64,000 nucleotides of DNA from Frateuria flava (lineage in GTDB: Bacteria; Pseudomonadota; Gammaproteobacteria; Xanthomonadales; Rhodanobacteraceae), in the NCBI RefSeq assembly GCF_017837635.1, contig NZ_JAGJRS010000008.1:1-64000 (forward strand), written 5' to 3'. The stretch's first letter is position 1, and every line of letters starts with the position of its first letter. Below, piece after piece: positions 1 to 64,000 of this stretch. A model generated the notes under the pieces. That model did not search any database. It had not been told where the DNA came from and was given only the letters and a program-made list of their open reading frames with translations. A program made the position numbers and the translations under genes.

Positions 1-468
1 ATCGCCGGTGACGCGATGACCGGGACGCCAGAAACGCCCGAGCTTCTTGATGTCCAGATGCAACAGGCCCCCGGGGTTCGGGTACTCATACCGGTTTACC
101 GGGCGCGCCGGCTCCAGTTCCGCCAGGCGATGGAAGCCGGCGCGCTTGACCAGGCGGCCGACCGTGCTCGCCGCCATGGTCAGGTGCTGGGCGATCTGCC
201 GATAGGTCCAGCGCTCACGGCGGTGCTCGATGACCTGGCTCGCAATGGCTGCGTCCGTAGCATGGGGGCAGCGATGCGGCCGGGAGGATCGATCGAGCAG
301 CCCGGTGGCGCCCTCATCGCGGAAGCGCCGCAGCCACTTGTACGCCGTGCGCACGCTCACCCCCGCTGCATGGGCCGCTTCCTCCACCCGCAAGCCGTGT
401 TTAAGCACCCGCTCCACGAGCAGGGCTCGACCTCGGGGCGTAAGACGGGCATGTTTATGCAGGTTCAT
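1..468 (-). CDS. IS481-family transposase, N-terminal part (cut by window edge)
   Basis: This is the amino-terminal 156 codons of a transposase that runs off the left edge. The start is the ATG at 468. Residues 8-50 look like the helix-turn-helix DNA-binding region of IS481-type transposases (LTPRGRALLVERVL, then AAHAAGVSVRTAYKWLRRF), and a second helix-turn-helix-like part follows near 75-112. The segment LLHLDIKKLGRF around 135-146 matches the start of the DDE catalytic core, so Asp139 is probably the first catalytic aspartate. The remaining catalytic residues lie outside the window, so I cannot say whether the gene is intact. The terminal sequence of the element lies just upstream, as expected for the 5' end of such an insertion sequence. 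Confidence 0.85.
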   Translation of the reverse strand, partial: MNLHKHARLTPRGRALLVERVLKHGLRVEEAAHAAGVSVRTAYKWLRRFRDEGATGLLDRSSRPHRCPHATDAAIASQVIEHRRERWTYRQIAQHLTMAASTVGRLVKRAGFHRLAELEPARPVNRYEYPNPGGLLHLDIKKLGRFWRPGHRVTGD

Positions 469-550
469 CCGGGGCTCCTGGCGTGCTGGTTGGGTCGCAC
501 CTCCAGAATCCCGGGATCGCCCCGGGTGAACAACCTACTGAGAGATCACA
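1..550 (-). mobile_element. IS481-like insertion sequence, transposase-proximal end
   Basis: Read on the minus strand, the element starts at 550 with TGTGATCTCTCAGTAGGTTG, which has the TGTGA...TCA.TAGGTTGT layout of IS481 inverted repeats. The transposase start codon follows about 80 bases in. The bases just outside (551-556, GCTAGT) fit the NCTAGN target that IS481 itself duplicates. The other end and the matching target copy are outside the window. The inverted-repeat comparison is from memory of the family. Confidence 0.7.
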
Positions 551-556
551 GCTAGT
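551..556. repeat. Putative 6-bp target-site duplication of the IS481-like element
   Basis: GCTAGT lies immediately outside the terminal TGT of the insertion sequence and fits the NCTAGN target of IS481. The partner copy would sit beyond the left window edge, so duplication is inferred and not seen. Confidence 0.4.
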
Positions 557-711
557 TGATGCTGCGAAGCCGGGCCCGGCCGGCGGACGTCGGCAGCGAC
601 GAGGATGTCCGCTTTGGGTCGATAGCGGACGCCGGACAGTCAGACGGGATTCGATAGTTGCGCCTCGAACGGGCGGATGCTCAGACGCGCATCGTGCCTG
701 ACGAACGTGCC

Positions 712-1518
712 TCAGCCCGCCATCGCGCGCAGCCGTTCGGCCGTGGTGGCGTCGGCCGGCACGAATGCTTCCAGCGCCAGCTCGGCCAGGGTGATGTCGA
801 CCGGCGTGCCGAACACGGTGGTGGTGCTGAGCATGGAGAGCACATGGCCGTCGACTTCCAGTTGCATGGGCACGGCGATGGTCGAGGCGATGTCGGTGCC
901 CGGCGTCCCACCGGGCATGGGCAGCGCGTGCAACTCGCGCAGCAGGGCGATGAGTTGTGGGTCGTGGCTGGCGTCGATCTGCTGGTGCAGGCGGTGCAGC
1001 AGGTGCGCGCGCCACTGGCCCAGGTTGCGGATGCGTGGCGCGAGACCGGCCGGGTGCAGGCTCAGGCGAAGTACGTTGACTGGCGGTTCGAGCAGCTCCG
1101 GTGCAACGCCGCCGAGCAGGCGCAACGTGGCCTGGTTGCTGGCGACAAGTTGCCAGTAGCGATCCACCGCGAGCGCGGGGTAGGGCTCAAGGCCCTTGAG
1201 CAGCAGGTCGATGGTGGCGCGGGCGCTGGCGAGGGCGGGATCGTCCAGCGTGCGCTCGCGGAAGGCCGGGGCGAAGCCGGCGGCGACGAGCAGTGCGTTT
1301 CGTTCGCGCAGCGGCACGTCCAGGTATTGGGCCAGGTGCAGGATCATGTCGCGGCTCGGGTTGGCGCGGCCGGATTCGACGAAGCTCAGGTGGCGCGCGG
1401 ATATCTCCGCACCGGTGGCCAGATCGAGCTGCGAGAGGCGGCGATGGCGACGCCATTCGCGCAACAGGTCACCGATGGGGCGCTGGGTGTCGAGGGCTTG
1501 GGCGTTCATGGCATCCAT
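712..1518 (-). CDS. XRE-family regulator with MmyB-like ligand-binding domain
   Basis: A 268-residue predicted DNA-binding regulator. Residues about 17-71 form a classic Cro/CI-type helix-turn-helix (LLREWRRHRRLSQLDLATG, then SARHLSFVESGRANPSRDMI). Residues about 100-265 match the MmyB-type C-terminal domain, a PAS-like ligand-binding fold common in regulators beside dehydrogenases and hydrolases. The frame continues upstream to a GTG at 1536, but that part lies in a dispersed repeat, so the ATG at 1518 (or 1509) is preferred. It lies downstream of, and on the same strand as, an alpha/beta hydrolase and an NTF2-like gene, but repeats separate it from them, so co-regulation is uncertain. The ligand is unknown. 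Confidence 0.85.
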   Translation of the reverse strand: MDAMNAQALDTQRPIGDLLREWRRHRRLSQLDLATGAEISARHLSFVESGRANPSRDMILHLAQYLDVPLRERNALLVAAGFAPAFRERTLDDPALASARATIDLLLKGLEPYPALAVDRYWQLVASNQATLRLLGGVAPELLEPPVNVLRLSLHPAGLAPRIRNLGQWRAHLLHRLHQQIDASHDPQLIALLRELHALPMPGGTPGTDIASTIAVPMQLEVDGHVLSMLSTTTVFGTPVDITLAELALEAFVPADATTAERLRAMAG

Positions 1519-1523
1519 GATGC

Positions 1524-1759
1524 TGTAGGAGCGCACCCTGTGCGCGAGCGCCGCGCCGGGTTGCGCGGGATGGTGAGGTTGCCGGTCCCGCCCAAGGGCG
1601 CTCCTGCGGGGGCGGGCGTTTCGCGGCTTGCGAATGAAGACCTTGGGCGAGGGCGTTGGCGTTGCCCCGGGGGGGCGCCCTTGGGCGCGACCGCCATGCG
1701 AGGCTGCGCGGGGACGGTGAGCTTGCCGCTTCGCGCACCAGGGTGCGTCCTACAAGGGG
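1524..1759. repeat. Cluster of 'GTAGGAGCGC' REP-like elements
   Basis: The spacer between the hydrolase and the XRE gene holds several imperfect copies of a palindromic repeat: TGTAGGAGCGCACCCTGTGC at 1524, GCCCAAGGGCGCTCCTGC near 1589, CCCTTGGGCGCGACCG near 1679 and CAGGGTGCGTCCTACA near 1740. The same family recurs at 12299-12383, 23590-23630 and 35827-35888. Such elements are typical extragenic palindromes. The first copy overlaps the 5' end of the longest XRE frame. Confidence 0.75.
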
Positions 1760-2586
1760 CAGGCCGGCTGCAGTTCGGTCTCGCGCAGGAACACGCCGAT
1801 GTCCTCCACCAGTCGCTCGAAGTGCGTGTGATACAGCCCGTGCGGCGCGCCGGCGTACTCGACGTAACGGCTGTGCGGCACCAGCGTGGCGATCGCGCGG
1901 CCTTGCTCCACCGGCTCGCTGACGTCGCGGTCGCCGTGGATGACCAGCAGCGGCACGTCGATGGCGGCCAGCTCCGCGCGTTGGTCGTCGCGTTTGGCGC
2001 GGAAGCATTCGACCAGGGCCTGCAACGAGGCATCGCGGATGATGTCGATGGTGTGCTGCACGAACTCAGGCGAGGTATGGGTCTCGGCGGGCAGGAAGAA
2101 GCCGTCGGCGTTGTCGGCGAGCCAGCGTGGGAGGTCGTCGCGGATGGCAGCGAGCACGGCCTCGGTGGTGGACTCGTCCATGCTCCACGACGTACGGCTG
2201 CCCTCGGCGTAACTGGGCGCGACCGGGGCCAGGAAGACCGCACGCGCCACCCGGGCGCTGCCGTGGCGGGCGAGATAGCGGGTCGCTTCGCCGCTGGCCA
2301 TCGAATGGGTGACCAGCGTGGCCTCGTGCAGGTCCAGGTACTCGAGCAGTTCGGCCACGTCGTCGGCCAGGCGATCGAGCTGGTAGCCGCGGCCGGGATC
2401 GTCCGAGCGACCGTGGCCGCGACGGTCCAGCGCGATGCAGCGGTAGCCGAGCGCGTTGAAGTGCAGCATGTGCCGGTCCCACGCGCGCGAGTCCAGTGCC
2501 CAGGAGGCGAGGAAGACGATCGGCTGGCCGTGGCCCCAGTCGCGGTAGAACAACGTGGTCCGGTCGGTGGTGGCGAAGTGGCTCAT
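1750..2586 (-). CDS. Alpha/beta-fold hydrolase (chloroperoxidase/haloperoxidase-like)
   Basis: A 278-residue cytoplasmic alpha/beta hydrolase of the size and layout of non-haem peroxidase/esterase-type enzymes. The oxyanion-strand region (QPIVFLASWALDSRAW), the DRRGHGRSD motif at 54-62, Asp221 in VIHGDRD and His249 in GAPHG are all visible. The nucleophile elbow reads VTHSMASGE, with Ser95 in place. The usual G-x-S-x-G is therefore T-H-S-M-A, as in the HSMGG variants of this family. The ATG at 2586 starts the conserved MSHFATTDRTTLFYRDWG. It lies 50 bases downstream of the NTF2-like gene on the same strand and probably shares a transcript. The substrate is unknown. Confidence 0.85.
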   Translation of the reverse strand: MSHFATTDRTTLFYRDWGHGQPIVFLASWALDSRAWDRHMLHFNALGYRCIALDRRGHGRSDDPGRGYQLDRLADDVAELLEYLDLHEATLVTHSMASGEATRYLARHGSARVARAVFLAPVAPSYAEGSRTSWSMDESTTEAVLAAIRDDLPRWLADNADGFFLPAETHTSPEFVQHTIDIIRDASLQALVECFRAKRDDQRAELAAIDVPLLVIHGDRDVSEPVEQGRAIATLVPHSRYVEYAGAPHGLYHTHFERLVEDIGVFLRETELQPACPL

Positions 2587-2636
2587 GAGTGTGGACTCCG
2601 AATGCGGGGCGGGAAGGAGTGCCTGGCGGCGCGGGC

Positions 2637-3005
2637 TCAGGCGGCCATCGGGACCTTGTCGAGGAAGCCATGCACGCGGCGGATGCGTCCCTCGTCCAAC
2701 TCAGCGACGTCAAACCCGATCACCAGCGGTTCGTCCGCACCTGGCGCGGCCAGGTGCCAGTGGAAGCGGGCCACGTCGTGGTGCGCGTCGACGTCGCCGG
2801 CCAGCGTGAAGACGTGGCCGGGGAACATGCCCTGCACCGCATCGATGGTCGTGTCGATGGCTTCCCAGCCGCGCGCCTGCGCCAGCGGGTCGGTGTAGAC
2901 GGCGTGCTCGGCATAGACGTCCTCGATCAGCACGCGGCGGCGCAGTGGGTCGGTCTCGTTCCAGGCGCGGATGTAGTTGGCGATGAGTTCGCGGGTGGCG
3001 TTCAT
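2637..3005 (-). CDS. NTF2-like / SnoaL-like family protein
   Basis: A 122-residue protein with the small alpha+beta cone fold of the NTF2/SnoaL family. It shows an N-terminal helix (ELIANYIRAWNETDPLRRRVLIEDVYAEHAVYTDP), the typical AVYTDP turn, and a C-terminal sheet ending in RRVHGFLDKVP. Many members are small cyclases, isomerases or ligand binders; others are of unknown role. It heads a two-gene group with the alpha/beta hydrolase, which suggests a joint role on a small organic substrate, but nothing in the sequence fixes the reaction. The start at 3005 is the only ATG at the right place. Confidence 0.8.
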   Translation of the reverse strand: MNATRELIANYIRAWNETDPLRRRVLIEDVYAEHAVYTDPLAQARGWEAIDTTIDAVQGMFPGHVFTLAGDVDAHHDVARFHWHLAAPGADEPLVIGFDVAELDEGRIRRVHGFLDKVPMAA

Positions 3006-3154
3006 GGCGGTGCTCCGTGGTGGGTGTGGGCACAGCTTGCGGCCGCTGCCGAGGCGAGGCGATTACCTGGCAGGTAATGGAACGCGTCGGGCTTCTCGCC
3101 GCCGCGACGTCGTGCGCCGGATGCTGGCCGCCCCTGCAGAGGGAGCCCAAGGCC

Positions 3155-3463
3155 ATGAGCAGACAGCGCAACCCCGACGAACCCGAACGACGCATCACGC
3201 GCCCCGGCACGGGCGCCGACCACCCGCCCGACGAACCGGCACGCGCCGGCGAGCACGGCGGCGACCTGCGTCGCGACCGCCTGGACACCATCGAGTGGGC
3301 CGACGACCGCACGCGGGCGCTCGACCGCCCAGCCGGCATGGCGGAAGCGCCGATCGAGGACCTGATGGACGGCGGCGAGACGGACGCGGCCTACCGCGCG
3401 GAGGCGCGGCAGGCGACGCCCACGATCGACCCCGAAAGCGGGAGCAGCGACGACGGCGCCTAG
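3155..3463 (+). CDS. Small, highly charged hypothetical protein
   Basis: A 102-residue, strongly hydrophilic protein with no hydrophobic core and many Arg, Asp and Glu residues (starts MSRQRNPDEPERRITRPGTG). A GAGGGAG ribosome-binding site sits about ten bases before the ATG at 3155. I do not recognise a domain; it looks disordered. Its stop codon overlaps the stop of the convergent exporter gene. The clear ribosome-binding site and coding-like composition support a real gene, but the product could be lineage-specific. The longer frame starting at 3017 has no better signal. Confidence 0.5.
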   Translation: MSRQRNPDEPERRITRPGTGADHPPDEPARAGEHGGDLRRDRLDTIEWADDRTRALDRPAGMAEAPIEDLMDGGETDAAYRAEARQATPTIDPESGSSDDGA

Positions 3464-4896
3464 TGCGCCGGCGTGGCTTCCGCTGCCACCATCGACGGGC
3501 GCGGACGCAGCAGCAACCCGCCGAGCAGCGCGGCCAGTACCGCGAAGCCGGTCCCGGCCAGGAACGCGGCGCGATAGCCTGCGTTGAGCGCGGCCGCCTG
3601 CGCGAGCCCGGCGTCCAGCGCCGTCCCGGTGCGCGCCGCCGCCAGGCTGGCGAGCACCGCCAGGCCGAGCGCGCCGCCCATCATGAAGGCGGTGTTGACG
3701 ATGCCCGAGGCGAGCCCGGCATCGCGCGGCGCGACGTCGTTCATCGCCGCCAGCAGCACCGGATTGAACGCGATGCCGGCACCCAGGCCGAGCAGCACCA
3801 TGCCCGGCAGCACGTCGACGAGGAAATGTCCGTCCGCCGGTGCGCGCGCAAACAACGCCAGGCCGATCGCTGCCACCAGCAGGCCGCCGGCCAGCGGACG
3901 GCGGATGCCGAACCGCATCACGATGCGCGCGGACAAGCCCAGCGAGCAGGCCGCCATCACCAGATTGCCGGGCAGGAAGGCCAGGCCCACTTCCATAGGC
4001 CCGTAGCCGAGCACCAGCTGCAGGTACAGCGCGGACAGGAAGAACCACGCAAACATCGCGCCGGCCCACAGCACGCCGACCACGTTGGCGATCGCCAGAT
4101 TGCGCAGGCGGAACAGCTTCAGCGGCACCAGCGGCGCGCGCACGCGCGTCTCGATGAAAACGAACAGCACGAACAGCGCCACCGCCTCGGCGAGCATGCC
4201 CAGAGTGCGCGCCGACAGCCAGCCGGCCTGGTTGCCGTCGACGATCGCGTAGACCGCCAGGATCAGCGCCGCGGTGACGGCCAGCGCGCCGCCGACGTCC
4301 AGCTGGCGCACGTCGCTGCTGCCGTGCACGGCCGGCAGCAGCCTGAGCGAGGCGACGAACACCGCCAGCCCGATCGGCAGGTTGACCAGGAACACCCAGT
4401 GCCAGCTCAGCGTGCTCACCAGCCGGCCGCCCAGCAGCACGCCCACGCTGCCGCCGCCGGCGCAGACGAAGCCGTACACGCCCATCGCCTTGGCCCGCTC
4501 GGACGGTTCGGCGAACAGGTCCATGATCAGCGACAGCGCCACCGCGGTGACTACCGCGCCGCCCAGCCCCTGGATGCCGCGCGCGATCACCAGCCACTCG
4601 CGCGAAGCGGCCATGCCGCACGCCAGCGACGCGGCGGTGAACGCCACCAGCCCCAGCAGGAACAGCTTGCGATGCCCGAACAGGTCGCCCAGCCGCCCGC
4701 CCAGCAGCAGGAAGCCGCCATAGGTCAGCACGTAGGCGTTCACCACCCAGGCCAGCGTCGCCTCGGAGAAGCCCAGGTCGGCACGGATCGAGGGCAGCGC
4801 CACGTTCACGATGGTGGTGTCGAGCACGATCATCAGCACGCCCAGGCACAGCACGGTAAGGGCGAGCCAGCGGCCGTCGCGGGTCGGGGTTGGCAT
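3460..4896 (-). CDS. MFS drug/solute exporter, DHA2 (14-TM) family
   Basis: A 478-residue inner-membrane transporter. LDTTIVNVALP (about 26-36) is the signature of DHA2 proton-driven exporters, and GGRLGDLFGHRKLF (about 66-79) is MFS motif A. About fourteen hydrophobic segments can be counted, the usual number for this family. The frame continues upstream to 5079, but that part is polar and unlike the family, so the ATG at 4896 (MPTPTRDGRW) is chosen. The gene is convergent with the small charged protein, and its start faces tsaB. Substrates cannot be told from sequence; multidrug efflux is the common assignment. Confidence 0.9.
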   Translation of the reverse strand: MPTPTRDGRWLALTVLCLGVLMIVLDTTIVNVALPSIRADLGFSEATLAWVVNAYVLTYGGFLLLGGRLGDLFGHRKLFLLGLVAFTAASLACGMAASREWLVIARGIQGLGGAVVTAVALSLIMDLFAEPSERAKAMGVYGFVCAGGGSVGVLLGGRLVSTLSWHWVFLVNLPIGLAVFVASLRLLPAVHGSSDVRQLDVGGALAVTAALILAVYAIVDGNQAGWLSARTLGMLAEAVALFVLFVFIETRVRAPLVPLKLFRLRNLAIANVVGVLWAGAMFAWFFLSALYLQLVLGYGPMEVGLAFLPGNLVMAACSLGLSARIVMRFGIRRPLAGGLLVAAIGLALFARAPADGHFLVDVLPGMVLLGLGAGIAFNPVLLAAMNDVAPRDAGLASGIVNTAFMMGGALGLAVLASLAAARTGTALDAGLAQAAALNAGYRAAFLAGTGFAVLAALLGGLLLRPRPSMVAAEATPAH

Positions 4897-5030
4897 GTTC
4901 AAGCGGGCGCTCCTTTGGGGGCGGGCAGCATGGCAGGGATGGATGGGGCGATCAGCTGTCATGACGACGATCCAAGCCGGCCGGGATCGACATTCCGCCG
5001 CGCCGGTGGGGGCGTGCGAGAATTCCCCGC

Positions 5031-5726
5031 ATGAACCTGCTCGCCATCGAAACCAGCACCGAAGCCTGCTCCGTCGCACTCGTGCACGGGCAGGAAGTGA
5101 TCGCCCGCAGCGAACTGGCCCCGCGCCGACACGCCGAGCTGGCGCTGCCGATGGCCGACGCGTTGCTCGCCGAGGCCGGACTGGGGCGGCACGCGCTGGA
5201 CGCGATCGCGGTCGGCCGTGGCCCGGGTGCGTTCACCGGCGTGCGGCTGGGCGTAGCGCTTGCCCAGGGCATGGCGCTGGCGCTGGACCGGCCGGTGGTG
5301 CCGGTGTCCTCGCTGGCCGCGCTGGCGCTGGAGGCTCCCGAAGACGACGCAGCGATACTGGCCGTGATCGACGCGCGCATGGGCGAGATCTATGCAGCCT
5401 GTTATCGACGCGACGGCAACGGCGGACTGGTGGCGCTGGATGAGGAGCGCGTCTGCGCACCCGATGCGCTGGTGGTGCCGCAAGCCGAGGTGTGGAACGT
5501 CGTCGGCAGCGGCTGGACGACGTACGCGCAGGTGCTGCGCGGGCATCTGACCGGCGAGCTGCAACAGGCCGAAGGCGACCGCTATCCGCAGGCCCGCCGC
5601 GTGGCGGAACTGGCCGTGCGCGAATACGAGGCCGGCCGAGCCGTTGCGCCGGAACATGCCTTGCCGGTGTACCTGCGCGACAAGGTCGCGCTGACGCTGG
5701 CAGAGCAGGGGCGCGCCACGCCCTAG
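5031..5726 (+). CDS. tsaB: tRNA threonylcarbamoyladenosine biosynthesis protein TsaB
   Basis: A 231-residue member of the ASKHA fold that partners TsaD and TsaE in making the universal t6A modification at position 37 of ANN-decoding tRNAs. The N-terminus MNLLAIETSTEACSVAL and the loop GRGPGAFTGVRLG (about 63-75) are the hallmark TsaB motifs, followed by DARMGEIYAA (about 117-126). TsaB itself is a scaffold that makes the TsaD dimer competent and has no catalytic site. Length is standard. It stands alone between an exporter on the other strand and the convergent YeiH-type gene. Confidence 0.95.
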   Translation: MNLLAIETSTEACSVALVHGQEVIARSELAPRRHAELALPMADALLAEAGLGRHALDAIAVGRGPGAFTGVRLGVALAQGMALALDRPVVPVSSLAALALEAPEDDAAILAVIDARMGEIYAACYRRDGNGGLVALDEERVCAPDALVVPQAEVWNVVGSGWTTYAQVLRGHLTGELQQAEGDRYPQARRVAELAVREYEAGRAVAPEHALPVYLRDKVALTLAEQGRATP

Positions 5727-5735
5727 CTTCCGGGA

Positions 5736-5933
5736 CCCTTCGACTTCGGCCCTGCGTGCCTACGCTCAGGGCGAACGGTTACGGAGACCATGCGCTTTCG
5801 ATCCGGCGTGGCCTCGAGCTCGGGGACGGTCACCGAAACGCGGGCTCCAGTCCGATACGGCATGCGGCAGCTGCGCCGAACGAACGGAAAATGCCTCCGT
5901 TCGCCCTGAGCGTAGCGCAGCGAAGTCGAAGGG
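5736..5933. repeat. Long imperfect inverted repeat ('TTCGAC...GCTCAGG...GAACGG' family)
   Basis: The left arm (5736-5778) contains CCCTTCGACTTCG and CTACGCTCAGGGCGAACGG. The right arm (5897-5933) is the reverse complement with a small length change between the two blocks. The arms are about 40 bases with 118 bases between them, in the 3' space of two convergent genes. Related pairs occur at 20094-20199 and within 60330-60412, so this is a dispersed family. It could act as a two-way transcription stop, but there is no T-run. Confidence 0.75.
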
Positions 5934-5953
5934 CCGCGATCCCCGTGGCTGCC

Positions 5954-6973
5954 TCAAAGCTGCCCGATCGCCAACTGCACCAGCAGGCTGCTCACCGCCA
6001 CCGCCACCCACACGCCGAACCCCAGCAGGATCGGCCGCGGTCCGCTGGAGATCATCCGGCGCAGGTTCGCCGACAGCCCGATCGCGGTCAGCGCCGTGAT
6101 GATCAGGAACTCCGCCAGCTGGTGGATCAACGGCTGCACCGCCGCCGGCACTAGCCCCGCCGTGCGCACCGCCGAGGCGACCAGGAACCACAGGATGAAC
6201 CAGGGAAAGATGCGCTTGAGGCTGAAGTCGGCGGTGCCTTTCTTTTTCTCGCGCATCGCCACCATGACTGCCAGGGTGATGCACACCGGGATGATCAGCG
6301 TGGCGCGGGTGAGCTTGACGATGGTGGCGTAGTCGCCCGCCGCGTGGCTGTAGCTGTAGCCGGCCGCGACCACCGAGGAGGTGTCGTTGATCGCCGTGCC
6401 CGCCCAAAGGCCGAAGCCGAGGTCGGACAGGTGCATCAGGTGCCCCAGCAGCGGGAACAGCAGCACTGCCACCACATTGAACAGGAAGATGGTGGAGATC
6501 GCGAACGCGGTGTCGTGCTCGTCCGGCTTGATGATCGGCGTCACCGCCGCGATCGCCGAGCCACCGCAGATCGCCGTGCCCACGCCGATCAGCACCTTGA
6601 GCTGGTCGTGCACGCCGAGCAGCTGGCCCAACCCCCATGCCGCGACGAAGGCCGCGCTCATGGTGATCAGCGTCACCGACAGCGACTCCAGGCCCGTCTT
6701 CGCCACCTGGTCGAGGCTGAGCCCGAAGCCCAGCGCGATGATCGACCACTGCAGCACCTGCTTGCCGGCGAACTGGATGCCGGGCGTGAAACGGGCGCCG
6801 GGCGACACGGTGTTGCGCACCAGGATGCCAAGCACGATGCCGATTACCGGTCCGCCGACCAGCGGCGCGAGCCGGCCCAGCCACAACGCCACCAGCGCGA
6901 TGACGAGCGCGAGGCCCAGACCGGGCAGGCGGGCGGACAGGGTGGGTGCGGGCGTGGTGGAGACGGCGGTCAT
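5954..6973 (-). CDS. YeiH-family putative sulfate/sulfite-related membrane exporter
   Basis: An integral membrane protein of about 339 residues with ten or so hydrophobic segments and the YeiH core motif VGTAICGGSAIAAVTPIIKP. A second family block is GLWAGTAINDTSSVVAAGYSYS. The family (UPF0324) is annotated as putative sulfate exporters, but substrate evidence is thin. The ATG at 6973 (MTAVSTTPAPTLSARLPG) is chosen because the further 18 upstream codons are polar. The LysR regulator is divergent, 92 bases away. This matches the yeiH/yeiE pairing of enterobacteria, where YeiE is linked to sulfite response, so control by that neighbour is likely. Confidence 0.85.
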   Translation of the reverse strand: MTAVSTTPAPTLSARLPGLGLALVIALVALWLGRLAPLVGGPVIGIVLGILVRNTVSPGARFTPGIQFAGKQVLQWSIIALGFGLSLDQVAKTGLESLSVTLITMSAAFVAAWGLGQLLGVHDQLKVLIGVGTAICGGSAIAAVTPIIKPDEHDTAFAISTIFLFNVVAVLLFPLLGHLMHLSDLGFGLWAGTAINDTSSVVAAGYSYSHAAGDYATIVKLTRATLIIPVCITLAVMVAMREKKKGTADFSLKRIFPWFILWFLVASAVRTAGLVPAAVQPLIHQLAEFLIITALTAIGLSANLRRMISSGPRPILLGFGVWVAVAVSSLLVQLAIGQL

Positions 6974-7065
6974 GTGAGGCTCGGATGGCGAAGCGCGGCC
7001 ATTGTCCTTGCGCGCTGCCATCAACAAAACTTTGCATGTTTGATGATCGGTATAAGCTTCGCTGA

Positions 7066-7944
7066 ATGCTCAACATCACACCCCGCCAGCTCGACGTGTT
7101 CGTGCAGACCGCACTGCACGGCAGCCTGCGCGCCGCCGCCGAGCGCGTTCACCTGACCCAGCCGGCCGCCAGCATGGCGCTGGCGGAGCTCGAGCGGCAG
7201 CTCGGCGCACCGCTGTTCGACCGCGAACGGGGGCGGCTGTACCTCAACGCGCGCGGGCGTGAACTGCTGCCGCGCGCGCAGGAACTGCTCGAGCGCCACG
7301 CGGAGCTGGCCCGCTTCGGGCAGGGCGATGCGCAGGCGCTGGCCGGCGAGCTGCGCATCGGCGCCAGCAACACGGTCGGCAACTACCTGGTCGGCGAACT
7401 GCTGGGCGGTTTCGTGCGCGCGCAGCCGCAGGTGGCGATCCGCCTTCGCGTGGCCAATACCGACACCATCGCCTCGCAGCTGCTCGACCACGCGCTGGAC
7501 GTCGGCTGTGTGGAGGGCCCGGTCGCGCATCCGCAACTGGAACTCAAGCCCTGGCGCGAAGACCGGTTGCGCGTGTGCGCGGCGCCGGAGCATCCGCTGG
7601 CGCGCAAACGCGCGCTCAAGCCGGCAGACTTCGCCGGCGCCCGCTGGGTGCTGCGCGAACCGGGTTCGGCCACGCGCGCCACCACCGAGCGTGTGCTGGC
7701 ACAACTGCCGCCGGGCGACACCGTGCTCGAGCTGGACCAGATCGAGGCCATCAAGCAGGCCGTCGCCGCCGGCCTCGGCATCGCCTGCTTGCCCGACGTG
7801 GCGCTGGTCGATGCGCTGGCAACCGGACGGCTGGTCGCACTGAAGACACCGTTCCTCGACCTCCGGCGCACGCTGTCGCTCTTGCTGCACCGCCAGAAAT
7901 ACCGCGGCGCATTGCTGGAAGCCTTCCTGCAAACCGTCCGCTGA
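7066..7944 (+). CDS. LysR-type transcriptional regulator (YeiE-like)
   Basis: A 292-residue LysR-family regulator. Residues 1-60 hold the winged helix-turn-helix (TPRQLDVFVQTALHGSLRAAAERVHLTQPAASMALAEL, written here as two joined blocks: helix 2 ends at SLRAAAERV and the recognition helix is TQPAASMALAEL). Residues about 90-290 form the periplasmic-binding-like effector domain, including DVGCVEGPV and AAGLGIACLPDVAL. It is divergent from the YeiH-type gene, which is the usual arrangement for a LysR regulator and its target. The last 30 bases of the gene are copied twice more downstream in a tandem repeat. Confidence 0.92.
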   Translation: MLNITPRQLDVFVQTALHGSLRAAAERVHLTQPAASMALAELERQLGAPLFDRERGRLYLNARGRELLPRAQELLERHAELARFGQGDAQALAGELRIGASNTVGNYLVGELLGGFVRAQPQVAIRLRVANTDTIASQLLDHALDVGCVEGPVAHPQLELKPWREDRLRVCAAPEHPLARKRALKPADFAGARWVLREPGSATRATTERVLAQLPPGDTVLELDQIEAIKQAVAAGLGIACLPDVALVDALATGRLVALKTPFLDLRRTLSLLLHRQKYRGALLEAFLQTVR

Positions 7945-8440
7945 CCAGTGAATCCCTCCCCCGCAGTCGCGAGGGAAGGATTCGGTTGTGCGGGTCGCCG
8001 TAGCTGGAACGGGACTCCCGCGGCGCGCTCTGGAAGCCTTCCCGCCAACCGTCCGCTGACCAGTGAATCCTTCCCCCGCGCGCGGGGGAAGGTGCCCGAA
8101 GGGCGGATGGGGGAAGCCTTGCGAAAGCTCCCCGTCGACCCGGCCCAAGAGCGCCACCATCCGCCTGTCGGCACCTTCCCCGCAGTCGCGAGGGGAGGAT
8201 TCGGTTGTGCGGGTCGGCGTGGCTGGAACGGAAATCCCGCGTCGCGTTCTGGAAGCCATCCCGCCAACCGTCCGCTGACCAGTGAATCCTTCCCCCGCGC
8301 GCGGGGGAAGGTGCCCGAAGGGCGGATGGGGGAAGCCTTGCGAAAGACCTCCCCTCCGATCCGGCCCAAGAGCGCCCCCATCCGCCTGTCGGCGCCTTCC
8401 CCGCAGTCGCGAGGGAAGGATTCGGTTGTGCGGGTCGAGG
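7915..8440. repeat. Tandem repeat array carrying copies of the lysR 3' end
   Basis: The segment running CTGGAAGCC...ACCGTCCGCTGACCAGTGAATCC, which is the end of the lysR gene plus its stop codon, occurs at about 7915, 8030 and 8249. The shared ACCGTCCGCTGACC block starts at 7933, 8048 and 8267, so the steps are 115 and 219 bases. Between copies lie hairpin repeats of the GGGGGAAGGTGCCCGAAGGG type at 8071 and 8290, their inverted partners near 8150 and 8372, and a block GATTCGGTTGTGCGGGTCG at three places. No gene is seen from 7945 to 8500. Confidence 0.85.
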
Positions 8441-8506
8441 TCGCCTTTTGCAGGTACGGCCTCTTTGCCGATGGATTCACCTGATCGACGCTAGCGTCCG
8501 GTGGCC

Positions 8507-9181
8507 ATGCCATCGCGTCCCGTCAGCAACCCTTTCGGCGTCCCGCTTGCCAAACCGGTGGACGAGGTGCCGGCGGGCGCGCTCGCCACGTTGCGGCGCA
8601 AGGCGCGCGATTGCCAGGCGTGTCCGCTGTGGCGCTATGGCACGCAGACGGTGTTCGGGCAGGGGCCGGCCTCGGCGCGGGTGATGTTGATCGGCGAGCA
8701 GCCGGGCCTGCACGAGGACCGCGAAGGCGTACCGTTCGTCGGCCCCGCCGGGCAGTTGCTCGACCGCGCGCTGGGCGAGGCGGGGCTGGACCGCGAGAAG
8801 CTGTACCTGACCAACACTGTCAAGCACTTCAAGTACGAAACCCGCGGCACGGCCAAGCTGCACAAGCGCGCCAACGCCGCCGAGCAGGCCGCCTGCCGGA
8901 TGTGGCTGGCGGCCGAACTGCTGCGGGTGAAGCCGAAGCTGGTAGTGGGTCTGGGCGCGATGGCCGCGCAGACGATGTTCGGCAACGCCTTCCGCATCAC
9001 CCGCGAGCGTGGCGTGTGGCGGCCGTTGGGCGAGGGTGCGCGGGGCTTGGCGACGTGGCATCCGTCGGCGGTGTTGCGTATGCCTGAGGAAGAGAAGCGG
9101 CACGCGGCATTTGCCGAGCTGGCGGCAGATCTGCGGGCGGTGGCCGGGGCGCTTGAAGCGCTGGATCGGGCAGGCCGCTAA
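8507..9181 (+). CDS. udgX: UdgX-type uracil-DNA glycosylase
   Basis: A 224-residue DNA-repair enzyme of the uracil-DNA glycosylase superfamily. GEQPG (65-69 counting from the GTG two codons upstream) is the motif A form of UdgX rather than of family 4 enzymes. [20 protein letters not shown] (104-123) carries the extra loop of UdgX, whose histidine, here His121, forms a covalent bond with the abasic sugar after uracil is removed. WHPSA (186-190) is the C-terminal motif. CQAC (38-41) begins the iron-sulfur cluster site. The ATG at 8507 is chosen; GTG at 8501 is possible. The stop overlaps that of dnaE2 on the opposite strand. The covalent chemistry is known from mycobacterial UdgX and inferred here. 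Confidence 0.85.
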
Positions 9182-12100
9182 TGGAAGTCCCGCGACCGCA
9201 CGTCCAGCTCGCCCAGCATGGGCGTCAGATCCTCCAGCGAACGCGCGATCAGGTGCCGCACGCCGTGCTCGCTCTCCACGTGACCCTCGATCGCCAATAG
9301 CCGCGACGCGAGCAGCACACGTCGCTGGCGCAGCACCACGCGTCGCCAGATCACCACGTTGGTCAGCCCGAATTCGTCCTCGATCGTCAGGAACACCACG
9401 CCGCTGGAGGTCTGCGGCTGCTGGCGCAAGGTGACGATGCCGGCCACGCGCACCGGACGTCCGTTGGGCACGCCGGCCAGTTCGTTCGAGGCGAGGTAGT
9501 GCCGTGCGCGCAGCCGCGGACGGAGAAGCCGCAGCGGATGTGGGCCCAGCGTGGTGCCGGTGAGCGCGTAGTCGGCGCGCAGGTCCTCGCCGCGCGTAGG
9601 CAGCGGCAGCGCGATGGCCTCGGTTTCGGGCGTGGAGCCGGGAAACAGCGGCAGCTGCGGTTCCACCCCGGCGATCGCCCAGCGCGCGCGATGACGATGG
9701 CCGGCCAGCGCGCGCAAGGCTCCCGAATCGGCGAGCAGGGCCTGGTCACGGCGATCGAGTTGCGCGCGAATGCTCAGGTCCGCCACGTCGACGAACGGCC
9801 ATTGTTTGCGAGCGGCCATGATGTCTTTCGCGGTCGCTTCAGAGAATCCCCGGATCAGCCGCAGGCCCATGCGGATCGCCGGCTGCAGACGTGCATCGCG
9901 TTCGGGTTCCAGCGTGCAGTCCCAGTCGCTGTGGCGCACGTCGACCGGTAGCGTGCGGATGCCGTGGCGGCGGGCGTCCTGCAGCAACTGGTCCGGCGAG
10001 TAGAAGCCCATCGGCGCGGAGTTGATCAACGCGCAGGCGAACGCCGCCGGCTCGTGGCATTTGAGCCAGCTGCTGACGTAGGCGAGCAGGGCGAAGCTGG
10101 CGGCGTGCGATTCGGGAAAGCCGTAGCTGCCGAAGCCCTTGATCTGTTCGAACAGGTGCTCGCCGAACTCGCGGCTGTAGCCGTTCTTCAGCATGCCGGC
10201 AAGCAGTTTCTCGCGATGCGGTTCCAGTCCGCCATGGCGCTTCCAGGCTGCCATCGAACGGCGCAGCGCGTCAGCCTGGCTGCCGTTGAAGTCGGCCGCG
10301 ACCATGGCGATCTGCATCACCTGTTCCTGGAACAACGGAACGCCGAGCGTGCGCTCGAGGACTCTCTTCAATTTCTCGGATGGGTAGTTGACCGGCTCTT
10401 CGCCATTCCGCCGGCGCAGGTAGGGATGCACCATGTCGCCCTGGATTGGGCCAGGACGCACGATCGCCACCTCGATCACCAGATCGTAGAACGCCTTCGG
10501 CTTCAGGCGCGGCAGCATGGCCATCTGCGCGCGCGATTCGATCTGGAACACACCAATGGTGTCGGCGCGGCTGATCATGTCGTAGGTGGGTTTGTCGTCC
10601 TTGTGGTCCTTGTTGATACCGGCGATGGTGTACTCGCCGCGACCGCTGTCACGCAGCAGGTCGAAGGTCTTGCGTATTGCCGTGAGCATGCCCAGCGCCA
10701 GGCAATCCACTTTCAGCATGCCCAGCGTGTCCAGGTCGTCCTTGTTCCACTGGATCACCGTACGGCCGTCCATCGCGGTGTTCTCGACCGGCACCAGCGT
10801 GGTGAGCGGGTGCTCGGAAATGACGAAGCCGCCGGGGTGCTGGGAGAGGTGGCGCGGGAAGCCGATCAGCTGCACGGTGAGTGCGAGGACCTGGCGTATC
10901 AGCGGCGTGTCCGGATCGAAGCCGCGCTCGCGCAGGCGGTCCGATGGTGGGACTTCGCCGCTCCAGCGGTCCAGCGTCGAGGAAAGCTCACCGACAAGCT
11001 CCGGCGTCATGCCCAGCGCACGCGCCACGTCGCGGATGGCGCCGCGACCGCGGTACTCGGTGGCCACCGCGGTGAGTGCGGCCCGGTCGCGGCCGTAGCG
11101 CTTGAACACGTACTGCAGGACTTCCTCGCGGCGCTCGTGCTCGAAGTCGACGTCGATGTCCGGCGGCTCGTCCCGGTCGGCCGAGATGAAGCGCTCGAAG
11201 AGCAGGTTGCTCGTTTCCGGATCGGCTTCGGTAATGCCGAGCACAAAGCAGACGAGCGAATTGGCCGCCGAGCCGCGGCCCTGGCACAGAATGTTTTCCG
11301 ATCGCGCGAAACGCACGATGTCGTGCACGGTGAGGAAGTAGGACTCGTACGCCTTGGTCCGGATCAGCGCCAGTTCGTCCTCGATCTGCTTGCGCCACGC
11401 GTCCCTTTCGCCGCCTGGCCAGCGCCAGCGCACACCTTCCTCGACCAGTTGGCGCAGCCAGGTGGTCGGGGTGTGGCCTTGCGGCACCAGCTCGTGCGGG
11501 TAGGTGTAATCAAGTTCCTCCAGCTTGAACGTGCAGCGCTGCGCGATCTCGACGCTCTCCGCGAGAAGTTCGGGCGGATAGATGGCCGAAAGCGCACGGC
11601 GTGTGCGCAAGTGGCGCTCGCCGTTGGGGAACAGGCGATGGCCGGCCTGCGCCACGGTGGTGTGGTGGCGGATGGCGGTCATGACGTCCTGCAGCGGGCG
11701 GCGGGCGCGCACGTGCATGTGCGCGTCGCCGCTGGCGACCAGCGGCAGGCTGAGGCGTTCGCCGACGGCACGCAGGGATGCCAGGCGCGCGGCGTCGTCG
11801 GGACCGCGGTGCAACTCGACCGCGAGCCAGCAGCGGCCCGGGAAGCGTTCCTTCAACCAGCTGCCTTCGGACTCGTCCGGTTGCGCGCCCGGCAACCACA
11901 GGGCGAGCAGGCCGCCGGTTTCTCCCAGATCCTCGCGCAGGAATTCATAGCTACCCTTGGGCGCACGACGGCGTGCGGTGGTGATGAGCTGGCACAGCCG
12001 CGCGTAACCTTGGCCGCTCTCCACCAGCAGTACGCATTTGTCGCCGTCGGCGAACTGGAACTCGCTGCCGACGATCAGCCTGACGCCGGTTTCGCGGGAG

Positions 12101-12267
12101 GCTTCCAGCGCGCGCACGATGCCGGCGAGGGTGCATTCGTCGGTGATCGCGAGCGCACTGTAGCCCTGTTGCTGTGCGCGTTCGAACAGTTCGATTGCCC
12201 GCGAAGCGCCGCGCTGGAAGCTGAAGGCGGAGAGGCAATGGAGTTCGGCGTAGTCCGGCAGGCTCAT
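9178..12267 (-). CDS. dnaE2: Error-prone DNA polymerase DnaE2
   Basis: A 1029-residue C-family polymerase subunit used with ImuA and ImuB for SOS mutagenesis. Residues about 5-270 are the PHP domain in the divergent form of DnaE2 ([20 protein letters not shown]). The palm catalytic aspartates are visible in PPDIDVDF (Asp370, Asp372, Asp374), followed by [16 protein letters not shown] helix-hairpin-helix and an OB-fold region follow near the C-terminus ([21 protein letters not shown]). The ATG at 12267 is used; it overlaps the TGA of a 62-codon frame that begins on the imuB stop. The frame is open further upstream, but that sequence is antisense-like and contains repeats. It ends tail to tail with udgX. 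Confidence 0.95.
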
Positions 12268-12452
12268 GCCGCTGCCTTTCGACTCTGGCGCGCCTTTCGC
12301 AGGAGCGCACCCTGTGCGCGACCGGTGACGCCGTGAACTTCGGTTGCGTGAGGATGGTGGTCGCGCACAGGGTGCGCTCCTGCAGGGAAGGCATGCGGGG
12401 TCGTGACGAAACGACATTGCACGGCAAACGCGGTTTGGAGTTGGAGGTTCAT
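12264..12452 (-). CDS. Bridge frame between imuB and dnaE2 (62 codons, doubtful gene)
   Basis: An open frame of 62 codons that starts with an ATG overlapping the imuB stop (ATGA, 12452-12449) and ends with a TGA overlapping the dnaE2 start (ATGA, 12267-12264). Most of it is a pair of REP-like repeats. The product (starts [15 protein letters not shown]) resembles no family I know. It is listed because the double ATGA overlap would let ribosomes pass from imuB to dnaE2. Whether it is translated cannot be told from sequence. Confidence 0.3.
12299..12383. repeat. REP-like pair: perfect 25-bp inverted repeat between imuB and dnaE2
   Basis: The arm at 12299-12323 (GCAGGAGCGCACCCTGTGCG plus CGACC) is exactly the reverse complement of the arm at 12359-12383, with 35 bases between. 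Both arms have GCAGG where the copies at 1524 and 35827 have GTAGG, which removes the TAG. In RNA this would form a very stable hairpin inside the imuB-dnaE2 transcript, with no T-run after it. Confidence 0.9.
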
Positions 12453-13852
12453 GCGAACCACCCGTGCAGCATGAAGCCCTCGCGCTCGCCGACCGGGCAA
12501 TAGGCCCAGGCGCGCTGGCCGGCGGCGGTTTCCACCACGTAGTAGTCGCGCCGCACGTCGCCATCCCACCAGCCGCTTTCGACGCGCTCGGGGCCGGCCA
12601 GGATGCGCAGTTCGCGCTCGCGCAGCGGAATCGGCTGCGGCAGCAGCCAGCCGGGGCGGGGCTGGGGTGGGGCGGGGGCGCTCTGGCCATGGTCGCGCCA
12701 GGCGCGTTCGGGGCGGTGGTCGGCGTGGACCGACAGGCCGTGCACGGCTTCGTCGCCCAGACGCGCGCGCAGGCGCTCGCGCAGTTGCTCCCACGGCACC
12801 GCCTGTTGCGGACGCACGTCGAAAAGGTCACGGCCAGCCGGGACGAATGGCGGCAGTTCGCGCGCGATCAGTTGCAGGGCACGCACCGGCGCGGCCAGTT
12901 GCACCACATCGAGCCGTCCGCGGGCCAGTTCGAACAGCATGCCCCCGTCGCGCTCGGGAGCGAGCAGGCCGACCGGCACTTCGGTGGCGGCGCCACGCTC
13001 GTGCTCCAGCCGCAGCACGAAGCGTTGTACGCCGCCGTCGCGACCGGCGAGGTATGCGGCGAGATCGCCGGTCATGCGGCGCAGCGGGAACAGCAACTGG
13101 CCTGTCGCGCCGACCTCGTAGTTGAACTCGATGCGCGACTCGAAATGATCCGGCGGCTGGTAGCAGGTAAGCGGCGTGGCGAGTGTGCCGGTGAGGCGAT
13201 CGAGCTGGTCGAGGGTGTCGGCGCCGACGCGCCGCCCCAGCGCCGCGCGCGGCAGGGCATAGACCTGGGCGAGCCGGCGCAGGCCCATGCGGCGCAGGCT
13301 GTCGGCCGCTTCCGGCGGCAGCCCGGCGCGTTCTACCGGCAGCTGGCCGAGCGCCTGCTTCAGCGGCGCGTCGTGGGTGATCGCCAGGCCGTCGTGCACG
13401 CCGGCCAACGCGCGTGCGGCCCACGGGTTGGGTGCGAGCGCGATGCGATGGCGGAAGCCGAGCGCGACCAAGTCCTCGCGCAGCAGCGCTTCCATCCGCG
13501 GCCATGGCCCGAACAGGCGGAAACTCGCCTCCACTTCGATCAGCAGCGAAGCGGGCATCTGCCGGCTGACCTGCGCACCGTAGCGGTAGGCCCAGGCGGC
13601 CAGGAAGTCGTGCCAGCGCGTGGTTTCGAGCGGATCGTGCTCGACCGTGGCAAACCGCGCGCAGATCGCCTGCGCGGTGGCCAGCGGCAGGCCCGCACGC
13701 AGGCCCTGTGCCTTCGCGGCGGCGTTGACCGCGCGCAGCACGCGCCGCTGCACGGGGCCGTCGACCAGCACCAGCGGCTCGTCCGGCGTGGCATGGCGCC
13801 GGAGAACGCCGTCGAGCGCCAACTGCGGCAACAGGATGCAGGCCCACAACAT
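12449..13852 (-). CDS. imuB: ImuB, Y-family polymerase-like protein of the SOS mutasome
   Basis: A 467-residue Y-family homologue. ImuB lacks polymerase activity and instead links DnaE2 and ImuA to the sliding clamp. The N-terminal palm ([19 protein letters not shown]), the fingers region and [14 protein letters not shown] (about 101-114) are typical; the last lacks the acidic pair that active Y-family enzymes carry. [21 protein letters not shown] (about 187-207) is the helix-hairpin-helix. The C-terminus ends in [21 protein letters not shown], the ImuB tail. It starts eight bases after imuA and lies in the lexA-imuA-imuB-dnaE2 operon. Its stop codon overlaps the start of the bridge frame to dnaE2. 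Confidence 0.95.
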
Positions 13853-13861
13853 GCCGTGGCC

Positions 13862-14533
13862 TCAGGCGCGATCCGGGACAGCCGTGGCGGGACTGTCCGG
13901 GGGAGCTTCGGACGTGCCCGTCGGCAGCGGCCAGGGCAGCGGCTGCGCTGGCGGATTGCCACCGCGGCACTTGAGCACGCGCAGGCGTGCGGGGCGGGTT
14001 TCCATAACCAATCGCAGCGCGGCGGGCGAGGCATGCGCCGCGGCCGAGGCAGGGCGCATCGCGATGCCCAGGCACTGTCCGGTTTCCGCCGCCAGTTGCA
14101 GCCGGCGCAGCGTGCGGTCGTCGGCATGTTGCGGCCAGCACAGCACGGCGGCGCAGGCGGCCGAGCGCAGGCATTGCTCGGTTGCCCAGGGCACGTCACG
14201 CGCTTCGGCGCGCACCACCTGCAGCCGGTCCAGTCGCACGCCGGCGTTGGCCCAGGCGGCGGGGAAAGGCAGGTAGGGCGGGGCGATCAGCGCGACCCGC
14301 CCGTCGGCCTGGGTCAGGCGCGCGAGCGTGGGCCACAGCAAGGTCAGTTCGCCGATGCCATCGAGTGGCAGCAGCACTTCGCTCAAGGCGGCTTCGGGCC
14401 AGCCGCCGCTGGGCAGGGTGGCGTCCAGCCGCGGGAAGCCGGTCGGCTGGCGCGAGGGCGGACGGGCCTGCGGCTGGCCGCGCCAGAGGCGGCGGGCATC
14501 GAACAGGTGATCGAGGGCGACGACGTTGCTCAT
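13862..14533 (-). CDS. imuA: ImuA, RecA-like SOS mutagenesis protein
   Basis: A 223-residue RecA/SulA-like protein that works with ImuB and DnaE2 in translesion synthesis. The family pattern is visible in FPRLDATLPSGGWPEAALSEVL near residues 33-54, where the Walker-A region of RecA has become degenerate, and in RVALIAPPYLPFPAAWANAGV. The ATG at 14533 (MSNVVALDHLF) is used; the GTG two codons earlier is less likely. This ATG overlaps the TGA of a 101-codon frame that begins on the lexA stop. The gene is followed by imuB after eight bases. Damage induction through LexA is expected. Confidence 0.93.
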   Translation of the reverse strand: MSNVVALDHLFDARRLWRGQPQARPPSRQPTGFPRLDATLPSGGWPEAALSEVLLPLDGIGELTLLWPTLARLTQADGRVALIAPPYLPFPAAWANAGVRLDRLQVVRAEARDVPWATEQCLRSAACAAVLCWPQHADDRTLRRLQLAAETGQCLGIAMRPASAAAHASPAALRLVMETRPARLRVLKCRGGNPPAQPLPWPLPTGTSEAPPDSPATAVPDRA

Positions 14534-14835
14534 GCGCACAGCCCCATCGAGTGCGCTTCAACCCATCGCTCCGCATGTCCATGGAGGGCTGAAGCCCGTC
14601 CTGCGGCAGCTGCGCATGATGCGGCCTGGTCGCAAGGCCTCCCCCATCCGCCCTGCGGGCACCTTCCCCCGTGGGACGGGGGAAGGCTCATCCTCGCAGC
14701 CGCACGCTTCCGATCCTTCCCCCGCTTGCGGGGGAAGGTGCCCGAAGGGCGGATGGGGGTGAGCGGAGCGCGGCCTTCCCGATGGGCCGCCGCCGGGAGG
14801 CGCTGGCGCCCGCCCCAGCCTGCGTGGGCGTTCAT
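14530..14835 (-). CDS. Bridge frame between lexA and imuA (101 codons, doubtful gene)
   Basis: An open frame that begins at an ATG sharing one base with the lexA stop (TGATG, 14837-14833) and ends with a TGA overlapping the imuA start (ATGA, 14533-14530). It runs through two inverted copies of the GGGGGAAGGTGCCC repeat. The predicted product ([13 protein letters not shown]...) is low in complexity and matches no family I know. It may be only a by-product of the stop-free repeat, but it spans the gap exactly. Confidence 0.3.
   Translation of the reverse strand: MNAHAGWGGRQRLPAAAHREGRAPLTPIRPSGTFPRKRGKDRKRAAARMSLPPSHGGRCPQGGWGRPCDQAASCAAAAGRASALHGHAERWVEAHSMGLCA
14640..14759. repeat. Inverted pair of 'GGGGGAAGGTGCCCGAAGGGCGGATGGGGG' repeats
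   Basis: The unit CCCCCATCCGCCCTGCGGGC...CCGTGGGACGGGGGAAGG (14640-14686) and its inverted partner (14718-14759) face each other between lexA and imuA. Each unit contains an inner hairpin (for example CCCCCGCTTGCGGGGG). This is the main repeat family of the window, with members in eight intergenic spaces. Neither strand contains a stop codon in any frame within the core unit. Confidence 0.85.
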
Positions 14836-15440
14836 CAGCCGGGCCTCACCAGCCCCGCGAACAAACCCTCGATGGCGAAGTCGGTGGCGCGCGGGTCCAC
14901 TTCGATCGGCGCATAGGCGGGATTGCGCGGCAGCAGGCGGATGTGGCCGTCCCTGCGTTCGAACCGCTTGACCGTGAACTCGCCCTCCAGCCGCGCCACC
15001 ACCGTCTGGCCGTGGCGTGCCTCGGGCGTGCGGTGCACGCCGATCAGGTCGCCGGGGAGGATGCCGTCGAGCAGCATCGATTCGCCCACCACTTCCAGCA
15101 GGTAATCCGGCTTGAGGCGGAACAGCGAGGCGTCCAACGCGACCTCCCGTCGTACCTCGGCGTCCGAACCGATCGGCCGGCCCGCCGCCACGCGACCGAG
15201 CAGCGGCACGGTGAGCGTCGGCACCGGCTCGCCTTGGCGCAGGCGGATGCCGCGTGCCTGGCCGGGCACCCATTCGATGTGTCCCTCGCGCGCCAGCGCT
15301 TCCAGGTGCAGCCGCGCCGAGCGGTTCTGCTTCAGGCCCAGCGCGGCGGCGATCTGCAGCTGCGAGGGCGGATAGCCGTGTGCCGCGACGTGTTCTCGCA
15401 GGTAGTCGAGCAGGGCCTGGCGGATGGGGGTCAGGGTCAT
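14835..15440 (-). CDS. lexA: LexA repressor (SOS response), LexA2-like
   Basis: A 201-residue SOS repressor. Residues 1-65 are the winged helix-turn-helix ([33 protein letters not shown]). The self-cleavage site is Ala86-Gly87 in GRVAAGRP, and the Ser-Lys dyad is Ser121 in VVGESM and Lys158 in FTVKRF. It heads the imuA-imuB-dnaE2 operon, the arrangement often called lexA2 in Xanthomonadales. The ATG at 15440 starts [11 protein letters not shown] and is only two bases from a perfect palindrome, with no ribosome-binding site, so translation from a leaderless transcript is likely. Autorepression is expected. Confidence 0.95.
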
Positions 15441-15442
15441 GT

Positions 15443-15456
15443 TACTAATATTAGTA
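15443..15456. promoter_or_regulatory. LexA operator (perfect 14-bp palindrome) and lexA promoter
   Basis: TACTAATATTAGTA is its own reverse complement and contains the TTAG and TACTA blocks known from LexA sites of Xanthomonadales. On the minus strand the core TAATAT makes a good -10 box seven bases before the lexA ATG, so the transcript would begin at or near the start codon. No clear -35 box is seen. The site also lies about 100 bases upstream of the divergent hybrid kinase gene. Confidence 0.75.
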
Positions 15457-15552
15457 CATCGAAGAAGGTCGCGGCAGGGGGAGGCTTTTGGCATTATTTC
15501 GTTAAGGGGAATCCGGCACTTTGCCGAAAGCCTGAAGGCCCGAGGGACTGCG

Positions 15553-18500
15553 ATGCGTCCGCGAAGGACTTCAGGCGTGTGGGGAAAACACATGATGTGC
15601 GCTTTGCTGCTGGGCGTTGGCTTGCTGCTGGGTGTGCCCGCGGCGGCCGCCAATGCGCCGGCCCCCGCTCCCGTTGCTGTCGAAGCGTCCCCGGACCGGG
15701 TCCTGCCGACTCCGCAGTTCCGCCGCTACGGCAGCGCCGATGGCCTGCCCAGCAGCCTGGTCTACACCGCCGTGCAGGCGCCGGACGGCACCATGTGGTT
15801 CGGCACCAAGAACGGCATTGCGCGTTTTGACGGTGTCGAGTTCCGCAATTTCCGCCACGTTTCCGGCGACCCCGATTCGCTCGCCGGCAACGGCATCTCC
15901 TCGCTGCTGATCGACAAACAGGGGCGGCTGTGGGCCGCCGGTCTGGACGCCGGCCTGAACCGGCTCAATGCCTCCACCGGCAGGTTCGAGCACTGGAAAC
16001 ACGACCCGGCCGATCCCGACAGCCTGGTGAGCGAGAAGGTGTGGGCGCTGGCGCAGACGGCCGACGGCCTGTGGGTGGGCACCCGCTTCGGGCTGGACCG
16101 CATGCGCCCGGACGGCAGCTTCGAGCACGTCGTCAACCCGCTGCTCGGCCCCGGGCCCGCCGACTTCGGCGAGGTGGCGACGCTCTACGTCGATCCGCGC
16201 CAGCGCCTGTGGGTCGGCAGCATCCACGGCATTTTCCGGCGCGACACGGACGGCAGCTGGCACCAGATATTGCCGGCCGACCCGGCACAGACGGTGGACG
16301 CCTGGCGCATCGACGGCAACGGCGAGGAGGTACGCATCGCCACCGTGCGCGGGTTGCTGGTGGTCGGGGCCGACGGCCGCGCGCACCGTTTCGCACGCGA
16401 CGTGCTGCCCGACACCAACGTGATGGCGAGCACCCGCGATCAGTCCGGCCGGCTGTGGATCGGCACCCAGCGCGGCCTGTTCCTGCAGGAACGGCCGGAC
16501 GGCCCGGTCCTTCCCGTGATGAACCGCCCGGTGCTCTACGGCAACCTGCCGGGCACCTGGGTGTGGCAGCTATTCGTCGATCGCGAAGGCGGCCTGTGGG
16601 TGACCACGCTCGATGGCGGCGTGGCCTACCTGGCGCCGGGCTGGTTCAGTTTCAGCCGCTACACGCACGTGCCGGACAATCCGGCGAGCCTGCGCGACTC
16701 GGTGGCCACGACCATGGCGCGCGGACGCGACGGCCGTCGCATCTGGGTCGGCGAGCGCGACGGGCGCGTGGATCGGCTCGACCCCTACACCGGCAAGGTC
16801 GAACATGTGCTCTCGGGCCTGCGCGGCGACGTGCTGGGCATGACCGAGGGCAATGGCGGCCGCCTGTGGGTCGCGGTGCAGGGCACGCTCTATCGCACGC
16901 AGGGTTCGCAGGCCGTCGCGGTCGACCCGGAAGGCCGGATGTTCCGTCGCCCGCTGGAAGTCGAGCCCGGCCCCGACCATCGCCTGTACGTTCGCACCTT
17001 CCGCGAGGGACTGTTCCGCGTCGATCCGGACACGCTCCAGGTGACCCGCGTGCCGATGCACCAGGCCGACGACAAGATGCTGTGGGGCGCCCAGATGACG
17101 CTCAACGACCGCGGCACCTTTTACTACGCCAGCGAAGGCGGGCTGATGCAGCTGGACGCCACGCACAGCTTCTTCGAGCCGGTGCCCGGCGGGCCCACCG
17201 GCATCTCGGTGGAGGCCTTCAGTTTTTCCACCGACGGTTTGTGGCTGGCCACGCCCGACGGGCTGGAACAGTACCGCTACCGCGACGACGGCCTGGCGCT
17301 GGTGCGCCACGTGGACATGGCGCACGGCTGGCCCTCGGTCGGCGTGGTCGACATGCGCGTGGATGCGCGCGGGCGGGTGTGGATCTTCGGCACCGATGGC
17401 CTGTGGCGCTTCGATCCGGATACCGGCCGCTTCCGCTCGTTCGGCCTGCAGGACGGCCTGAGCAACACCGAGTTCTCGCGCGGCTTCGCGCTGATGCCCG
17501 ATGGCAATCTGTACGCCCCCACGCTCGGCGGCGTAGTTGCCTTCAACCCCGACCGCGTGTGCGAGCAGGCCACCGTGCCGCAACTGGCGCTGACCCGTGT
17601 GCGGGTGCGCCGCCACGGCGTGCTGGTGGATCTGCCGCTGGGCCCCGGTCCGATCGAGGTGGACTGGCGCGACCGTGAGTTGGGCGTCGAGGCGCGCGTG
17701 TTCTCCTATGTCGACCCCTCGGCCAACCATTACCGCTTTCGGCTTGATGGGCTGGACAACAGCTGGGTGGACGTCGACAGCCGGGGCCAGCGCGACTTCG
17801 CCGGGCTGGGCGCAGGTGACTACACCTTGCGCGTGATGGCGGTCGGCGCCGGTGGCGCCTGGGCGCACCTGGCCGCGCCGCTGCGCATCCATGTCGAAGC
17901 GCCACCGTGGGCACGCTGGTGGGCCTGGCTGACCTACGCCATCACCCTGGTGCTGGTCGTATGGACCGCGCTGCGGTTCTGGCGCCGGCGCATCGCGCAA
18001 CGCCACCGCATCGCGATGTCCGAGCAGCAGCGCTGCCTGGCCGAGGAGGCCAGCGCCGCCAAGACCCAGTTCCTGGCCACCCTGAGCCACGAGATACGCA
18101 CGCCGATGACCGGCGTGATGGGCATGGCCGAGCTGCTGCTGACCACGTCGCTCAAGCCCGAGCAGCGCGAGTACACCCTGGCCATGCAGCGCTCCGGCGG
18201 CATGCTGCTCAAGCTGCTCAACGACGCGCTGGACCTTGCGCGCATCGAGGCTGGCCGGCTCGATCTGGAATGCGCGCCGTTCGACCCGCGCCAGCTCGTC
18301 GACGACGTGGCGCAACTGCAATTGGGCCACGCGCAGGCCAAGCGCCTGTCGCTCACCGTGGACCTGGCCGACGACCTGCCGCCGAAGGTGGTCGGCGATG
18401 CGGTGCGTATCAAGCAGGTACTGCTCAACCTCACCCACAACGCGCTGAAGTTCACCGAATACGGCAGCGTGAAACTGTGCGTGCAGCGCTACACCGATGG

Positions 18501-19179
18501 CCTGGTCTTCAGCATCGCCGACACCGGCCCGGGCATCCCCGAATCGGCGCAGGCGCGGCTGTTCCAGCGCTTCGAGCAGGTCGATGGCCCGCAACGGCGC
18601 GCCGGCAGCGGCCTGGGACTGGCGATCTGCCGCGAGCTGGTCGGCATGATGGGCGGCGACATCGAACTGGAATCGCGCCTGGCCCAGGGCACGACCTTCC
18701 GCGTGTGTCTGCCGCTGCAGCCGCCCGCGGGCGGCGTCGGTGCGACCGTTGTGGCCTCCGCGCCGATCGGCCGCTCGTTGCATGTGCTGCTGGTCGAGGA
18801 CGACGCGATCGTCGCGGCGGTGATCCGCGGCCAGCTCGAACGCCAGCATCACCGCGTCTGCTACGTCGCCAACGGCCTGGGCGCGCTGGCCGAACTGGAT
18901 CAGTCGCGCTTCGATGCGATGCTGCTGGACCTGGACCTTCCCGGCGTGGATGGGTTCCAGGTCGCCCGCCTGATCCGCCAGCGCGAGGAGGCCGGCCGGC
19001 GCACCCCGATCATCGCCATCACCGCACGCTCCGGCGGCAGCGAGGAAGCGCAAGCGTACGAAGCGGGAATGGATGCGTTCCTGCGCAAGCCCTTCAGTGG
19101 CGAGGAGCTCGCCGAGCTGTTCGTGGCACTCGTGCCCGAACCGGCCATGCCCGCGGGCGAGGTGGTGGATCCGGCCTGA
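15553..19179 (+). CDS. Hybrid sensor histidine kinase with two-propeller (Reg_prop/Y_Y_Y) sensor and receiver domain
   Basis: A 1208-residue inner-membrane sensor. A hydrophobic signal segment near residues 18-36 precedes a periplasmic part built of Reg_prop beta-propeller repeats (recurrent GRLWIGT/GLWVTT-type strands, about 50-670) and a Y_Y_Y domain (about 677-786). A transmembrane helix follows (about 791-811). Inside the cell are HisKA with His846 in [11 protein letters not shown], a HATPase with [16 protein letters not shown] and GSGLGLAI, and a C-terminal receiver with phosphoacceptor Asp1126 in [11 protein letters not shown]. The family often senses polysaccharides, but the signal is unknown. 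The ATG at 15553 follows a GAGG ribosome-binding site. No DNA-binding output domain is present, so a separate phosphotransfer partner is expected. Confidence 0.92.
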
Positions 19180-19201
19180 GCGCGCGCCGGCACGTCGGCG
19201 C

Positions 19202-19450
19202 TCAGCTCAGCAGGAGCAACCGATGGGCGTCATTGACCTGTTCGAGCGTGGCATAGCAGTGCGCCATGACACACGCGCCTGTCCATTCCGGCGCCACGCT
19301 CGTCGCGGAGGTCATCGTCATCGGATGATAAAGCTCGCCCTCGACGCTCAACGTGGGCGGGAAGGAGAGGGCCGCATCCGTGACCTTACTGACGATCTTT
19401 CCGTGATGGCTTCCGCCGGCCAGCAGGCATTTCCAGGTGCGGTGGTTCAC
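19202..19450 (-). CDS. Small hypothetical protein (82 residues)
   Basis: A short frame with a GTG start at 19450 preceded by a strong AAAGGAG ribosome-binding site eight bases away. The product (begins MNHRTWKCLLAGGSHHGKIV) has three cysteines and no clear signal peptide or membrane helix. I do not recognise the family. It lies alone between the hybrid kinase and tRNA-Phe. The ribosome-binding site is the best argument that the gene is real; the low GC third positions compared with neighbours suggest a recent or weakly adapted gene. Confidence 0.5.
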   Translation of the reverse strand: MNHRTWKCLLAGGSHHGKIVSKVTDAALSFPPTLSVEGELYHPMTMTSATSVAPEWTGACVMAHCYATLEQVNDAHRLLLLS

Positions 19451-19600
19451 GAGGCCGACTCCTTTGCGTCAGCCGGGCAAGATCGGTCTAAAACCGTGAA
19501 GGACAAGTGAAAGCGGAGACGGCTGCACCAGGACAATCAAGGCAAAGCCGGCACGTTTCTGAACGGGCCTTCGAGCGGCAACGAGGTCCGTCCCGCGGGC

Positions 19601-19631
19601 AAAAGAAAAGGGCCTGCATATCTGCAGGCCC
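19601..19631 (-). terminator. Rho-independent terminator of tRNA-Phe
   Basis: On the minus strand GGGCCTGCA, a four-base loop (GATA) and TGCAGGCCC form a perfect nine-pair stem, followed by TTTTCTTTT. It starts 12 bases after the encoded CCA end of the tRNA. Confidence 0.92.
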
Positions 19632-19642
19632 TTCGGGACACC

Positions 19643-19718
19643 TGGTGGCCGGGGACGGAATCGAACCGCCGACACGGGGATTTTCAATCCCCTGCTCTAC
19701 CAACTGAGCTACCCGGCC
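19643..19718 (-). tRNA. tRNA-Phe (GAA)
   Basis: A 76-base cloverleaf with encoded CCA. The acceptor arm is GGCCGGG/CCCGGCC, the D-loop contains AGCTCAGTTGGTAGAGC, the anticodon loop is TTGAAAA with anticodon GAA, and the T arm is GGCGGTTCGATTCCGTC. A promoter lies upstream and a strong terminator downstream, so it is a single-gene transcript. Confidence 0.98.
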
Positions 19719-19762
19719 GGGAAGACGTCAGCACACTTGAATGCGTGCTATGCGAGCCGCGC

Positions 19763-19791
19763 ATTAAACAGTGTGCGGGGGCTTGCGTCAA
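19763..19791 (-). promoter_or_regulatory. Sigma-70 promoter of tRNA-Phe
   Basis: On the minus strand TTGACG (19791-19786), a 17-base spacer and TTTAAT (19768-19763) fit the housekeeping consensus. The tRNA starts 45 bases after the -10 box. The -35 box overlaps the last codons of yggX. Confidence 0.75.
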
Positions 19792-20066
19792 GGCTCGTCG
19801 GGGGCGACGTAGCCGGCCGGTTGGGTAACCTCGCCGCCGCCGAAGAAGTATTTTTCCATCTCACCGGCGAGGAACTGGCGGGTCTTCGCTTCCAGCGGGT
19901 TGAGGCGGTATTCGTTGATCAGCATGGTCTGGTGGCCGAGCCATTGTTGCCACGCCTGTCTGGAGACCTGTTCGTAGACGCGCTGGCCGAGCGGGCCGGG
20001 CCAGGGGGCGAAGTCGAGGCCTTCGGCGTCGATGTCGAGCTTGGCGCAGTGGACGGTGCGGGGCAT
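19788..20066 (-). CDS. yggX: Fe(2+)-trafficking protein YggX
   Basis: A 92-residue protein of the YggX family, which protects iron-sulfur clusters from oxidative damage. The conserved N-terminal block [19 protein letters not shown] carries the family cysteine (Cys7), and [18 protein letters not shown] (about 49-66) and the KYFF motif follow. Length is standard. It lies downstream of mutY, another iron-sulfur protein gene, on the same strand; the yggX-mutY pairing is common in gammaproteobacteria. Here 151 bases with a dispersed inverted repeat separate them. Confidence 0.95.
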
Positions 20067-20093
20067 GGCGGATTTCCAGTGTTACCCGGGATG

Positions 20094-20199
20094 CCGTTCG
20101 CGCTGAGCGTCGCTTGCGCCAGCAAGCGGAGTCGAAGCGTGGCGCGATGTGGCGACAGTCCTTCGACTTGGGCCTGCGGCCCGCGCTCAGGACGAACGG
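20094..20199. repeat. Inverted repeat of the 'TTCGAC...GAACGG' family
   Basis: CCGTTCGCGCTGAGCGTCGC...GGAGTCGAAGCG at the left and CCTTCGACTTGGGCCTGC...GCTCAGGACGAACGG at the right are inverted, imperfect copies of the pair at 5736-5933. It separates mutY from yggX. Confidence 0.65.
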
Positions 20200-20217
20200 C
20201 TGTGGGGCGGTTGTGGT

Positions 20218-21291
20218 TCAGGACGAAAGGCGTGGTTCGTGGGCCAGTGCTTCGAGCAAGGTACGCACGGGGGCGGGCAGGCCGAGCTTCGGCCATTCGT
20301 CGCGGGCGTACCAGCGCGGCGACGCATTATCGGCGATGGAGGGATGGCCTGTCGCGCCCTCGAACAGCAGCGGCTCGACCTGCAGCCGGTAATGGCTGAA
20401 GACGTGGACGAAAGGCGTGAGCGGTTGCGCGTCGTCCAGTTGCGCGTGCGTCTGCGCCAGGCGCCAGGCCGTGTCGTGATCGGGTGCCTCGGGCAGGCTC
20501 CACAGGCCCGACCACACGCCGCTCGGGCCGCGCCGCTCCAGCAGCACGCGGCCCTGCGCATCGCGCAGCACGAGCATCGTGGTGCCGCGCGTGGGCAGCG
20601 TCTTGCCGGGCTTGGGCGTAGGCAGCTGCGCGGTACGCCCTTCGCGGTGCGCGACGCAGGCGTCGGCGAGCGGGCAGGCCAGGCACAGCGGGCGCGAGCG
20701 CACGCAGACGGTGGCGCCGAGATCCATGATCGCCTGGGTATAGTCGGCTACGCGCTCGTATGGCGTGTGCGCGTCGGCCCGTTCCCACAACTGTTTTTCG
20801 ACCACGCTCGAGCCCGGGTGGCCTTCGATGCCGTGGTAGCGGGTGAGCACGCGCTTGACGTTGCCGTCGAGTATCGGCAAGCGCAGGCCGTGCGCCTGGG
20901 CGAGGATCGCACCGGCGGTCGAGCGGCCGATGCCCGGCAGTGCGGCGAGCGCGTCGAAGTCGCGCGGCAGCTCGCCGCCGTGTCGCTCCACGCACAGTTG
21001 CGCGGCGCGATGCAGGAAGCGTGCGCGGCGGTAGTAGCCCAGGCCCGACCACAACGCGAGCACGCGGTCTTCGTCGGCCGCGCCGAGCTCGCGCAACGTC
21101 CGCAGGGCCTCGGTGAAACGCTGGAAATAGGGGATGACCGTGGCGACCTGCGTCTGCTGCAGCATCACTTCGGACAGCCATACGCGGTAGGCGTCGCGCC
21201 GCCCATCCGGCGTGGCAGCCTGCCAGGGGAGGTCGTGGCGCCCGTGGCGGTCGAACCAGGGCAGCAGGTCGGCGGCGAGGGTCGAATTCAT
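20218..21291 (-). CDS. mutY: A/G-specific adenine glycosylase MutY
   Basis: A 357-residue base-excision repair enzyme that removes adenine paired with 8-oxoguanine. Catalytic Glu41 lies in WLSEVMLQQTQV and Asp142 in LPILDGNVKRV. The helix-hairpin-helix is LPGIGRSTAGAIL, and the iron-sulfur cluster is held by Cys196, Cys203, Cys206 and Cys212 (C-x6-C-x2-C-x5-C). The C-terminal part (about 230-355) is the Nudix-like domain that recognises 8-oxoguanine. The ATG at 21291 overlaps the stop of the AsmA-like gene by four bases (ATGA), so the two are translationally coupled. Confidence 0.97.
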   Translation of the reverse strand: MNSTLAADLLPWFDRHGRHDLPWQAATPDGRRDAYRVWLSEVMLQQTQVATVIPYFQRFTEALRTLRELGAADEDRVLALWSGLGYYRRARFLHRAAQLCVERHGGELPRDFDALAALPGIGRSTAGAILAQAHGLRLPILDGNVKRVLTRYHGIEGHPGSSVVEKQLWERADAHTPYERVADYTQAIMDLGATVCVRSRPLCLACPLADACVAHREGRTAQLPTPKPGKTLPTRGTTMLVLRDAQGRVLLERRGPSGVWSGLWSLPEAPDHDTAWRLAQTHAQLDDAQPLTPFVHVFSHYRLQVEPLLFEGATGHPSIADNASPRWYARDEWPKLGLPAPVRTLLEALAHEPRLSS

Positions 21292-22340
21292 CGGCCGTCG
21301 CTGGCCGTTGTGGCGGGTGAGCTGGTACTGGACGCGGGGGCGGGCGTCAATGTCATCTGCAGGCCCTCGACGTGCACGCCGGCCACGTCCAGCGTGGCCG
21401 CATCCACGCTTCCGCTGCCGGGAGGCACGCCCAGCCGTGGACCTTCCTCGTCGCCGATGTGCGACCACCATCGCGCCACGCCCAGCGGCGGCAGGCGCAG
21501 GTCCAGGTGGTTGCCCGGACCGTCCAGCTTGAGCGCGAGCAGCAGTGGGTCGCTCTGGTTGGCGGGACTGAGCTGCAGCGAGATGTCGTAGCGACCGGCG
21601 TCGGCATGGTCGAGCGAGCCGGCGAGCGTGGCTGCGGCATCGGCGGCACCGTGCCAGTGCGCCTCGCCGGTCAGGCGCATCGCCAGCACGACACCGCGGG
21701 TGAAGTTCAGGTCGATGTCGTTGAGCTGCAGCGCGTTGCCCTGGATGCGCGGGGTGGCGGTCAGGCGCAGCTGCATCGGCGTGCCGCCGGCGTCCTTGGC
21801 GGAGATCACCAACGGGAACGGCTGGCCGGAAAGCAGGTTGCCGGCGTCGAGCGAGAAATCGCGCAGCAGCAGCTTGTTGCCGCTGACGATGGTGCCGCGG
21901 GCGATGCGCACGCCGGTGTCGATACGCGGGATATTGGGAGCGCCGTTGCCGCCCGAAGGCAGGCTGGAAAGCCAGGCCTGCAGGGCGTCCAGGTCCACGC
22001 GTGGCGCGTCGATCTCCAGTCGGGAGATGACCGTCGGGCCGCCGAACAGCGTGCTCCAGGGCAACGCCAGGCGGCCGTTGGCGGCCAGCAGGATCGGCAT
22101 GGTCGCGCCCTGCGCGGTAAGCGTGAGCCCCTCCAGTTCCAGCGCCGGGCGCGGGAACAGGGTGGGGCTGGCGGGGCTGGCCAGGCTGAGCTCGAGGCCT
22201 GCCTGGCGCGCCTGCTCCTGCAGCATTGCGGTGAAGCGCTCCGGCTGCAGCAGCAGGTAGACAGTGACCAGCAACGCGACCAGCCCGGCGACCAGGACGC
22301 CGGCCAGGCCCAGCAGCGCGATGCGCAGCCGTCGCGACAT
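21288..22340 (-). CDS. AsmA-like membrane-anchored protein
   Basis: A 350-residue protein with a single N-terminal membrane anchor (about 6-32, IALLGLAGVLVAGLVALLVTVY) and a long periplasmic part rich in beta strands. The pattern after the anchor (LFPRPALELEGLTLT, NGRLALPWSTLFGGPTVISRLEIDAPRVDLDAL) is that of the AsmA family, whose members take part in outer-membrane lipid transport. It is shorter than most AsmA proteins, which run to 600 residues or more. It follows ftsY after six bases and overlaps mutY by four, so the order ftsY-asmA-mutY acts as one operon. Confidence 0.8.
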   Translation of the reverse strand: MSRRLRIALLGLAGVLVAGLVALLVTVYLLLQPERFTAMLQEQARQAGLELSLASPASPTLFPRPALELEGLTLTAQGATMPILLAANGRLALPWSTLFGGPTVISRLEIDAPRVDLDALQAWLSSLPSGGNGAPNIPRIDTGVRIARGTIVSGNKLLLRDFSLDAGNLLSGQPFPLVISAKDAGGTPMQLRLTATPRIQGNALQLNDIDLNFTRGVVLAMRLTGEAHWHGAADAAATLAGSLDHADAGRYDISLQLSPANQSDPLLLALKLDGPGNHLDLRLPPLGVARWWSHIGDEEGPRLGVPPGSGSVDAATLDVAGVHVEGLQMTLTPAPASSTSSPATTASDGR

Positions 22341-22346
22341 CGCCGC

Positions 22347-23480
22347 TCAGGTCCGCGCCAGCGTGGCCGGCAGCAGGCCGTCGACGAAGGCGCGCGCGTC
22401 GAACTGGCGCAGGTCGGTGGCGCTCTCGCCCAGGCCGACGAAGCGGATCGGCAGGCCGAACTCGCGCGCCAGCGCGAACACCACGCCGCCCTTGGCGGTG
22501 CCATCGAGCTTGGTCACGACCAGGCCGGTCACGCCCACGATCTGCTGGAACTGGCGCAACTGGCTGATCGCGTTCTGGCCGGTGGTGCCGTCGATCACCA
22601 TCAGCACTTCGTGCGGCGCGTCGGCGTCGATCTTCTTGAGCACGCGGGCGATCTTGGACAGTTCGTCCATCAAGCCGCCCTGCGTGTGCAGGCGGCCGGC
22701 AGTGTCGGCGACCAGCACGTCGGCGTTGCGCGAGCGAGCGGCCTGCAGCGCATCGAAGATCACGCTGGCCGCGTCCGCATCCTGGCCCTGCGCGATCACC
22801 GGCACGTTGTTGCGCTCGCCCCAGGTCTTCAGCTGCGCCACCGCGGCAGCGCGGAAGGTGTCACCGGCGGCGAGCAGCACCTGGCGGCCCTCGTCGCGCC
22901 AGCGGCGCGCGAGCTTGCCGATCGTGGTGGTCTTGCCCACGCCGTTGATGCCCACGGTGAGTACGACGAACGGCTTGTGGCCGCCGATGTCCAGCGGCTG
23001 CTGCACCGGCACCAGCATCGCCACCAGCGCCTCGCGCAGCGCAGCCAGCAGCGCGTCCGCGTCGGCGAATTCGCGTTTGTGCATGCGCTTGCGCAGGCCC
23101 TCGACCAGCGTGGTGCTGGCTTCCACGCCCACGTCGGCGGTGATCAGCAGGGTTTCGAGTTCGTCGAGCAGGTCGTCGTCGAGCTTGGGGTGGCGCACGA
23201 ACAGCGAACTGAGGCCCTTGGCGAAGCCGCTGCCGGCGAGACGTTCGCGCCAGCTGCGCCTGGCGGGTGCGGATTCGGCCTCGGTCGCGGGGGGCGGCGG
23301 CTCGTCGACGACGGCCGGCTCATCGGGGGCAAGTTCGGCGCGCGCCTCGTCCAGCACCGGGCTGGCGTTGTCCAGCGCGGTCGCGTCCGCGGCGTGCGCG
23401 TCGCCCGGCGGCGTCTGCCCCTGCTCGGCCGGCTGCTCCGAAGTCGTTTCGGTGGGTTTCTTCTTCCAGAATTTGAGCAT
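22347..23480 (-). CDS. ftsY: Signal recognition particle receptor FtsY
   Basis: A 377-residue SRP GTPase that docks ribosome-nascent chains at the inner membrane. An acidic, low-complexity A domain (about 1-85) with an N-terminal MLKFWKKKP lipid-binding patch comes first, then the N domain and the G domain with GINGVGKTTT (G1), DTFRAAAVAQL, DTAGR (G3), TKLDGTAKGG (G4) and GLGE. The ATG at 23480 is chosen because homologues begin at this MLKFWKKK patch. rsmD is divergent, 160 bases away; this ftsY/rsmD arrangement is common in gammaproteobacteria. Confidence 0.97.
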   Translation of the reverse strand: MLKFWKKKPTETTSEQPAEQGQTPPGDAHAADATALDNASPVLDEARAELAPDEPAVVDEPPPPATEAESAPARRSWRERLAGSGFAKGLSSLFVRHPKLDDDLLDELETLLITADVGVEASTTLVEGLRKRMHKREFADADALLAALREALVAMLVPVQQPLDIGGHKPFVVLTVGINGVGKTTTIGKLARRWRDEGRQVLLAAGDTFRAAAVAQLKTWGERNNVPVIAQGQDADAASVIFDALQAARSRNADVLVADTAGRLHTQGGLMDELSKIARVLKKIDADAPHEVLMVIDGTTGQNAISQLRQFQQIVGVTGLVVTKLDGTAKGGVVFALAREFGLPIRFVGLGESATDLRQFDARAFVDGLLPATLART

Positions 23481-23640
23481 TGCGGCGGCGTTTCCAAGAC
23501 AATGCGCGGATGCTATCACCCGCTACCAGACTGGCCGCTGAGGGCCGTTCGTACCTGCGCCTTGCATGGGAACGACGGATTGCGGCTTGCGCAAAGATGG
23601 CGGTCGCGCACGGGGTACGCTCCCACGAGGGGATGTCGAA

Positions 23641-24204
23641 GTGACCGGTCGCATCCGCATCATTGGGGGCAGCCTTCGGAATTCGCGGCTGGACGTGCCC
23701 GACCTGCCCGGGCTGCGGCCGACGCCGGAGCGTGTGCGCGAGACGCTGTTCAACTGGCTCGCGCCGGTGATCGCCGGCGTGCAGGCGCTGGACCTGTGCG
23801 CCGGGACCGGCGCACTGGGCATCGAGGCGCTGTCGCGTGGTGCCGGTGCGGTCCGCTTCGTCGAACGAGACGCGCTCGCGGCCAAGGCCTTGCGTGACAA
23901 CCTCGCACGGCTGAAGGTCGAGGGCGCGGTGACCGCCGCCGATGCGGCGGCATACCTGGACGGCGCGGCAACGCCCTTCGGACTGGTGTTCCTGGATCCG
24001 CCCTTCGCCGCGGACCTGTGGCCGGTGCTCGCGCAGCGGCTGGAGCAGGGCGGCTGGCTCACGCCGACGGCCTGGATCTATGTCGAGTCGCCGCGTGACC
24101 GGGTGCCGGCACTGCCGATCAACTGGTCGCTGCATCGTGAGGGAAAGGCGGGCGAAGTGCGCCATGCGCTCTATCGCCGCTGCACGGCGCTTCCGTTAAG
24201 CTAG
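23641..24204 (+). CDS. rsmD: 16S rRNA (guanine(966)-N(2))-methyltransferase RsmD
   Basis: A 187-residue methyltransferase acting on the small ribosomal subunit. RIRIIGGSLRNSRL begins the conserved N-terminus, RPTPERVRETLFNWL follows, LDLCAGTGALGIEALSRG is the S-adenosylmethionine motif I, and FLDPPF is motif IV, typical of amino-group methylation of guanine. The GTG at 23641 is chosen because it starts MTGRIRIIGG with a GAGGGG ribosome-binding site. The longer frame from 23566 runs through a REP-like repeat. coaD follows closely. Confidence 0.93.
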   Translation: MTGRIRIIGGSLRNSRLDVPDLPGLRPTPERVRETLFNWLAPVIAGVQALDLCAGTGALGIEALSRGAGAVRFVERDALAAKALRDNLARLKVEGAVTAADAAAYLDGAATPFGLVFLDPPFAADLWPVLAQRLEQGGWLTPTAWIYVESPRDRVPALPINWSLHREGKAGEVRHALYRRCTALPLS

Positions 24205-24732
<528 letters not shown>

Positions 24733-24809
24733 GGATGCCCTGATCCATTCGATGCAGCCTGCGTAGAATGGAAGCGGCCATCCTCCAATCCATTCACAGG
24801 GAGACACCC

Positions 24810-25307
24810 ATGCGTAAGTTCCTGATCGCCGCAACCTTCGCCCTGGCCGGCAGCCTGGCGCTGTCCGCCTGCAACAAGCAGGACGACAGCCAGCAGACCA
24901 CCCAGCAGGCCGCCGCGCCCAAGCCGACCAACCCGAACGACGCGCAGGCCTGGAACGCGTACCTGGGCCAGATCGTGCAGAACAACATGCAGGGCATGAC
25001 CGCCGAGCGCCCGTACGCCTACCTGGTGCCGGCCGGCGACGACGAGGATGCCAAGGCCAAGTACGACCGCCAGCTGAGCAACGTGCAGGACGTCATCGCC
25101 CGCGGCGTGCTGCCGGGCAACCTGCTGGCCTTCGCCGGCCCGAACTCGGCCAAGACCGCCGACTTCGTGACCGCCGCCTTCGCGGGTGCCAAGCCGGGCT
25201 CGTTCAAGGACGTGATCGTGCTTTTCATCGGCGATGAGGCCGACAAGGATCGCGTGACGACCGCGCTGCAGCCGACCGGTGCGACCGTGCGTTTCGTGGC
25301 GATGTAA
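24810..25307 (+). CDS. Putative lipoprotein of unknown function
   Basis: A 165-residue protein with a lipoprotein signal peptide: MRKFLIAATFALAGSLALSA followed by Cys21 in the lipobox LSAC. The next stretch is rich in Gln, Asp and Pro, then a soluble domain with repeated short helices (AQAWNAYLGQIVQNNMQGM) and a C-terminal strand-rich part (FKDVIVLFIGDEAD). I do not recognise the domain. An AGGGAG ribosome-binding site supports the ATG at 24810. A strong terminator follows, so it is the last gene of its transcript. Confidence 0.8.
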   Translation: MRKFLIAATFALAGSLALSACNKQDDSQQTTQQAAAPKPTNPNDAQAWNAYLGQIVQNNMQGMTAERPYAYLVPAGDDEDAKAKYDRQLSNVQDVIARGVLPGNLLAFAGPNSAKTADFVTAAFAGAKPGSFKDVIVLFIGDEADKDRVTTALQPTGATVRFVAM

Positions 25308-25330
25308 GCCACGCTCAACGCGCCCGATGC

Positions 25331-25368
25331 GCCCGCGATGCCACAAGGCGTCGCGGGCGTTTTCGTTT
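25331..25368 (+). terminator. Rho-independent terminator after the lipoprotein gene
   Basis: GCCCGCGATGCC, loop ACAA, GGCGTCGCGGGC form a stem of about twelve pairs with one wobble, followed by GTTTTCGTTT. It ends the lipoprotein transcript. Confidence 0.85.
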
Positions 25369-25415
25369 GCGGGCCACGCAGGGCGGGCTTGAGCGCACCA
25401 CCCCGCGCCGGCCGT

Positions 25416-25455
25416 GGCACTCTCAAGGTGGGCTGAAGCCCACCTTGAGAGTGCC
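25416..25455. repeat. Perfect 19-bp inverted repeat with a 2-base loop upstream of the ferredoxin gene
   Basis: GGCACTCTCAAGGTGGGCT and its exact reverse complement AGCCCACCTTGAGAGTGCC are separated by only GA. It lies about 50 bases before the ferredoxin start and has no T-run. It could be a cruciform-forming repeat, a regulatory site or a scar of a mobile palindrome. Confidence 0.9.
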
Positions 25456-25507
25456 GTGGAATGGAGCGGCCGGGTAAGGATGGCCGCGCCGCGCTACCAT
25501 TGAGGCC

Positions 25508-25768
25508 ATGTCCCTGAAGATTCTCGACACCTGCGTCAACTGCGACGTCTGCGAGCCCGCGTGCCCCAACAAGGCCATATCGATGGGCGAGGACTATTAC
25601 GTCATCGACCCGGCCCTGTGCACCGAATGCGTGGGCCACCATGACGAGCCGCAGTGCATGGTGGTCTGTCCGGTCGAATGCATCATCCTCGACCCCGGCC
25701 ACGCCGAGACGCGCGAGCAACTCGAACTGAAATACCGCCAGTTGATGGCCAAGGAGACCACGGCATGA
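25508..25768 (+). CDS. YfhL-type 2[4Fe-4S] ferredoxin
   Basis: An 86-residue electron carrier with two iron-sulfur cluster motifs. The first is CVNCDVCEPAC (Cys9, 12, 15, 19). The second is CTECVGHHDEPQCMVVCPVEC (Cys38, 41, 50, 54, 58), with the long insert between second and third cysteine that marks the YfhL/Allochromatium-type ferredoxins. The C-terminal helix (HAETREQLELKYRQLM) is also typical. In many proteobacteria the gene lies next to coaD, as it does here. Its TGA overlaps the gamma-glutamyltransferase start. Confidence 0.93.
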   Translation: MSLKILDTCVNCDVCEPACPNKAISMGEDYYVIDPALCTECVGHHDEPQCMVVCPVECIILDPGHAETREQLELKYRQLMAKETTA

Positions 25769-27489
25769 GTCTGTCCCTGCGTTGGCGAGCCCTGTTGCTG
25801 AGCCTGTTGCTGACCAGTACCGCCGCCTTCGCAACGGACCCGCCGGCCCAGGCGAAACCCGTCGCTCCCGCCACCACGGCAGCACCGAAACCCGGTCATG
25901 CGGCGATCGCCAGCGCCAACTTCCTGGCCACCAACGCCGGCCTGGACGTGCTGGCCAGGGGCGGCAACGCGTTCGACGCGGCAGTGGCGGTGGCCTCGAC
26001 GCTGTCGGTGGTCGAGCCGGAGAGTTCCGGGCTGGGCGGCGGTTTCATGGCCGTGCTGCGACGCGCCTCGGATGGGCGCGAGGTGTTCATCGACGCACGC
26101 GAGGTAGCGCCGGCAGCGGTCGATGCGAAGGATTACCTCAACGCCGATGGCTCGCCCAACCGCGACGCGGCGCTGAACGGTCCGCTTTCGGCCGGCATTC
26201 CGGGCGAACCGGCGGGCCTGGCCTGGCTCTCCCGGCATTACGGCAAGCTCCCGCTGTCGGCCTCGCTGGCGCCGGCGATCCGCACCGCGCGCGACGGCTT
26301 CCAGCCCGACAGCCGCCTGCGCAACGCGATCGCCGAGCGTGCGGACGACCTGAAGCGCTGGCCCGCTTCCGAAGCGAAATATTTCGTCGACGGCAAGCCG
26401 CCCGTCGAAGGCAGGCTCTGGCACGATCCGGACCAGGCCCGCACGCTCGAGATCCTCGCCAAAGAAGGCCGCGACGGCTTCTACCGGGGTGAGGTGGCCA
26501 GGAAGCTGGTGGCCGCCGTGCGCGCGGCCGGCGGCAACTGGACCGAGGCGGACCTGGCCGGCTACCAGGTCAAGGAGCGCGCGCCGATCAGCGTGGACTA
26601 CCGCGGCTACCGCATCGTCACCGCGCCGCCGCCGTCCTCCGGTGGCGTGGCCATCGCCGAGATCCTCAACATCCTGCGCGGCGTGGACATGGACAAGCTC
26701 GACCGTGCCCATCGCGTGCATTACGTGGTCGAGGCGATGCGCCGCGCCTTTCGCGACCACAACGATTACCTGGGCGATCCGGACTTCGTGAAGATGCCGC
26801 TGGACATGCTGCTGTCGCCGTTCTACGCCGACGGCCTGCGCCAGAGCATCCTGCCGGACAAGGCCACGCCCTCCTCGATGCTGCCGCACACCGGCGCCTC
26901 CGATCCCGGTCCGCACACCACGCATTTCTCGATCATCGACAAGGACGGCAACATGATCGCCGTCACCTCGACGGTGAACTACACGCTCGGTTCCACCTTC
27001 GTCGCCGCCGGCACCGGCGTGCTGCTCAACGACGAGATGGACGACTTCGCGCTGGTGCCGGGCAAGCCCAACGTCTACGGCCTGCTCGGCAGCAAGGCGA
27101 ACGCGCCGGTCGGGGGCAAGCGCATGCTTTCCTCGATGTCGCCCAGCCTGGTGATCGGCCAGGACCGCACCGCGGTAATCGGTTCGCCCGGCGGCTCGAC
27201 CATCATCACCCAGGTGCTCGAAGGCATCCTCGCCTTCATCGATGGTAAGGACGCCGGCGCCATCGTGGCGCAGAAGCGCTACCACCACCAGTTCCTGCCC
27301 GACCGGGTGGACGTGGAACCGGGCGTGTTCGACCCGGCCACCGCGAAAGAGCTCCAGCGCATGGGCTACACGCTGCACCCGCGTGATCCTTGGGGCTTCA
27401 TGAACGTGGTCACCTGGGACCACCGCAGCAATACGCTGCAGGCGGCCAGCGATCCGCGACGGCCTTCGGGCCTGGGCAAGGTGCAGTAG
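25765..27489 (+). CDS. ggt: Periplasmic gamma-glutamyltransferase
   Basis: A 574-residue N-terminal-nucleophile hydrolase that cleaves and transfers the gamma-glutamyl group of glutathione. A signal peptide (about 1-23, [14 protein letters not shown]) points to the periplasm. The proenzyme is cleaved before Thr385 in [13 protein letters not shown] to give two subunits. [12 protein letters not shown] is the substrate-loop motif in the large subunit, and [12 protein letters not shown] is the glycine motif of the small one. The ATG at 25765 overlaps the ferredoxin stop (ATGA). The coupling to the ferredoxin is seen; its meaning is not known. Confidence 0.94.
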
Positions 27490-27511
27490 GCCGTACTTCC
27501 CCGCAAGGCTT

Positions 27512-27632
27512 CCCCCATCCGCCTGTCGGCACCTTCCCCCGTGCAACGGGGGAAGGCTCGGTGACCTCCCTCCCGCAAGGTCCGCGCCGCCGGTTCTTCC
27601 CGTGCCACGGACAAGGTGCCCGTCGGCGGATG
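27512..27632. repeat. Inverted pair of the main GC-rich repeat between ggt and the MBL hydrolase gene
   Basis: CCCCCATCCGCCTGTCGGCA...CAACGGGGGAAGG (27512-27556) faces a divergent copy ending AAGGTGCCCGTCGGCGGATGG (to 27632). This is the family also seen at 8071, 14640, 29694, 34297, 43480, 57279 and 60461. The rest of the spacer 27490-27728 holds no gene that I can support. Confidence 0.8.
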
Positions 27633-27728
27633 GGTGCCTTTGCCTCGCGCCCCATCCTCGCCACCGGCAGACAGCAGTGCCCCCCCTGCGTAGAATCCGG
27701 GGAAGCATCCTTTGACGGGGGACGTGTC

Positions 27729-28592
27729 ATGCAGCTGTGGTCCCTTGAGGGCAACACCCAGAAACTCGACGGCGGGGCGATGTTCGGCAATGCGCCGCGG
27801 GCCATGTGGGCGCGCTGGATCGAACCGGATGCGGAGAACCGCATCCCGCTGGCCTGCCGCTGCCTGCTGGTGAAGGACCTGGACGGCCGCAACGTGCTGT
27901 TCGAAACCGGCATCGGCGCGTTCTTCGAGCCGAAGCTGCGCGAGCGCTACGGCGTGGTCGAGGACCGCCACGTCCTGCTCGAGTCGCTGGCCGAAGCCGG
28001 CCTCTCGCACGAGGACATCGACGCGGTGGTCCTCTCCCACCTGCACTTCGACCACGCCGGCGGCCTGCTGGCGCCGTGGGCGGAAGGGCAGCCGCCGCGG
28101 CTGCTGTTTCCCAAGGCCATCTTCGTGGTCGGCGCCGAGCACTGGCGCCGCGCACAGTCGCCGCATCCGCGCGACCGCGCCTCGTTCATCCCCGAACTGG
28201 CCGGTCTGCTGGAATCCAGCGGCCGGCTGGAACGGGTCGAGGGGCCGCATTCGAAGGCGCTCGGCGAATCGGTGCGCTTCCACTTTTCCGATGGCCACAC
28301 GCCCGGGCTGATGCTGTCCGAGGTCGGCGGCGTGGTGTTCTGCGCCGACCTGATCCCGGGCCGGCCCTGGGTGCACCTGCCGATCACCATGGGTTACGAC
28401 CGCGCGCCGGAAACCCTGATCGACGAGAAACGCGGCTTCCTCGAAGACAAGCTCGCGCGCGGCGTGCGGCTGTTCTTCACCCATGACCACGCCTGCGCGG
28501 TGGCCAAAGTGACCCGCGATGACCGCGGCCGCTTCGGCACGACGGACGAACAGGCCCGGCTGCGTGGCCAGCCTGCCGGGGCGGTGGGGTGA
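27729..28592 (+). CDS. MBL-fold metallo-hydrolase
   Basis: A 287-residue metallo-beta-lactamase-fold protein. The metal-binding motif [10 protein letters not shown] (about 101-110) is complete, and further ligands are expected at SDGHTPG (His) and CADLIPG (Asp). FTHDHACAV near the C-terminus supplies the last histidine. The layout resembles lactonase- and phosphodiesterase-like members, but the substrate is open. The ATG at 27729 follows GACGGGGGAC. The stop codon overlaps the GTG of the TMEM43-like gene, so the two proteins are probably made together. Confidence 0.87.
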
Positions 28593-29638
28593 GGCGCCAC
28601 CTGCGGGTCGGCACGCGGGCCCTGCTGCTGCGCGGCATCGGCGCCGTGCTGTTGATTGCGGGTCTGGGACTGGCGGCGGTCACCGAACGCGGTCTGCTGG
28701 TGCATCACCTGGCCGCGGCGCGCCACGGCGGCGACGTGGTCCAGGCCGGCTCGCGCGGTCCGCAGCCGGGACAGCACGGCAGCATGGTGCTGGTCTCCGG
28801 TACGCCCGAAGTGACCGAGGCGCCGCACGACCCGGACTTCAATCTGACCGTATCCACGCCGGTGCTGAGCCGCCGTGTGGAGATGTTCCAGTGGCGCGAG
28901 GTACACGTCGGCGATGACGTGCACTACGAGCTGGACTGGTCCGACGACCTGCAAGACACCAGCCGGTTCGAGCAGCCGCGCGGGCACGCCAATCCGAAGG
29001 AGCTGCCGCTCAAGGGGCAACGCATCATGGCGGGCAAGGTCCGCGTAGGCGGCTTTGCGCTGGGGCCGCTGCTGGTGCGTGCGCTGCCCGGCACGGAGAC
29101 GGTGGCGCCCGATCCGTCGCATCTGCCGGCCAACCTGGCCGCGAGCTTCAGCCTCTATCACGACTACCTGACTACCAGCGTCGACCCCGGCTCACCGCGG
29201 TTGGGCGACGTGCGGGTGAGCTGGCAGGCGGTGCCGGTGCAGCCGGTGACCATCTTCGCCCAACTGGATGGCGACCGACTGGTGCGCGCCAGCCAGGCGG
29301 ATGACCAGGGTTACCAGGTGCAGGTGGGCGACCGCGCGCTCAGCGACGTGCTGCCGGACGTGCCCGAGCCGCCGGAGTTCACCGTGTTCCGCCGCCTCGG
29401 CGCGATCCTGCTGGCCGCGTTGGGTGCGTTCCTGCTGCTGTGGGAGCGCCGCCAGCGCGTCGGTGACGTGGCTCTGGCGCTGGGCGTCGGCGTGGCGGCC
29501 ATCGGCGCGGTGTCGTGCGCTTCGTGGCTGGGCGGCGAGTGGGCACCCGTACTGAGCTGGCTAGCCGTGACGGTCGCCGGCGTGCTGGTGGTGGTCCTGC
29601 TGCACCGACGGATGTGGCGGTCGGACAGGGCGCACTGA
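28589..29638 (+). CDS. TMEM43 (LUMA) family membrane protein
   Basis: A 349-residue membrane protein. An N-terminal transmembrane helix (about 15-35) is followed by a large soluble domain and three or so C-terminal helices (about 270-340). The block [18 protein letters not shown] is the signature shared with human TMEM43 and its bacterial relatives. The GTG at 28589 overlaps the stop of the MBL hydrolase gene (GTGA). The bacterial function is unknown. The coupling suggests a membrane partner for the hydrolase, which is inference only. Confidence 0.82.
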
Positions 29639-29693
29639 CGGGGCGCTCCGTGTTCGCGGGGAGCTCCAGCTGGCGCAGTGTGACATCCTGAGA

Positions 29694-29824
29694 TCCTTCC
29701 CCGTTCACGGGGGAAGGTGCCCGCAGGGCAGATGGGGGAGGCCTCGCGAAAGGCTCACCCAGGCGCTCCGCTCAAGAGCGCCCCCATCCGCCTGTCGGCA
29801 TCTTCCTTCGCGTTCGCGGGGGTG
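29694..29824. repeat. Inverted pair of the main GC-rich repeat after the TMEM43-like gene
   Basis: CCTTCCCCGTTCACGGGGGAAGG...GGCAGATGGGGG (29694-29737) and the facing CCCCCATCCGCCTGTCGGCA... copy (29781-29824) lie in the 3' space between convergent genes. Region 29639-29972 shows no gene. Confidence 0.8.
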
Positions 29825-29924
29825 GGGGGAGGCTCGCAGGGAGGTGGCGTCGCGTCCGGGAACTTGCCCCGCGACGGCCGCTGCCGGTGACAGTCGACCA
29901 GCGAAAGGCCCGGGCCCTTACGGG

Positions 29925-29947
29925 AAAGGGCCCCGTTCGGGGCCCCG
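29925..29947 (-). terminator. Possible terminator of the EAL/HDOD gene
   Basis: On the minus strand GGGGCCCC, loop CGAAC (approximate) and GGGGCCC form a strong hairpin 25 bases after the stop, followed only by TTTCCC. The short T-run makes this a weak call. Confidence 0.4.
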
Positions 29948-29972
29948 AGAAAGAAGAACGCCTCTGCGAGCC

Positions 29973-31235
29973 TTAAGCCGCCGCAGCCTGCGCTTTGTGA
30001 TCGGCGAAGGCGTACACCTGGTCCGCCCATTGGGTCGCTTCCAGGTAGATGCCGGCCATGCGCTGGATCTGCTGGGGCTGGGCCTGGCCGCTCAACTGGC
30101 CGGCTTCCCAGGCATGGATCTGCTCCAGCAGCGGGCCGAACGGTCCGCGGTTGCCGACCAGCGCCTCACGGATCTCGGGCACCAGCGGCAGCTGTTCGAG
30201 CACGAACTCCATCGGCGCACACATCAGCGTGTCCAGCAGCGAGAACAGTCCGACGGTGAAGGCCATTTCCTTCTGCTGGCGCGGCATGTGCGACGCCAGC
30301 TGCTCGCACATGTGTGCGCGGATCAGCGCGGTGCGCAGCAGCTCCGGCGGGCGGTCGTCCATGCCGCCGAGCGACATGGTGTAGATCCAGTTGCGCATGC
30401 GCGTGACGCCGAAGAAGATCGCCGCCTGCTGCACCGACTTCAGCTGCTTGGGCAGGCCGAAGTAGGCCGAGTTGACGCAGCTCAGGAGCTTGTATGAAAG
30501 GATCGCGTCGTTGCGGATGATGTCGCCCAGCTCCACCGGGCCGGGGCTGTTTTCCTGCAGTTCGCGCATCAGGCGCAGCATCGACAGGCGGTTGGCCGAG
30601 AGCACCGGGACCTCCACCTGGTCGGGGATCAGCAGGTAACGGCCCTGGATCGCCTGCAGCGGAAGCTCCAGGCAGCGGTGGTAGGTAGCGTGGTCGTCGA
30701 CGTGGCCGGCGATCACCCAGATGCCGCGCTCGTGCAACTGCTGCGCGCGCTCGCGCAGTTGCTCGGGCGACAGCGCGCGGGCGTCCAGCCGCACGAACTG
30801 CACGATCTGCAGCAGTGCCTCGAACGCGACCGAGCCATGCAGATCGGCCGCGCCGACGTCCAGCATCAACAGGCAGCCGCGCTGGGCCATCCTGTTGAGC
30901 CGCTCCATCAGTTCGGGGTCGTCGGCCATCGCCGGCTGCAGCACCACGCCGAAGCGCGGCTGATGCTGCAGTACGTCGGTCTGACCCAGCAGCAGTTCGC
31001 GCGAGAGGGTCAGGAAGGTGCGGTTGCCGCGCACCAGGCGGGTCAGCGCGCCATCGGCCAGGGTCGAGAGCACGCGCTGCATCAGTTCGTGCTCGTCGCC
31101 GGCGTGGCGGTGAAACATCACCTCGTAGGCGAACAGCTCGCGTTTCTGGTCCAGCATCGGCACCCGTACCACCGGCAGCGGGATGTCGCGGTTGCCGGCA
31201 AGGCGGGACTGGGCAGAAACGGCGGTATCGCTCAT
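29973..31235 (-). CDS. EAL/HDOD domain signalling protein (YuxH-type)
   Basis: A 420-residue cytoplasmic protein with a degenerate EAL domain (about 20-205) and an HDOD domain (about 215-400, ELGDIIRNDAILSYKLLSCVNSAYFGLPKQ). The EAL part starts VPMLDQKRELFAYEVMF in place of a true E-A-L motif and lacks the acidic residues needed to bind metal, so it is unlikely to cut cyclic di-GMP; it may bind it or act as a scaffold. Relatives are often found beside flagellar and chemotaxis genes, as here just outside flgN. A weak sigma-28-like site (TCAAGTCT, GCCG) lies upstream. Confidence 0.88.
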   Translation of the reverse strand: MSDTAVSAQSRLAGNRDIPLPVVRVPMLDQKRELFAYEVMFHRHAGDEHELMQRVLSTLADGALTRLVRGNRTFLTLSRELLLGQTDVLQHQPRFGVVLQPAMADDPELMERLNRMAQRGCLLMLDVGAADLHGSVAFEALLQIVQFVRLDARALSPEQLRERAQQLHERGIWVIAGHVDDHATYHRCLELPLQAIQGRYLLIPDQVEVPVLSANRLSMLRLMRELQENSPGPVELGDIIRNDAILSYKLLSCVNSAYFGLPKQLKSVQQAAIFFGVTRMRNWIYTMSLGGMDDRPPELLRTALIRAHMCEQLASHMPRQQKEMAFTVGLFSLLDTLMCAPMEFVLEQLPLVPEIREALVGNRGPFGPLLEQIHAWEAGQLSGQAQPQQIQRMAGIYLEATQWADQVYAFADHKAQAAAA

Positions 31236-31322
31236 GGTCTTGATCTACTCGCGGGCTTGCCCGCCTGGGGTGGATCGCCACCGGCCTCGCGGCACGGTGT
31301 CCGTAAGACTTGACTCTCTGGG

Positions 31323-31772
31323 TCAGGCCGAAGCCAGGTGGTGCGAGCGCAAGGCCGTGCGCACTTCGCCACCGGGTCCGTACACGCTGCGCGCTTCGCC
31401 GCCCTGGCCGCTCAGCACGGCCAGCGCTTCACGCACCTGTGCCAGCCGCTGGCTGACCAGGCTGCCGTTGCGCTGGTTCATCTCGTGGCACCCACGCAGC
31501 AGGCCGAGCACCTCGCGCCAGCGCGGTTCGGTGCGCGCGGCTGCGGTCGGCTCCAGCTTGAGCATCTGCACCCGTTCGGCGTCCAGCTCTTCCAGTCGCT
31601 GCATCAGCGCCTGTTTCTGGCTCCCGGCGCGGTCCAGTGCGGCCGCATCGGCGGCGACCAGTGCTTCGCGCTCGGCGACCAGGGTGGCCGAAAGCTCGGT
31701 GGCGGCCCGGTGCAGGTCCTCCACCACCGCATCCAGCGCGGCTTCGAGCTCGTGGTGCAGCAGCTTGCCCAT
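31323..31772 (-). CDS. flgN: Flagellar chaperone FlgN
   Basis: A 149-residue export chaperone for the hook-associated proteins FlgK and FlgL. The sequence is almost wholly helical (LEAALDAVVEDLHRAATELSATLVAEREALVAAD... split by short turns), and the family pattern NQRNGSLVSQRL lies near 100-111. Length fits. It follows flgM by nine bases on the same strand, which is the standard pairing, and is probably co-transcribed from the sigma-28 promoter before flgM. Confidence 0.9.
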   Translation of the reverse strand: MGKLLHHELEAALDAVVEDLHRAATELSATLVAEREALVAADAAALDRAGSQKQALMQRLEELDAERVQMLKLEPTAAARTEPRWREVLGLLRGCHEMNQRNGSLVSQRLAQVREALAVLSGQGGEARSVYGPGGEVRTALRSHHLASA

Positions 31773-31781
31773 GACGTGCGG

Positions 31782-32108
31782 TTACGGCTTCGCCGGGCCG
31801 GCGATCTGCGCGTCGAGCGCGATCATCTTGTCGGCGATGGCGGCCGGATTGACTTGGTAGCTGCCGTCGGCGATCGCCTGGCGGATCTTCTCCACCCGCT
31901 TGGTGTCGATCGCGGACTGGCCGTCCACCCTGGCGGCATCCTGCAGCGCGCGCGCCGAGTCGGTCAGGCGGACGCTGTCGTCCTTGCCCGGCACGCTGGC
32001 GGGGGCGTCGGTCGCGGCGTTGTTGCTGCCGGCCGCGGCACCGTTGGCCTGGTTGCCGGGCGCCTGGGGCAGAAGCGGCAAGCCGTTGTTGGAAATGGTC
32101 GTGTTCAT
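31782..32108 (-). CDS. flgM: Anti-sigma-28 factor FlgM
   Basis: A 108-residue protein that binds and silences FliA until the hook is finished and FlgM is exported. The N-terminal half is disordered and rich in Asn, Ala and Gly. The C-terminal half contains the FliA-binding helices, with the family block VEKIRQAIADGSYQVNPAAIADKMI. A sigma-28 promoter lies 39 bases upstream, so FlgM is made in part under the control of its own target, the known feedback of this system. Confidence 0.93.
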   Translation of the reverse strand: MNTTISNNGLPLLPQAPGNQANGAAAGSNNAATDAPASVPGKDDSVRLTDSARALQDAARVDGQSAIDTKRVEKIRQAIADGSYQVNPAAIADKMIALDAQIAGPAKP

Positions 32109-32146
32109 CGGTCCTTCTCGAGTCGGTTAGGGCCCTGTCCTTTGGG

Positions 32147-32173
32147 GAATCGGCCGGGCTGGAGAAAACTTTA
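32147..32173 (-). promoter_or_regulatory. Sigma-28 (FliA) promoter of flgM-flgN
   Basis: On the minus strand TAAAGTTT, an 11-base spacer and GCCGATTC match the FliA consensus (TAAAGTTT-N11-GCCGATAA) in 14 of 16 positions. It lies between flgA and flgM. Confidence 0.9.
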
Positions 32174-32207
32174 GTGGTGTCGGGAACATCGGTTTTCGGC
32201 GACCGTT

Positions 32208-32900
32208 CTAAGGTAGCGCCACGACGACGCCGGGGCCGCGCACGATCGCGTCCACCACCCGGCCGGAGCTGGGGTTGCGCACCCGCAGACGGGCCCCCGC
32301 GTCGCCGCTGCCCAGGGCAATGCCCTCGGCGCGCACCGCGATGCCGCCCAGTTCGGCGACCAGCTGCACGTGGTCGCCCGCGCGGACCGTCTGCCGCCCG
32401 CCCAGTGCGCCGGGCGTGAGTACGCTGCCGGCGGCGACCGGGCGCGACAGGCTGCGCTCGGCCACCTGGTCCAGGCCGCCGATGTAGCCGTAGGGCAGGC
32501 GGGTGACGTCGCGCTCCTCGATGCGCACGTCGGCCGCCACGATGCCGTCGCCGCGGATCAGCGGCCGGTTGGCGACCAGCACCTGGCGCCAGACCTTCAG
32601 CGTGACCGGCACGCGCAGGCTCCAGCCATCGGCGGTCGGGCAACGCATCAATACGCTCAGCCGCGGCGTCGTGCGCAACCCGCCAGGCAGGCTGGCGGTC
32701 AGCGGCACGGCGCAGTCGGCGATGTGCAGGCGCGGGTCCAGCGCCTCGGATTTCACCTCGACGCGGCTCCCCGGCGCGGCGTACTGCTGTTCGACGAACC
32801 GCTCGGCCTGGGCGCGCAAATCCGCTTCCGCCAGCGGCGCGGCGAGGGCCGGCAGCGGCAGCAACAGCGCGAGCAGCAGGCCGCGGCGCGCCAGGGCCAT
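32208..32900 (-). CDS. flgA: Flagellar P-ring assembly protein FlgA
   Basis: A 230-residue periplasmic chaperone for FlgI. The signal peptide covers about 1-21 (LLLALLLPLPALA). The C-terminal SAF-like domain includes PLIRGDGIVAADVRIEERDV and LSRPVAAGSVLTPGAL, followed by the TVRAGDHVQLVAELGGIAVRA block. It starts on the last base of the chemoreceptor gene (TGATG overlap), so it is coupled to that gene instead of to flgM or the flgB operon. The next gene, flgM, has its own promoter in the 99-base gap. Confidence 0.93.
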   Translation of the reverse strand: MALARRGLLLALLLPLPALAAPLAEADLRAQAERFVEQQYAAPGSRVEVKSEALDPRLHIADCAVPLTASLPGGLRTTPRLSVLMRCPTADGWSLRVPVTLKVWRQVLVANRPLIRGDGIVAADVRIEERDVTRLPYGYIGGLDQVAERSLSRPVAAGSVLTPGALGGRQTVRAGDHVQLVAELGGIAVRAEGIALGSGDAGARLRVRNPSSGRVVDAIVRGPGVVVALP

Positions 32901-34204
32901 CAGGCCTCCGCCAGCAGGGCGGCGAGCTGGGTGACCAGTGCCTCGCGCTCGGATTCCAGCCGCTGGCTGAGCTGCTGAGCCTGTTCGACCTGGCCGTTGC
33001 AGAGCAGGCCGACAAAGGCATTGCCGTGCTCGGACAGGCGTGCGCCGGCCTCGCTGAGCGCGCTGGCGGCGGGGTGATCCGGATGCTGTGCGGCCAGACG
33101 GCGTACCGTGCGGTCCAGCGCCTCGGTATCGAACCAGCGCCGGTCCAGCGCGCCCGGTTCGAGCAACGCCAGCTCGGTCGCCTGGCGGATGCCCTGGGCC
33201 GATTCGCGCACCGCCAGGCTCAGGCTGGCCGGGTCGTTGCCCGCCTCCTGCTCCAGCCAGCCCAGCGCAAGGCGGTGAGCGAGCAGGGCGGCACGGCTGA
33301 GCGACTCGCTCTGCCGGCGCGCCTCGGTGCTGCGCCGCTGCAGCGCGCCGAGCGCGGCCTGCGCGGCGGCCGCACGGGCCTGCTGCACGTCCTGTCCCTG
33401 GCGCAGTTGGGCGATCTTTTCGCTGGCACTGGCAAGCGCCTCGGCGCTCTTGCCCATCGCGCCGTTGGCCTGGCTGACGCCGGACTGGGCATGCTCCAGG
33501 CGCTTCATGCCCTGCTGCACGTCGACGTCCAGTTGCCGGGAGAAATCGCCGATGGAGCCGGTGACCGTCTCGATCTCGGTGGTGGCCTGGGTGGTTTTCT
33601 CGGCCAATTGCTTGACCTCGTCGGCGACCACCGCGAAACCACGACCCGCCTCGCCCGCGCGGGCCGCCTCAATCGCCGCGTTCAGCGCGACCAGGTTGGT
33701 CTGGTGGGCGATTTCCTGCACGACACCGGTGAGTTTGCGGATCTGCTCGACTTGCTCGGCCAGGCGGGACTGGTTGCGGTTCATCGCCGAAAGCGCGCTG
33801 CGCAGCAAGCGCAGTTGGCCATCGAGCTCGCTCACGCCGGTGCTGCCGGTCTGGCGGGCCTGTTCGACTTGCGCCAAGCCATTGGCGACCTGCTGCAAGG
33901 CCGTCGAGATTCCGGCACTGGCGTCCGTCAAGCGGCCGACGCCGTCGCGGCTTTCCTGGGTGGCCTTGTCCAGCGAGGACTGCTCACGCCCCAGCAGTTG
34001 CGCGGCGGCGAGCACCAGGCCTTGCTGTTCCAGGGTCTGCAGCGCCAGCACCGACGGCTGGCCGGCGTCCAGGCGGGCCAGTAGCGGCGCCAGTGCGCGG
34101 GCGACCGCGGGATGCTGGTTGGACAGCTGTACGAGGCGGGCCTCGTCGCCAGCGGCGGCCGCTTGGACCAGCGCGGCCAGGGACTGGCTACGGATCAGGC
34201 TCAT
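32900..34204 (-). CDS. Soluble methyl-accepting chemotaxis protein
   Basis: A 434-residue chemoreceptor without transmembrane segments. The signalling hairpin is visible around residues 170-215 ([20 protein letters not shown], then [11 protein letters not shown]), the part that contacts CheA and CheW. It is flanked by long coiled coils, with a helical C-terminal part (about 320-434) of unknown role. The N-terminal 100 residues show no PAS or other known sensor. The ATG at 34204 follows a sigma-28 promoter. The longer frame to 34837 crosses GC-rich repeats and is rejected. It is coupled to flgA and divergent from cheV. Confidence 0.9.
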
Positions 34205-34237
34205 GGGGATTGCGGTTCCTGCGGATGAATGTTCAGG

Positions 34238-34264
34238 ACATCGTCTGGATGCGTCGAAACTTGA
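34238..34264 (-). promoter_or_regulatory. Sigma-28 promoter of the chemoreceptor-flgA pair
   Basis: On the minus strand TCAAGTTT, an 11-base spacer and GACGATGT fit the FliA pattern with a one-base change in -35 and a few in -10. It lies 33 bases before the start codon. Confidence 0.7.
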
Positions 34265-34296
34265 ACAAGCAACGCCTGTGCCACCCCTGGCTCGCC

Positions 34297-34769
34297 TTTC
34301 CCCGTTCACGGCGGAAGCTGCCCGGAGGGCGGATGGGGGAAGGCTTGCGGGGAGCCCGCCCGGGCATCGCGCCCAAGAGCGCCCCCATCCGCCTGTCGGC
34401 ACCTTCCCCCGCGTTCGCGGGGGAAGGCTCGGGGTGGCGACCCGCGGCTCTGGTCCTTCCCCTCCGCGTTCGCGAGGGAAAGCTCGGGGTGGCGGCCTGC
34501 GGCACTGGTCCTTCCCCTCCGCGTTCGCGAGGGAAGGCTCGGGGTGGCGGCCTGCGGCACTGGTCCTTCCCCCGCGTTCGCGAGGGAAGGCTCGGGAAGG
34601 TGCCCGGAGGGCGGATGGGGGAAGGCTTGCGGGGAGCCCGCCCGGGCATCGCGCCCAAGAGCGCCCCCATCCGCCTGTCGGCACCTTCCCCCGCGTTCGC
34701 GGGGGAAGGCTCGGGGAGGCGACCCGCGGCTCTGCTCTTTCCCTCCGCGTTCGCGAGGGAAGGCCCGGC
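34297..34769. repeat. Array of the main GC-rich repeat between the chemoreceptor and cheV
   Basis: Seven or so hairpin units (CCCCCGCGTTCGCGGGGG and CCTCCGCGTTCGCGAGGG types) occur in 470 bases. A segment of about 115 bases (GCCCGGAGGGCGGATGGGGG...CTCGGGG) is present twice, at about 34317-34434 and 34601-34714, and between them lies a shorter unit (GGCGGCCTGCGGCACTGGTC) twice. No gene is seen from 34205 to 34889 other than promoters at both ends. Confidence 0.85.
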
Positions 34770-34827
34770 GGTGGGATTCCGTCCTTTGGCCTTTTGCGGT
34801 GAACGCTCGCGAGTGCGGGCCGGCACC

Positions 34828-34854
34828 TCAAGCACACGGATGGGCGGCCGATAC
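34828..34854 (+). promoter_or_regulatory. Sigma-28-like promoter of cheV
   Basis: TCAAGCAC, an 11-base spacer and GCCGATAC; the -10 box matches the FliA consensus in seven of eight positions and the -35 box begins TCAAG. The predicted start of transcription is about 28 bases before cheV. Confidence 0.7.
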
Positions 34855-34889
34855 GCGGGGGCTAGTCCTTAACTTTGCTGGAGAACTGC

Positions 34890-35819
34890 ATGGCCGGCGC
34901 GCTGCTGGAAAACGTCGAACGCCAGACCCGCCTGGCCGGGCACAACCGCGTGGCGATGCTGCTGTTCCGCCTGGGCGATGAGCAGCTGTTCGGCATCAAC
35001 GTGTTCAAGGTGCGCGAGGTGCTGCGCCGTCCGCCGCTGGAACGGATGCCCGGCGCGCACGCGCTGATTGCCGGCAGCTGCGACTACCGCGGGCAGACGA
35101 TCCCGGTGATCGACCTGGCCGCGGCCCTGGGTTACCCGGCGCTGATCGAGGAGCCGTCGGCGCATCTGATGGTCACCGAGTTCAGCCGCACGGTGCAGGG
35201 CTTCCTGGTCTCGGACCTGAAGAACATGGTCCATTGCGAGGGCGAATCGCTGGTCGCCCCCAGCGCCGCGCTGGGCTTCGGCCCGCGCGTCAACGCAGTA
35301 ACCCGGATCAACGGCGCGCTGGTGGCGGTGGTCGACGTGGAGCACGTGCTGGCGAGCATCGATGGTGCGCCGGGCGAGCTCTCCACCCAGATGCAGCGCG
35401 CCGCCGGCGCCCACACGCTGCGCCCGCGCCGCGTGCTGGTAGCGGACGATTCGGTGGTCGCGCGGCGCCGGCTGATCAGCATCTTCCAGCAGATGAACAT
35501 CGAGTGCGTGGTGGCGCAGGACGGCCGCGAGGCGCTCGACCGCCTGAACGCACTGGCCGATGGCGACCCGGAAGAGGGCGTCAACCTGGTGGTCTCCGAT
35601 ATCGAGATGCCGCGACTGGACGGTTACGCGCTGACCCGCGCGATCCGTGAGACGCCTACGCTGCGGCGCCTCAAGGTCGTGCTGCACAGCTCGCTGAGCG
35701 GGCTGTTCAACGAGGCGATGGTGCGCGAGGTCAACGCCGACCGCTTCATCGCCAAGTTCCAGCCGGACCTGCTGGCGCAGGCGGTGATCGACCTGCTGCC
35801 GGAAGAGGGCGAAGGCTGA
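34890..35819 (+). CDS. cheV: Chemotaxis coupling protein CheV
   Basis: A 309-residue fusion of a CheW-like coupling domain (about 20-165) and a receiver domain (about 180-305). The receiver has the acidic pair in VLVADDSVV (Asp186, Asp187) and the phosphoacceptor Asp237 in VVSDIEMPRLDG, with the conserved Lys near the end (RFIAKFQPD). CheV joins receptors to CheA and may tune the signal by phosphorylation. The ATG at 34890 follows a GGAGA site. It sits beside flgB as in Xanthomonas and Pseudomonas. Confidence 0.95.
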   Translation: MAGALLENVERQTRLAGHNRVAMLLFRLGDEQLFGINVFKVREVLRRPPLERMPGAHALIAGSCDYRGQTIPVIDLAAALGYPALIEEPSAHLMVTEFSRTVQGFLVSDLKNMVHCEGESLVAPSAALGFGPRVNAVTRINGALVAVVDVEHVLASIDGAPGELSTQMQRAAGAHTLRPRRVLVADDSVVARRRLISIFQQMNIECVVAQDGREALDRLNALADGDPEEGVNLVVSDIEMPRLDGYALTRAIRETPTLRRLKVVLHSSLSGLFNEAMVREVNADRFIAKFQPDLLAQAVIDLLPEEGEG

Positions 35820-35826
35820 CTCCACC

Positions 35827-35888
35827 TGTAGGAGCGCCCTCGGGCGCGACCGCCGTGCGTCCAGGTCGCGCCCAAGGGCGCTCCTACA
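35827..35888. repeat. REP-like inverted repeat after cheV
   Basis: TGTAGGAGCGCCCTCGGGCG (35827) and its inverted partner GCGCCCAAGGGCGCTCCTAC (to 35888) form a large hairpin eight bases after the cheV stop. It belongs to the family at 1524 and 12299. Confidence 0.85.
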
Positions 35889-35904
35889 AGGTCATCGGGT
35901 GGGT

Positions 35905-35918
35905 GTCGGAAATCCGAC
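35905..35918. promoter_or_regulatory. Palindrome GTCGGA-AA-TCCGAC upstream of flgB
   Basis: A perfect 6+2+6 palindrome centred about 73 bases before the -24 element of the flgB promoter. The distance is right for an upstream activator site of a FleQ/FlrC-type regulator, but I do not recognise it as a known consensus. Confidence 0.4.
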
Positions 35919-35983
35919 TCTGCCCGTAACCGAAAACCCGACTCAACGCGCAAAGCCAGTCACGCCAAGGCTTCGCGACCCCA

Positions 35984-35999
35984 TGGCACACAACTTGCC
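35984..35999 (+). promoter_or_regulatory. Sigma-54 promoter of the flgB operon
   Basis: TGGCACACAACTTGCC has the GG and GC pairs ten bases apart and matches TGGCAC-N5-TTGC exactly. The flgB start lies 41 bases after the -12 element. Confidence 0.92.
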
Positions 36000-36040
36000 T
36001 CCAGCCCCGTGCGGACGAACCAGCCGCGCGGAGGCAAGCG

Positions 36041-36445
36041 ATGAGCCAACCCATCGACAACCTGTTCGGCATGCACACCGGCGCCATGGCGCTGTGGCAG
36101 CGCCGTACCGAAGTGCTGGCCAGCAACCTGGCTAATGCCGACACGCCCGGGTACCTCGCCCGCGACGTCGACTTCCGCAAGGCACTGGCTGCCGCCGGCA
36201 GCAGCGGCGACGGCAGCCTGCCGCTGGCCGCACCGACCGCCGGCCAGATCGATCCGGTGGCGCAGGCGCGCGACACGCTCGCCTACCGCGTGCCGACCCA
36301 GCCGAGCATGGACGGCAACACCGTCGACGCGCAGCAGGAGCAGGCCGCCTTCGCCGCCAACAGCGTCCATTACCAGGCAAGCATGGCCTTCATCACCGCG
36401 CAGATCCGCATGCTGCGGACCGCGATCACCGGAGGCCAGGGCTGA
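36041..36445 (+). CDS. flgB: Flagellar proximal rod protein FlgB
   Basis: A 134-residue rod subunit exported by the flagellar secretion system. The family block RRTEVLASNLANADTPGYLARD lies near residues 21-42 and the C-terminal helix (HYQASMAFITAQIRMLRTAI) ends the protein. A GGAGG ribosome-binding site precedes the ATG. It is the first gene of the operon flgBCDEFGHIJ and overlaps flgC by one base (TGATG). Confidence 0.97.
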   Translation: MSQPIDNLFGMHTGAMALWQRRTEVLASNLANADTPGYLARDVDFRKALAAAGSSGDGSLPLAAPTAGQIDPVAQARDTLAYRVPTQPSMDGNTVDAQQEQAAFAANSVHYQASMAFITAQIRMLRTAITGGQG

Positions 36446-36867
36446 TGTCGCTGTTCAACGTCTTCAACGTCGCCGGCTCGGGCATGGCGGCGCAGTCTAC
36501 CCGGCTCAACACCGTGGCCAGCAACCTGGCCAACGCCGACAGCGTGGCCAGTTCGCCCGACGCCGCCTACCGCGCCAAGGAGCCGCTGTTCGCCGCGATC
36601 CGCAACGGCCTCAACGGCCAGCCGGCCGACGCCGGCAGCGAGGGCGTCAAGGTGCTGGGCGTGACCGAAAGCCCCAACGCCATCACCAGCCGCTACGAGC
36701 CGGGCAACCCGCTGGCCGATGCCGACGGCTACGTCTACCAGAGCAACGTCAACCCGGTGGACGAGCTGGTCAACATGATTTCCGCCTCGCGTTCGTACCA
36801 GAACAACGTCGAGGTGATGAACACCGCGCGCCAGCTGATGCAGAAGACGCTGGACCTCGGCAAATAA
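36445..36867 (+). CDS. flgC: Flagellar proximal rod protein FlgC
   Basis: A 140-residue rod subunit. The N-terminal rod motif STRLNTVASNLANADSVAS and the C-terminal SASRSYQNNVEVMNTARQLM repeat are the two ends that pack together in the axial family. The middle has YEPGNPLADADGYVYQSNVN, specific for FlgC. It starts on the stop of flgB, and flgD follows after nine bases. Confidence 0.97.
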   Translation: MSLFNVFNVAGSGMAAQSTRLNTVASNLANADSVASSPDAAYRAKEPLFAAIRNGLNGQPADAGSEGVKVLGVTESPNAITSRYEPGNPLADADGYVYQSNVNPVDELVNMISASRSYQNNVEVMNTARQLMQKTLDLGK

Positions 36868-36876
36868 GGAACGGCC

Positions 36877-37521
36877 ATGAGCGACCTCGCCATCAACTCC
36901 AACACGGCCGCCGGCGCCGCCAGCGCCCTGGGTCAGACCAAGACGCTGAGCCAGTCGGACTTCCTCAGCCTGCTGATCCAGCAGATGCGCAACCAGGATC
37001 CGACCCAGCCGATGGATTCCTCGCAGATGGTCAGCCAGCTGGCGCAGATCAACCAGGTCTCGGCCACGCAGAACCTGCAGACCTCCTTCGACGCGCTCGC
37101 GCAGTCGATGCAGGGCAACCAGTTGCTGCAGGCCTCCAGCATGGTCGGCCGCGACGTCACCGTGCCCTCGGCGGTCGGTCGCCTGCAGGGCGGCAGCCTC
37201 GATGGCGCCGTGAACGTGCCCGACGGTGGCGGCCGCACGCTGGTGCAGATCGTCGACAACGCCGGCAACGTGGTGCGCAGCATCGACCTGGGCACGCAGA
37301 CCGCGGGCCTCACCGACTTCCACTGGGACGGCACCGGCAACGACGGCCAGCCGCTGCCCCCGGGCACCTACGGCCTGGCCGCGCAGACCGGCAATGCCGC
37401 GGTGGCCACCTATGTCACCGGCAAGGTCGCCGGCGTGGGCATGACCAGCGCCGATGGCGCCTATCTCGACGTGGACGGTTTCGGCGGCGTGCTGCTGAGC
37501 CAGGTCGCGCGCGTCAACTAA
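36877..37521 (+). CDS. flgD: Hook capping / basal-body rod modification protein FlgD
   Basis: A 214-residue scaffold needed to polymerise the hook. The N-terminal export part contains QSDFLSLLIQQMRNQDPTQPMDSSQMVSQLAQI, given here as adjoining segments, which is the FlgD hallmark at about residues 25-57. The C-terminal FlgD Ig-like/Tudor region includes FHWDGTGNDGQPLPPGTY. Length is standard. It lies between flgC and flgE in the rod-hook operon. Confidence 0.96.
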   Translation: MSDLAINSNTAAGAASALGQTKTLSQSDFLSLLIQQMRNQDPTQPMDSSQMVSQLAQINQVSATQNLQTSFDALAQSMQGNQLLQASSMVGRDVTVPSAVGRLQGGSLDGAVNVPDGGGRTLVQIVDNAGNVVRSIDLGTQTAGLTDFHWDGTGNDGQPLPPGTYGLAAQTGNAAVATYVTGKVAGVGMTSADGAYLDVDGFGGVLLSQVARVN

Positions 37522-37540
37522 TTCATCAGGGGAAACACCG

Positions 37541-38761
37541 ATGGCTTTCAATATCGCGCTGAGCGGCCTGAACGCGGCCTCCAAGGACCTCGAGGTCACC
37601 GCCAACAACATCGCCAACACCGGCACCACCGGTTTCAAAGGCTCGCGTGCCGAGTTCGCCGAGCTGTACAACTCGGCCGGGCGCAACCTCTCGGCAACGG
37701 CCATCGGCAGCGGCGTGCGGCTGGCCGACGTGGCGCAGCAGTTCGCCGCCGGCAACGTGGAGAACACCGGCAACAGCCTGGACTTCGCGATCAGCGGCGA
37801 CGGCTTCTTCACCATGCGCGACGGCAAGGGCTACTCCTACACCCGCGCCGGCGCGTTCAACCAGGACAACAACGGCTACGTGGTCAACACCTCGGGCCAG
37901 CACCTGCAGGTGTTCCCGCCGGCCGGCAACGGCTTCGACACCAGCACCATGGTCGACCTGCAGCTGACCAACGCGCAGAGCGCGGCGAAGGCGACCGGCA
38001 GCGTCCAGATGTCGCTGAATCTTCCTTCGGACGCCACCGCGCCGACCACCACGCCGTTCAGCCCGACCGACGCGCTGAGCTACAACCAGGCCACGCCGTT
38101 CACCGCCTACGATTCGCTCGGCGCCACCCACAACGGCACCGTGTACTACGTCAAGGACGCGGCGGCGAACACCTGGAACGCCTACCTGTACGTCGACGGC
38201 GTCTCTGCCGGCGCGCCGCAGACGCTTTCCTTCAACACCAGCGGCGCGCTCGCGACGCCGGCCGGCGGCAAGCTGAATTTCGGTGCGTTGGCGGTGAGCC
38301 CGGGCGCCGATCCGCTGACGCTGTCGATCGACGTCAACAAGGTCACCCAGTTCGGCAACGCCTACGCGCTGAGCTCGATCAACCAGGACGGCTACCCGAG
38401 CGGCACGCTGTCGGGCATCGACGTGTCCAGCGAAGGCGTGGTGCAGGCCAAGTATTCGAACGGCCAGGCCGTTTCGCTGGGCCAGCTTGCACTGGCCAAC
38501 TTCAACAACCTGCAGGGCTTGCGCCAGCTCGACAACACCGGCTGGGCGGCCTCGTTCGATTCGGGCACGGCGATCATGGGCGTGGCGGGCCAAGGCACAT
38601 TCGGCGCGGTGCAGTCGGGCGCGCTGGAAGCATCCAACACCGCCGACCTCACCGCGCAGCTGGTGAACATGATCAAGGCGCAGCGCAACTACCAGGCGAA
38701 CGCGCAGGTGATCTCCACCGACGACAAGCTGACCCAGACCATCATCAACATCCGCAACTGA
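37541..38761 (+). CDS. flgE: Flagellar hook protein FlgE
   Basis: A 406-residue hook subunit. The N-terminal block ALSGLNAASKDLEVTANNIANTGTTGFKGSR (in two halves, 5-20 and 21-35) and the C-terminal MIKAQRNYQANAQVISTDD are typical of axial proteins, with D1 and D2 hook domains between. A GGGGAA ribosome-binding site lies before the ATG. It follows flgD after 19 bases. Confidence 0.97.
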   Translation: MAFNIALSGLNAASKDLEVTANNIANTGTTGFKGSRAEFAELYNSAGRNLSATAIGSGVRLADVAQQFAAGNVENTGNSLDFAISGDGFFTMRDGKGYSYTRAGAFNQDNNGYVVNTSGQHLQVFPPAGNGFDTSTMVDLQLTNAQSAAKATGSVQMSLNLPSDATAPTTTPFSPTDALSYNQATPFTAYDSLGATHNGTVYYVKDAAANTWNAYLYVDGVSAGAPQTLSFNTSGALATPAGGKLNFGALAVSPGADPLTLSIDVNKVTQFGNAYALSSINQDGYPSGTLSGIDVSSEGVVQAKYSNGQAVSLGQLALANFNNLQGLRQLDNTGWAASFDSGTAIMGVAGQGTFGAVQSGALEASNTADLTAQLVNMIKAQRNYQANAQVISTDDKLTQTIINIRN

Positions 38762-38782
38762 CGCTGACGTCCGGAGTTCCGC

Positions 38783-39523
38783 ATGGATCGTTCGCTTTAC
38801 GTCGCCATGACCGGCGCCACGCAGATGATGCGGGCGCAGACCGAAGTGGCGCACAACCTCGCCAACGCCGACACGGTCGGCTTCAAGGCGCAGATGTCGG
38901 CTTTCCAGGCGCTGCCGGTGCAGGGCCCCGGCCTGCCCACGCGCATCAACGGCGTGGCGCAGGGCGAAGGCGTCGACCTGCGCGGTGGCGCCGAGATCCA
39001 GACCGGCCGCGAGCTGGACGTCGCGGTGCAGGGTGACGGCTGGATCGCGGTGCAGGCGGCCGACGGCAGCGAGGCCTACACCCGCGCCGGCAACCTGCAG
39101 CTCACCGCCGACGGCCTGCTGACCGATTCGCGCGGCAACCTGGTGCTCGGCGATGGCGGCCCGATCAGCCTGCCGCCGGCGACCCAGGTGTCGATCGGCA
39201 ACGACGGCACCGTCTCGGTAGTGCCGACCGGCCAGGGCCCGGAAACGATCGCCTCGGTCGGCCGCCTGAAACTGGTCAACCCGCCGGCGAACCAGCTCGC
39301 GCTGGGCAGCGATGGCCTGATGCACCTGGCCGGTGGCGCCACCGCGCCGGCCGACCCGGCGGTGGGCGTGAAGTCCGGCGTGCTCGAGTCGAGCAACGTC
39401 AACCCCTCGCAGACGCTGGTGCAGATGATCGAGCTGTCGCGCCAGTACGAACTCCAGGTCAAGGCGATCAAGAACGCCGATGACAACGCGCAGTCGGCGA
39501 CCCGCCTGCTGTCGCTCACCTAA
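38783..39523 (+). CDS. flgF: Flagellar proximal rod protein FlgF
   Basis: A 246-residue rod subunit. MDRSLYVAMTGATQMMRAQTE and HNLANADTVGFKAQMSAFQ make up the N-terminal motif, and the C-terminal MIELSRQYELQVKAIKNADD closes the family signature. The central GWIAVQAADGSEAYTRAGNL is shared with FlgG. The position between flgE and flgG is standard. Confidence 0.96.
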   Translation: MDRSLYVAMTGATQMMRAQTEVAHNLANADTVGFKAQMSAFQALPVQGPGLPTRINGVAQGEGVDLRGGAEIQTGRELDVAVQGDGWIAVQAADGSEAYTRAGNLQLTADGLLTDSRGNLVLGDGGPISLPPATQVSIGNDGTVSVVPTGQGPETIASVGRLKLVNPPANQLALGSDGLMHLAGGATAPADPAVGVKSGVLESSNVNPSQTLVQMIELSRQYELQVKAIKNADDNAQSATRLLSLT

Positions 39524-39541
39524 GTTTTTCAGGAGACAACC

Positions 39542-40327
39542 ATGTTCTCTTCCCTGTGGGTCGCCAAGACCGGTCTGGATGCGCAGCAGACGCGCATGGA
39601 CGTGGTCTCGCACAACCTCGCCAACGCCAACACCACCGGCTTCAAGAGCTCGCGCGCCTCGTTCCAGGACCTGGTCTACCAGAACCTGCGCCAGCCCGGC
39701 GGCCAGACCACCGAGCAGACCAACGCCCCGTCCGGCCTGATGCTGGGCACCGGCGTGCGCGTGGTCGGCAACGAGAAGCTGTTCACCCAGGGCAACATCG
39801 AGCAGACCGGCAACTCGCTGGACCTGGCCATCCAGGGCCGCGGCTTCCTGCAGGTGACCATGCCCGACGGCACCATCGCCTACACCCGTGACGGTTCGCT
39901 GCACATGGACCAGAACGGCCAGGTGGTCACGGCCAACGGCTACGCGGTGGATCCGGCGATCACCATTCCGGCCAACGCGCAGTCGATCACCATCGGCAGC
40001 GACGGCACGGTCAGCATCACGCTGCCCGGCCAGGCCGCGCCGCAGCAAGTGGGCACCGTGCAGCTGGCGGACTTCATCAACCCGGCCGGCCTGCAGCCCA
40101 ACGGCGACAACCTGTACCTGGAAACCGCCTCGTCGGGCTCGCCGCAGATCGGCCAGCCGGGCCTGAACGGCCTGGGCACGCTGGCGCAGGGCGCGCTGGA
40201 AAGCTCGAACGTCAACGTGGTCGAGCAGATGGTCGACATGATCGAGACGCAGCGGACCTACGAGATGAACTCCAAGGCCATCTCCGCCGCCGACCAGATG
40301 CTGCAGTTCCTCACCAACAAGACCTGA
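39542..40327 (+). CDS. flgG: Flagellar distal rod protein FlgG
   Basis: A 261-residue distal rod subunit that forms the drive shaft inside the P and L rings. [20 protein letters not shown] and [20 protein letters not shown] are the start motifs, [20 protein letters not shown] is the central one, and [20 protein letters not shown] the end. An AGGAG ribosome-binding site precedes the ATG. Confidence 0.97.
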
Positions 40328-40339
40328 GCGTAAGCCGTC

Positions 40340-41017
40340 ATGTCCCTGTTCCGCCTTTCCATCGCTGCCCTCGCGCTGGCACTGCTTGCCGGTTGCGCGG
40401 CGATGCCCGCGCGCGACGACGGCGCGTGGGCGCCGACCCCGCCGATGCAGCCGGAGATCGCCGCCGCGCCGGCCGACGGCGCGATCTACCACGACAACCA
40501 GAACATGGAGCTGTTCGCCGACGCCCGCGCGCACCGGGTGGGCGACATCCTCACCATCGTGCTGGTGGAAAGCACCCAGGCCAGCAAGAAGGCCAGCACC
40601 AGCACCAGCAAGAAGGACAAGGCCGACGTCGCCGCGCCCACGATCATGGGCAAGGACCTGACCATCAACGGCAACCCGCTCAGCGTGGGGCTGGACAGCG
40701 AACGCAACTTCGACGGCAGCGGTTCGTCCAGCCAGTCCAACCAGCTCACCGGCCAGATCACCGTCACCGTGGCGCAACGCCTGTCCAACGGCAACCTGAT
40801 CGTGCGCGGCGAGAAGTGGCTGACCATCAACCAGGGCCAGGAACTGGTGCGCATCGCCGGCATCGTGCGCCCGCAGGACATCGGCCAGGACAACACCGTG
40901 GCCTCCACCCGCGTCGCCGACGCGCGCATCAGCTACACCGGCCGCGGCACGCTGGCCGACGCGAACACGCGCGGGTGGCTCTCGCGCTTCTTCAATTCCA
41001 AGTGGATGCCGTTCTGA
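40340..41017 (+). CDS. flgH: Flagellar L-ring lipoprotein FlgH
   Basis: A 225-residue outer-membrane lipoprotein forming the L ring. The lipobox is LLAGC with Cys19. The typical repeated beta segments include [40 protein letters not shown] and [20 protein letters not shown]. Its TGA overlaps the flgI start (TGATG), so the two ring proteins are translationally coupled. Confidence 0.97.
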
Positions 41018-42312
41018 TGAACGCCATGAATTCCAGCCCCGCGCGCACTGCTCCCTCTCCCCTCCGGGGAGAGGGCTGGGGTGAGGGGTCGATTGTCGCG
41101 AGTGGCATTCGTCTGACGCGCGCTGCTTTTGCGTCTCTCAAGCGTCGCCTGCACAACCTTGTCTGCAAGAGTGGCCCCTCACCCCAACCCTCTCCGCGGA
41201 GAGGAGAGGGAGCTGGTCTGAGGCTCGCGTTCGGCCTTGCTCTTTGCCTGCTGGCCGCCCCGACTCACGCCGACAAGATCCGCGACCTCGCCTCCGTCGG
41301 CGGCGTGCGCTCCAACCAGTTGATCGGTTACGGCCTGGTCGTGGGCCTGGACGGCTCGGGCGACCAGACCACCCAGGCCCCGTTCACCACGCAGAGCCTG
41401 GAGAACATGCTCCAGCAGTTCGGCATTACCGTGCCGCCGAACGCGCGCCCGCAGCTCAAGAACGCCGCGGCGGTGACCATCACCGCCGAACTGCCGCCGT
41501 TCGCCAAGCCGGGCCAGGTCATCGACGTCACCGTCGCCTCGATTGGCAATGCCAAGAGCCTGCGCGGTGGCGAGCTGCTGATGTCCCCGCTGCGCGGCGC
41601 CGACGGCAACGTCTACGCGATCGCCCAGGGCAGCGTGGTGGTTGGTGGCATCAGCGCGCAGGGCAAGAGCGGCTCCAGCGTGCAGGTCAACATTTCCGCC
41701 AGCGGGCGCATTCCCAATGGCGCCTCGGTCGAACGCAGCGTGCCCAGCTCCTTCAGCGGCGCCGGCGACCTGATGCTCAACCTCAACACCCCCGACTTCA
41801 CCACCGCCGCGCGCGTCGCGCAGGCGGTCAACGCCGCCTTCGGTGCCGGCACCGCCACGCCGGTCGACGGCGGCACCATTTCCGTGCGCGGCCCGCAGGA
41901 TCCGGCGCAGAAGGTCGCCTGGCTGGGCATGATCCAGAACCTGGACGTCACCCCGGGCGATGCGCCGGCACGCGTGGTGGTCAACTCGCGTACCGGCACC
42001 GTGGTGATCGGTTCGGACGTCAAGGTGACCGCCGCCGCAGTGGCGCACGGCGCGATCCAGGTCACGATTAGCGAGCAGCCGCTGGTCAGCCAGCCGCAGC
42101 CGTTCTCGCGCGGGCAGACCGCTGTGGTGCCCAGTTCCGACGTGCAGGTCAGCGAGGACGGCGCGCACATGTTCAAGTTCGGCCCCGGCGTCAGCCTGGA
42201 CACGATCGTGCGCGCGGTGAACCAGGTCGGCGCCGGTCCCAGCGATCTGATCTCGATCCTGCAGGCGCTCAAGCAGGCTGGCGCGCTTCATGCAGAGCTC
42301 GTGGTGATCTAG
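41017..42312 (+). CDS. flgI: Flagellar P-ring protein FlgI with repeat-expanded N-terminus
   Basis: A periplasmic P-ring subunit. The mature part from [17 protein letters not shown] (residue 86 onwards) is standard, including [15 protein letters not shown] and [20 protein letters not shown]. The frame from the ATG at 41017, which overlaps the flgH stop, gives 431 residues, about 60 more than usual. The excess lies before the hydrophobic signal core ([16 protein letters not shown], about 70-85) and is encoded by a 166-bp inverted-repeat element. A second possible start is the in-frame CTG at 41218, five bases after GGAGAGGGAG. Either export works with a very long n-region or translation starts late; the sequence alone cannot decide. 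Confidence 0.93.
41049..41214. repeat. 166-bp element with 39-bp terminal inverted repeats inside flgI
   Basis: GCTCCCTCTCCCCTCCGGGG...GGGGTGAGGGG (41049-41087) and CCCCTCACCCCAACCCTCTC...GAGGGAGC (41176-41214) are inverted copies bracketing 88 bases. The same family is found at 50632-50955. It is open in the flgI frame. Confidence 0.88.
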
Positions 42313-42329
42313 CGACACGCGACGGAAAA

Positions 42330-43427
42330 ATGACGCCCGCCAACGCCTCCCTGCCGGCACTCGACACCTGGACCGACCTGTCCGGGTTCAACCAGTTGCG
42401 CGCGCAGGCCAAGGGCGACGACCAGGCGGCGTTGCCGAAGGTCGCGAAGCAGTTCGAGGCGATCTTCACCCAGATGATGTTGAAGTCGATGCGCGAGGCG
42501 AACGCCAGCTTCGGCGACAACGACGTCGGCGACAGCCAGCAGGGCAAGGCCTACCGCGACCTGTTCGACCAGCAGCTTTCGCTCTCGCTCTCGCAGGGCA
42601 ACAACGGCCTGGGGATCGCGCGCATGCTGGTGCGCCAGCTCGGCGGCAAGGACGCCGAGCCCAAGCCCGAACCGACCACCGACAACAAGGCGCTGCTCGC
42701 CAGCGTCGCCGCCGGCGCGCTGCCGGGGACGGCGGCCGCCAGCCTGTTCGGCCCGCTCGCGGCCGGCGCCGAGGCTGGCACCCGCGCACTGCTTCATCTG
42801 GGCGAAAGCGCCGCCGGGCAGGGCGATGGCCTGTTGCCGCTGACCGCCGATGCGAACGCAACGCAGGGTTGGCGCGCCACGCTCGGCGAACTGGCCCAGG
42901 GCGCGGTCAACGTGGTCAGCAAATTCATTCCGGGCGACCCGGCCGGCTTCGTGCGCGCGATGGCGCCGCACGCCCAGGCCGCTGCCGACAAGCTCGGCGT
43001 CTCGGTGCGCGCGCTGCTGGCGCAGGCGGCGCTGGAGACCGGCTGGGGCAGGCACCTGCCACATCGCCACGACGGCTCCAGCAGCTTCAACCTGTTCGGC
43101 ATCAAGGCCGGCGGCAGCTGGGACGGTGACAAGGTCAGCGTGCCCACGCTCGAGTACGAAGGCGGCGTGGCGGTGCGCAAGCGCGACAACTTCCGTGCCT
43201 ACGGCAATCCGTCCGAAGCCTTCGCCGACTACGCGCGCATGCTCTCCGACAACCCGCGCTACGCGCAGGCGCTGGGCAAGGGCGAGAACATCGCCGGCTT
43301 CGCCCATGCGCTGAGCCGCGGCGGCTACGCGACCGATCCGTCCTATGCCGCCAAGATCACCGCCATCGCCAATAGCCCGCAGATGCGCGAGGCGTTGGCG
43401 GCGCTGGATGCGGGGTCGTTCAAGTGA
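42330..43427 (+). CDS. flgJ: FlgJ, rod scaffold and peptidoglycan hydrolase
   Basis: A 365-residue two-domain protein. The N-terminal rod-capping part (about 30-100) contains KQFEAIFTQMMLKSMREANA. The C-terminal glucosaminidase domain (about 205-360) contains LLAQAALETGWGRHLP with catalytic Glu236, and NLFGIKAGGSWDG. It opens the peptidoglycan layer for the growing rod. A linker rich in Ala and Gly joins the domains. It starts 17 bases after flgI and is the last gene before a repeat-filled gap. Confidence 0.96.
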   Translation: MTPANASLPALDTWTDLSGFNQLRAQAKGDDQAALPKVAKQFEAIFTQMMLKSMREANASFGDNDVGDSQQGKAYRDLFDQQLSLSLSQGNNGLGIARMLVRQLGGKDAEPKPEPTTDNKALLASVAAGALPGTAAASLFGPLAAGAEAGTRALLHLGESAAGQGDGLLPLTADANATQGWRATLGELAQGAVNVVSKFIPGDPAGFVRAMAPHAQAAADKLGVSVRALLAQAALETGWGRHLPHRHDGSSSFNLFGIKAGGSWDGDKVSVPTLEYEGGVAVRKRDNFRAYGNPSEAFADYARMLSDNPRYAQALGKGENIAGFAHALSRGGYATDPSYAAKITAIANSPQMREALAALDAGSFK

Positions 43428-43479
43428 GGTGTCAAGTTGCCGTCACAGGGGGCATGACGCATGCCTCCCCGCAAGGGCG

Positions 43480-43592
43480 CCCCCATCCGCCTGTCGGCAC
43501 CTTCCCCCGTGGAACGGGGGAAGGCTCGATGGGCCGCATCCCGAATCCTTCCCCCGTTCCACGGGGGAAGGTGCCCGAAGGGCGGATGGGGG
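43480..43592. repeat. Inverted pair of the main GC-rich repeat between flgJ and flgK
   Basis: CCCCCATCCGCCTGTCGGCA...GTGGAACGGGGGAAGG faces CCTTCCCCCGTTCCACGGGG...GGGCGGATGGGGG. The whole gap 43428-43643 is open in the flgK frame from 43461, so a longer FlgK is formally possible but not expected. Confidence 0.85.
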
Positions 43593-43643
43593 CGAGCTTG
43601 CCTCGGCCCCCGCGCCCGCGCGTCACCAAAACGGAAAACCCCC

Positions 43644-45512
43644 ATGGCTGACCTGCTTTCCACCGGCGTCTCCGGCCTGCTCGCCGCCCAGGTGGGCCTG
43701 AGCACCACCGGCCACAACGTCTCCAACGCCAACACCGACGGCTACAGCCGCCAGCAGGTGACCTTCGCCGCGCGCGCGCCGCAGGCCGAGGGGCGCTATT
43801 ACGTGGGCACCGGCGTGGATACGCAGGCCGTGCAGCGCGCCTACAGCCAGTACCTCAACACCGCGCTGTGGTCGGCGTCCTCCTCCAAGGGACGCGCCGA
43901 CGCCTACCAGGCGCTGACCGACCAGCTCAACAACCAGCTCTCCGGCAGCAGCAACCTGCAGTCGTCGCTGGATACCTTCTTCGGCGCGGTGCAGGACGTG
44001 GCCAATGCCCCGGCCGACGCCTCCGCGCGTGGCGTGCTGCTCGCCCGGGCCGGCGCGCTGGCCAGCACCTTCCGCGCGCTGTCCGGCCAGTTCGACAGCC
44101 TCGATGGCCAGGTGCAGCGGCAGGTGACCGACACGGTCGCCTCGATCAACAGCGACAGCGCCGCGATCGCCAAGCTCAACGAACGCATCCGCTCCTCCAC
44201 CGGCGCCGAGCCATCCGACCTGCTCGACCAGCGCGACGCGCTGATCAGGAAGCTCTCGGGCGAAGTGGGCATCAGCGTGGCGACGCAGAACGACGGCACG
44301 CTCAGCGTGTTCGTCGGCAACGGCCAGGCGCTGGTGAGCGGCACGCAGTCCTACGCGTTGGGCACGGCGCCGAACACCTACGACGCGACGCGCCTGGAGA
44401 TCGTCGACAAGGGCACCGGCGCGGTGCTGAGCGGACGCATCGGCGGCGGCACCCTCGGTGCGCTGCTCGACTTCCGCAGCAACGTGCTCGACCCGGCGCA
44501 GAACCAGCTCGGCCGCGCCGCGCTGGCCATGGCCGATGCGTTCAACGCGCAGCACGCGCAGGGTGTCGATCTCAACGGCCAGGTCGGCGGTGAATTCTTC
44601 ACCGTGGCCGGCCCCACCGTGCAGGCGGCCAGTGGCAACGCCGGCAGCGCCACGATCTCGGCCAGCATGGCCGACCTTGGCGCGCTGGGCAGCCAGGACT
44701 ACACGCTCTCCTTCGATGGCAGCGCCTGGAATCTCAAGGACGCCAGCGGCGCCGCGGTGGCCATGACCGGCACCGGCACCGCGACCGACCCATTCGTGGC
44801 CGGGGGTTTGAACTTCGTGGTCGGTGGCGGTGCAGCCAGCGCGGGCGACAGCTACCGCATCCAGCCCAGCCGCAACGCCGCCGGCAGCATGGCGGTGGCG
44901 ATCACCGATCCCAACAAGATCGCGGCCGCCGTGCCGCTGCTTGGCAGCGCGGCCAGCGCCAATACCGGCAGCGGTGCGATCGGTTCGCTCACGGTCGCCG
45001 ACGGTACCGACCCCAACCTGTTCACCGCATCGAACATCGTCTTTTCCTCGCCCACCAGCTACAGCATCGACGGCGGCCCGGCGCAGACGTTCACCTCCGG
45101 CACGCCGATCGTGCACAACGGCTGGAGCCTGACCCTGGACGGCGCGCCGGCCGCCGGCGACAGCTTCGGCGTCAAGGCCAATGCCAACGCGCGCGGCGAC
45201 AACGCCAACGCGCTCAAGCTCGGCGCGGTCGCCGATCTGGGCGTTCTCGATGGCGGCGCCACCAGCGTCGGACGCGCCTACGGACAACTGGTCGGCCAGG
45301 TCGGCAGCGCCGGTTCGCTGGCCGACGATGCGGCCAAGACGCAGGGCGCCGTGTTCAACCAGGCGATGGCGGCGCAGCAGAGCGTCAGTGGCGTGAACAT
45401 GGACGAGGAGGCCGCCAACCTGGTGCGCTTCCAGCAGGCCTACCAGGCATCGGCGCAGATCATCACCGCCGCCAACACCGTATTCAACGCGCTGCTCGGC
45501 GCGTTCAAGTAA
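43644..45512 (+). CDS. flgK: Flagellar hook-filament junction protein FlgK
   Basis: A 622-residue hook-associated protein 1. The N-terminal axial block is LSTGVSGLLAAQVGLSTTGH and NVSNANTDGYSRQQVTFAAR, and the C-terminal one MDEEAANLVRFQQAYQASAQ and IITAANTVFNALLGAF. The central region has duplicated strand-rich parts (near 330-560) with the pattern ASAGDSYRI...PAAGDSFGV. The ATG at 43644 gives the conserved MADLLSTGVSG start. flgL follows after 14 bases. Confidence 0.96.
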   Translation: MADLLSTGVSGLLAAQVGLSTTGHNVSNANTDGYSRQQVTFAARAPQAEGRYYVGTGVDTQAVQRAYSQYLNTALWSASSSKGRADAYQALTDQLNNQLSGSSNLQSSLDTFFGAVQDVANAPADASARGVLLARAGALASTFRALSGQFDSLDGQVQRQVTDTVASINSDSAAIAKLNERIRSSTGAEPSDLLDQRDALIRKLSGEVGISVATQNDGTLSVFVGNGQALVSGTQSYALGTAPNTYDATRLEIVDKGTGAVLSGRIGGGTLGALLDFRSNVLDPAQNQLGRAALAMADAFNAQHAQGVDLNGQVGGEFFTVAGPTVQAASGNAGSATISASMADLGALGSQDYTLSFDGSAWNLKDASGAAVAMTGTGTATDPFVAGGLNFVVGGGAASAGDSYRIQPSRNAAGSMAVAITDPNKIAAAVPLLGSAASANTGSGAIGSLTVADGTDPNLFTASNIVFSSPTSYSIDGGPAQTFTSGTPIVHNGWSLTLDGAPAAGDSFGVKANANARGDNANALKLGAVADLGVLDGGATSVGRAYGQLVGQVGSAGSLADDAAKTQGAVFNQAMAAQQSVSGVNMDEEAANLVRFQQAYQASAQIITAANTVFNALLGAFK

Positions 45513-45526
45513 AGGATCGCCAAGCC

Positions 45527-46720
45527 ATGCGCGTCTCCACCCACTGGATGCAGCAGCAGTCGGTCAACACGATGATGGACCGGCAGGGCGACCTGTCCGG
45601 CATCCAGACCCAGATGGGCACCGGCAAGCGCATCAACCAGCCCTCCGACGATCCCGTAGGCGCTGCGCGCGCGGTCGAGCTGACCCACCTGGGCGCCGAC
45701 ACCGCGCAGTACCAGCGCAACATCACTTCAGCCAATGCGCGACTGGGGCTGGAAGACCAGGTGCTCGGCTCGGTCAACAACGTGCTCGGTCGCGTGCGCA
45801 CGCTGCTGCTGCAGGGTATGAACGCCACGCAGACCGACGAGTCGCGCAGCGACATGGCGGCCGAGATGGTGCAGTTGCGTGGCCAGCTGCTGGGCATCGC
45901 CAACAGCAAGGATTCGCAGGGCGATTACATCTTTGCCGGCAACCGCACCGGCGCACAGCCATTCATGTCGCAGGGCGGTGGCGTGAGCTACGTCGGCGAC
46001 GAGGGTCAGCGCATGGTGGCCGCGGGCCCCGGCCTGCAGGTGGCCACCGGCGACCCCGGCAGCGGCATCTTCATGAACGTCGCTACCGGCAACGGCACGT
46101 TCGCTGTCGCAGCCGGCGCCGGCAACAGCGGCACCGCCGTGGCAGGGGCGAGCAGTGTCGTCGACGCTGACGCGTGGGATGGCGCCAGCTACCAGGTCAC
46201 CTTCACCGCCGCGGACACGTTTGAAGTACGCGATGGCGGCGGCGCACTGGTCACCAGCGGAAGCTATGACGCCGGCAAGGGCGGCACCGTTGCCTTCCGC
46301 GGCGTGCAGGTGGCGTTCTCCGGCACGCCGGCGGCAGGCGACAGCTTCAGCGTGGCGCCCTCGTCCAACCAGAGCATGTTCGACACGCTGGACGGCATCA
46401 TCGCCACGCTGACCAAGCCCGGCAGCGGCGGCGCAGACATGCAGAACGCGCTCAACGGCCAGCTGGCCAATCTCGACCAGGCGGTCGGTTCGGTCATCGA
46501 GGCGCGCGCTGCCGTAGGCGGGCGCATGAACGCGCTCGACCAGCAGGCCTCGCTCAACGACGACCTGACCCTGCAGTACAAGAGCGCGCTGTCCAACGTG
46601 CAGGATCTGGATTACTACGATGCGGTGAGCAAGCTGAGCCTGCAGAGCTCCGCATTGCAGGCGGCGCAGCTGACCTTCAGCAAGCTGCAGAACATGTCGT
46701 TGTTCGACTACATCAAATAG
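45527..46720 (+). CDS. flgL: Flagellar hook-filament junction protein FlgL
   Basis: A 397-residue hook-associated protein 3. MRVSTHWMQQQSVNTMMDRQ, TGKRINQPSDDPVGAARAVEL and the C-terminal LQSSALQAAQLTFSKLQNMS show the flagellin-like ends of FlgL. The middle (about 170-270) has strand-rich inserts. A hairpin with a nine-T run follows and should end the flgK-flgL message. Confidence 0.96.
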   Translation: MRVSTHWMQQQSVNTMMDRQGDLSGIQTQMGTGKRINQPSDDPVGAARAVELTHLGADTAQYQRNITSANARLGLEDQVLGSVNNVLGRVRTLLLQGMNATQTDESRSDMAAEMVQLRGQLLGIANSKDSQGDYIFAGNRTGAQPFMSQGGGVSYVGDEGQRMVAAGPGLQVATGDPGSGIFMNVATGNGTFAVAAGAGNSGTAVAGASSVVDADAWDGASYQVTFTAADTFEVRDGGGALVTSGSYDAGKGGTVAFRGVQVAFSGTPAAGDSFSVAPSSNQSMFDTLDGIIATLTKPGSGGADMQNALNGQLANLDQAVGSVIEARAAVGGRMNALDQQASLNDDLTLQYKSALSNVQDLDYYDAVSKLSLQSSALQAAQLTFSKLQNMSLFDYIK

Positions 46721-46736
46721 CGCACGACTCTCCAGT

Positions 46737-46803
46737 AGCCCGCTTGCGGGCGACGTCTTTTTTTTTGCGAGATCAAGGCAGAAGCATCGCCCGCAAGCGG
46801 GCT
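46737..46803 (+). terminator. Terminator after flgL within a paired palindrome
   Basis: GCCCGCTTGCGGGC (46738-46751) forms a six-pair hairpin followed within seven bases by nine T residues (46758-46766). The arm AGCCCGCTTGCGGGCGA is repeated in inverted form at 46787-46803, so the unit may have come from a dispersed palindrome. Confidence 0.75.
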
Positions 46804-46870
46804 CCCGCAAAAGGTTGGACCTCGTTTCGCGCGCGATTCGACAAAACATCGAAAAAAGCAGTTGACCCAC

Positions 46871-46897
46871 TCAAGTTTCCATGATTGACGTCGAAAA
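46871..46897 (+). promoter_or_regulatory. Sigma-28 promoter of fliC
   Basis: TCAAGTTT, an 11-base spacer and GTCGAAAA fit the FliA consensus (one mismatch in -35, two in -10). The start codon lies 90 bases after it, giving a leader of about 80 bases. Confidence 0.85.
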
Positions 46898-46986
46898 AGG
46901 TCCTGAGGCGGCGGTGTTCCCCACGGAATCCCCGCTGGCTACCACCGCCGGCCACCGGCACTAAGACCCTATTCGGAGAAATTCCC

Positions 46987-48396
46987 ATGGTCATGAGCGT
47001 CAACACCAACATCAGCTCGCTGAACGCCCAGAACAACCTGGCGAAGTCGCAGAGCAAACTCGCCACCGCGATCGAGCGCCTGTCCTCGGGCATGCGCATC
47101 AACAGCGCGAAGGACGATGCCGCCGGCCTCGCCATCTCGACGCGCTTCACCACCCAGATCAACGGCCTGAACCAGGCCGTCAGCAACGCCAACGACGGCA
47201 TCTCCCTGGCGCAGACCACCGAGTCGGCGCTGAACGAGGTGACCAACAACATGCAGCGCATCCGCCAGCTGGCGGTGCAGTCGGCCAACGCCACCAACTC
47301 CGATTCCGACCGCCAGGCGCTCAACGCCGAGGTCGAACAGCGCTTGGCCGAGATCACCCGTATCGCCACGCAGACCACCTTCAACGGTCGTCACGTGCTG
47401 GACGGCAGCTTCGGCAAGGCCGCCTTCCAGGTCGGCGCCAACGTCGGCGAGACGATCTCGGTCAACCTGAGTCAGGGCGTCAAGACCAGCCAGGTCGGCC
47501 AGATCGCCACGGCCAGCTCCAGCGCCTTCTCCACGGGCCTGAAGATCGACGGCGACCTGACCGTGCAGATCGGCAGCGGCAGCACGGTCAACGTCGCCAA
47601 GGGCACCTACACGTCCGTGGACGACCTGGCCAAGGCGATCAACACCGCGGCCAGCAAGGCCGGTGCCACCGGTGACGTGGCCACCGTTGCCGCCTCCGGC
47701 GAGCTGACGATCACCAACCCCTCGGCCACCGACGCGGTGACCTTCGCTGGCCAGGTGGCGACCGATCTGGGCATCCCGACCGTGGCCGGTGGCGGCGCCG
47801 CTGCCGACAGTACGGGTGCTGCCGACGCCGTCGGCGACATCATCCTGGGTTCGGGCGACCTGACCCTGAAGGTCGGCGACGGCGCAGCCGTGGCCATCGG
47901 CGCCGGCACCTATCACGGCGTGCAGGAACTGGCCGATGCGATCAACGCCAAGGGCATCAACGGCCTGCACGCCTCGGTGGACGAGAACAACAAGCTGCAG
48001 CTGGCGGCGCAGGACACCCTGGTCGTCGGTGGCACCGATGCCACCAAGGCCGGCCTGACGGCGGGCACCAACGTGCTCGACGGCGCGCTGAGCGACGTCA
48101 ACATCAAGACGGTCTCCGGTGCGAACGACACCATCGACCGCATCGACGCGGCGCTGGCCTCGATCAGCTCCATGCGCAGCGACCTCGGCGCGGTGCAGAA
48201 CCGCTTTACCTCCACCATCGCCAACCTGCAGACCATCTCGCAGAACCTGTCTGCCTCGCGCAGCCAGATCCAGGATGCGGACTTCGCGGCCGAGACGGCC
48301 AACATGTCCAGCGCGAACATCCTGCAGCAGGCCGGTGTCTCGGTGCTGGCCCAGGCCAACTCCACCACGCAGAGCGTGCTCAAGCTCCTGCAGTAA
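46987..48396 (+). CDS. fliC: Flagellin FliC
   Basis: A 469-residue filament subunit. The N-terminal D0/D1 part has [20 protein letters not shown] and [20 protein letters not shown]; the C-terminal part has [20 protein letters not shown] and [20 protein letters not shown]. The variable centre (about 180-370) contains two related strand-helix units of the flagellin-IN type, [20 protein letters not shown] and [20 protein letters not shown]. The ATG at 46987 is eight bases after GGAG. Expression by sigma-28 is expected from the upstream promoter. Confidence 0.97.
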
Positions 48397-48409
48397 CCGT
48401 TGCAGACCG

Positions 48410-48437
48410 GAGGCGGCCGCGGCAACGCGGCCGCCTC
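48410..48437 (+). terminator. Strong hairpin between fliC and fliD (terminator or attenuator)
   Basis: GAGGCGGCCGC, loop GGCAAC and GCGGCCGCCTC form a perfect eleven-pair stem 14 bases after the fliC stop, followed only by TCCCTT. It may limit read-through into fliD or stabilise the fliC message. Confidence 0.6.
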
Positions 48438-48460
48438 TCCCTTGAAAGGAACCCAGGCCC

Positions 48461-49867
48461 ATGGCAGTCACCGTAAGCTCAACCTCCCCCACGACGGGTT
48501 TGCTGACTTCCATGGGCGTGGGCTCCGGCATCGACGTCGAAAAGCTCGTCACGACCCTGGTCAACGCCAAGAAGAAGCCGCAGCAGGACCAGATCACCAA
48601 CCAGGCGACCGCCACCAACACCGAACTCTCCGCGCTGGGGCAGGTCAGCTCAGCGCTGTCCGCGCTGCAATCGGCCCTGGCGCCCCTGAAGGACGGCAGC
48701 GCCTTCAACGCACGCTCGATCAGCAGCTCGGACAGCACCATCGTCTCGGCGGGCAGCGCCGCCGGCACCGCCGCCGCGGTCAGCGGCAGCTACAAGATCG
48801 ATGTCACCAAGCTCGCCAGCGGGCTGAAGGCCAATTCCGGTGCCTTTGCCAACGCCAATACGGCCGTGGGTACCGGGACGCTCACGCTGGCGGTGGGCGG
48901 CCAGTCGATGAGCCTGTCCCTGGACGACAGCAACAATTCGCTTGCGGCCATCCGCGATGCGATCAACAAGTCGCCGGACAACCCCGGCATCGCTGCAACC
49001 ATCGTCACCGGCGACGATGGCTCCCACCTGGTGCTCAGCAGCACGCGCACCGGCGCGTCCAACGGCTTCACGGTAAGCAGCAGCGGTGGCGACGGCGGGC
49101 TGGCCGCGCTCAACTACGATCCTGCCGCCTCCAGCGGCAATGCGCTCAGCGTGATAAGTGCGGCCCAGGACGCCCAATACAGCATCGACGGACTGCCCGC
49201 CCACAGCGCGAGCAACACCGTGGACGGCGCCATCGACGGGCTGACGCTGGCTCTTGCCAAGGAAGGGACCAGTACCGTCACGGTCGCCAACGATGGCTCG
49301 AAAGCCACCTCGGCGCTGAGCAACCTGGTCAACACCTACAACAGCTTCGTCGGCATCTACCAGGCGCTGACCCGTTACGACACCACCAGCGGCAGCGCCG
49401 GTGCGATGATCGGTGACGCCACGCTCAACGGCATCAGCGCCAAGCTTGCGCGCGTCGTCAGTGGTGCCGCCAATGGCGCGACGCTTGCTTCCATCGGCAT
49501 CTCGCTGCAAGTGGACGGGACGCTCAAGCTCGACAGCGACAAGCTTGGCACGGCCCTGTCCGACGGCGGCGCCAAGGTCGCCAACCTGTTCGGTGGGGAC
49601 GGCGGCTTCAGCGCGCTTCTTTCCGGCCAACTGGACCAGTGGATGGGCGACTCGGGCGTGATTGCCGGCCGCACCAAGGACCTGAGCGCCAAGCTCAAGG
49701 ACCTCGGCGACCAGCAGAAGGTGCTCGACAGCCGCATGGCCGATCTCACCGCGCGCTACCAGGCCCAGTTCACCGCGCTGGATACGCTGATGAGCAAGCT
49801 CAACAGCACCAGCAGCTACCTCACCCAGCAATTCGACGCGCTCACCGCGGCGGCAAAGAACAAGTAA
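48461..49867 (+). CDS. fliD: Flagellar filament cap protein FliD
   Basis: A 468-residue cap protein (hook-associated protein 2) that helps flagellin fold at the filament tip. SMGVGSGIDVEKLVTTLVNA is the typical N-terminus, and FTALDTLMSKLNSTSSYLTQ the C-terminal helix. The FliD-specific centre includes GTLTLAVGGQSMSLSLDDSN and QYSIDGLPAHSASNTVDGAI. A GAAAGGA ribosome-binding site supports the ATG. fliS follows after 15 bases. Confidence 0.96.
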   Translation: MAVTVSSTSPTTGLLTSMGVGSGIDVEKLVTTLVNAKKKPQQDQITNQATATNTELSALGQVSSALSALQSALAPLKDGSAFNARSISSSDSTIVSAGSAAGTAAAVSGSYKIDVTKLASGLKANSGAFANANTAVGTGTLTLAVGGQSMSLSLDDSNNSLAAIRDAINKSPDNPGIAATIVTGDDGSHLVLSSTRTGASNGFTVSSSGGDGGLAALNYDPAASSGNALSVISAAQDAQYSIDGLPAHSASNTVDGAIDGLTLALAKEGTSTVTVANDGSKATSALSNLVNTYNSFVGIYQALTRYDTTSGSAGAMIGDATLNGISAKLARVVSGAANGATLASIGISLQVDGTLKLDSDKLGTALSDGGAKVANLFGGDGGFSALLSGQLDQWMGDSGVIAGRTKDLSAKLKDLGDQQKVLDSRMADLTARYQAQFTALDTLMSKLNSTSSYLTQQFDALTAAAKNK

Positions 49868-49882
49868 GCGAGGAAAACCATC

Positions 49883-50293
49883 ATGGCATTCGGATATGGC
49901 GCCGGCGCTTATCAGCAGATCCGCTCGCACGGCGGCGTGGAGTCGGCCGACCCGCACGGCCTGATCACGCTGCTGATGGACGGCGCGCTCGAGCGCCTGG
50001 TCACCGCACGCGGCCACATGCAACGCGCCGAGATCGGCCCCAAGGGCGAACTCATCGGCCGCTGCATCGAGATCATCGGCGGCCTGCGCGATGCGCTCAA
50101 CCACGAGGTCGACACGCCGCTGGTCGGCCAGCTCGACCAGCTCTACGACTACATGAGCCGCCGCCTGCTGCACGCGAACCTGCGCAACGACGTCGGCGCA
50201 CTCGACGAGGTCAGCACCCTGTTGCAGAAGGTGCGCAACAGCTGGGTGCAGGTGCCGCTGGAAGCCCGTCGTCCCGCCGGCGCCGCCGCGTGA
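49883..50293 (+). CDS. fliS: Flagellin export chaperone FliS
   Basis: A 136-residue helical chaperone that binds the C-terminus of flagellin. GAYQQIRSHGGVESADPHGL and ITLLMDGALERLVTARGHMQ form the conserved N-terminal half. Its stop overlaps the GTG of the next gene (GTGA), coupling it to the FliT-like protein as in most gammaproteobacteria. Confidence 0.95.
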   Translation: MAFGYGAGAYQQIRSHGGVESADPHGLITLLMDGALERLVTARGHMQRAEIGPKGELIGRCIEIIGGLRDALNHEVDTPLVGQLDQLYDYMSRRLLHANLRNDVGALDEVSTLLQKVRNSWVQVPLEARRPAGAAA

Positions 50294-50574
50294 ACGACGC
50301 ATTGCCGCTCGCCCTGGCGATGACGCTAACCCGCGCCATGCTCGACGCGGCCCGCGTCGGCGACTGGGAACAACTGGTCGCACTGGAGGCCGAACGCCAT
50401 CCGTTGGTCATGCGGCCGGTGGCACAGGACGAGGACAGCGTGCGCCAGCTGGGCGAACTGCTTGCGCTGGACCGGGAACTGAACGCGCTGGTCGCGCAGG
50501 CGCGCGACCAGGCCGGGTCGCAATGGCAGGCCGGACAGGATCGCGCCCGCGCGATCGCCGCCTACGGCGGCTGA
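50290..50574 (+). CDS. fliT: FliT-like flagellar chaperone
   Basis: A 94-residue, mostly helical protein starting at the GTG that overlaps the fliS stop. WEQLVALEAERHPLV and LLALDRELNALVAQARDQ are in the pattern of small FliT proteins, which act as chaperones for FliD. Sequence signature is weak, so the assignment rests mainly on position and size. No gene is seen between 50575 and 51054 except a repeat-borne open frame. Confidence 0.7.
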   Translation: MNDALPLALAMTLTRAMLDAARVGDWEQLVALEAERHPLVMRPVAQDEDSVRQLGELLALDRELNALVAQARDQAGSQWQAGQDRARAIAAYGG

Positions 50575-50599
50575 CGCCCTGCACCTTCGTGCCGCGGCC

Positions 50600-51058
50600 A
50601 TGGGCCAAGGCGTGCGGAAGTGGCATCAGATGGCCCTTGCTCCCTCTCCCCTCCGGGGAGAGGGCTGGGGTGAGGGGCCAGGGCTTGCGGGAAGTTGTGT
50701 ACAGGCCCTTGCGCCCTCTCCCCTCCGGGGAGACGGCTGGGGTGAGGGGCCAAGGCTTGCGGGAAGTTGTGTACAGGCCCTTGCTCCCTCTCCCCTCCGG
50801 GGAGAGGGCTGGGGTGAGGGGCCAAGGCTTGCGGGAAGTTGTGTACGAGCCAGATCAGGTCTAGCTGTCGGGACGAAAATCAGGTGGGCTCGACAGAAGC
50901 TCCCCCGCGAGCCCCGGCCCCTCACCCCAACCCTCTCCCCGGAGGGGAGAGGGGGCAATCGTCGTCCTTGCGGACGGCTGTCATTTAATAAGAGCGGGGC
51001 CGGCCCGCCGCTTGCATACTCACCCCCGATGAACCCCGCCGTCGGAGAAACGACATGA
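50600..51058 (+). CDS. Repeat-borne open frame between fliT and pilZ (doubtful gene)
   Basis: A 152-codon frame starting 25 bases after the fliT stop and ending with a TGA that overlaps the pilZ start (ATGA, 51055-51058). It passes through three tandem 72-bp repeats, so the product repeats [15 protein letters not shown] three times. It is probably not a functional protein but it bridges the gap in the same way as the frames before imuA, dnaE2 and fliI. Confidence 0.2.
   Translation: MGQGVRKWHQMALAPSPLRGEGWGEGPGLAGSCVQALAPSPLRGDGWGEGPRLAGSCVQALAPSPLRGEGWGEGPRLAGSCVRARSGLAVGTKIRWARQKLPREPRPLTPTLSPEGRGGNRRPCGRLSFNKSGAGPPLAYSPPMNPAVGETT
50632..50847 (+). repeat. Three tandem 72-bp repeats between fliT and pilZ
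   Basis: Units at 50632-50703, 50704-50775 and 50776-50847 differ by only a few bases. Each holds the CTCTCCCCTCCGGGGAGAGG hairpin and GGCTTGCGGGAAGTTGTGTA. The arrays lack unique spacers. Confidence 0.95.
50917..50955 (-). repeat. Inverted copy of the CTCTCCCC repeat
   Basis: GGCCCCTCACCCCAACCCTC...GGAGGGGAGAGGG is the reverse complement of the core of the 72-bp units and closes the repeat block in inverted orientation, as in the flgI element. Confidence 0.85.
51001..51016 (+). promoter_or_regulatory. Possible sigma-54 promoter of pilZ
   Basis: CGGCCCGCCGCTTGCA has GG and GC ten bases apart and a good TTGCA, but the -24 box deviates from TGGCAC. It lies 39 bases before the start codon. Confidence 0.3.
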
Positions 51059-51609
51059 CCGCCAGCGCCTGGAACGAGTTCGAGCAGCGCCTTGCCTGCG
51101 AGGACAGCTGGCATGCCGACAGCCAGGCGCTTGCCTGGCCGCTCCCCGAAGGGCTCGCCCAGCGGCTGGCGGAGCGAAACGCCGCCGCGCTCGCTTCGGT
51201 GGCCGCGCTGGAAGAACGCCGCGCCGAAAGCGCCGACGACGACAATCCGGTGATGCAGGAACTGTCGAGGCTGGACGCCAAACTCAACGCGCTGATCGAC
51301 ATGATCAACCGCATGGCCACGCCCGCCGACGCGCTGCCGCCGCGCCAGGCGTTGCGCTTCAACGCCATTGGCGCCGTATTGCCGGCGGCGCTGGTTCCCG
51401 CCGGCGAGGGGCTGCTGTTGCGCCTGCGTTTCGACGCCTGTCCGGGCATGCCGCTGGAGCTGCCCGCGCAGGTGGCGCGTCGGTTCGACGACGGCAGCGT
51501 CTTCGTCGCCTTTCACGCGCTCGGCGATGGCGTCGCAGCGTCACTCGAACGGTTCGTGTTTCGTCACCACCGACGCAAAGTGGCAGGTGCGCGTCAGGCC
51601 GGGATCTGA
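51055..51609 (+). CDS. PilZ-domain protein of the flagellar cluster (non-canonical)
   Basis: A 184-residue protein with a helical N-terminal half (about 1-85, including ELSRLDAKLNALIDMINRMA) and a C-terminal PilZ-like barrel (about 95-175). The barrel starts PPRQALRFNAIGAVLP. An R-x3-R pair is present, but the following D/N-x-S-x-x-G motif is not intact (N-A-I-G), so cyclic di-GMP binding may be weak or lost. Relatives sit between fliT and fleQ in xanthomonads. A GGAGA ribosome-binding site precedes the ATG. Confidence 0.75.
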   Translation: MTASAWNEFEQRLACEDSWHADSQALAWPLPEGLAQRLAERNAAALASVAALEERRAESADDDNPVMQELSRLDAKLNALIDMINRMATPADALPPRQALRFNAIGAVLPAALVPAGEGLLLRLRFDACPGMPLELPAQVARRFDDGSVFVAFHALGDGVAASLERFVFRHHRRKVAGARQAGI

Positions 51610-51865
51610 CCGGCCGCCGTCGCAGCGTGAGCGCTGCACGGCCAACACGTGAAGCACTTCACAGAATCACCACATCCCGCGTCGTCCGTTTGACGGCCGC
51701 CCGGGGTGACGGTGTCGTGCTGTGTCACTCCGCCGACGGATGCCTGGCGCCGGCAAACCGTCGCCGATGCTCGGTTCCCGCGTAACGCCATGTCGACACA
51801 ATCTTCACATGTGACGCATTAGGGCCACTCGCCCGTCCGCGGACAGGCGCAACAGCCGCGAACGC

Positions 51866-51881
51866 TGGCCTTCTTCTTGCT
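51866..51881 (+). promoter_or_regulatory. Possible sigma-54 promoter of fleQ
   Basis: TGGCCTTCTTCTTGCT has GG and GC ten bases apart, with TTGCT at -12 and TGGCC at -24. It would give a leader of about 96 bases. The region 51610-51987 otherwise holds a palindrome GTGAAGCACTTCAC at 51649-51662 and no gene. Confidence 0.45.
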
Positions 51882-51987
51882 CCCTCCCTCGCGTGACCGG
51901 TGACGGAAAGCCGGCAGTCCAAGAAGTACGAACACTGCAGGACAGCCGGCGGTTCGTCGTTCAGCGCGTCAAGCGGAGGCATACACA

Positions 51988-53415
<1,428 letters not shown>

Positions 53416-53423
53416 TTCCGGCG

Positions 53424-53521
53424 CCAATGGTCAATGGTCAATGGGGAATCGTTGGCGCGCTCAAGCGGCCATGCGCGCCGAGGAACGCTTCTGCGATTGA
53501 CCATTGGCCATTGACCATTCC
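53424..53521. repeat. Inverted 'CAATGGTCAATGG' repeat between fleQ and fliE
   Basis: CCAATGGTCAATGGTCAATG at 53424 and GATTGACCATTGGCCATTGA at 53495 are inverted, each with short internal direct repeats. It lies just upstream of the fliE promoter, where activator sites are expected, but it also resembles a dispersed repeat. Confidence 0.7.
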
Positions 53522-53532
53522 CGGCCCCTCAC

Positions 53533-53548
53533 TGGCACACCTCGTGCA
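53533..53548 (+). promoter_or_regulatory. Sigma-54 promoter of the fliE operon
   Basis: TGGCACACCTCGTGCA has a perfect -24 box and GG/GC spaced by ten bases. The fliE start is 41 bases after the -12 GC, the same distance as for flgB. Confidence 0.88.
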
Positions 53549-53588
53549 ACCCCTCCCCTGAAAACCCGCCACGCGCCGGAAACCCGAC

Positions 53589-53912
53589 ATGAGCACGATC
53601 GACGTCAACAACCTGCTCGCCCAGATGCGCCAGATCTCCAGCCAGGTGCGCCCGGCGGAGAGCGCGCTGAAGGCGGCGCCGGCGGCGAAGGCGGACTTCG
53701 GCGCGCTGCTGAAGGAATCGATCGGCAGCGTCGGCCAGAGCCAGCAGCAGGCTGGACAGATGGCGGCGGCGTTCGAGCGCGGCGATCCGGGCGCGGACCT
53801 GGGCCGCACCATGGTGGCGATCCAGAAGGCCGATCTCTCGCTGCGCACGATGACCGAAGTGCGCAACAAGCTGGTCGATGCCTACAAGGAAATCATGAAC
53901 ATGCCGGTGTGA
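53589..53912 (+). CDS. fliE: Flagellar hook-basal body protein FliE
   Basis: A 107-residue junction protein between the MS ring and the rod. The C-terminal half carries the family pattern MVAIQKADLSLRTMTEVRNK and LVDAYKEIMNMPV. It is the first gene of the fliEFGHIJK operon, with its own sigma-54 promoter. The gap to fliF is 47 bases. Confidence 0.96.
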   Translation: MSTIDVNNLLAQMRQISSQVRPAESALKAAPAAKADFGALLKESIGSVGQSQQQAGQMAAAFERGDPGADLGRTMVAIQKADLSLRTMTEVRNKLVDAYKEIMNMPV

Positions 53913-53959
53913 GCACCGGCCTGACGTTCTCTCTCCCGCTTTACGGATGATTCGTACCC

Positions 53960-55630
53960 ATGGCTGACAACGCCATCGCCACCACCGACAGCCCGGCCAA
54001 TCGCTTCGACCTCAAGCAGCTCGCGCGCAGCCCGGCCTCCCGCCAGTTGCTGCTGCTGGTCGGCATGGCCGCGGCCGTCGCCCTGGGCGTGGCCGTGGTG
54101 CTGTGGTCGCGCGGTCCCAACTGGGGCCTGCTCTACGCGGGCCTGGGCCAGCAGGACGCCGCCGCGATCACCCAGGCATTGCAGTCGACCAACACGCCCT
54201 ACCAGCTCGGCAACGACGGCAGCTCGATCATGGTGCCGGCCTCCGATCTCGCCGCCGTGCGCCTGCGCCTGGCCGGGCAGGGCCTGCCGCAGGGCACCGC
54301 CTCGAACGCGATGCCGCAGGCCGACTCGCCCTTCGGCATGAGCGACCTGGCCGAGCGCACGCGCTACCAGCAGATGCTGGAGACCGACCTGGGCAACACC
54401 ATCGGCAGCCTGCAGGGCGTGCGCGCCGCGCGCGTGCACCTTGCCCTGGCCAAGCCCTCGGCCTTCATCCGCGACAGCCGCCAGGCCAGTGCCTCGGTGC
54501 TGGTGACGCTCTATCCCGGTCGGCAACTGGATGCGAGCCAGGTGGCCGCGATCGTGCACCTGGTGGCTGCCTCGGTGCCGGACCTGGATGCCAAGCAGGT
54601 GTCGGTGATCGACCAGCAGGGCCAGCTCCTGACCGGCAGCGATCCGGACAGCGCCGCCGCCGTGGGCGACAGCCGCCTGCGCCTGGCCACGCGGATGGAG
54701 AACAGCTACGCGCAGCGCATCGAGGAACTGCTCACGCCGCTGGTCGGCCCGGGCAAGGTGCACGCGCAGGTTTCGGTGGACCTGGACTTCAGCGCCACCG
54801 AAAAGGCCAGCGAAACCTTCGACCACGAACACCCGGCGCTGCGCAGCGAGCAGACCAGCAGCGAACACCGTGCCGACGGCAGCGCCGCCGACGGTGGCGT
54901 GCCCGGCGCGCTCAGCAACCAGCCACCGGTGATGGCCGCCCAGCCGACCGCCGCCAACCCCAACGCCGGCGGCAAGGCCGCGGCCGCGCCGACGGCCACC
55001 GCGCAGACCAGCACCGGCGACAGCTCCTCCAGCGCCACCCGCAACTACGAAGTGGGCCGCACCATCAGCCACACCAGCGACCCGGCCGGCCGGCTGGCGC
55101 GCCTGAGCGTGGCGGTGGTGGTCGACAACAAGACCGTGAGCGGCCCCAAGGGCGACACCAGCGTGCCGTTCACCCCGCAGGAACTGGACCACCTCACGCA
55201 GCTGGCCAAGAACGCGGTCGGCTTCGACCAGACCCGCGGCGACAGCGTCAGCGTGATCAACCAGGCCTTCCGCATGACGCCGGCCACCGATGCGCCCGAA
55301 CAGGCGCCGCTGTGGCAGCGCCCCGGCGCGCTGGACCTCATCAAGCAGGCGATCGGTGTGCTGATCGCGCTGATCGTCGCCTTCGGCCTGCTGCGGCCGC
55401 TGCTCAAGGGGCTGTTGCGCAGCGCGCCGCAACCGGCGCTGGCCGCCGCCGGGCCCGTGCCTACGGTTTCCGTGCGGATTGCCGATGACGATGACGAGGG
55501 GAACCGGCTGTCGGGACCGCAGGTGATCGGTTATGAGCAGAAAGTGGGACTGGCGCGACGCATGGTCAGCGACAACCCCAAGCAGGTGGCGCAGGTGGTC
55601 AGGAACTGGGTCAGCGAGGACGGCGGCTAA
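53960..55630 (+). CDS. fliF: Flagellar MS-ring protein FliF
   Basis: A 556-residue inner-membrane ring protein. Two transmembrane helices enclose a large periplasmic part: about 30-50 (LLLLVGMAAAVALGVAVVLW) and about 455-475 (IGVLIALIVAFGLLRPLL). The ring-building motifs include YAGLGQQDAAAITQALQSTN and RVHLALAKPSAFIRDSRQAS. A Thr/Ala/Ser-rich linker lies near 300-360. The C-terminal tail that binds FliG is shorter in recognisable motifs but present (EQKVGLARRMVSDNPKQVAQ, VVRNWV). Confidence 0.96.
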   Translation: MADNAIATTDSPANRFDLKQLARSPASRQLLLLVGMAAAVALGVAVVLWSRGPNWGLLYAGLGQQDAAAITQALQSTNTPYQLGNDGSSIMVPASDLAAVRLRLAGQGLPQGTASNAMPQADSPFGMSDLAERTRYQQMLETDLGNTIGSLQGVRAARVHLALAKPSAFIRDSRQASASVLVTLYPGRQLDASQVAAIVHLVAASVPDLDAKQVSVIDQQGQLLTGSDPDSAAAVGDSRLRLATRMENSYAQRIEELLTPLVGPGKVHAQVSVDLDFSATEKASETFDHEHPALRSEQTSSEHRADGSAADGGVPGALSNQPPVMAAQPTAANPNAGGKAAAAPTATAQTSTGDSSSSATRNYEVGRTISHTSDPAGRLARLSVAVVVDNKTVSGPKGDTSVPFTPQELDHLTQLAKNAVGFDQTRGDSVSVINQAFRMTPATDAPEQAPLWQRPGALDLIKQAIGVLIALIVAFGLLRPLLKGLLRSAPQPALAAAGPVPTVSVRIADDDDEGNRLSGPQVIGYEQKVGLARRMVSDNPKQVAQVVRNWVSEDGG

Positions 55631-55636
55631 ACGTCG

Positions 55637-56641
55637 ATGAAACAGGAACCGCAAATCACCGGCGCGCAGCGCGCCGCGATCCTGCTGCTCACCCTGGGCG
55701 AGCAGGACGCCGCCGAAGTCCTCAAGCACCTGTCTGCGCGCGACGTGCAGGCGGTCGGCCAGGCCATGGCAGTGCTGACTTCCGTCTCGCGCGAGCAGGT
55801 CGACAAGGTGCTTACCCGCCTGCACGACGACATGGGTTCGCAGACCGCGCTCGGGGTCGGCACCGAGGACTACATCCGCAAGATCCTCACCAACGCACTG
55901 GGTGAAACCAAGGCCGGCAGCCTGATCGACCGCATCCTGCTGGGCCGTTCCAGCAAGGGGCTCGAATCGCTCAAGTGGATGGAAGGCCGCGCCATCGCCG
56001 AGATGGTCGGCCAGGAACATCCGCAGATCATCGCGCTGGTGCTGGCCCACCTGGAGCACGACCAGGCCGCCGAGGTGCTCGGCTACCTGCCGGCGCGCAC
56101 GCGCTCGGACGCGATCATGCGCATCGCCACGCTCGACGGCGTGCAGCCGCACGCGCTCAACGAGCTGGACGAGATCATGGAGCGCCAGTTCTCCGGCAAC
56201 ACCAACAAGCTGAAGTCCGCCAGCGTGGGCGGCCTCAAGGCCGCGGCCGACATCCTCAACGCGATGGAATCCAGCCGCGAGGCCGAGCTGATGGCCGCCA
56301 TCCGCAGCCACGATGCGAACCTGGGCAGCAAGATCGAAGACCTGATGTTCGTCTTCGACGACCTGGTCGAGCTCGACGACCGCTCGATGCAGGCGCTGTT
56401 GCGCGAAGTGCCCTCGCCGCGCCTGATCGTGGCGCTCAAGGGTGCCGAGCCATCGATCCGCGAAAAGATGTTCGCCAACATGTCCAAGCGCGCCGCCGAC
56501 ATGCTGCGCGACGACCTGGAAGTGGCCGGTCCAGTGCGCGTGTCCGAAGTCGATGCCGCGCAGAAGGAAATCCTCGGCATCGCGCGCCGCCTGGCCGATG
56601 CCGGCCAGATCACCCTCGGCAGTTCGGATGACCTGGTCTGA
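55637..56641 (+). CDS. fliG: Flagellar motor switch protein FliG
   Basis: A 334-residue rotor protein that meets the stator. The N-terminal domain binds FliF (GAQRAAILLLTLGEQDAAEV), the middle has the EHPQIIALVLAHLEHDQAAE block, and the C-terminal domain has the charged torque helix (DDLVELDDRSMQALLREV). Its stop shares a base with the fliH start (TGATG). Confidence 0.97.
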   Translation: MKQEPQITGAQRAAILLLTLGEQDAAEVLKHLSARDVQAVGQAMAVLTSVSREQVDKVLTRLHDDMGSQTALGVGTEDYIRKILTNALGETKAGSLIDRILLGRSSKGLESLKWMEGRAIAEMVGQEHPQIIALVLAHLEHDQAAEVLGYLPARTRSDAIMRIATLDGVQPHALNELDEIMERQFSGNTNKLKSASVGGLKAAADILNAMESSREAELMAAIRSHDANLGSKIEDLMFVFDDLVELDDRSMQALLREVPSPRLIVALKGAEPSIREKMFANMSKRAADMLRDDLEVAGPVRVSEVDAAQKEILGIARRLADAGQITLGSSDDLV

Positions 56642-57255
56642 TGAGTGCCGTGCTCACCCGCGAGGCAGGCGCCGGTTACCAGCGCTGGGAGCCGCCGCAG
56701 GTCGGCGCCGCAGCCGCGCCGGCGCCCGCGGAGGCGCCGAACCACCCGACCGTCAGCGACCTGGAAGCGCTCGAGCGCCAGGCGCGTGAGGAAGGCCATG
56801 CCGCCGGCCTGGCCCAGGGCCTGGCCGAGGCGCGCGCGCAGGGGCGCGAGCAGCTGGCGCGGCTGGCATCGATCTGCGAGCAGGCGGCACGCCCGCTCGA
56901 AGCGCTCGATGCCGACGTGGAGCAGGAACTGGCGCAACTGGCCATGCTCGTCGCGCGCCGCGTGATCGTCCAGGAACTGGCCGCGCGGCCCGAGCTGATC
57001 GCGCAGGCCGTCCGCCAGGCCGCCGCCGCGCTGCCCGCCGCCACGCGTGAGCTGCGCGTGCGGCTGCATCCGGACGACCTGGCCTTGATGCGCGAACTCG
57101 ATGCGGCCGAAACGCACTGGCAGCTGGTGGCCGATCCGGCGCTCAAGCGGGGCGATTGCCTGCTCGAAAACGAACGCTCGCGGCTGGATGCGCGGGTGGA
57201 AACACGCCTGGCGGTAATGGTGGATGCGGTGCTCGGGGACGAGGCGGGCGCATGA
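56641..57255 (+). CDS. fliH: Flagellar export stalk protein FliH
   Basis: A 204-residue regulator of the export ATPase FliI. The N-terminus is Pro- and Ala-rich, the middle holds glycine-spaced repeats ([20 protein letters not shown]) typical of FliH, and the C-terminal part is ATP-synthase-delta-like ([20 protein letters not shown]). It begins on the last base of fliG. Its own stop overlaps an ATG that opens a 75-codon frame, while fliI begins only 220 bases later. Confidence 0.93.
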
Positions 57256-57479
57256 GCGTGATCGGCTGCGGCAAGGCCTCCCCCATCCGCCTGTCGGCAC
57301 CTTTCCCCGTGGAACGGGGGAAGGACCCGGTGGCGCACACCTCCGCAAGATCCTTCCTGCGCGCACTTGCCCGATCCCTCCCCAGCGGACTTGCCCGATC
57401 CTCCCCCGGCGCGCGCGGGAAGGTGCCCGAAGGGCGGATGGGGGCCACCCGCCGGATGCCCCACCAGCTCACCCCATGA
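57252..57479 (+). CDS. Bridge frame between fliH and fliI (75 codons, doubtful gene)
   Basis: A frame that starts on the fliH stop (ATGA, 57252-57255) and ends on the fliI start (ATGA, 57476-57479). It passes through an inverted pair of the main GC-rich repeat. The product ([20 protein letters not shown]...) is Arg- and Pro-rich and unlike any flagellar protein. It could keep ribosomes moving from fliH to fliI; this is inference. Confidence 0.3.
57279..57444. repeat. Inverted pair of the main GC-rich repeat between fliH and fliI
   Basis: CCCCCATCCGCCTGTCGGCA...GTGGAACGGGGGAAGG at the left faces CCCCCGGCGCGCGCGGGAAG...GGGCGGATGGGGG at the right, with a short ACTTGCCCGATCC direct repeat in between. 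Confidence 0.85.
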
Positions 57480-58816
57480 CCCGCGCCTGGACCGAACAAC
57501 TCGCCCGCCGCCGCCAGCGCGCGCAGGCCGCCCACACGCTCACGGTCGAAGGCCGCCTGCGCCGCGTGGTCGGGCTCACCCTTGAGGCCGAGGGCTGCGA
57601 AGCCGCGCTCGGCGCGCGCTGTCTGGTCGACACCGCCGACGGCAGCCAGCTCGACACCGAAGTGGTCGGTTTCGCCGACGAACGCCTGCTGCTGATGCCT
57701 GTCGGTGAAATGCACGGCGTGCTGCCCAACGCCCGCGTGCGCCCGCTTGCCCATGCCGGCGGCCTGCCGGTCGGCGCGGGCCTGCTCGGTCGCGTGATCG
57801 GTGCCGACGGCGTGCCGCTCGATGGTGAAGGCCCGCTGGACACCGGCGAACACGCCGCGCTCAAGGCCGAACCCATCAACCCGATGGCGCGCAAGCCCAT
57901 CGACACCCCGCTGGACACCGGCGTACGCGCGATCAACGCGTTGCTCACCGTCGGCCGCGGCCAGCGTCTTGGCCTGTTCGCCGGCTCCGGCGTCGGCAAG
58001 TCCACGCTGCTGGGCATGATGACCAAGTACACCGACGCCGACGTGGTGGTGGTGGGCCTGATCGGCGAACGCGGCCGCGAGGTGAAGGAGTTCGTCGAGC
58101 ACACCTTGGGCGTGGAAGGCCGCCGCCGCGCGGTGATCGTCGCCGCGCCGGCCGACGCGCCGCCGCTGAAGCGCCTGCGCGGCGCGCAGTACGCCACCGC
58201 GATCGCCGAATGGTTCCGCGACCGTGGCCAGCGCGTGCTGCTGCTGATGGACTCGCTCACCCGTTACGCCCAGGCCCAGCGCGAGATCGCGCTGGCCATC
58301 GGCGAGCCGCCCGCCACCAAGGGCTACCCGCCGTCGGTGTTCGCCATGCTGCCGGCGCTGGTCGAGCGCGCCGGCAACGATGCCGAGGGCGTGGGCTCGA
58401 TCACCGCCTTCTACACCGTGCTGACCGAAGGCGACGACTACCGCCACGATCCCATCGCCGACGCCGCGCGCGCGATCCTGGACGGCCACATCGTGCTCTC
58501 GCGCGACCTGGCCGAGGCCGGCCACTACCCGGCGATCGATATCGAAGCCTCGATCAGCCGCGTGATGCCGGCGGTCACCGCGCGCGAGCACCAGCGCGCC
58601 GCGCAGCGCTTCCGCCAGGTCTACTCGGCCTACCGCCAGCAGCGCGACCTGATCGCGGTGGGCGCCTACCAGAAAGGCTCGGACCCGCAGGTCGACCAGG
58701 CCATCGTGATGTGGCCGCGGCTGCGCGGGTTCCTGCAGCAGGAAGTGGACGAACCGATGAGCCTGGCCGACGGCATCGCCGCCCTGAACGCTCTCGCCGC
58801 CGAGGCCGCCGCGTGA
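57476..58816 (+). CDS. fliI: Flagellum-specific ATPase FliI
   Basis: A 446-residue export ATPase related to the F1 beta subunit. Walker A is [16 protein letters not shown] (about 164-179), Walker B lies in [18 protein letters not shown], and the N-terminal barrel and C-terminal helical domain are both present. The family block [18 protein letters not shown] is intact. The ATG at 57476 gives a normal-length protein ([17 protein letters not shown]). The upstream in-frame extension is made of repeats. Its stop overlaps the GTG of fliJ. Confidence 0.96.
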
Positions 58817-59244
58817 GCAAGCGCGCCGACCGCCTGCAGCCGGCCGCCGACCAGGCCAAGCAGCGCAGCGAAGACGCCGTGCTCAAGCTGGCCGAGCAGC
58901 AGCAGCGGCTGGCCAAGGCCGAGCGCCAGTTGATGGAGCTGCGCGGCTACCGCCAGGAATACGCCAGCCCGCCGAGTGTCGGCGGTTTGACGGCCACCGC
59001 GCTGATGAACCGCCAGCAATTCGTCGAACGCATCGACCGGGCGATCGAACAGCAGGCCGTCGAAATCGAACGCCAGCGCCGCCTGCTCGACCAGATGCGC
59101 GGCCTGTGGCGTGACGCGCATGCCCGCGAAGCCGCGCTGGACAACGTGATCGACCGCTACCGCGAGCAGGACCGCAAGGCCGAGGAACGTCGCGAACAGA
59201 ACGACATCGACGAGCGCATGCAGTACCGCCGCCCCGCGCGCTAG
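58813..59244 (+). CDS. fliJ: Flagellar export protein FliJ
   Basis: A 143-residue coiled-coil protein that acts as the stalk of the export ATPase. The whole length is helical with long runs of charged residues ([40 protein letters not shown]). The GTG start overlaps the fliI stop (GTGA), which is the usual tight coupling. The next gene, fliK, is 68 bases away. Confidence 0.92.
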
Positions 59245-59312
59245 CGCTTGGCGCGAAGTTTGCTGGCCTCTCACCGACGTATGCCGCTTGAAGCCTTGAT
59301 GAGGAAGTGCCC

Positions 59313-60320
59313 ATGAGCGCGACCACCGCCGCCGTGAACCCCGTCCAGCCGACCCCGCCGCCGGCCCGGCCCGCCGCAAGTCCGGCGTCCGGCACGGACG
59401 AGAGCCGCTTCGACCGCCACCTGGATGCCGCCCGCCAGCAACACGGGCAGGCGCAGGACAAGCCGGCGCAGGACGACCCCAGGCACGAGGCGGCAACATC
59501 CGAGGCGCCGGCCAAGGCGCAAACGCAGAAACCGGTCGAAGCACCCGCGAAGGACGAGGGCGACCCGGACGCCGCCGCGCTGGCCGCGGCCATGCTCGCG
59601 CTGATCGGGCAGGCCGCACCGGCCAAGCCGCTGACGGCGGCCGGCATGGTGGCCCATGCGGCGAACAAATCGGTGACCGCCGGAACCGGCGCCAAGACCC
59701 CGGCCGCGATGGTTTTGCTCGCCAACACCGCCGCCACCACGGCGGCTGCCAGGACCGCGATCAACGTCGAGGCCAACGCGCTGGCGACGATGATCGCCAA
59801 ACCCGCCGAGCAGAAAGATGCGCCGATCGACCCGGCACAACTCGGCAGCCTGTCGGCCAACCCGATGCCGGCGCCCGAGGCCGCCACCACCGTCGCGCCG
59901 GCGCACAACCTCAGCGTCGCCAGTCCGGCAGGCACCCCGGCGTTCGCGCAGGAGTTGGGCCAGCACGTGGTCTGGCTGGGCCTGCAGGACGTCAAGCAGG
60001 CGCGCATCCGCCTGCACCCGGAGGACCTGGGCGCGATGGACGTCAAGGTCAGCATGAACCACGACCGCGTGGACGTGAGCTTCGCCGTGCAGCATCCGGC
60101 GGCCGTGCATGCGGTCCAGCAGACGCTGCCGCAGCTTGACGCGCTGCTGGCGCAGCACGGCCTGGCCCTCGGCCAGGCCGACGTGGGGCAGCGCCAGCAG
60201 CACGGCGAAGGCGGGCGCGGTGGCGAGGCAGGTGGGGCGATCGGCGAGATCGAGGCCGAGCCCGCCGTGATGGCGAGCATGCCGGTCGCAGCGCTCGGGA
60301 TGCTCGATACGTTTGCCTGA
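59313..60320 (+). CDS. fliK: Flagellar hook-length control protein FliK
   Basis: A 335-residue ruler protein. The N-terminal two thirds are Ala/Pro/Gln-rich and poorly conserved, as usual. The C-terminal switch domain (about 205-290) carries the family core VKQARIRLHPEDLGAMDVKV and a helix near LPQLDALLAQHGLALGQADV. An AGGA ribosome-binding site eight bases upstream supports the ATG at 59313. It ends the fliE operon; a 597-base gap with repeats and a new promoter follows. Confidence 0.93.
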   Translation: MSATTAAVNPVQPTPPPARPAASPASGTDESRFDRHLDAARQQHGQAQDKPAQDDPRHEAATSEAPAKAQTQKPVEAPAKDEGDPDAAALAAAMLALIGQAAPAKPLTAAGMVAHAANKSVTAGTGAKTPAAMVLLANTAATTAAARTAINVEANALATMIAKPAEQKDAPIDPAQLGSLSANPMPAPEAATTVAPAHNLSVASPAGTPAFAQELGQHVVWLGLQDVKQARIRLHPEDLGAMDVKVSMNHDRVDVSFAVQHPAAVHAVQQTLPQLDALLAQHGLALGQADVGQRQQHGEGGRGGEAGGAIGEIEAEPAVMASMPVAALGMLDTFA

Positions 60321-60460
60321 GGGCTCGGGCCCTTCGACGCCACCCTGCGGCCACCTCTGCGGTGGCTGGGATCCGTTCGCGCTGAGTGCAGGCGCCGAAG
60401 TCGAAGCGTGCTCGTCGCACGCCGACCTTCGTGCACCGGCGTGTATCCCGCCCAAGAGCG

Positions 60461-60690
60461 CCCCCATCCGCCTGTCGGCACCTTCCCCCGCGTTCGCGGG
60501 GGAAGGACTCGGGCTCGGACGCCGCGACCGCGATCCTTCCAGGGTCGCGGGGGAGGGACCCCGGGCCCGGGCGCCGCGACTTCCATCCTTCCCTTCCACC
60601 GCGTTCGCGGAGGAACAACTTCGGCCCGGGCGCTGCGACCTCGATCCTTCGCCCGTTCACGGGGGAAGGTGCCCGAAGGTCGGATGGGGG
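60461..60690. repeat. Main GC-rich repeat block between fliK and fliL
   Basis: Units of the CCCCCATCCGCCTGTCGGCA...CCCCCGCGTTCGCGGGGGAAGG type and their inverted partners fill this block, with three short ATCCTTCC-start subunits inside. A further pair of the TTCGAC/GAACGG family lies at 60330-60412. The space 60321-60917 contains no gene that I can support, only these repeats and the fliL promoter. Confidence 0.85.
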
Positions 60691-60837
60691 AAGCCTTGCG
60701 AAAGCCCCCCCATCCGCCCCCTTCACGCCCCGCCGGTTTCCAGACACCCGCCGTGATCGCGACGCGCCCGTTCCCCGGCACGCGTCAAGAAAGCGCCACG
60801 CCTGCCGCAAACCCTGCAGGACCAACGCTCCGGGCCG

Positions 60838-60853
60838 TGGCACGCGGATTGCA
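60838..60853 (+). promoter_or_regulatory. Sigma-54 promoter of the fliL operon
   Basis: TGGCACGCGGATTGCA matches the consensus TGGCACG-N4-TTGCA in full. The start codon of fliL is 66 bases after the -12 GC. Confidence 0.95.
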
Positions 60854-60917
60854 ACAAGGCCCGTGCAAGGCGGTGCCCCGAGCGCCAGCCGAAGAAAAAC
60901 GACAACGAGGTTGAGGC

Positions 60918-61427
60918 ATGGCAAGTACGGAACAGGAAGCGGTGGCGCCGACGAAGAAAAAGCGCTCGCCGCTGGTGATCGGCCTGGTGGTGGCGCTGCT
61001 GGCGGTGTCCGGCGCGTGCGCCTATCTGTTCACCTCGCGCGGACACGACAAGCCGGCCGCCGCGTCCACCGACAAGGAAGGCGGCGCGGCCGCACCGGCA
61101 AAGACGCAGCCGGAATTCTTCCTGCCGCTGGACCCGGCCTTCGTCGTCAATTTCCGCGACGACGACGCGATGCGCTACCTGCAGGTCGGCGTCACCCTGA
61201 TGTCGCACGACCAGGCCGCGCTGGACACCGTCAAGGGCGTCGACCCGGTGGTGCGCAACGCCCTGGTGATGCTGTTCAGCCGCCAGAGCTACTCCGTCCT
61301 CACCGACCCGGCCGGCAAGCAGAAGCTGCAGGCCGAGGCGCTGGAGGCCGTGCGCAAGATCGTCCAGGCGCGCACCGGCAAGCCCGGCATCGACGCGCTG
61401 TACTTCACCAGCTTCGTGATGCAGTGA
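60918..61427 (+). CDS. fliL: Flagellar basal body-associated protein FliL
   Basis: A 169-residue inner-membrane protein that supports stator function. A single N-terminal transmembrane helix (about 16-35, LVIGLVVALLAVSGACAYLF) precedes a linker and a periplasmic domain with FFLPLDPAFVVNFRDDDAMR and YLQVGVTLMSHDQAALDTVK. It is the first gene of the fliLMNOP operon and follows a perfect sigma-54 promoter. A GAGG site lies before the ATG. Confidence 0.95.
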   Translation: MASTEQEAVAPTKKKRSPLVIGLVVALLAVSGACAYLFTSRGHDKPAAASTDKEGGAAAPAKTQPEFFLPLDPAFVVNFRDDDAMRYLQVGVTLMSHDQAALDTVKGVDPVVRNALVMLFSRQSYSVLTDPAGKQKLQAEALEAVRKIVQARTGKPGIDALYFTSFVMQ

Positions 61428-61437
61428 GGCATCGCCC

Positions 61438-62451
61438 ATGAGCGACCTGCTTTCCCAGGACGAAATCGACGCGCTGCTGGACGGCGTCACCGGCGGCAGC
61501 GTCGCCACCGGCGAGGACGAGCCGCCACCCACCGAAGCGGTGCAGGCCTACGACTTCACCCAGCAGGACCGCATCGTGCGCGGCCGTCTGCCGACGCTGG
61601 AGATGGTCAACGACCGCTTCGCCCGCTTCTTCCGCCTGGGCGTGTTCAACGTCCTGCGCAAGAGCTGCGAGGTCTCGGTGCTGGGCGTGAAGATGGTGAA
61701 GTTCGCCGAGTACGTGCACAGCCTGGCGGTGCCGAGCAACCTCAACCTGGTGCGCATCAAGCCGCTGCGCGGCACCGCGCTGGTGGTGTTCGAGCCGCGG
61801 CTGGTGTTCACCGTGATCGACAACTTCTTCGGCGGCGACGGGCGCTTCCACGCGCGCATCGAGGGCCGCGATTTCAGCGCCATCGAAAACCGCGTGATCC
61901 AGATCATGCTCACCGAGCTGTTCGGCGCCATGACCGAGGCGTGGAACCCGGTGCTGCCGCTGGAGTTCGAGTACATCAACTCCGAGATCAACCCGCAGTT
62001 CGCCAACATCGTCAGCCCGACCGAAACCGTGGTGATCTCGCGCTTCCACGTCGAGCTCGACGGCGGCGGTGGCGAGATCCACCTGACGCTGCCCTACGCG
62101 ATGGTCGAGCCGATCCGCACGCTGCTGGACGCTGGCGTGCAGAGCGACCTGGCTGACCGCGACGACCGTTTCACCGAACACCTGCACGAGGAAGTGCTCG
62201 ACGCGGAAGTCGAGCTGAGCTCGCTGCTGCTGGAGGCGCAACTGTCCATTGGCGACTTCCTGCAGCTGCGCCCGGGCGATGTGATCCCGGTGACGCTGCC
62301 CGAGCTGTGCACCGTCTTCGCCGAAGACGTGCCGGTGTTCCGCGGCCGCTACGGCCAGGCCAACGGCCAGACGGCGATCCAGTTCCAATCCCATGTCGGT
62401 CGCCGCGAACGGCGCGCGTCCGGCGAGTTCACAGAGAAGAAAAGCGCATGA
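61438..62451 (+). CDS. fliM: Flagellar motor switch protein FliM
   Basis: A 337-residue rotor protein that binds CheY-P. The N-terminal LLSQDEIDALLDGVTGG is the CheY-binding motif, followed by the middle domain (YDFTQQDRIVRGRLPTLEMV, LFGAMTEAWNPVLPLEFEYI) and the C-terminal SpoA-like domain. Its stop overlaps the fliN start (ATGA). Confidence 0.97.
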   Translation: MSDLLSQDEIDALLDGVTGGSVATGEDEPPPTEAVQAYDFTQQDRIVRGRLPTLEMVNDRFARFFRLGVFNVLRKSCEVSVLGVKMVKFAEYVHSLAVPSNLNLVRIKPLRGTALVVFEPRLVFTVIDNFFGGDGRFHARIEGRDFSAIENRVIQIMLTELFGAMTEAWNPVLPLEFEYINSEINPQFANIVSPTETVVISRFHVELDGGGGEIHLTLPYAMVEPIRTLLDAGVQSDLADRDDRFTEHLHEEVLDAEVELSSLLLEAQLSIGDFLQLRPGDVIPVTLPELCTVFAEDVPVFRGRYGQANGQTAIQFQSHVGRRERRASGEFTEKKSA

Positions 62452-62783
62452 CTGCCAATGACGCCGCGGTCGCCGACCGCATCGAATCGGACGCCCTGAG
62501 CGGTTTTGCCGTTGAGGGTGGGGATGTCAACCTGGACATGATCCTGGACGTGCCGGTGACGGTCGCGATGGAGGTCGGTCGCACCCGCATCAGCATCCGC
62601 AACCTGCTGCAGCTCAACCAGGGTTCCGTGGTGGAGCTGGACCGCGCCGCCGGCGAGCCGCTGGACGTGTTCGTCAACGGCACGCTGGTCGCCCACGGCG
62701 AGGTGGTGGTGATCAACGAGAAGTTCGGCATCCGCCTGACCGACGTGGTCAGCCCGGCCGAGCGCGTTCGCAAGTTGCGGTGA
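62448..62783 (+). CDS. fliN: Flagellar motor switch protein FliN
   Basis: A 111-residue rotor protein forming the lower C-ring. The SpoA domain covers about 28-105 with MILDVPVTVAMEVGRTRISI, LNQGSVVELDRAAGEPLDVF and EKFGIRLTDVVSPAERVRKL. It is coupled to fliM through an ATGA overlap. Confidence 0.97.
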   Translation: MTANDAAVADRIESDALSGFAVEGGDVNLDMILDVPVTVAMEVGRTRISIRNLLQLNQGSVVELDRAAGEPLDVFVNGTLVAHGEVVVINEKFGIRLTDVVSPAERVRKLR

Positions 62784-62787
62784 GGCC

Positions 62788-63192
62788 GTGATTCGGGATT
62801 CGGGCTTCGGGATTCGGCTGCGGGCGCTTGCGCCCGTGGCGGCGGCGCCCGAAATGAATGTCGGGGGCGAGTTGCTGCGGGTGTTGTTGAGCCTGGCCGC
62901 CGTCATCGCGTTGATTTTCGTGGCGGGCTGGATGAGTCGACGGCTGCAAGCGCGCAATCTGCCCGGGGGGCGGCGCATCCGTTGCGTCGAATCGATGGCG
63001 GTGGGCGCGCGCGAGCGCGTGCTGCTGATCGATGCCGACGGCAAGCGCCTGCTGGTCGGGGTGGGGCAGGGTGGCCTGCGCACGCTGCACGTGTACGAGG
63101 GCGAGGCGCCGGTCGACGCCAACCCGCCGGCGCCGTCGCCGGTCGCTCCCAACTTCGCGCAACTGCTGTCGCGCTGGAAAGGCAAGTCGTGA
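62788..63192 (+). CDS. fliO: Flagellar biosynthetic protein FliO
   Basis: A small membrane protein that helps assemble FliP. The family core begins [20 protein letters not shown], with one transmembrane helix, then [20 protein letters not shown] and [20 protein letters not shown]. The start is uncertain: GTG at 62788 (134 residues), GTG at 62836, or ATG at 62854 (112 residues). The first option reads through a GATTCGGG repeat. The stop overlaps the GTG of fliP. Confidence 0.88.
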
Positions 63193-64000
63193 AATCGCAG
63201 GTCGTGAAAGTGATGTCGTTCCGTGGCGCACGCTGGCTGCTCGCGCTGGTGCTGATGGTGTTGCCGCTGTCTGTCTTCGCGCAGGCGGCCCCCGCGCCGG
63301 CCATGCCCGCACCCGCGTTGAGCATGCCGGCGAGCCCCAGCCTGTCCGGTGGCGGCATTCCCGTGTTGACCGTGCACGATGCGCCGGGCGGTGCGAAGAA
63401 CTGGACGCTGTCGCTGCAGTTGCTGGGCCTGATGACGGTCCTGACGCTGCTGCCGGCGATCCTGCTGATGATGACCTCGTTCACCCGGATCATCATCGTG
63501 CTGGGCTTCCTGCGCCAGGCGCTGGGCACGCAGTCGACGCCACCCAACCAGGTGCTGCTCGGCCTGGCGCTGTTCCTGACGCTGTTCGTGATGGGCCCGG
63601 TGTTCAACAAGGCCTACAGCGATGGCGTCAAGCCGTACATGGACGGCCAGATGTCCGCCGAGCAGGCGCTGCCCGCCGCCAGTGCGCCGTTCAAGCGCTT
63701 CATGCTCGACCAGACGCGTGATGCCGACCTGCAGCTGTTCACCCAACTGGCCAAGGAGAAGCCCTTCGCCAGCAAGGACGACGTGCCCTTCCGCGTGGCG
63801 ATGCCGGCGTTCCTGACCTCGGAGCTGAAGACCGCGTTCCAGATGGGCTTCCTGCTGTTCATCCCGTTCTTGATCATCGACCTGGTGGTCGCCAGCGTGC
63901 TGATGTCGATGGGCATGATGATGGTCTCGCCGATGATCATCTCGCTGCCGTTCAAGATCATGCTGTTCGTGCTGGTCGATGGCTGGACGCTGTTGATCGG
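63189..64000 (+). CDS. fliP: Flagellar export gate protein FliP (3' end cut by window)
   Basis: The first 270 codons of the export-gate subunit FliP, cut only shortly before its expected end. A signal peptide (about 14-32, [18 protein letters not shown]) and then a Pro/Ala-rich stretch precede the first membrane helix. The family motifs [40 protein letters not shown] and FKTAF-type [20 protein letters not shown] are present, then [20 protein letters not shown]. The GTG at 63189 overlaps the fliO stop after a GGAAAGG site; ATG at 63213 is the alternative. Confidence 0.95.

Follow-up and report, generated by a model that had tools for sequence, protein, structure and literature searches.

The RPEs of Rickettsia are palindromes of about 150 bp that lie in frame in protein-coding genes and are translated together with them, according to one review (PMC10969869), and another paper states that expression in vivo holds for RPE-1 proteins bearing the element at the N-terminus (PMC3733652). 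The latter source describes REP elements, tagged by GTAG or CGTC, as short palindromes that often occur as inverted pairs and are mostly extragenic, sometimes within ORFs; the tetranucleotide GTAG or CGTC at one end of the palindrome defines large REP superfamilies. It also cautions that N-terminal intragenic REPs are possibly extragenic, the true start lying further downstream (PMC3733652). Enterobacterial repeat units fused to ORFs were described by Delihas in 2007 for one putative protein, with the repeat in the hydrophobic core.

The locus analysed here is the flgH–flgI junction of Frateuria flava, in a window (the whole stretch of DNA analysed, 64,000 nucleotides) that belongs to a genome of 3.68 Mb in 40 contigs. 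The likeness between RPEs and the element in flgI is one of behaviour, that of an in-frame palindrome, in a different organism. Whereas the RPEs hit many unrelated genes, here one flgI site has been hit repeatedly by four repeat families (A–D), and the repeats lie within a segment that FlgI presumably loses by cleavage, unlike RPEs. With respect to REP tags, family B has a GTAG end whereas family A has neither tag. In contrast to the case of Delihas, the gene is a conserved flagellar one, the comparison is family-wide, and the repeat occupies the n-region of the signal peptide. The features of the locus, with the evidence for each, are as follows.

40340–41017, + strand: flgH (L-ring protein), the upstream coupled gene (ORF; PF02107 at 217.6 bits)
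41015–41017, + strand: flgH stop codon TGA (sequence)
41015–41019, + strand: TGATG, in which the flgH stop overlaps the flgI start and translation is presumably coupled (sequence)
41017–41019, + strand: flgI start codon ATG (sequence)
41017–42312, + strand: flgI ORF, 431 codons plus stop (open frame; PF02119 over residues 87–430)
41050–41088, + strand: left arm of the palindromic element, 13 residues in the FlgI frame (inverted repeat; family-A matches)
41089–41174, + strand: spacer of the element, 86 nt (spacer search across 61 genomes)
41175–41213, + strand: right arm of the palindromic element, 13 residues in the FlgI frame (inverted repeat)
41203–41212, + strand: SD-like GGAGAGGGAG, predicted to pair with the left arm when the RNA folds (sequence; RNA fold)
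41218–41220, + strand: in-frame CTG, codon 68, rival start, not conserved (sequence)
41218–41271, + strand: hydrophobic core and c-region of the signal peptide, 18 residues (translation; comparison with relatives)
41272–42309, + strand: coding sequence of mature FlgI, the P-ring protein (PF02119 match)

The preliminary description of this DNA had reported that flgH and flgI overlap in TGATG and that the signal core begins about 68 codons past the ATG, and both statements agree with the sequence: the TGA occupies 41015–41017, the ATG 41017–41019, and the core starts at codon 68. Since the flgI start lies inside the flgH stop, the junction has zero intergenic room. The flgI frame has ATG at codons 1 and 4, and beyond codon 4 no ATG, GTG or TTG occurs until the mature protein, which would begin at D86 after cleavage between THA and DKI. 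Residues 87–430 match PF02119 at 478.1 bits, against a curated cut-off of 25.3, as befits a P-ring domain, and mature FlgI is 95–99% identical to that of three of the four same-genus relatives having FlgI and 93% identical to that of the fourth.

Between the flgI ATG and the signal-peptide core, with the flgI frame open throughout, lie two arms of 39 nt each, 92% complementary and 86 nt apart. The element had been presented as 166 bp long with inverted repeats of 39 bp; its arm length and in-frame position hold, and its span is corrected to 164 nt. The sequence GGAGAGGGAG was likewise correctly placed five bases 5′ of the in-frame CTG at 41218. The predicted RNA fold of 41000–41290 has an energy of −145 kcal/mol (z = −5.2, with 0 of 200 shuffles as good), and so strong a leader hairpin could hinder translation.

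The element is a dispersed repeat with 172 matches in the Frateuria flava genome, and the matches listed fall in at least 43 separate places. Within the window, the arm pattern is matched 6 times against 0 in 100 shuffles, and a further family-A array with four arms is seen at about 50638–50957. Two-armed copies of family A, outermost bases excluded, measure 122–191 nt, mostly 134–171 nt, with conserved arms and variable spacers; across 61 genomes, related copies of the flgI spacer were limited to one elsewhere in the same genome, one in Frateuria sp. STR12 and a weak 31-nt match in genome G035. By a rough coding score, the flanks of the other copies look extragenic and hold no further obvious within-gene copy, in a set where many loci overlap and which does not include the copy in ppc discussed below. 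Among the 22 copies considered in this genome, which include those of flgI and ppc, 49 of 132 copy-frames are free of stops, so that a single open frame is unremarkable and it is the cross-species comparison that carries the significance.

As to the class of the element, it has terminal inverted repeats, occurs in many copies and is too short for a transposase, as is the case for MITEs. It shares with both REPINs and MITEs an inverted pair of arms (about 160 bp in the flgI copy) and a high copy number. Read by eye, both arms lack the tetranucleotides GTAG and CGTC that tag the REP superfamilies. RAYT-type genes are expected near repeats. The Frateuria flava genome has three Y1_Tnp genes, none of which is flanked by a full family-A arm in the 3.3-kb loci, where only 10-nt part matches occur; this sets family A apart from REPINs, and a REPIN mobilised by a RAYT of the same genome was rejected on this ground. 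A mobilising RAYT may be located elsewhere or have been lost. Y1 transposase genes do adjoin other repeats, at about 1299–2041 in locus L244 and 307–2177 in locus L242 (GTGGGCTGAAGCCCACCCTACG; AACGGGGTCAGGTTCACTT). A consistent target site duplication was not recognised by eye in an alignment that lacks a near-identical empty site. MITE-like repeat or REP-doublet repeat is the most fitting name for the element. Rfam gave only sub-threshold matches of microRNA type, which were taken as reflecting the hairpin and rejected.

For the comparison with relatives, 233 genomes were searched, and 140 of them matched FlgI with an E-value of 1e-60 or better. The 5′ region of flgI was read in 132 of these, the eight left out, among them G021, G024, G163, G190, G203, G204 and G215, being partial, near a contig end or having only a distant paralogue. 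Four of the 132 (G007, G019, G120 and G094) were dropped because flgH was not properly placed, which leaves 128 genomes; these share ancestry, so the counts given below are not of independent cases. In what follows, G000 is Frateuria flava (the window), G003 Frateuria terrea and G005 Frateuria sp. STR12, all of one genus; G011 is Fulvimonas soli, G019 Frateuria defendens and G006 Mizugakiibacter sediminis. Genus g18 holds Rhodanobacter, g10 Luteibacter, and g13 and g19 Dyella. The tree was built from FlgH together with at most 60 residues of FlgI and has 119 coupled tips, G197 being left out. Several relatives have a second FlgI, about 42–45% identical (e.g. G102:C55:27129-28166 and G091:C16:54579-55622), which suggests a second flagellar system.

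An ATG overlapping the flgH stop or within 7 nt of it is present in 120 of the 128 relatives, and TGATG in 109. This coupled ATG is in frame with mature FlgI in 114 of the 120, and all 114 frames are stop-free. The distance from the flgH stop to the start of mature FlgI ranges from 64 to 533 nt in the 128 genomes, and in-frame leaders have 22–178 codons. Among spacers of 130 nt or more, the FlgI frame is open in 56 of 56, versus 11 and 27 of 56 when the remaining two forward frames are read; the first two codons were skipped in this control, since the ATGA start inflates the +1 frame. On the tree, at least 73 changes of length stand against 4 changes of frame state. This conservation of frame is the main evidence that selection keeps the inserted DNA translated from the coupled ATG onwards, and for flgI it argues against extragenic repeats with the true start further downstream.

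The coupled in-frame arrangement is missing in 14 of the 128 genomes, a count that includes G178, with unresolved bases in its leader. Repeats are present and the coupled ATG is out of frame in G123, G006 and G162; in-frame ATGs occur further down in G006 and G162, and 21 codons before the mature protein in G123. In five genomes of genus g17 (loci L134, L136, L138, L147 and L150), repeats are present, the coupled ATG is lost, and an in-frame ATG in the element spacer precedes the right arm, so that the repeat itself may have supplied the flgI start codon. The leader sequence changes more freely than its frame. For the pairs G000–G003, G000–G005 and G003–G005, leader dN is 0.16–0.20 and dS 0.30–0.51 (dN/dS about 0.4–0.5), with zero nonsynonymous change in the first 50 codons of mature FlgI, and in some of 17 pairs (G184–G171, G184–G201 and G199–G210) leader dN is about equal to dS or above it, so that constraint other than on the frame is not apparent there. 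These values point to weak constraint on the leader, in which frame would matter more than sequence.

Recognisable repeats were found in 38 of the 128 flgI leaders and fall into four families.

Family A: GGGGAGAGGGYTGGGGTGAGGGG type, in 7 genera
Family B: GTAGGAGCCCGC..GCGGGCGATGC, in 2 genera, with GTAG at one end
Family C: CCTCCCCCTGC..GCAGGGGGAGG, in 4 genera
Family D: ATTCCGGCTTTCGCCGGAAT, in 1 genus

By chance, at most 0.15 genomes per family would be expected, as estimated by shuffling, 20 times each, the 87 leaders that measure at least 100 nt. Within the genus of Frateuria flava, G000, G003 and G005 have family A and G001 has family B, whereas the long leader of G002 is free of repeats. 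In genus g18, G175 carries family C and its sister G210 family B (support 0.95). When only branches with support of 0.95 or more are counted and resolved as favourably as possible, family A requires at least 11 gains or losses, B 3, C 5 and D 1, at least 20 for the four together; Fitch counts on the full, weakly supported tree are 17, 6, 11 and 1. Repeats of at least four unrelated families have entered the leader site many times, been lost from it and entered it again. The coupled ATG is kept in 33 repeat-bearing genomes, and in 30 of them it is in frame and the leader stop-free.

The repeats show a preference for this site. In a test with loose motifs, they occur between flgH and mature FlgI in 41 of 128 genomes, inside flgH in 0 of 128 and within 300 nt before flgH in 2 of 107. 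A survey of neighbouring junctions, covering 68 loci in which flgH and flgI were placed, those of the genus of Frateuria flava among them, gave repeats at flgH–flgI in 20, a number that is possibly inflated because these loci were ranked by similarity to Frateuria flava FlgI including its leader (the set of 128 genomes was not so chosen). At the other junctions, which differ in length so that shorter ones leave less room for repeats, they were found in 0 of 53 (flgF–flgG), 1 of 65 (flgG–flgH), 0 of 63 (flgI–flgJ) and 3 of 67 (flgJ–flgK), and the matched coding stretches of six genes (66–73 stretches per gene) contained none. In the window, another C/G-rich repeat of CACCTTCCCCCGTGGAACGGGG type lies just upstream of flgK at 43424–43650 and seems to give the listed ORF a spurious long N-terminus.

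A second gene, ppc, provides an independent view of how family A behaves within a reading frame. Twenty matches to the peptide that the element encodes, taken from Frateuria and its relatives, were examined, of which 16 are open through the element; judged by eye, real genes run through it at two ppc loci only, and the other open matches look like spurious GC-rich frames. The two ppc copies (G000:C5:81165-84080 and one in G001) are orthologous and were identified by PDB sequence match. Compared with uninserted relatives, PEP carboxylase has about 72 extra residues between ALARYGGLV and PLDIAPLFETIDDL, ending GPSPQSSPRRGE, and two PDB alignments match only on both sides of the insert. A search with this protein gave matches in 40 of 41 genomes, with alignment in one piece across the insert in G000, G001, G011 and G019; other PEP carboxylases align as two pieces or one half, omitting roughly residues 513–584, and that of G004 is cut by contig ends and has its loop enlarged by other residues. 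Family-A motifs are matched in this loop 7 times in G000, 7 in G001, 5 in G011 and once, weakly, in G019, and not at all in 11 uninserted sequences; in uninserted G002, G003 and G005, the loops are 12–15 residues above the shortest. Because a downstream start cannot rescue PEP carboxylase, in-frame translation of the family-A repeat is the natural reading here. Two unrelated genes, flgI and ppc, accordingly hold an in-frame insertion with the frame kept, as RPE-like elements do.

Which start codon FlgI uses was a matter of two options in the preliminary description, a very long n-region or a new ribosome-binding site with a CTG start. Under the latter, the right arm would provide GGAGAGGGAG, FlgI would start at CTG 41218 with an 18-residue signal peptide, and the upstream frame would be fortuitous or a short leader ORF. 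Translation rarely starts at CTG. The spacing from GGAGAGGGAG is good in the sequence, and start-like codons lie 19–20 codons before the mature protein, behind G-rich arms, in G003 (TTG), G005, G172 and G226 (all GTG). However, the alignment with relatives that had been suggested as a check, in which G003 and G005 carry related insertions, shows that the CTG is not conserved, the aligned codon being TTG in G003 and CCG in G005 (with GTG one codon earlier), and the SD-like stretch is held within the stem of the predicted fold. A CTG start would not require the frame and openness from the ATG, yet both are kept. In addition, 17 of the 56 long leaders, that of Frateuria flava included, have no ATG, GTG or TTG 18–45 codons before the mature protein, so that with canonical starts the long leader is the sole choice there. 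The ribosome-binding site and CTG start therefore find little favour, and we regard them as very improbable. Some ATG, GTG or TTG does occur at this distance in 39 of the 56, and downstream starts are possible in many species. Use of both starts, giving a long and a short precursor of one mature FlgI in a ratio set by hairpin and coupling, would fit the GTG or TTG right behind the right arm in G003, G005 and G172, where family A is in flgI, and ribosomes arriving from the ATG would open the predicted structure; the start-like codon varies in kind and place, however, and is absent in G216, also with family A, which makes this a distinctly unlikely arrangement. A minor second start may exist, given that G003, G005, G172 and G226 have TTG or GTG just past the right arm or a similar G-rich stretch.

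What made the leader long is a separate matter. A sequencing or assembly artefact, for which nothing was found to speak, is virtually excluded, since the independent genomes of Frateuria terrea and Frateuria sp. STR12 have related insertions at the same place. The long leader could be an old functional extension of FlgI in this bacterial family, with the repeats as later decoration and not the cause of its length. Long leaders in relatives without any repeat had been named as evidence against a role of the element, and such leaders do exist in part: in 29 of the 128 genomes, 130 nt or more separate the flgH stop from mature FlgI and no repeat is recognised there, in leaders that differ in sequence. 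Repeats are one source of the length, and the idea that the element alone made the long leader is weakened. Several repeat-free long leaders have, by eye, a cationic segment resembling RRxxxRxxLxRWxxxG right before the hydrophobic core (L014, L020, L062, L063, L066, L045, L049, L056 and L111), possibly a conserved n-region feature, and the sharing of such a segment by G002, genus g4 and part of g18 speaks for an old extension. Against it, repeat-bearing leaders do not retain this segment (by eye), leader sequence is poorly conserved, and leaders in genus g10 have 22–29 codons in 21 of 22 genomes and 45 codons in the other. An ancient extension is rather unlikely on balance. The site tolerates length in general.

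Of the starts considered, the coupled ATG is probably the one used, and translation would turn the element into a dispensable, very long n-region, presumably removed by cleavage; the frames kept in 114 of 120 relatives, the leaders devoid of a canonical downstream start and the in-frame copy in PEP carboxylase bear out the long n-region. According to this scheme, a mobile, high-copy family-A repeat would insert in the n-region of the flgI signal peptide, where the stretch from ATG to core would tolerate extra DNA provided that the frame is kept. Translation from the ATG would make the element part of a cytoplasmic leader of about 67 residues before the core, the core would direct Sec export, and the whole leader would be removed between THA and DKI to leave mature FlgI unaltered. 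We infer that insertion would be neutral.

In the titles and abstract openings of the open-licence literature, no report of repeats in flgI leaders was found among the matches listed. As far as this literature was searched, what is new is that one site, in the n-region of one coupled flagellar gene, is reused by several repeat families, together with a family-wide test of frame. A bolder proposal is that the FlgI n-region of Rhodanobacter, Frateuria, Dyella and their kin is a recurrent landing site where unrelated palindromic repeats are recruited time and again and retained as a leader that is both translated and structured, its hairpin and cationic n-region tuning the production and export of FlgI against those of the coupled FlgH; such a shared tuning device, beyond tolerated parasites, is a speculation that we deem unlikely. 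If the leader does affect FlgI output, this would be a case of parasitic repeats recurrently recruited for regulation. The flgI leaders constitute an experiment replicated by nature on the length and oddity that the n-region of a Sec signal peptide can reach, with 22 to 178 codons from the coupled start to the mature protein in one orthologue. By comparison across species, they also answer the caveat that intragenic repeats at N-termini reflect misannotated starts. They also show where selfish palindromes can reside within a tightly coupled operon: the start of FlgI, presumably discarded, is a place where the gene can bear parasitic DNA and probably remain functional.
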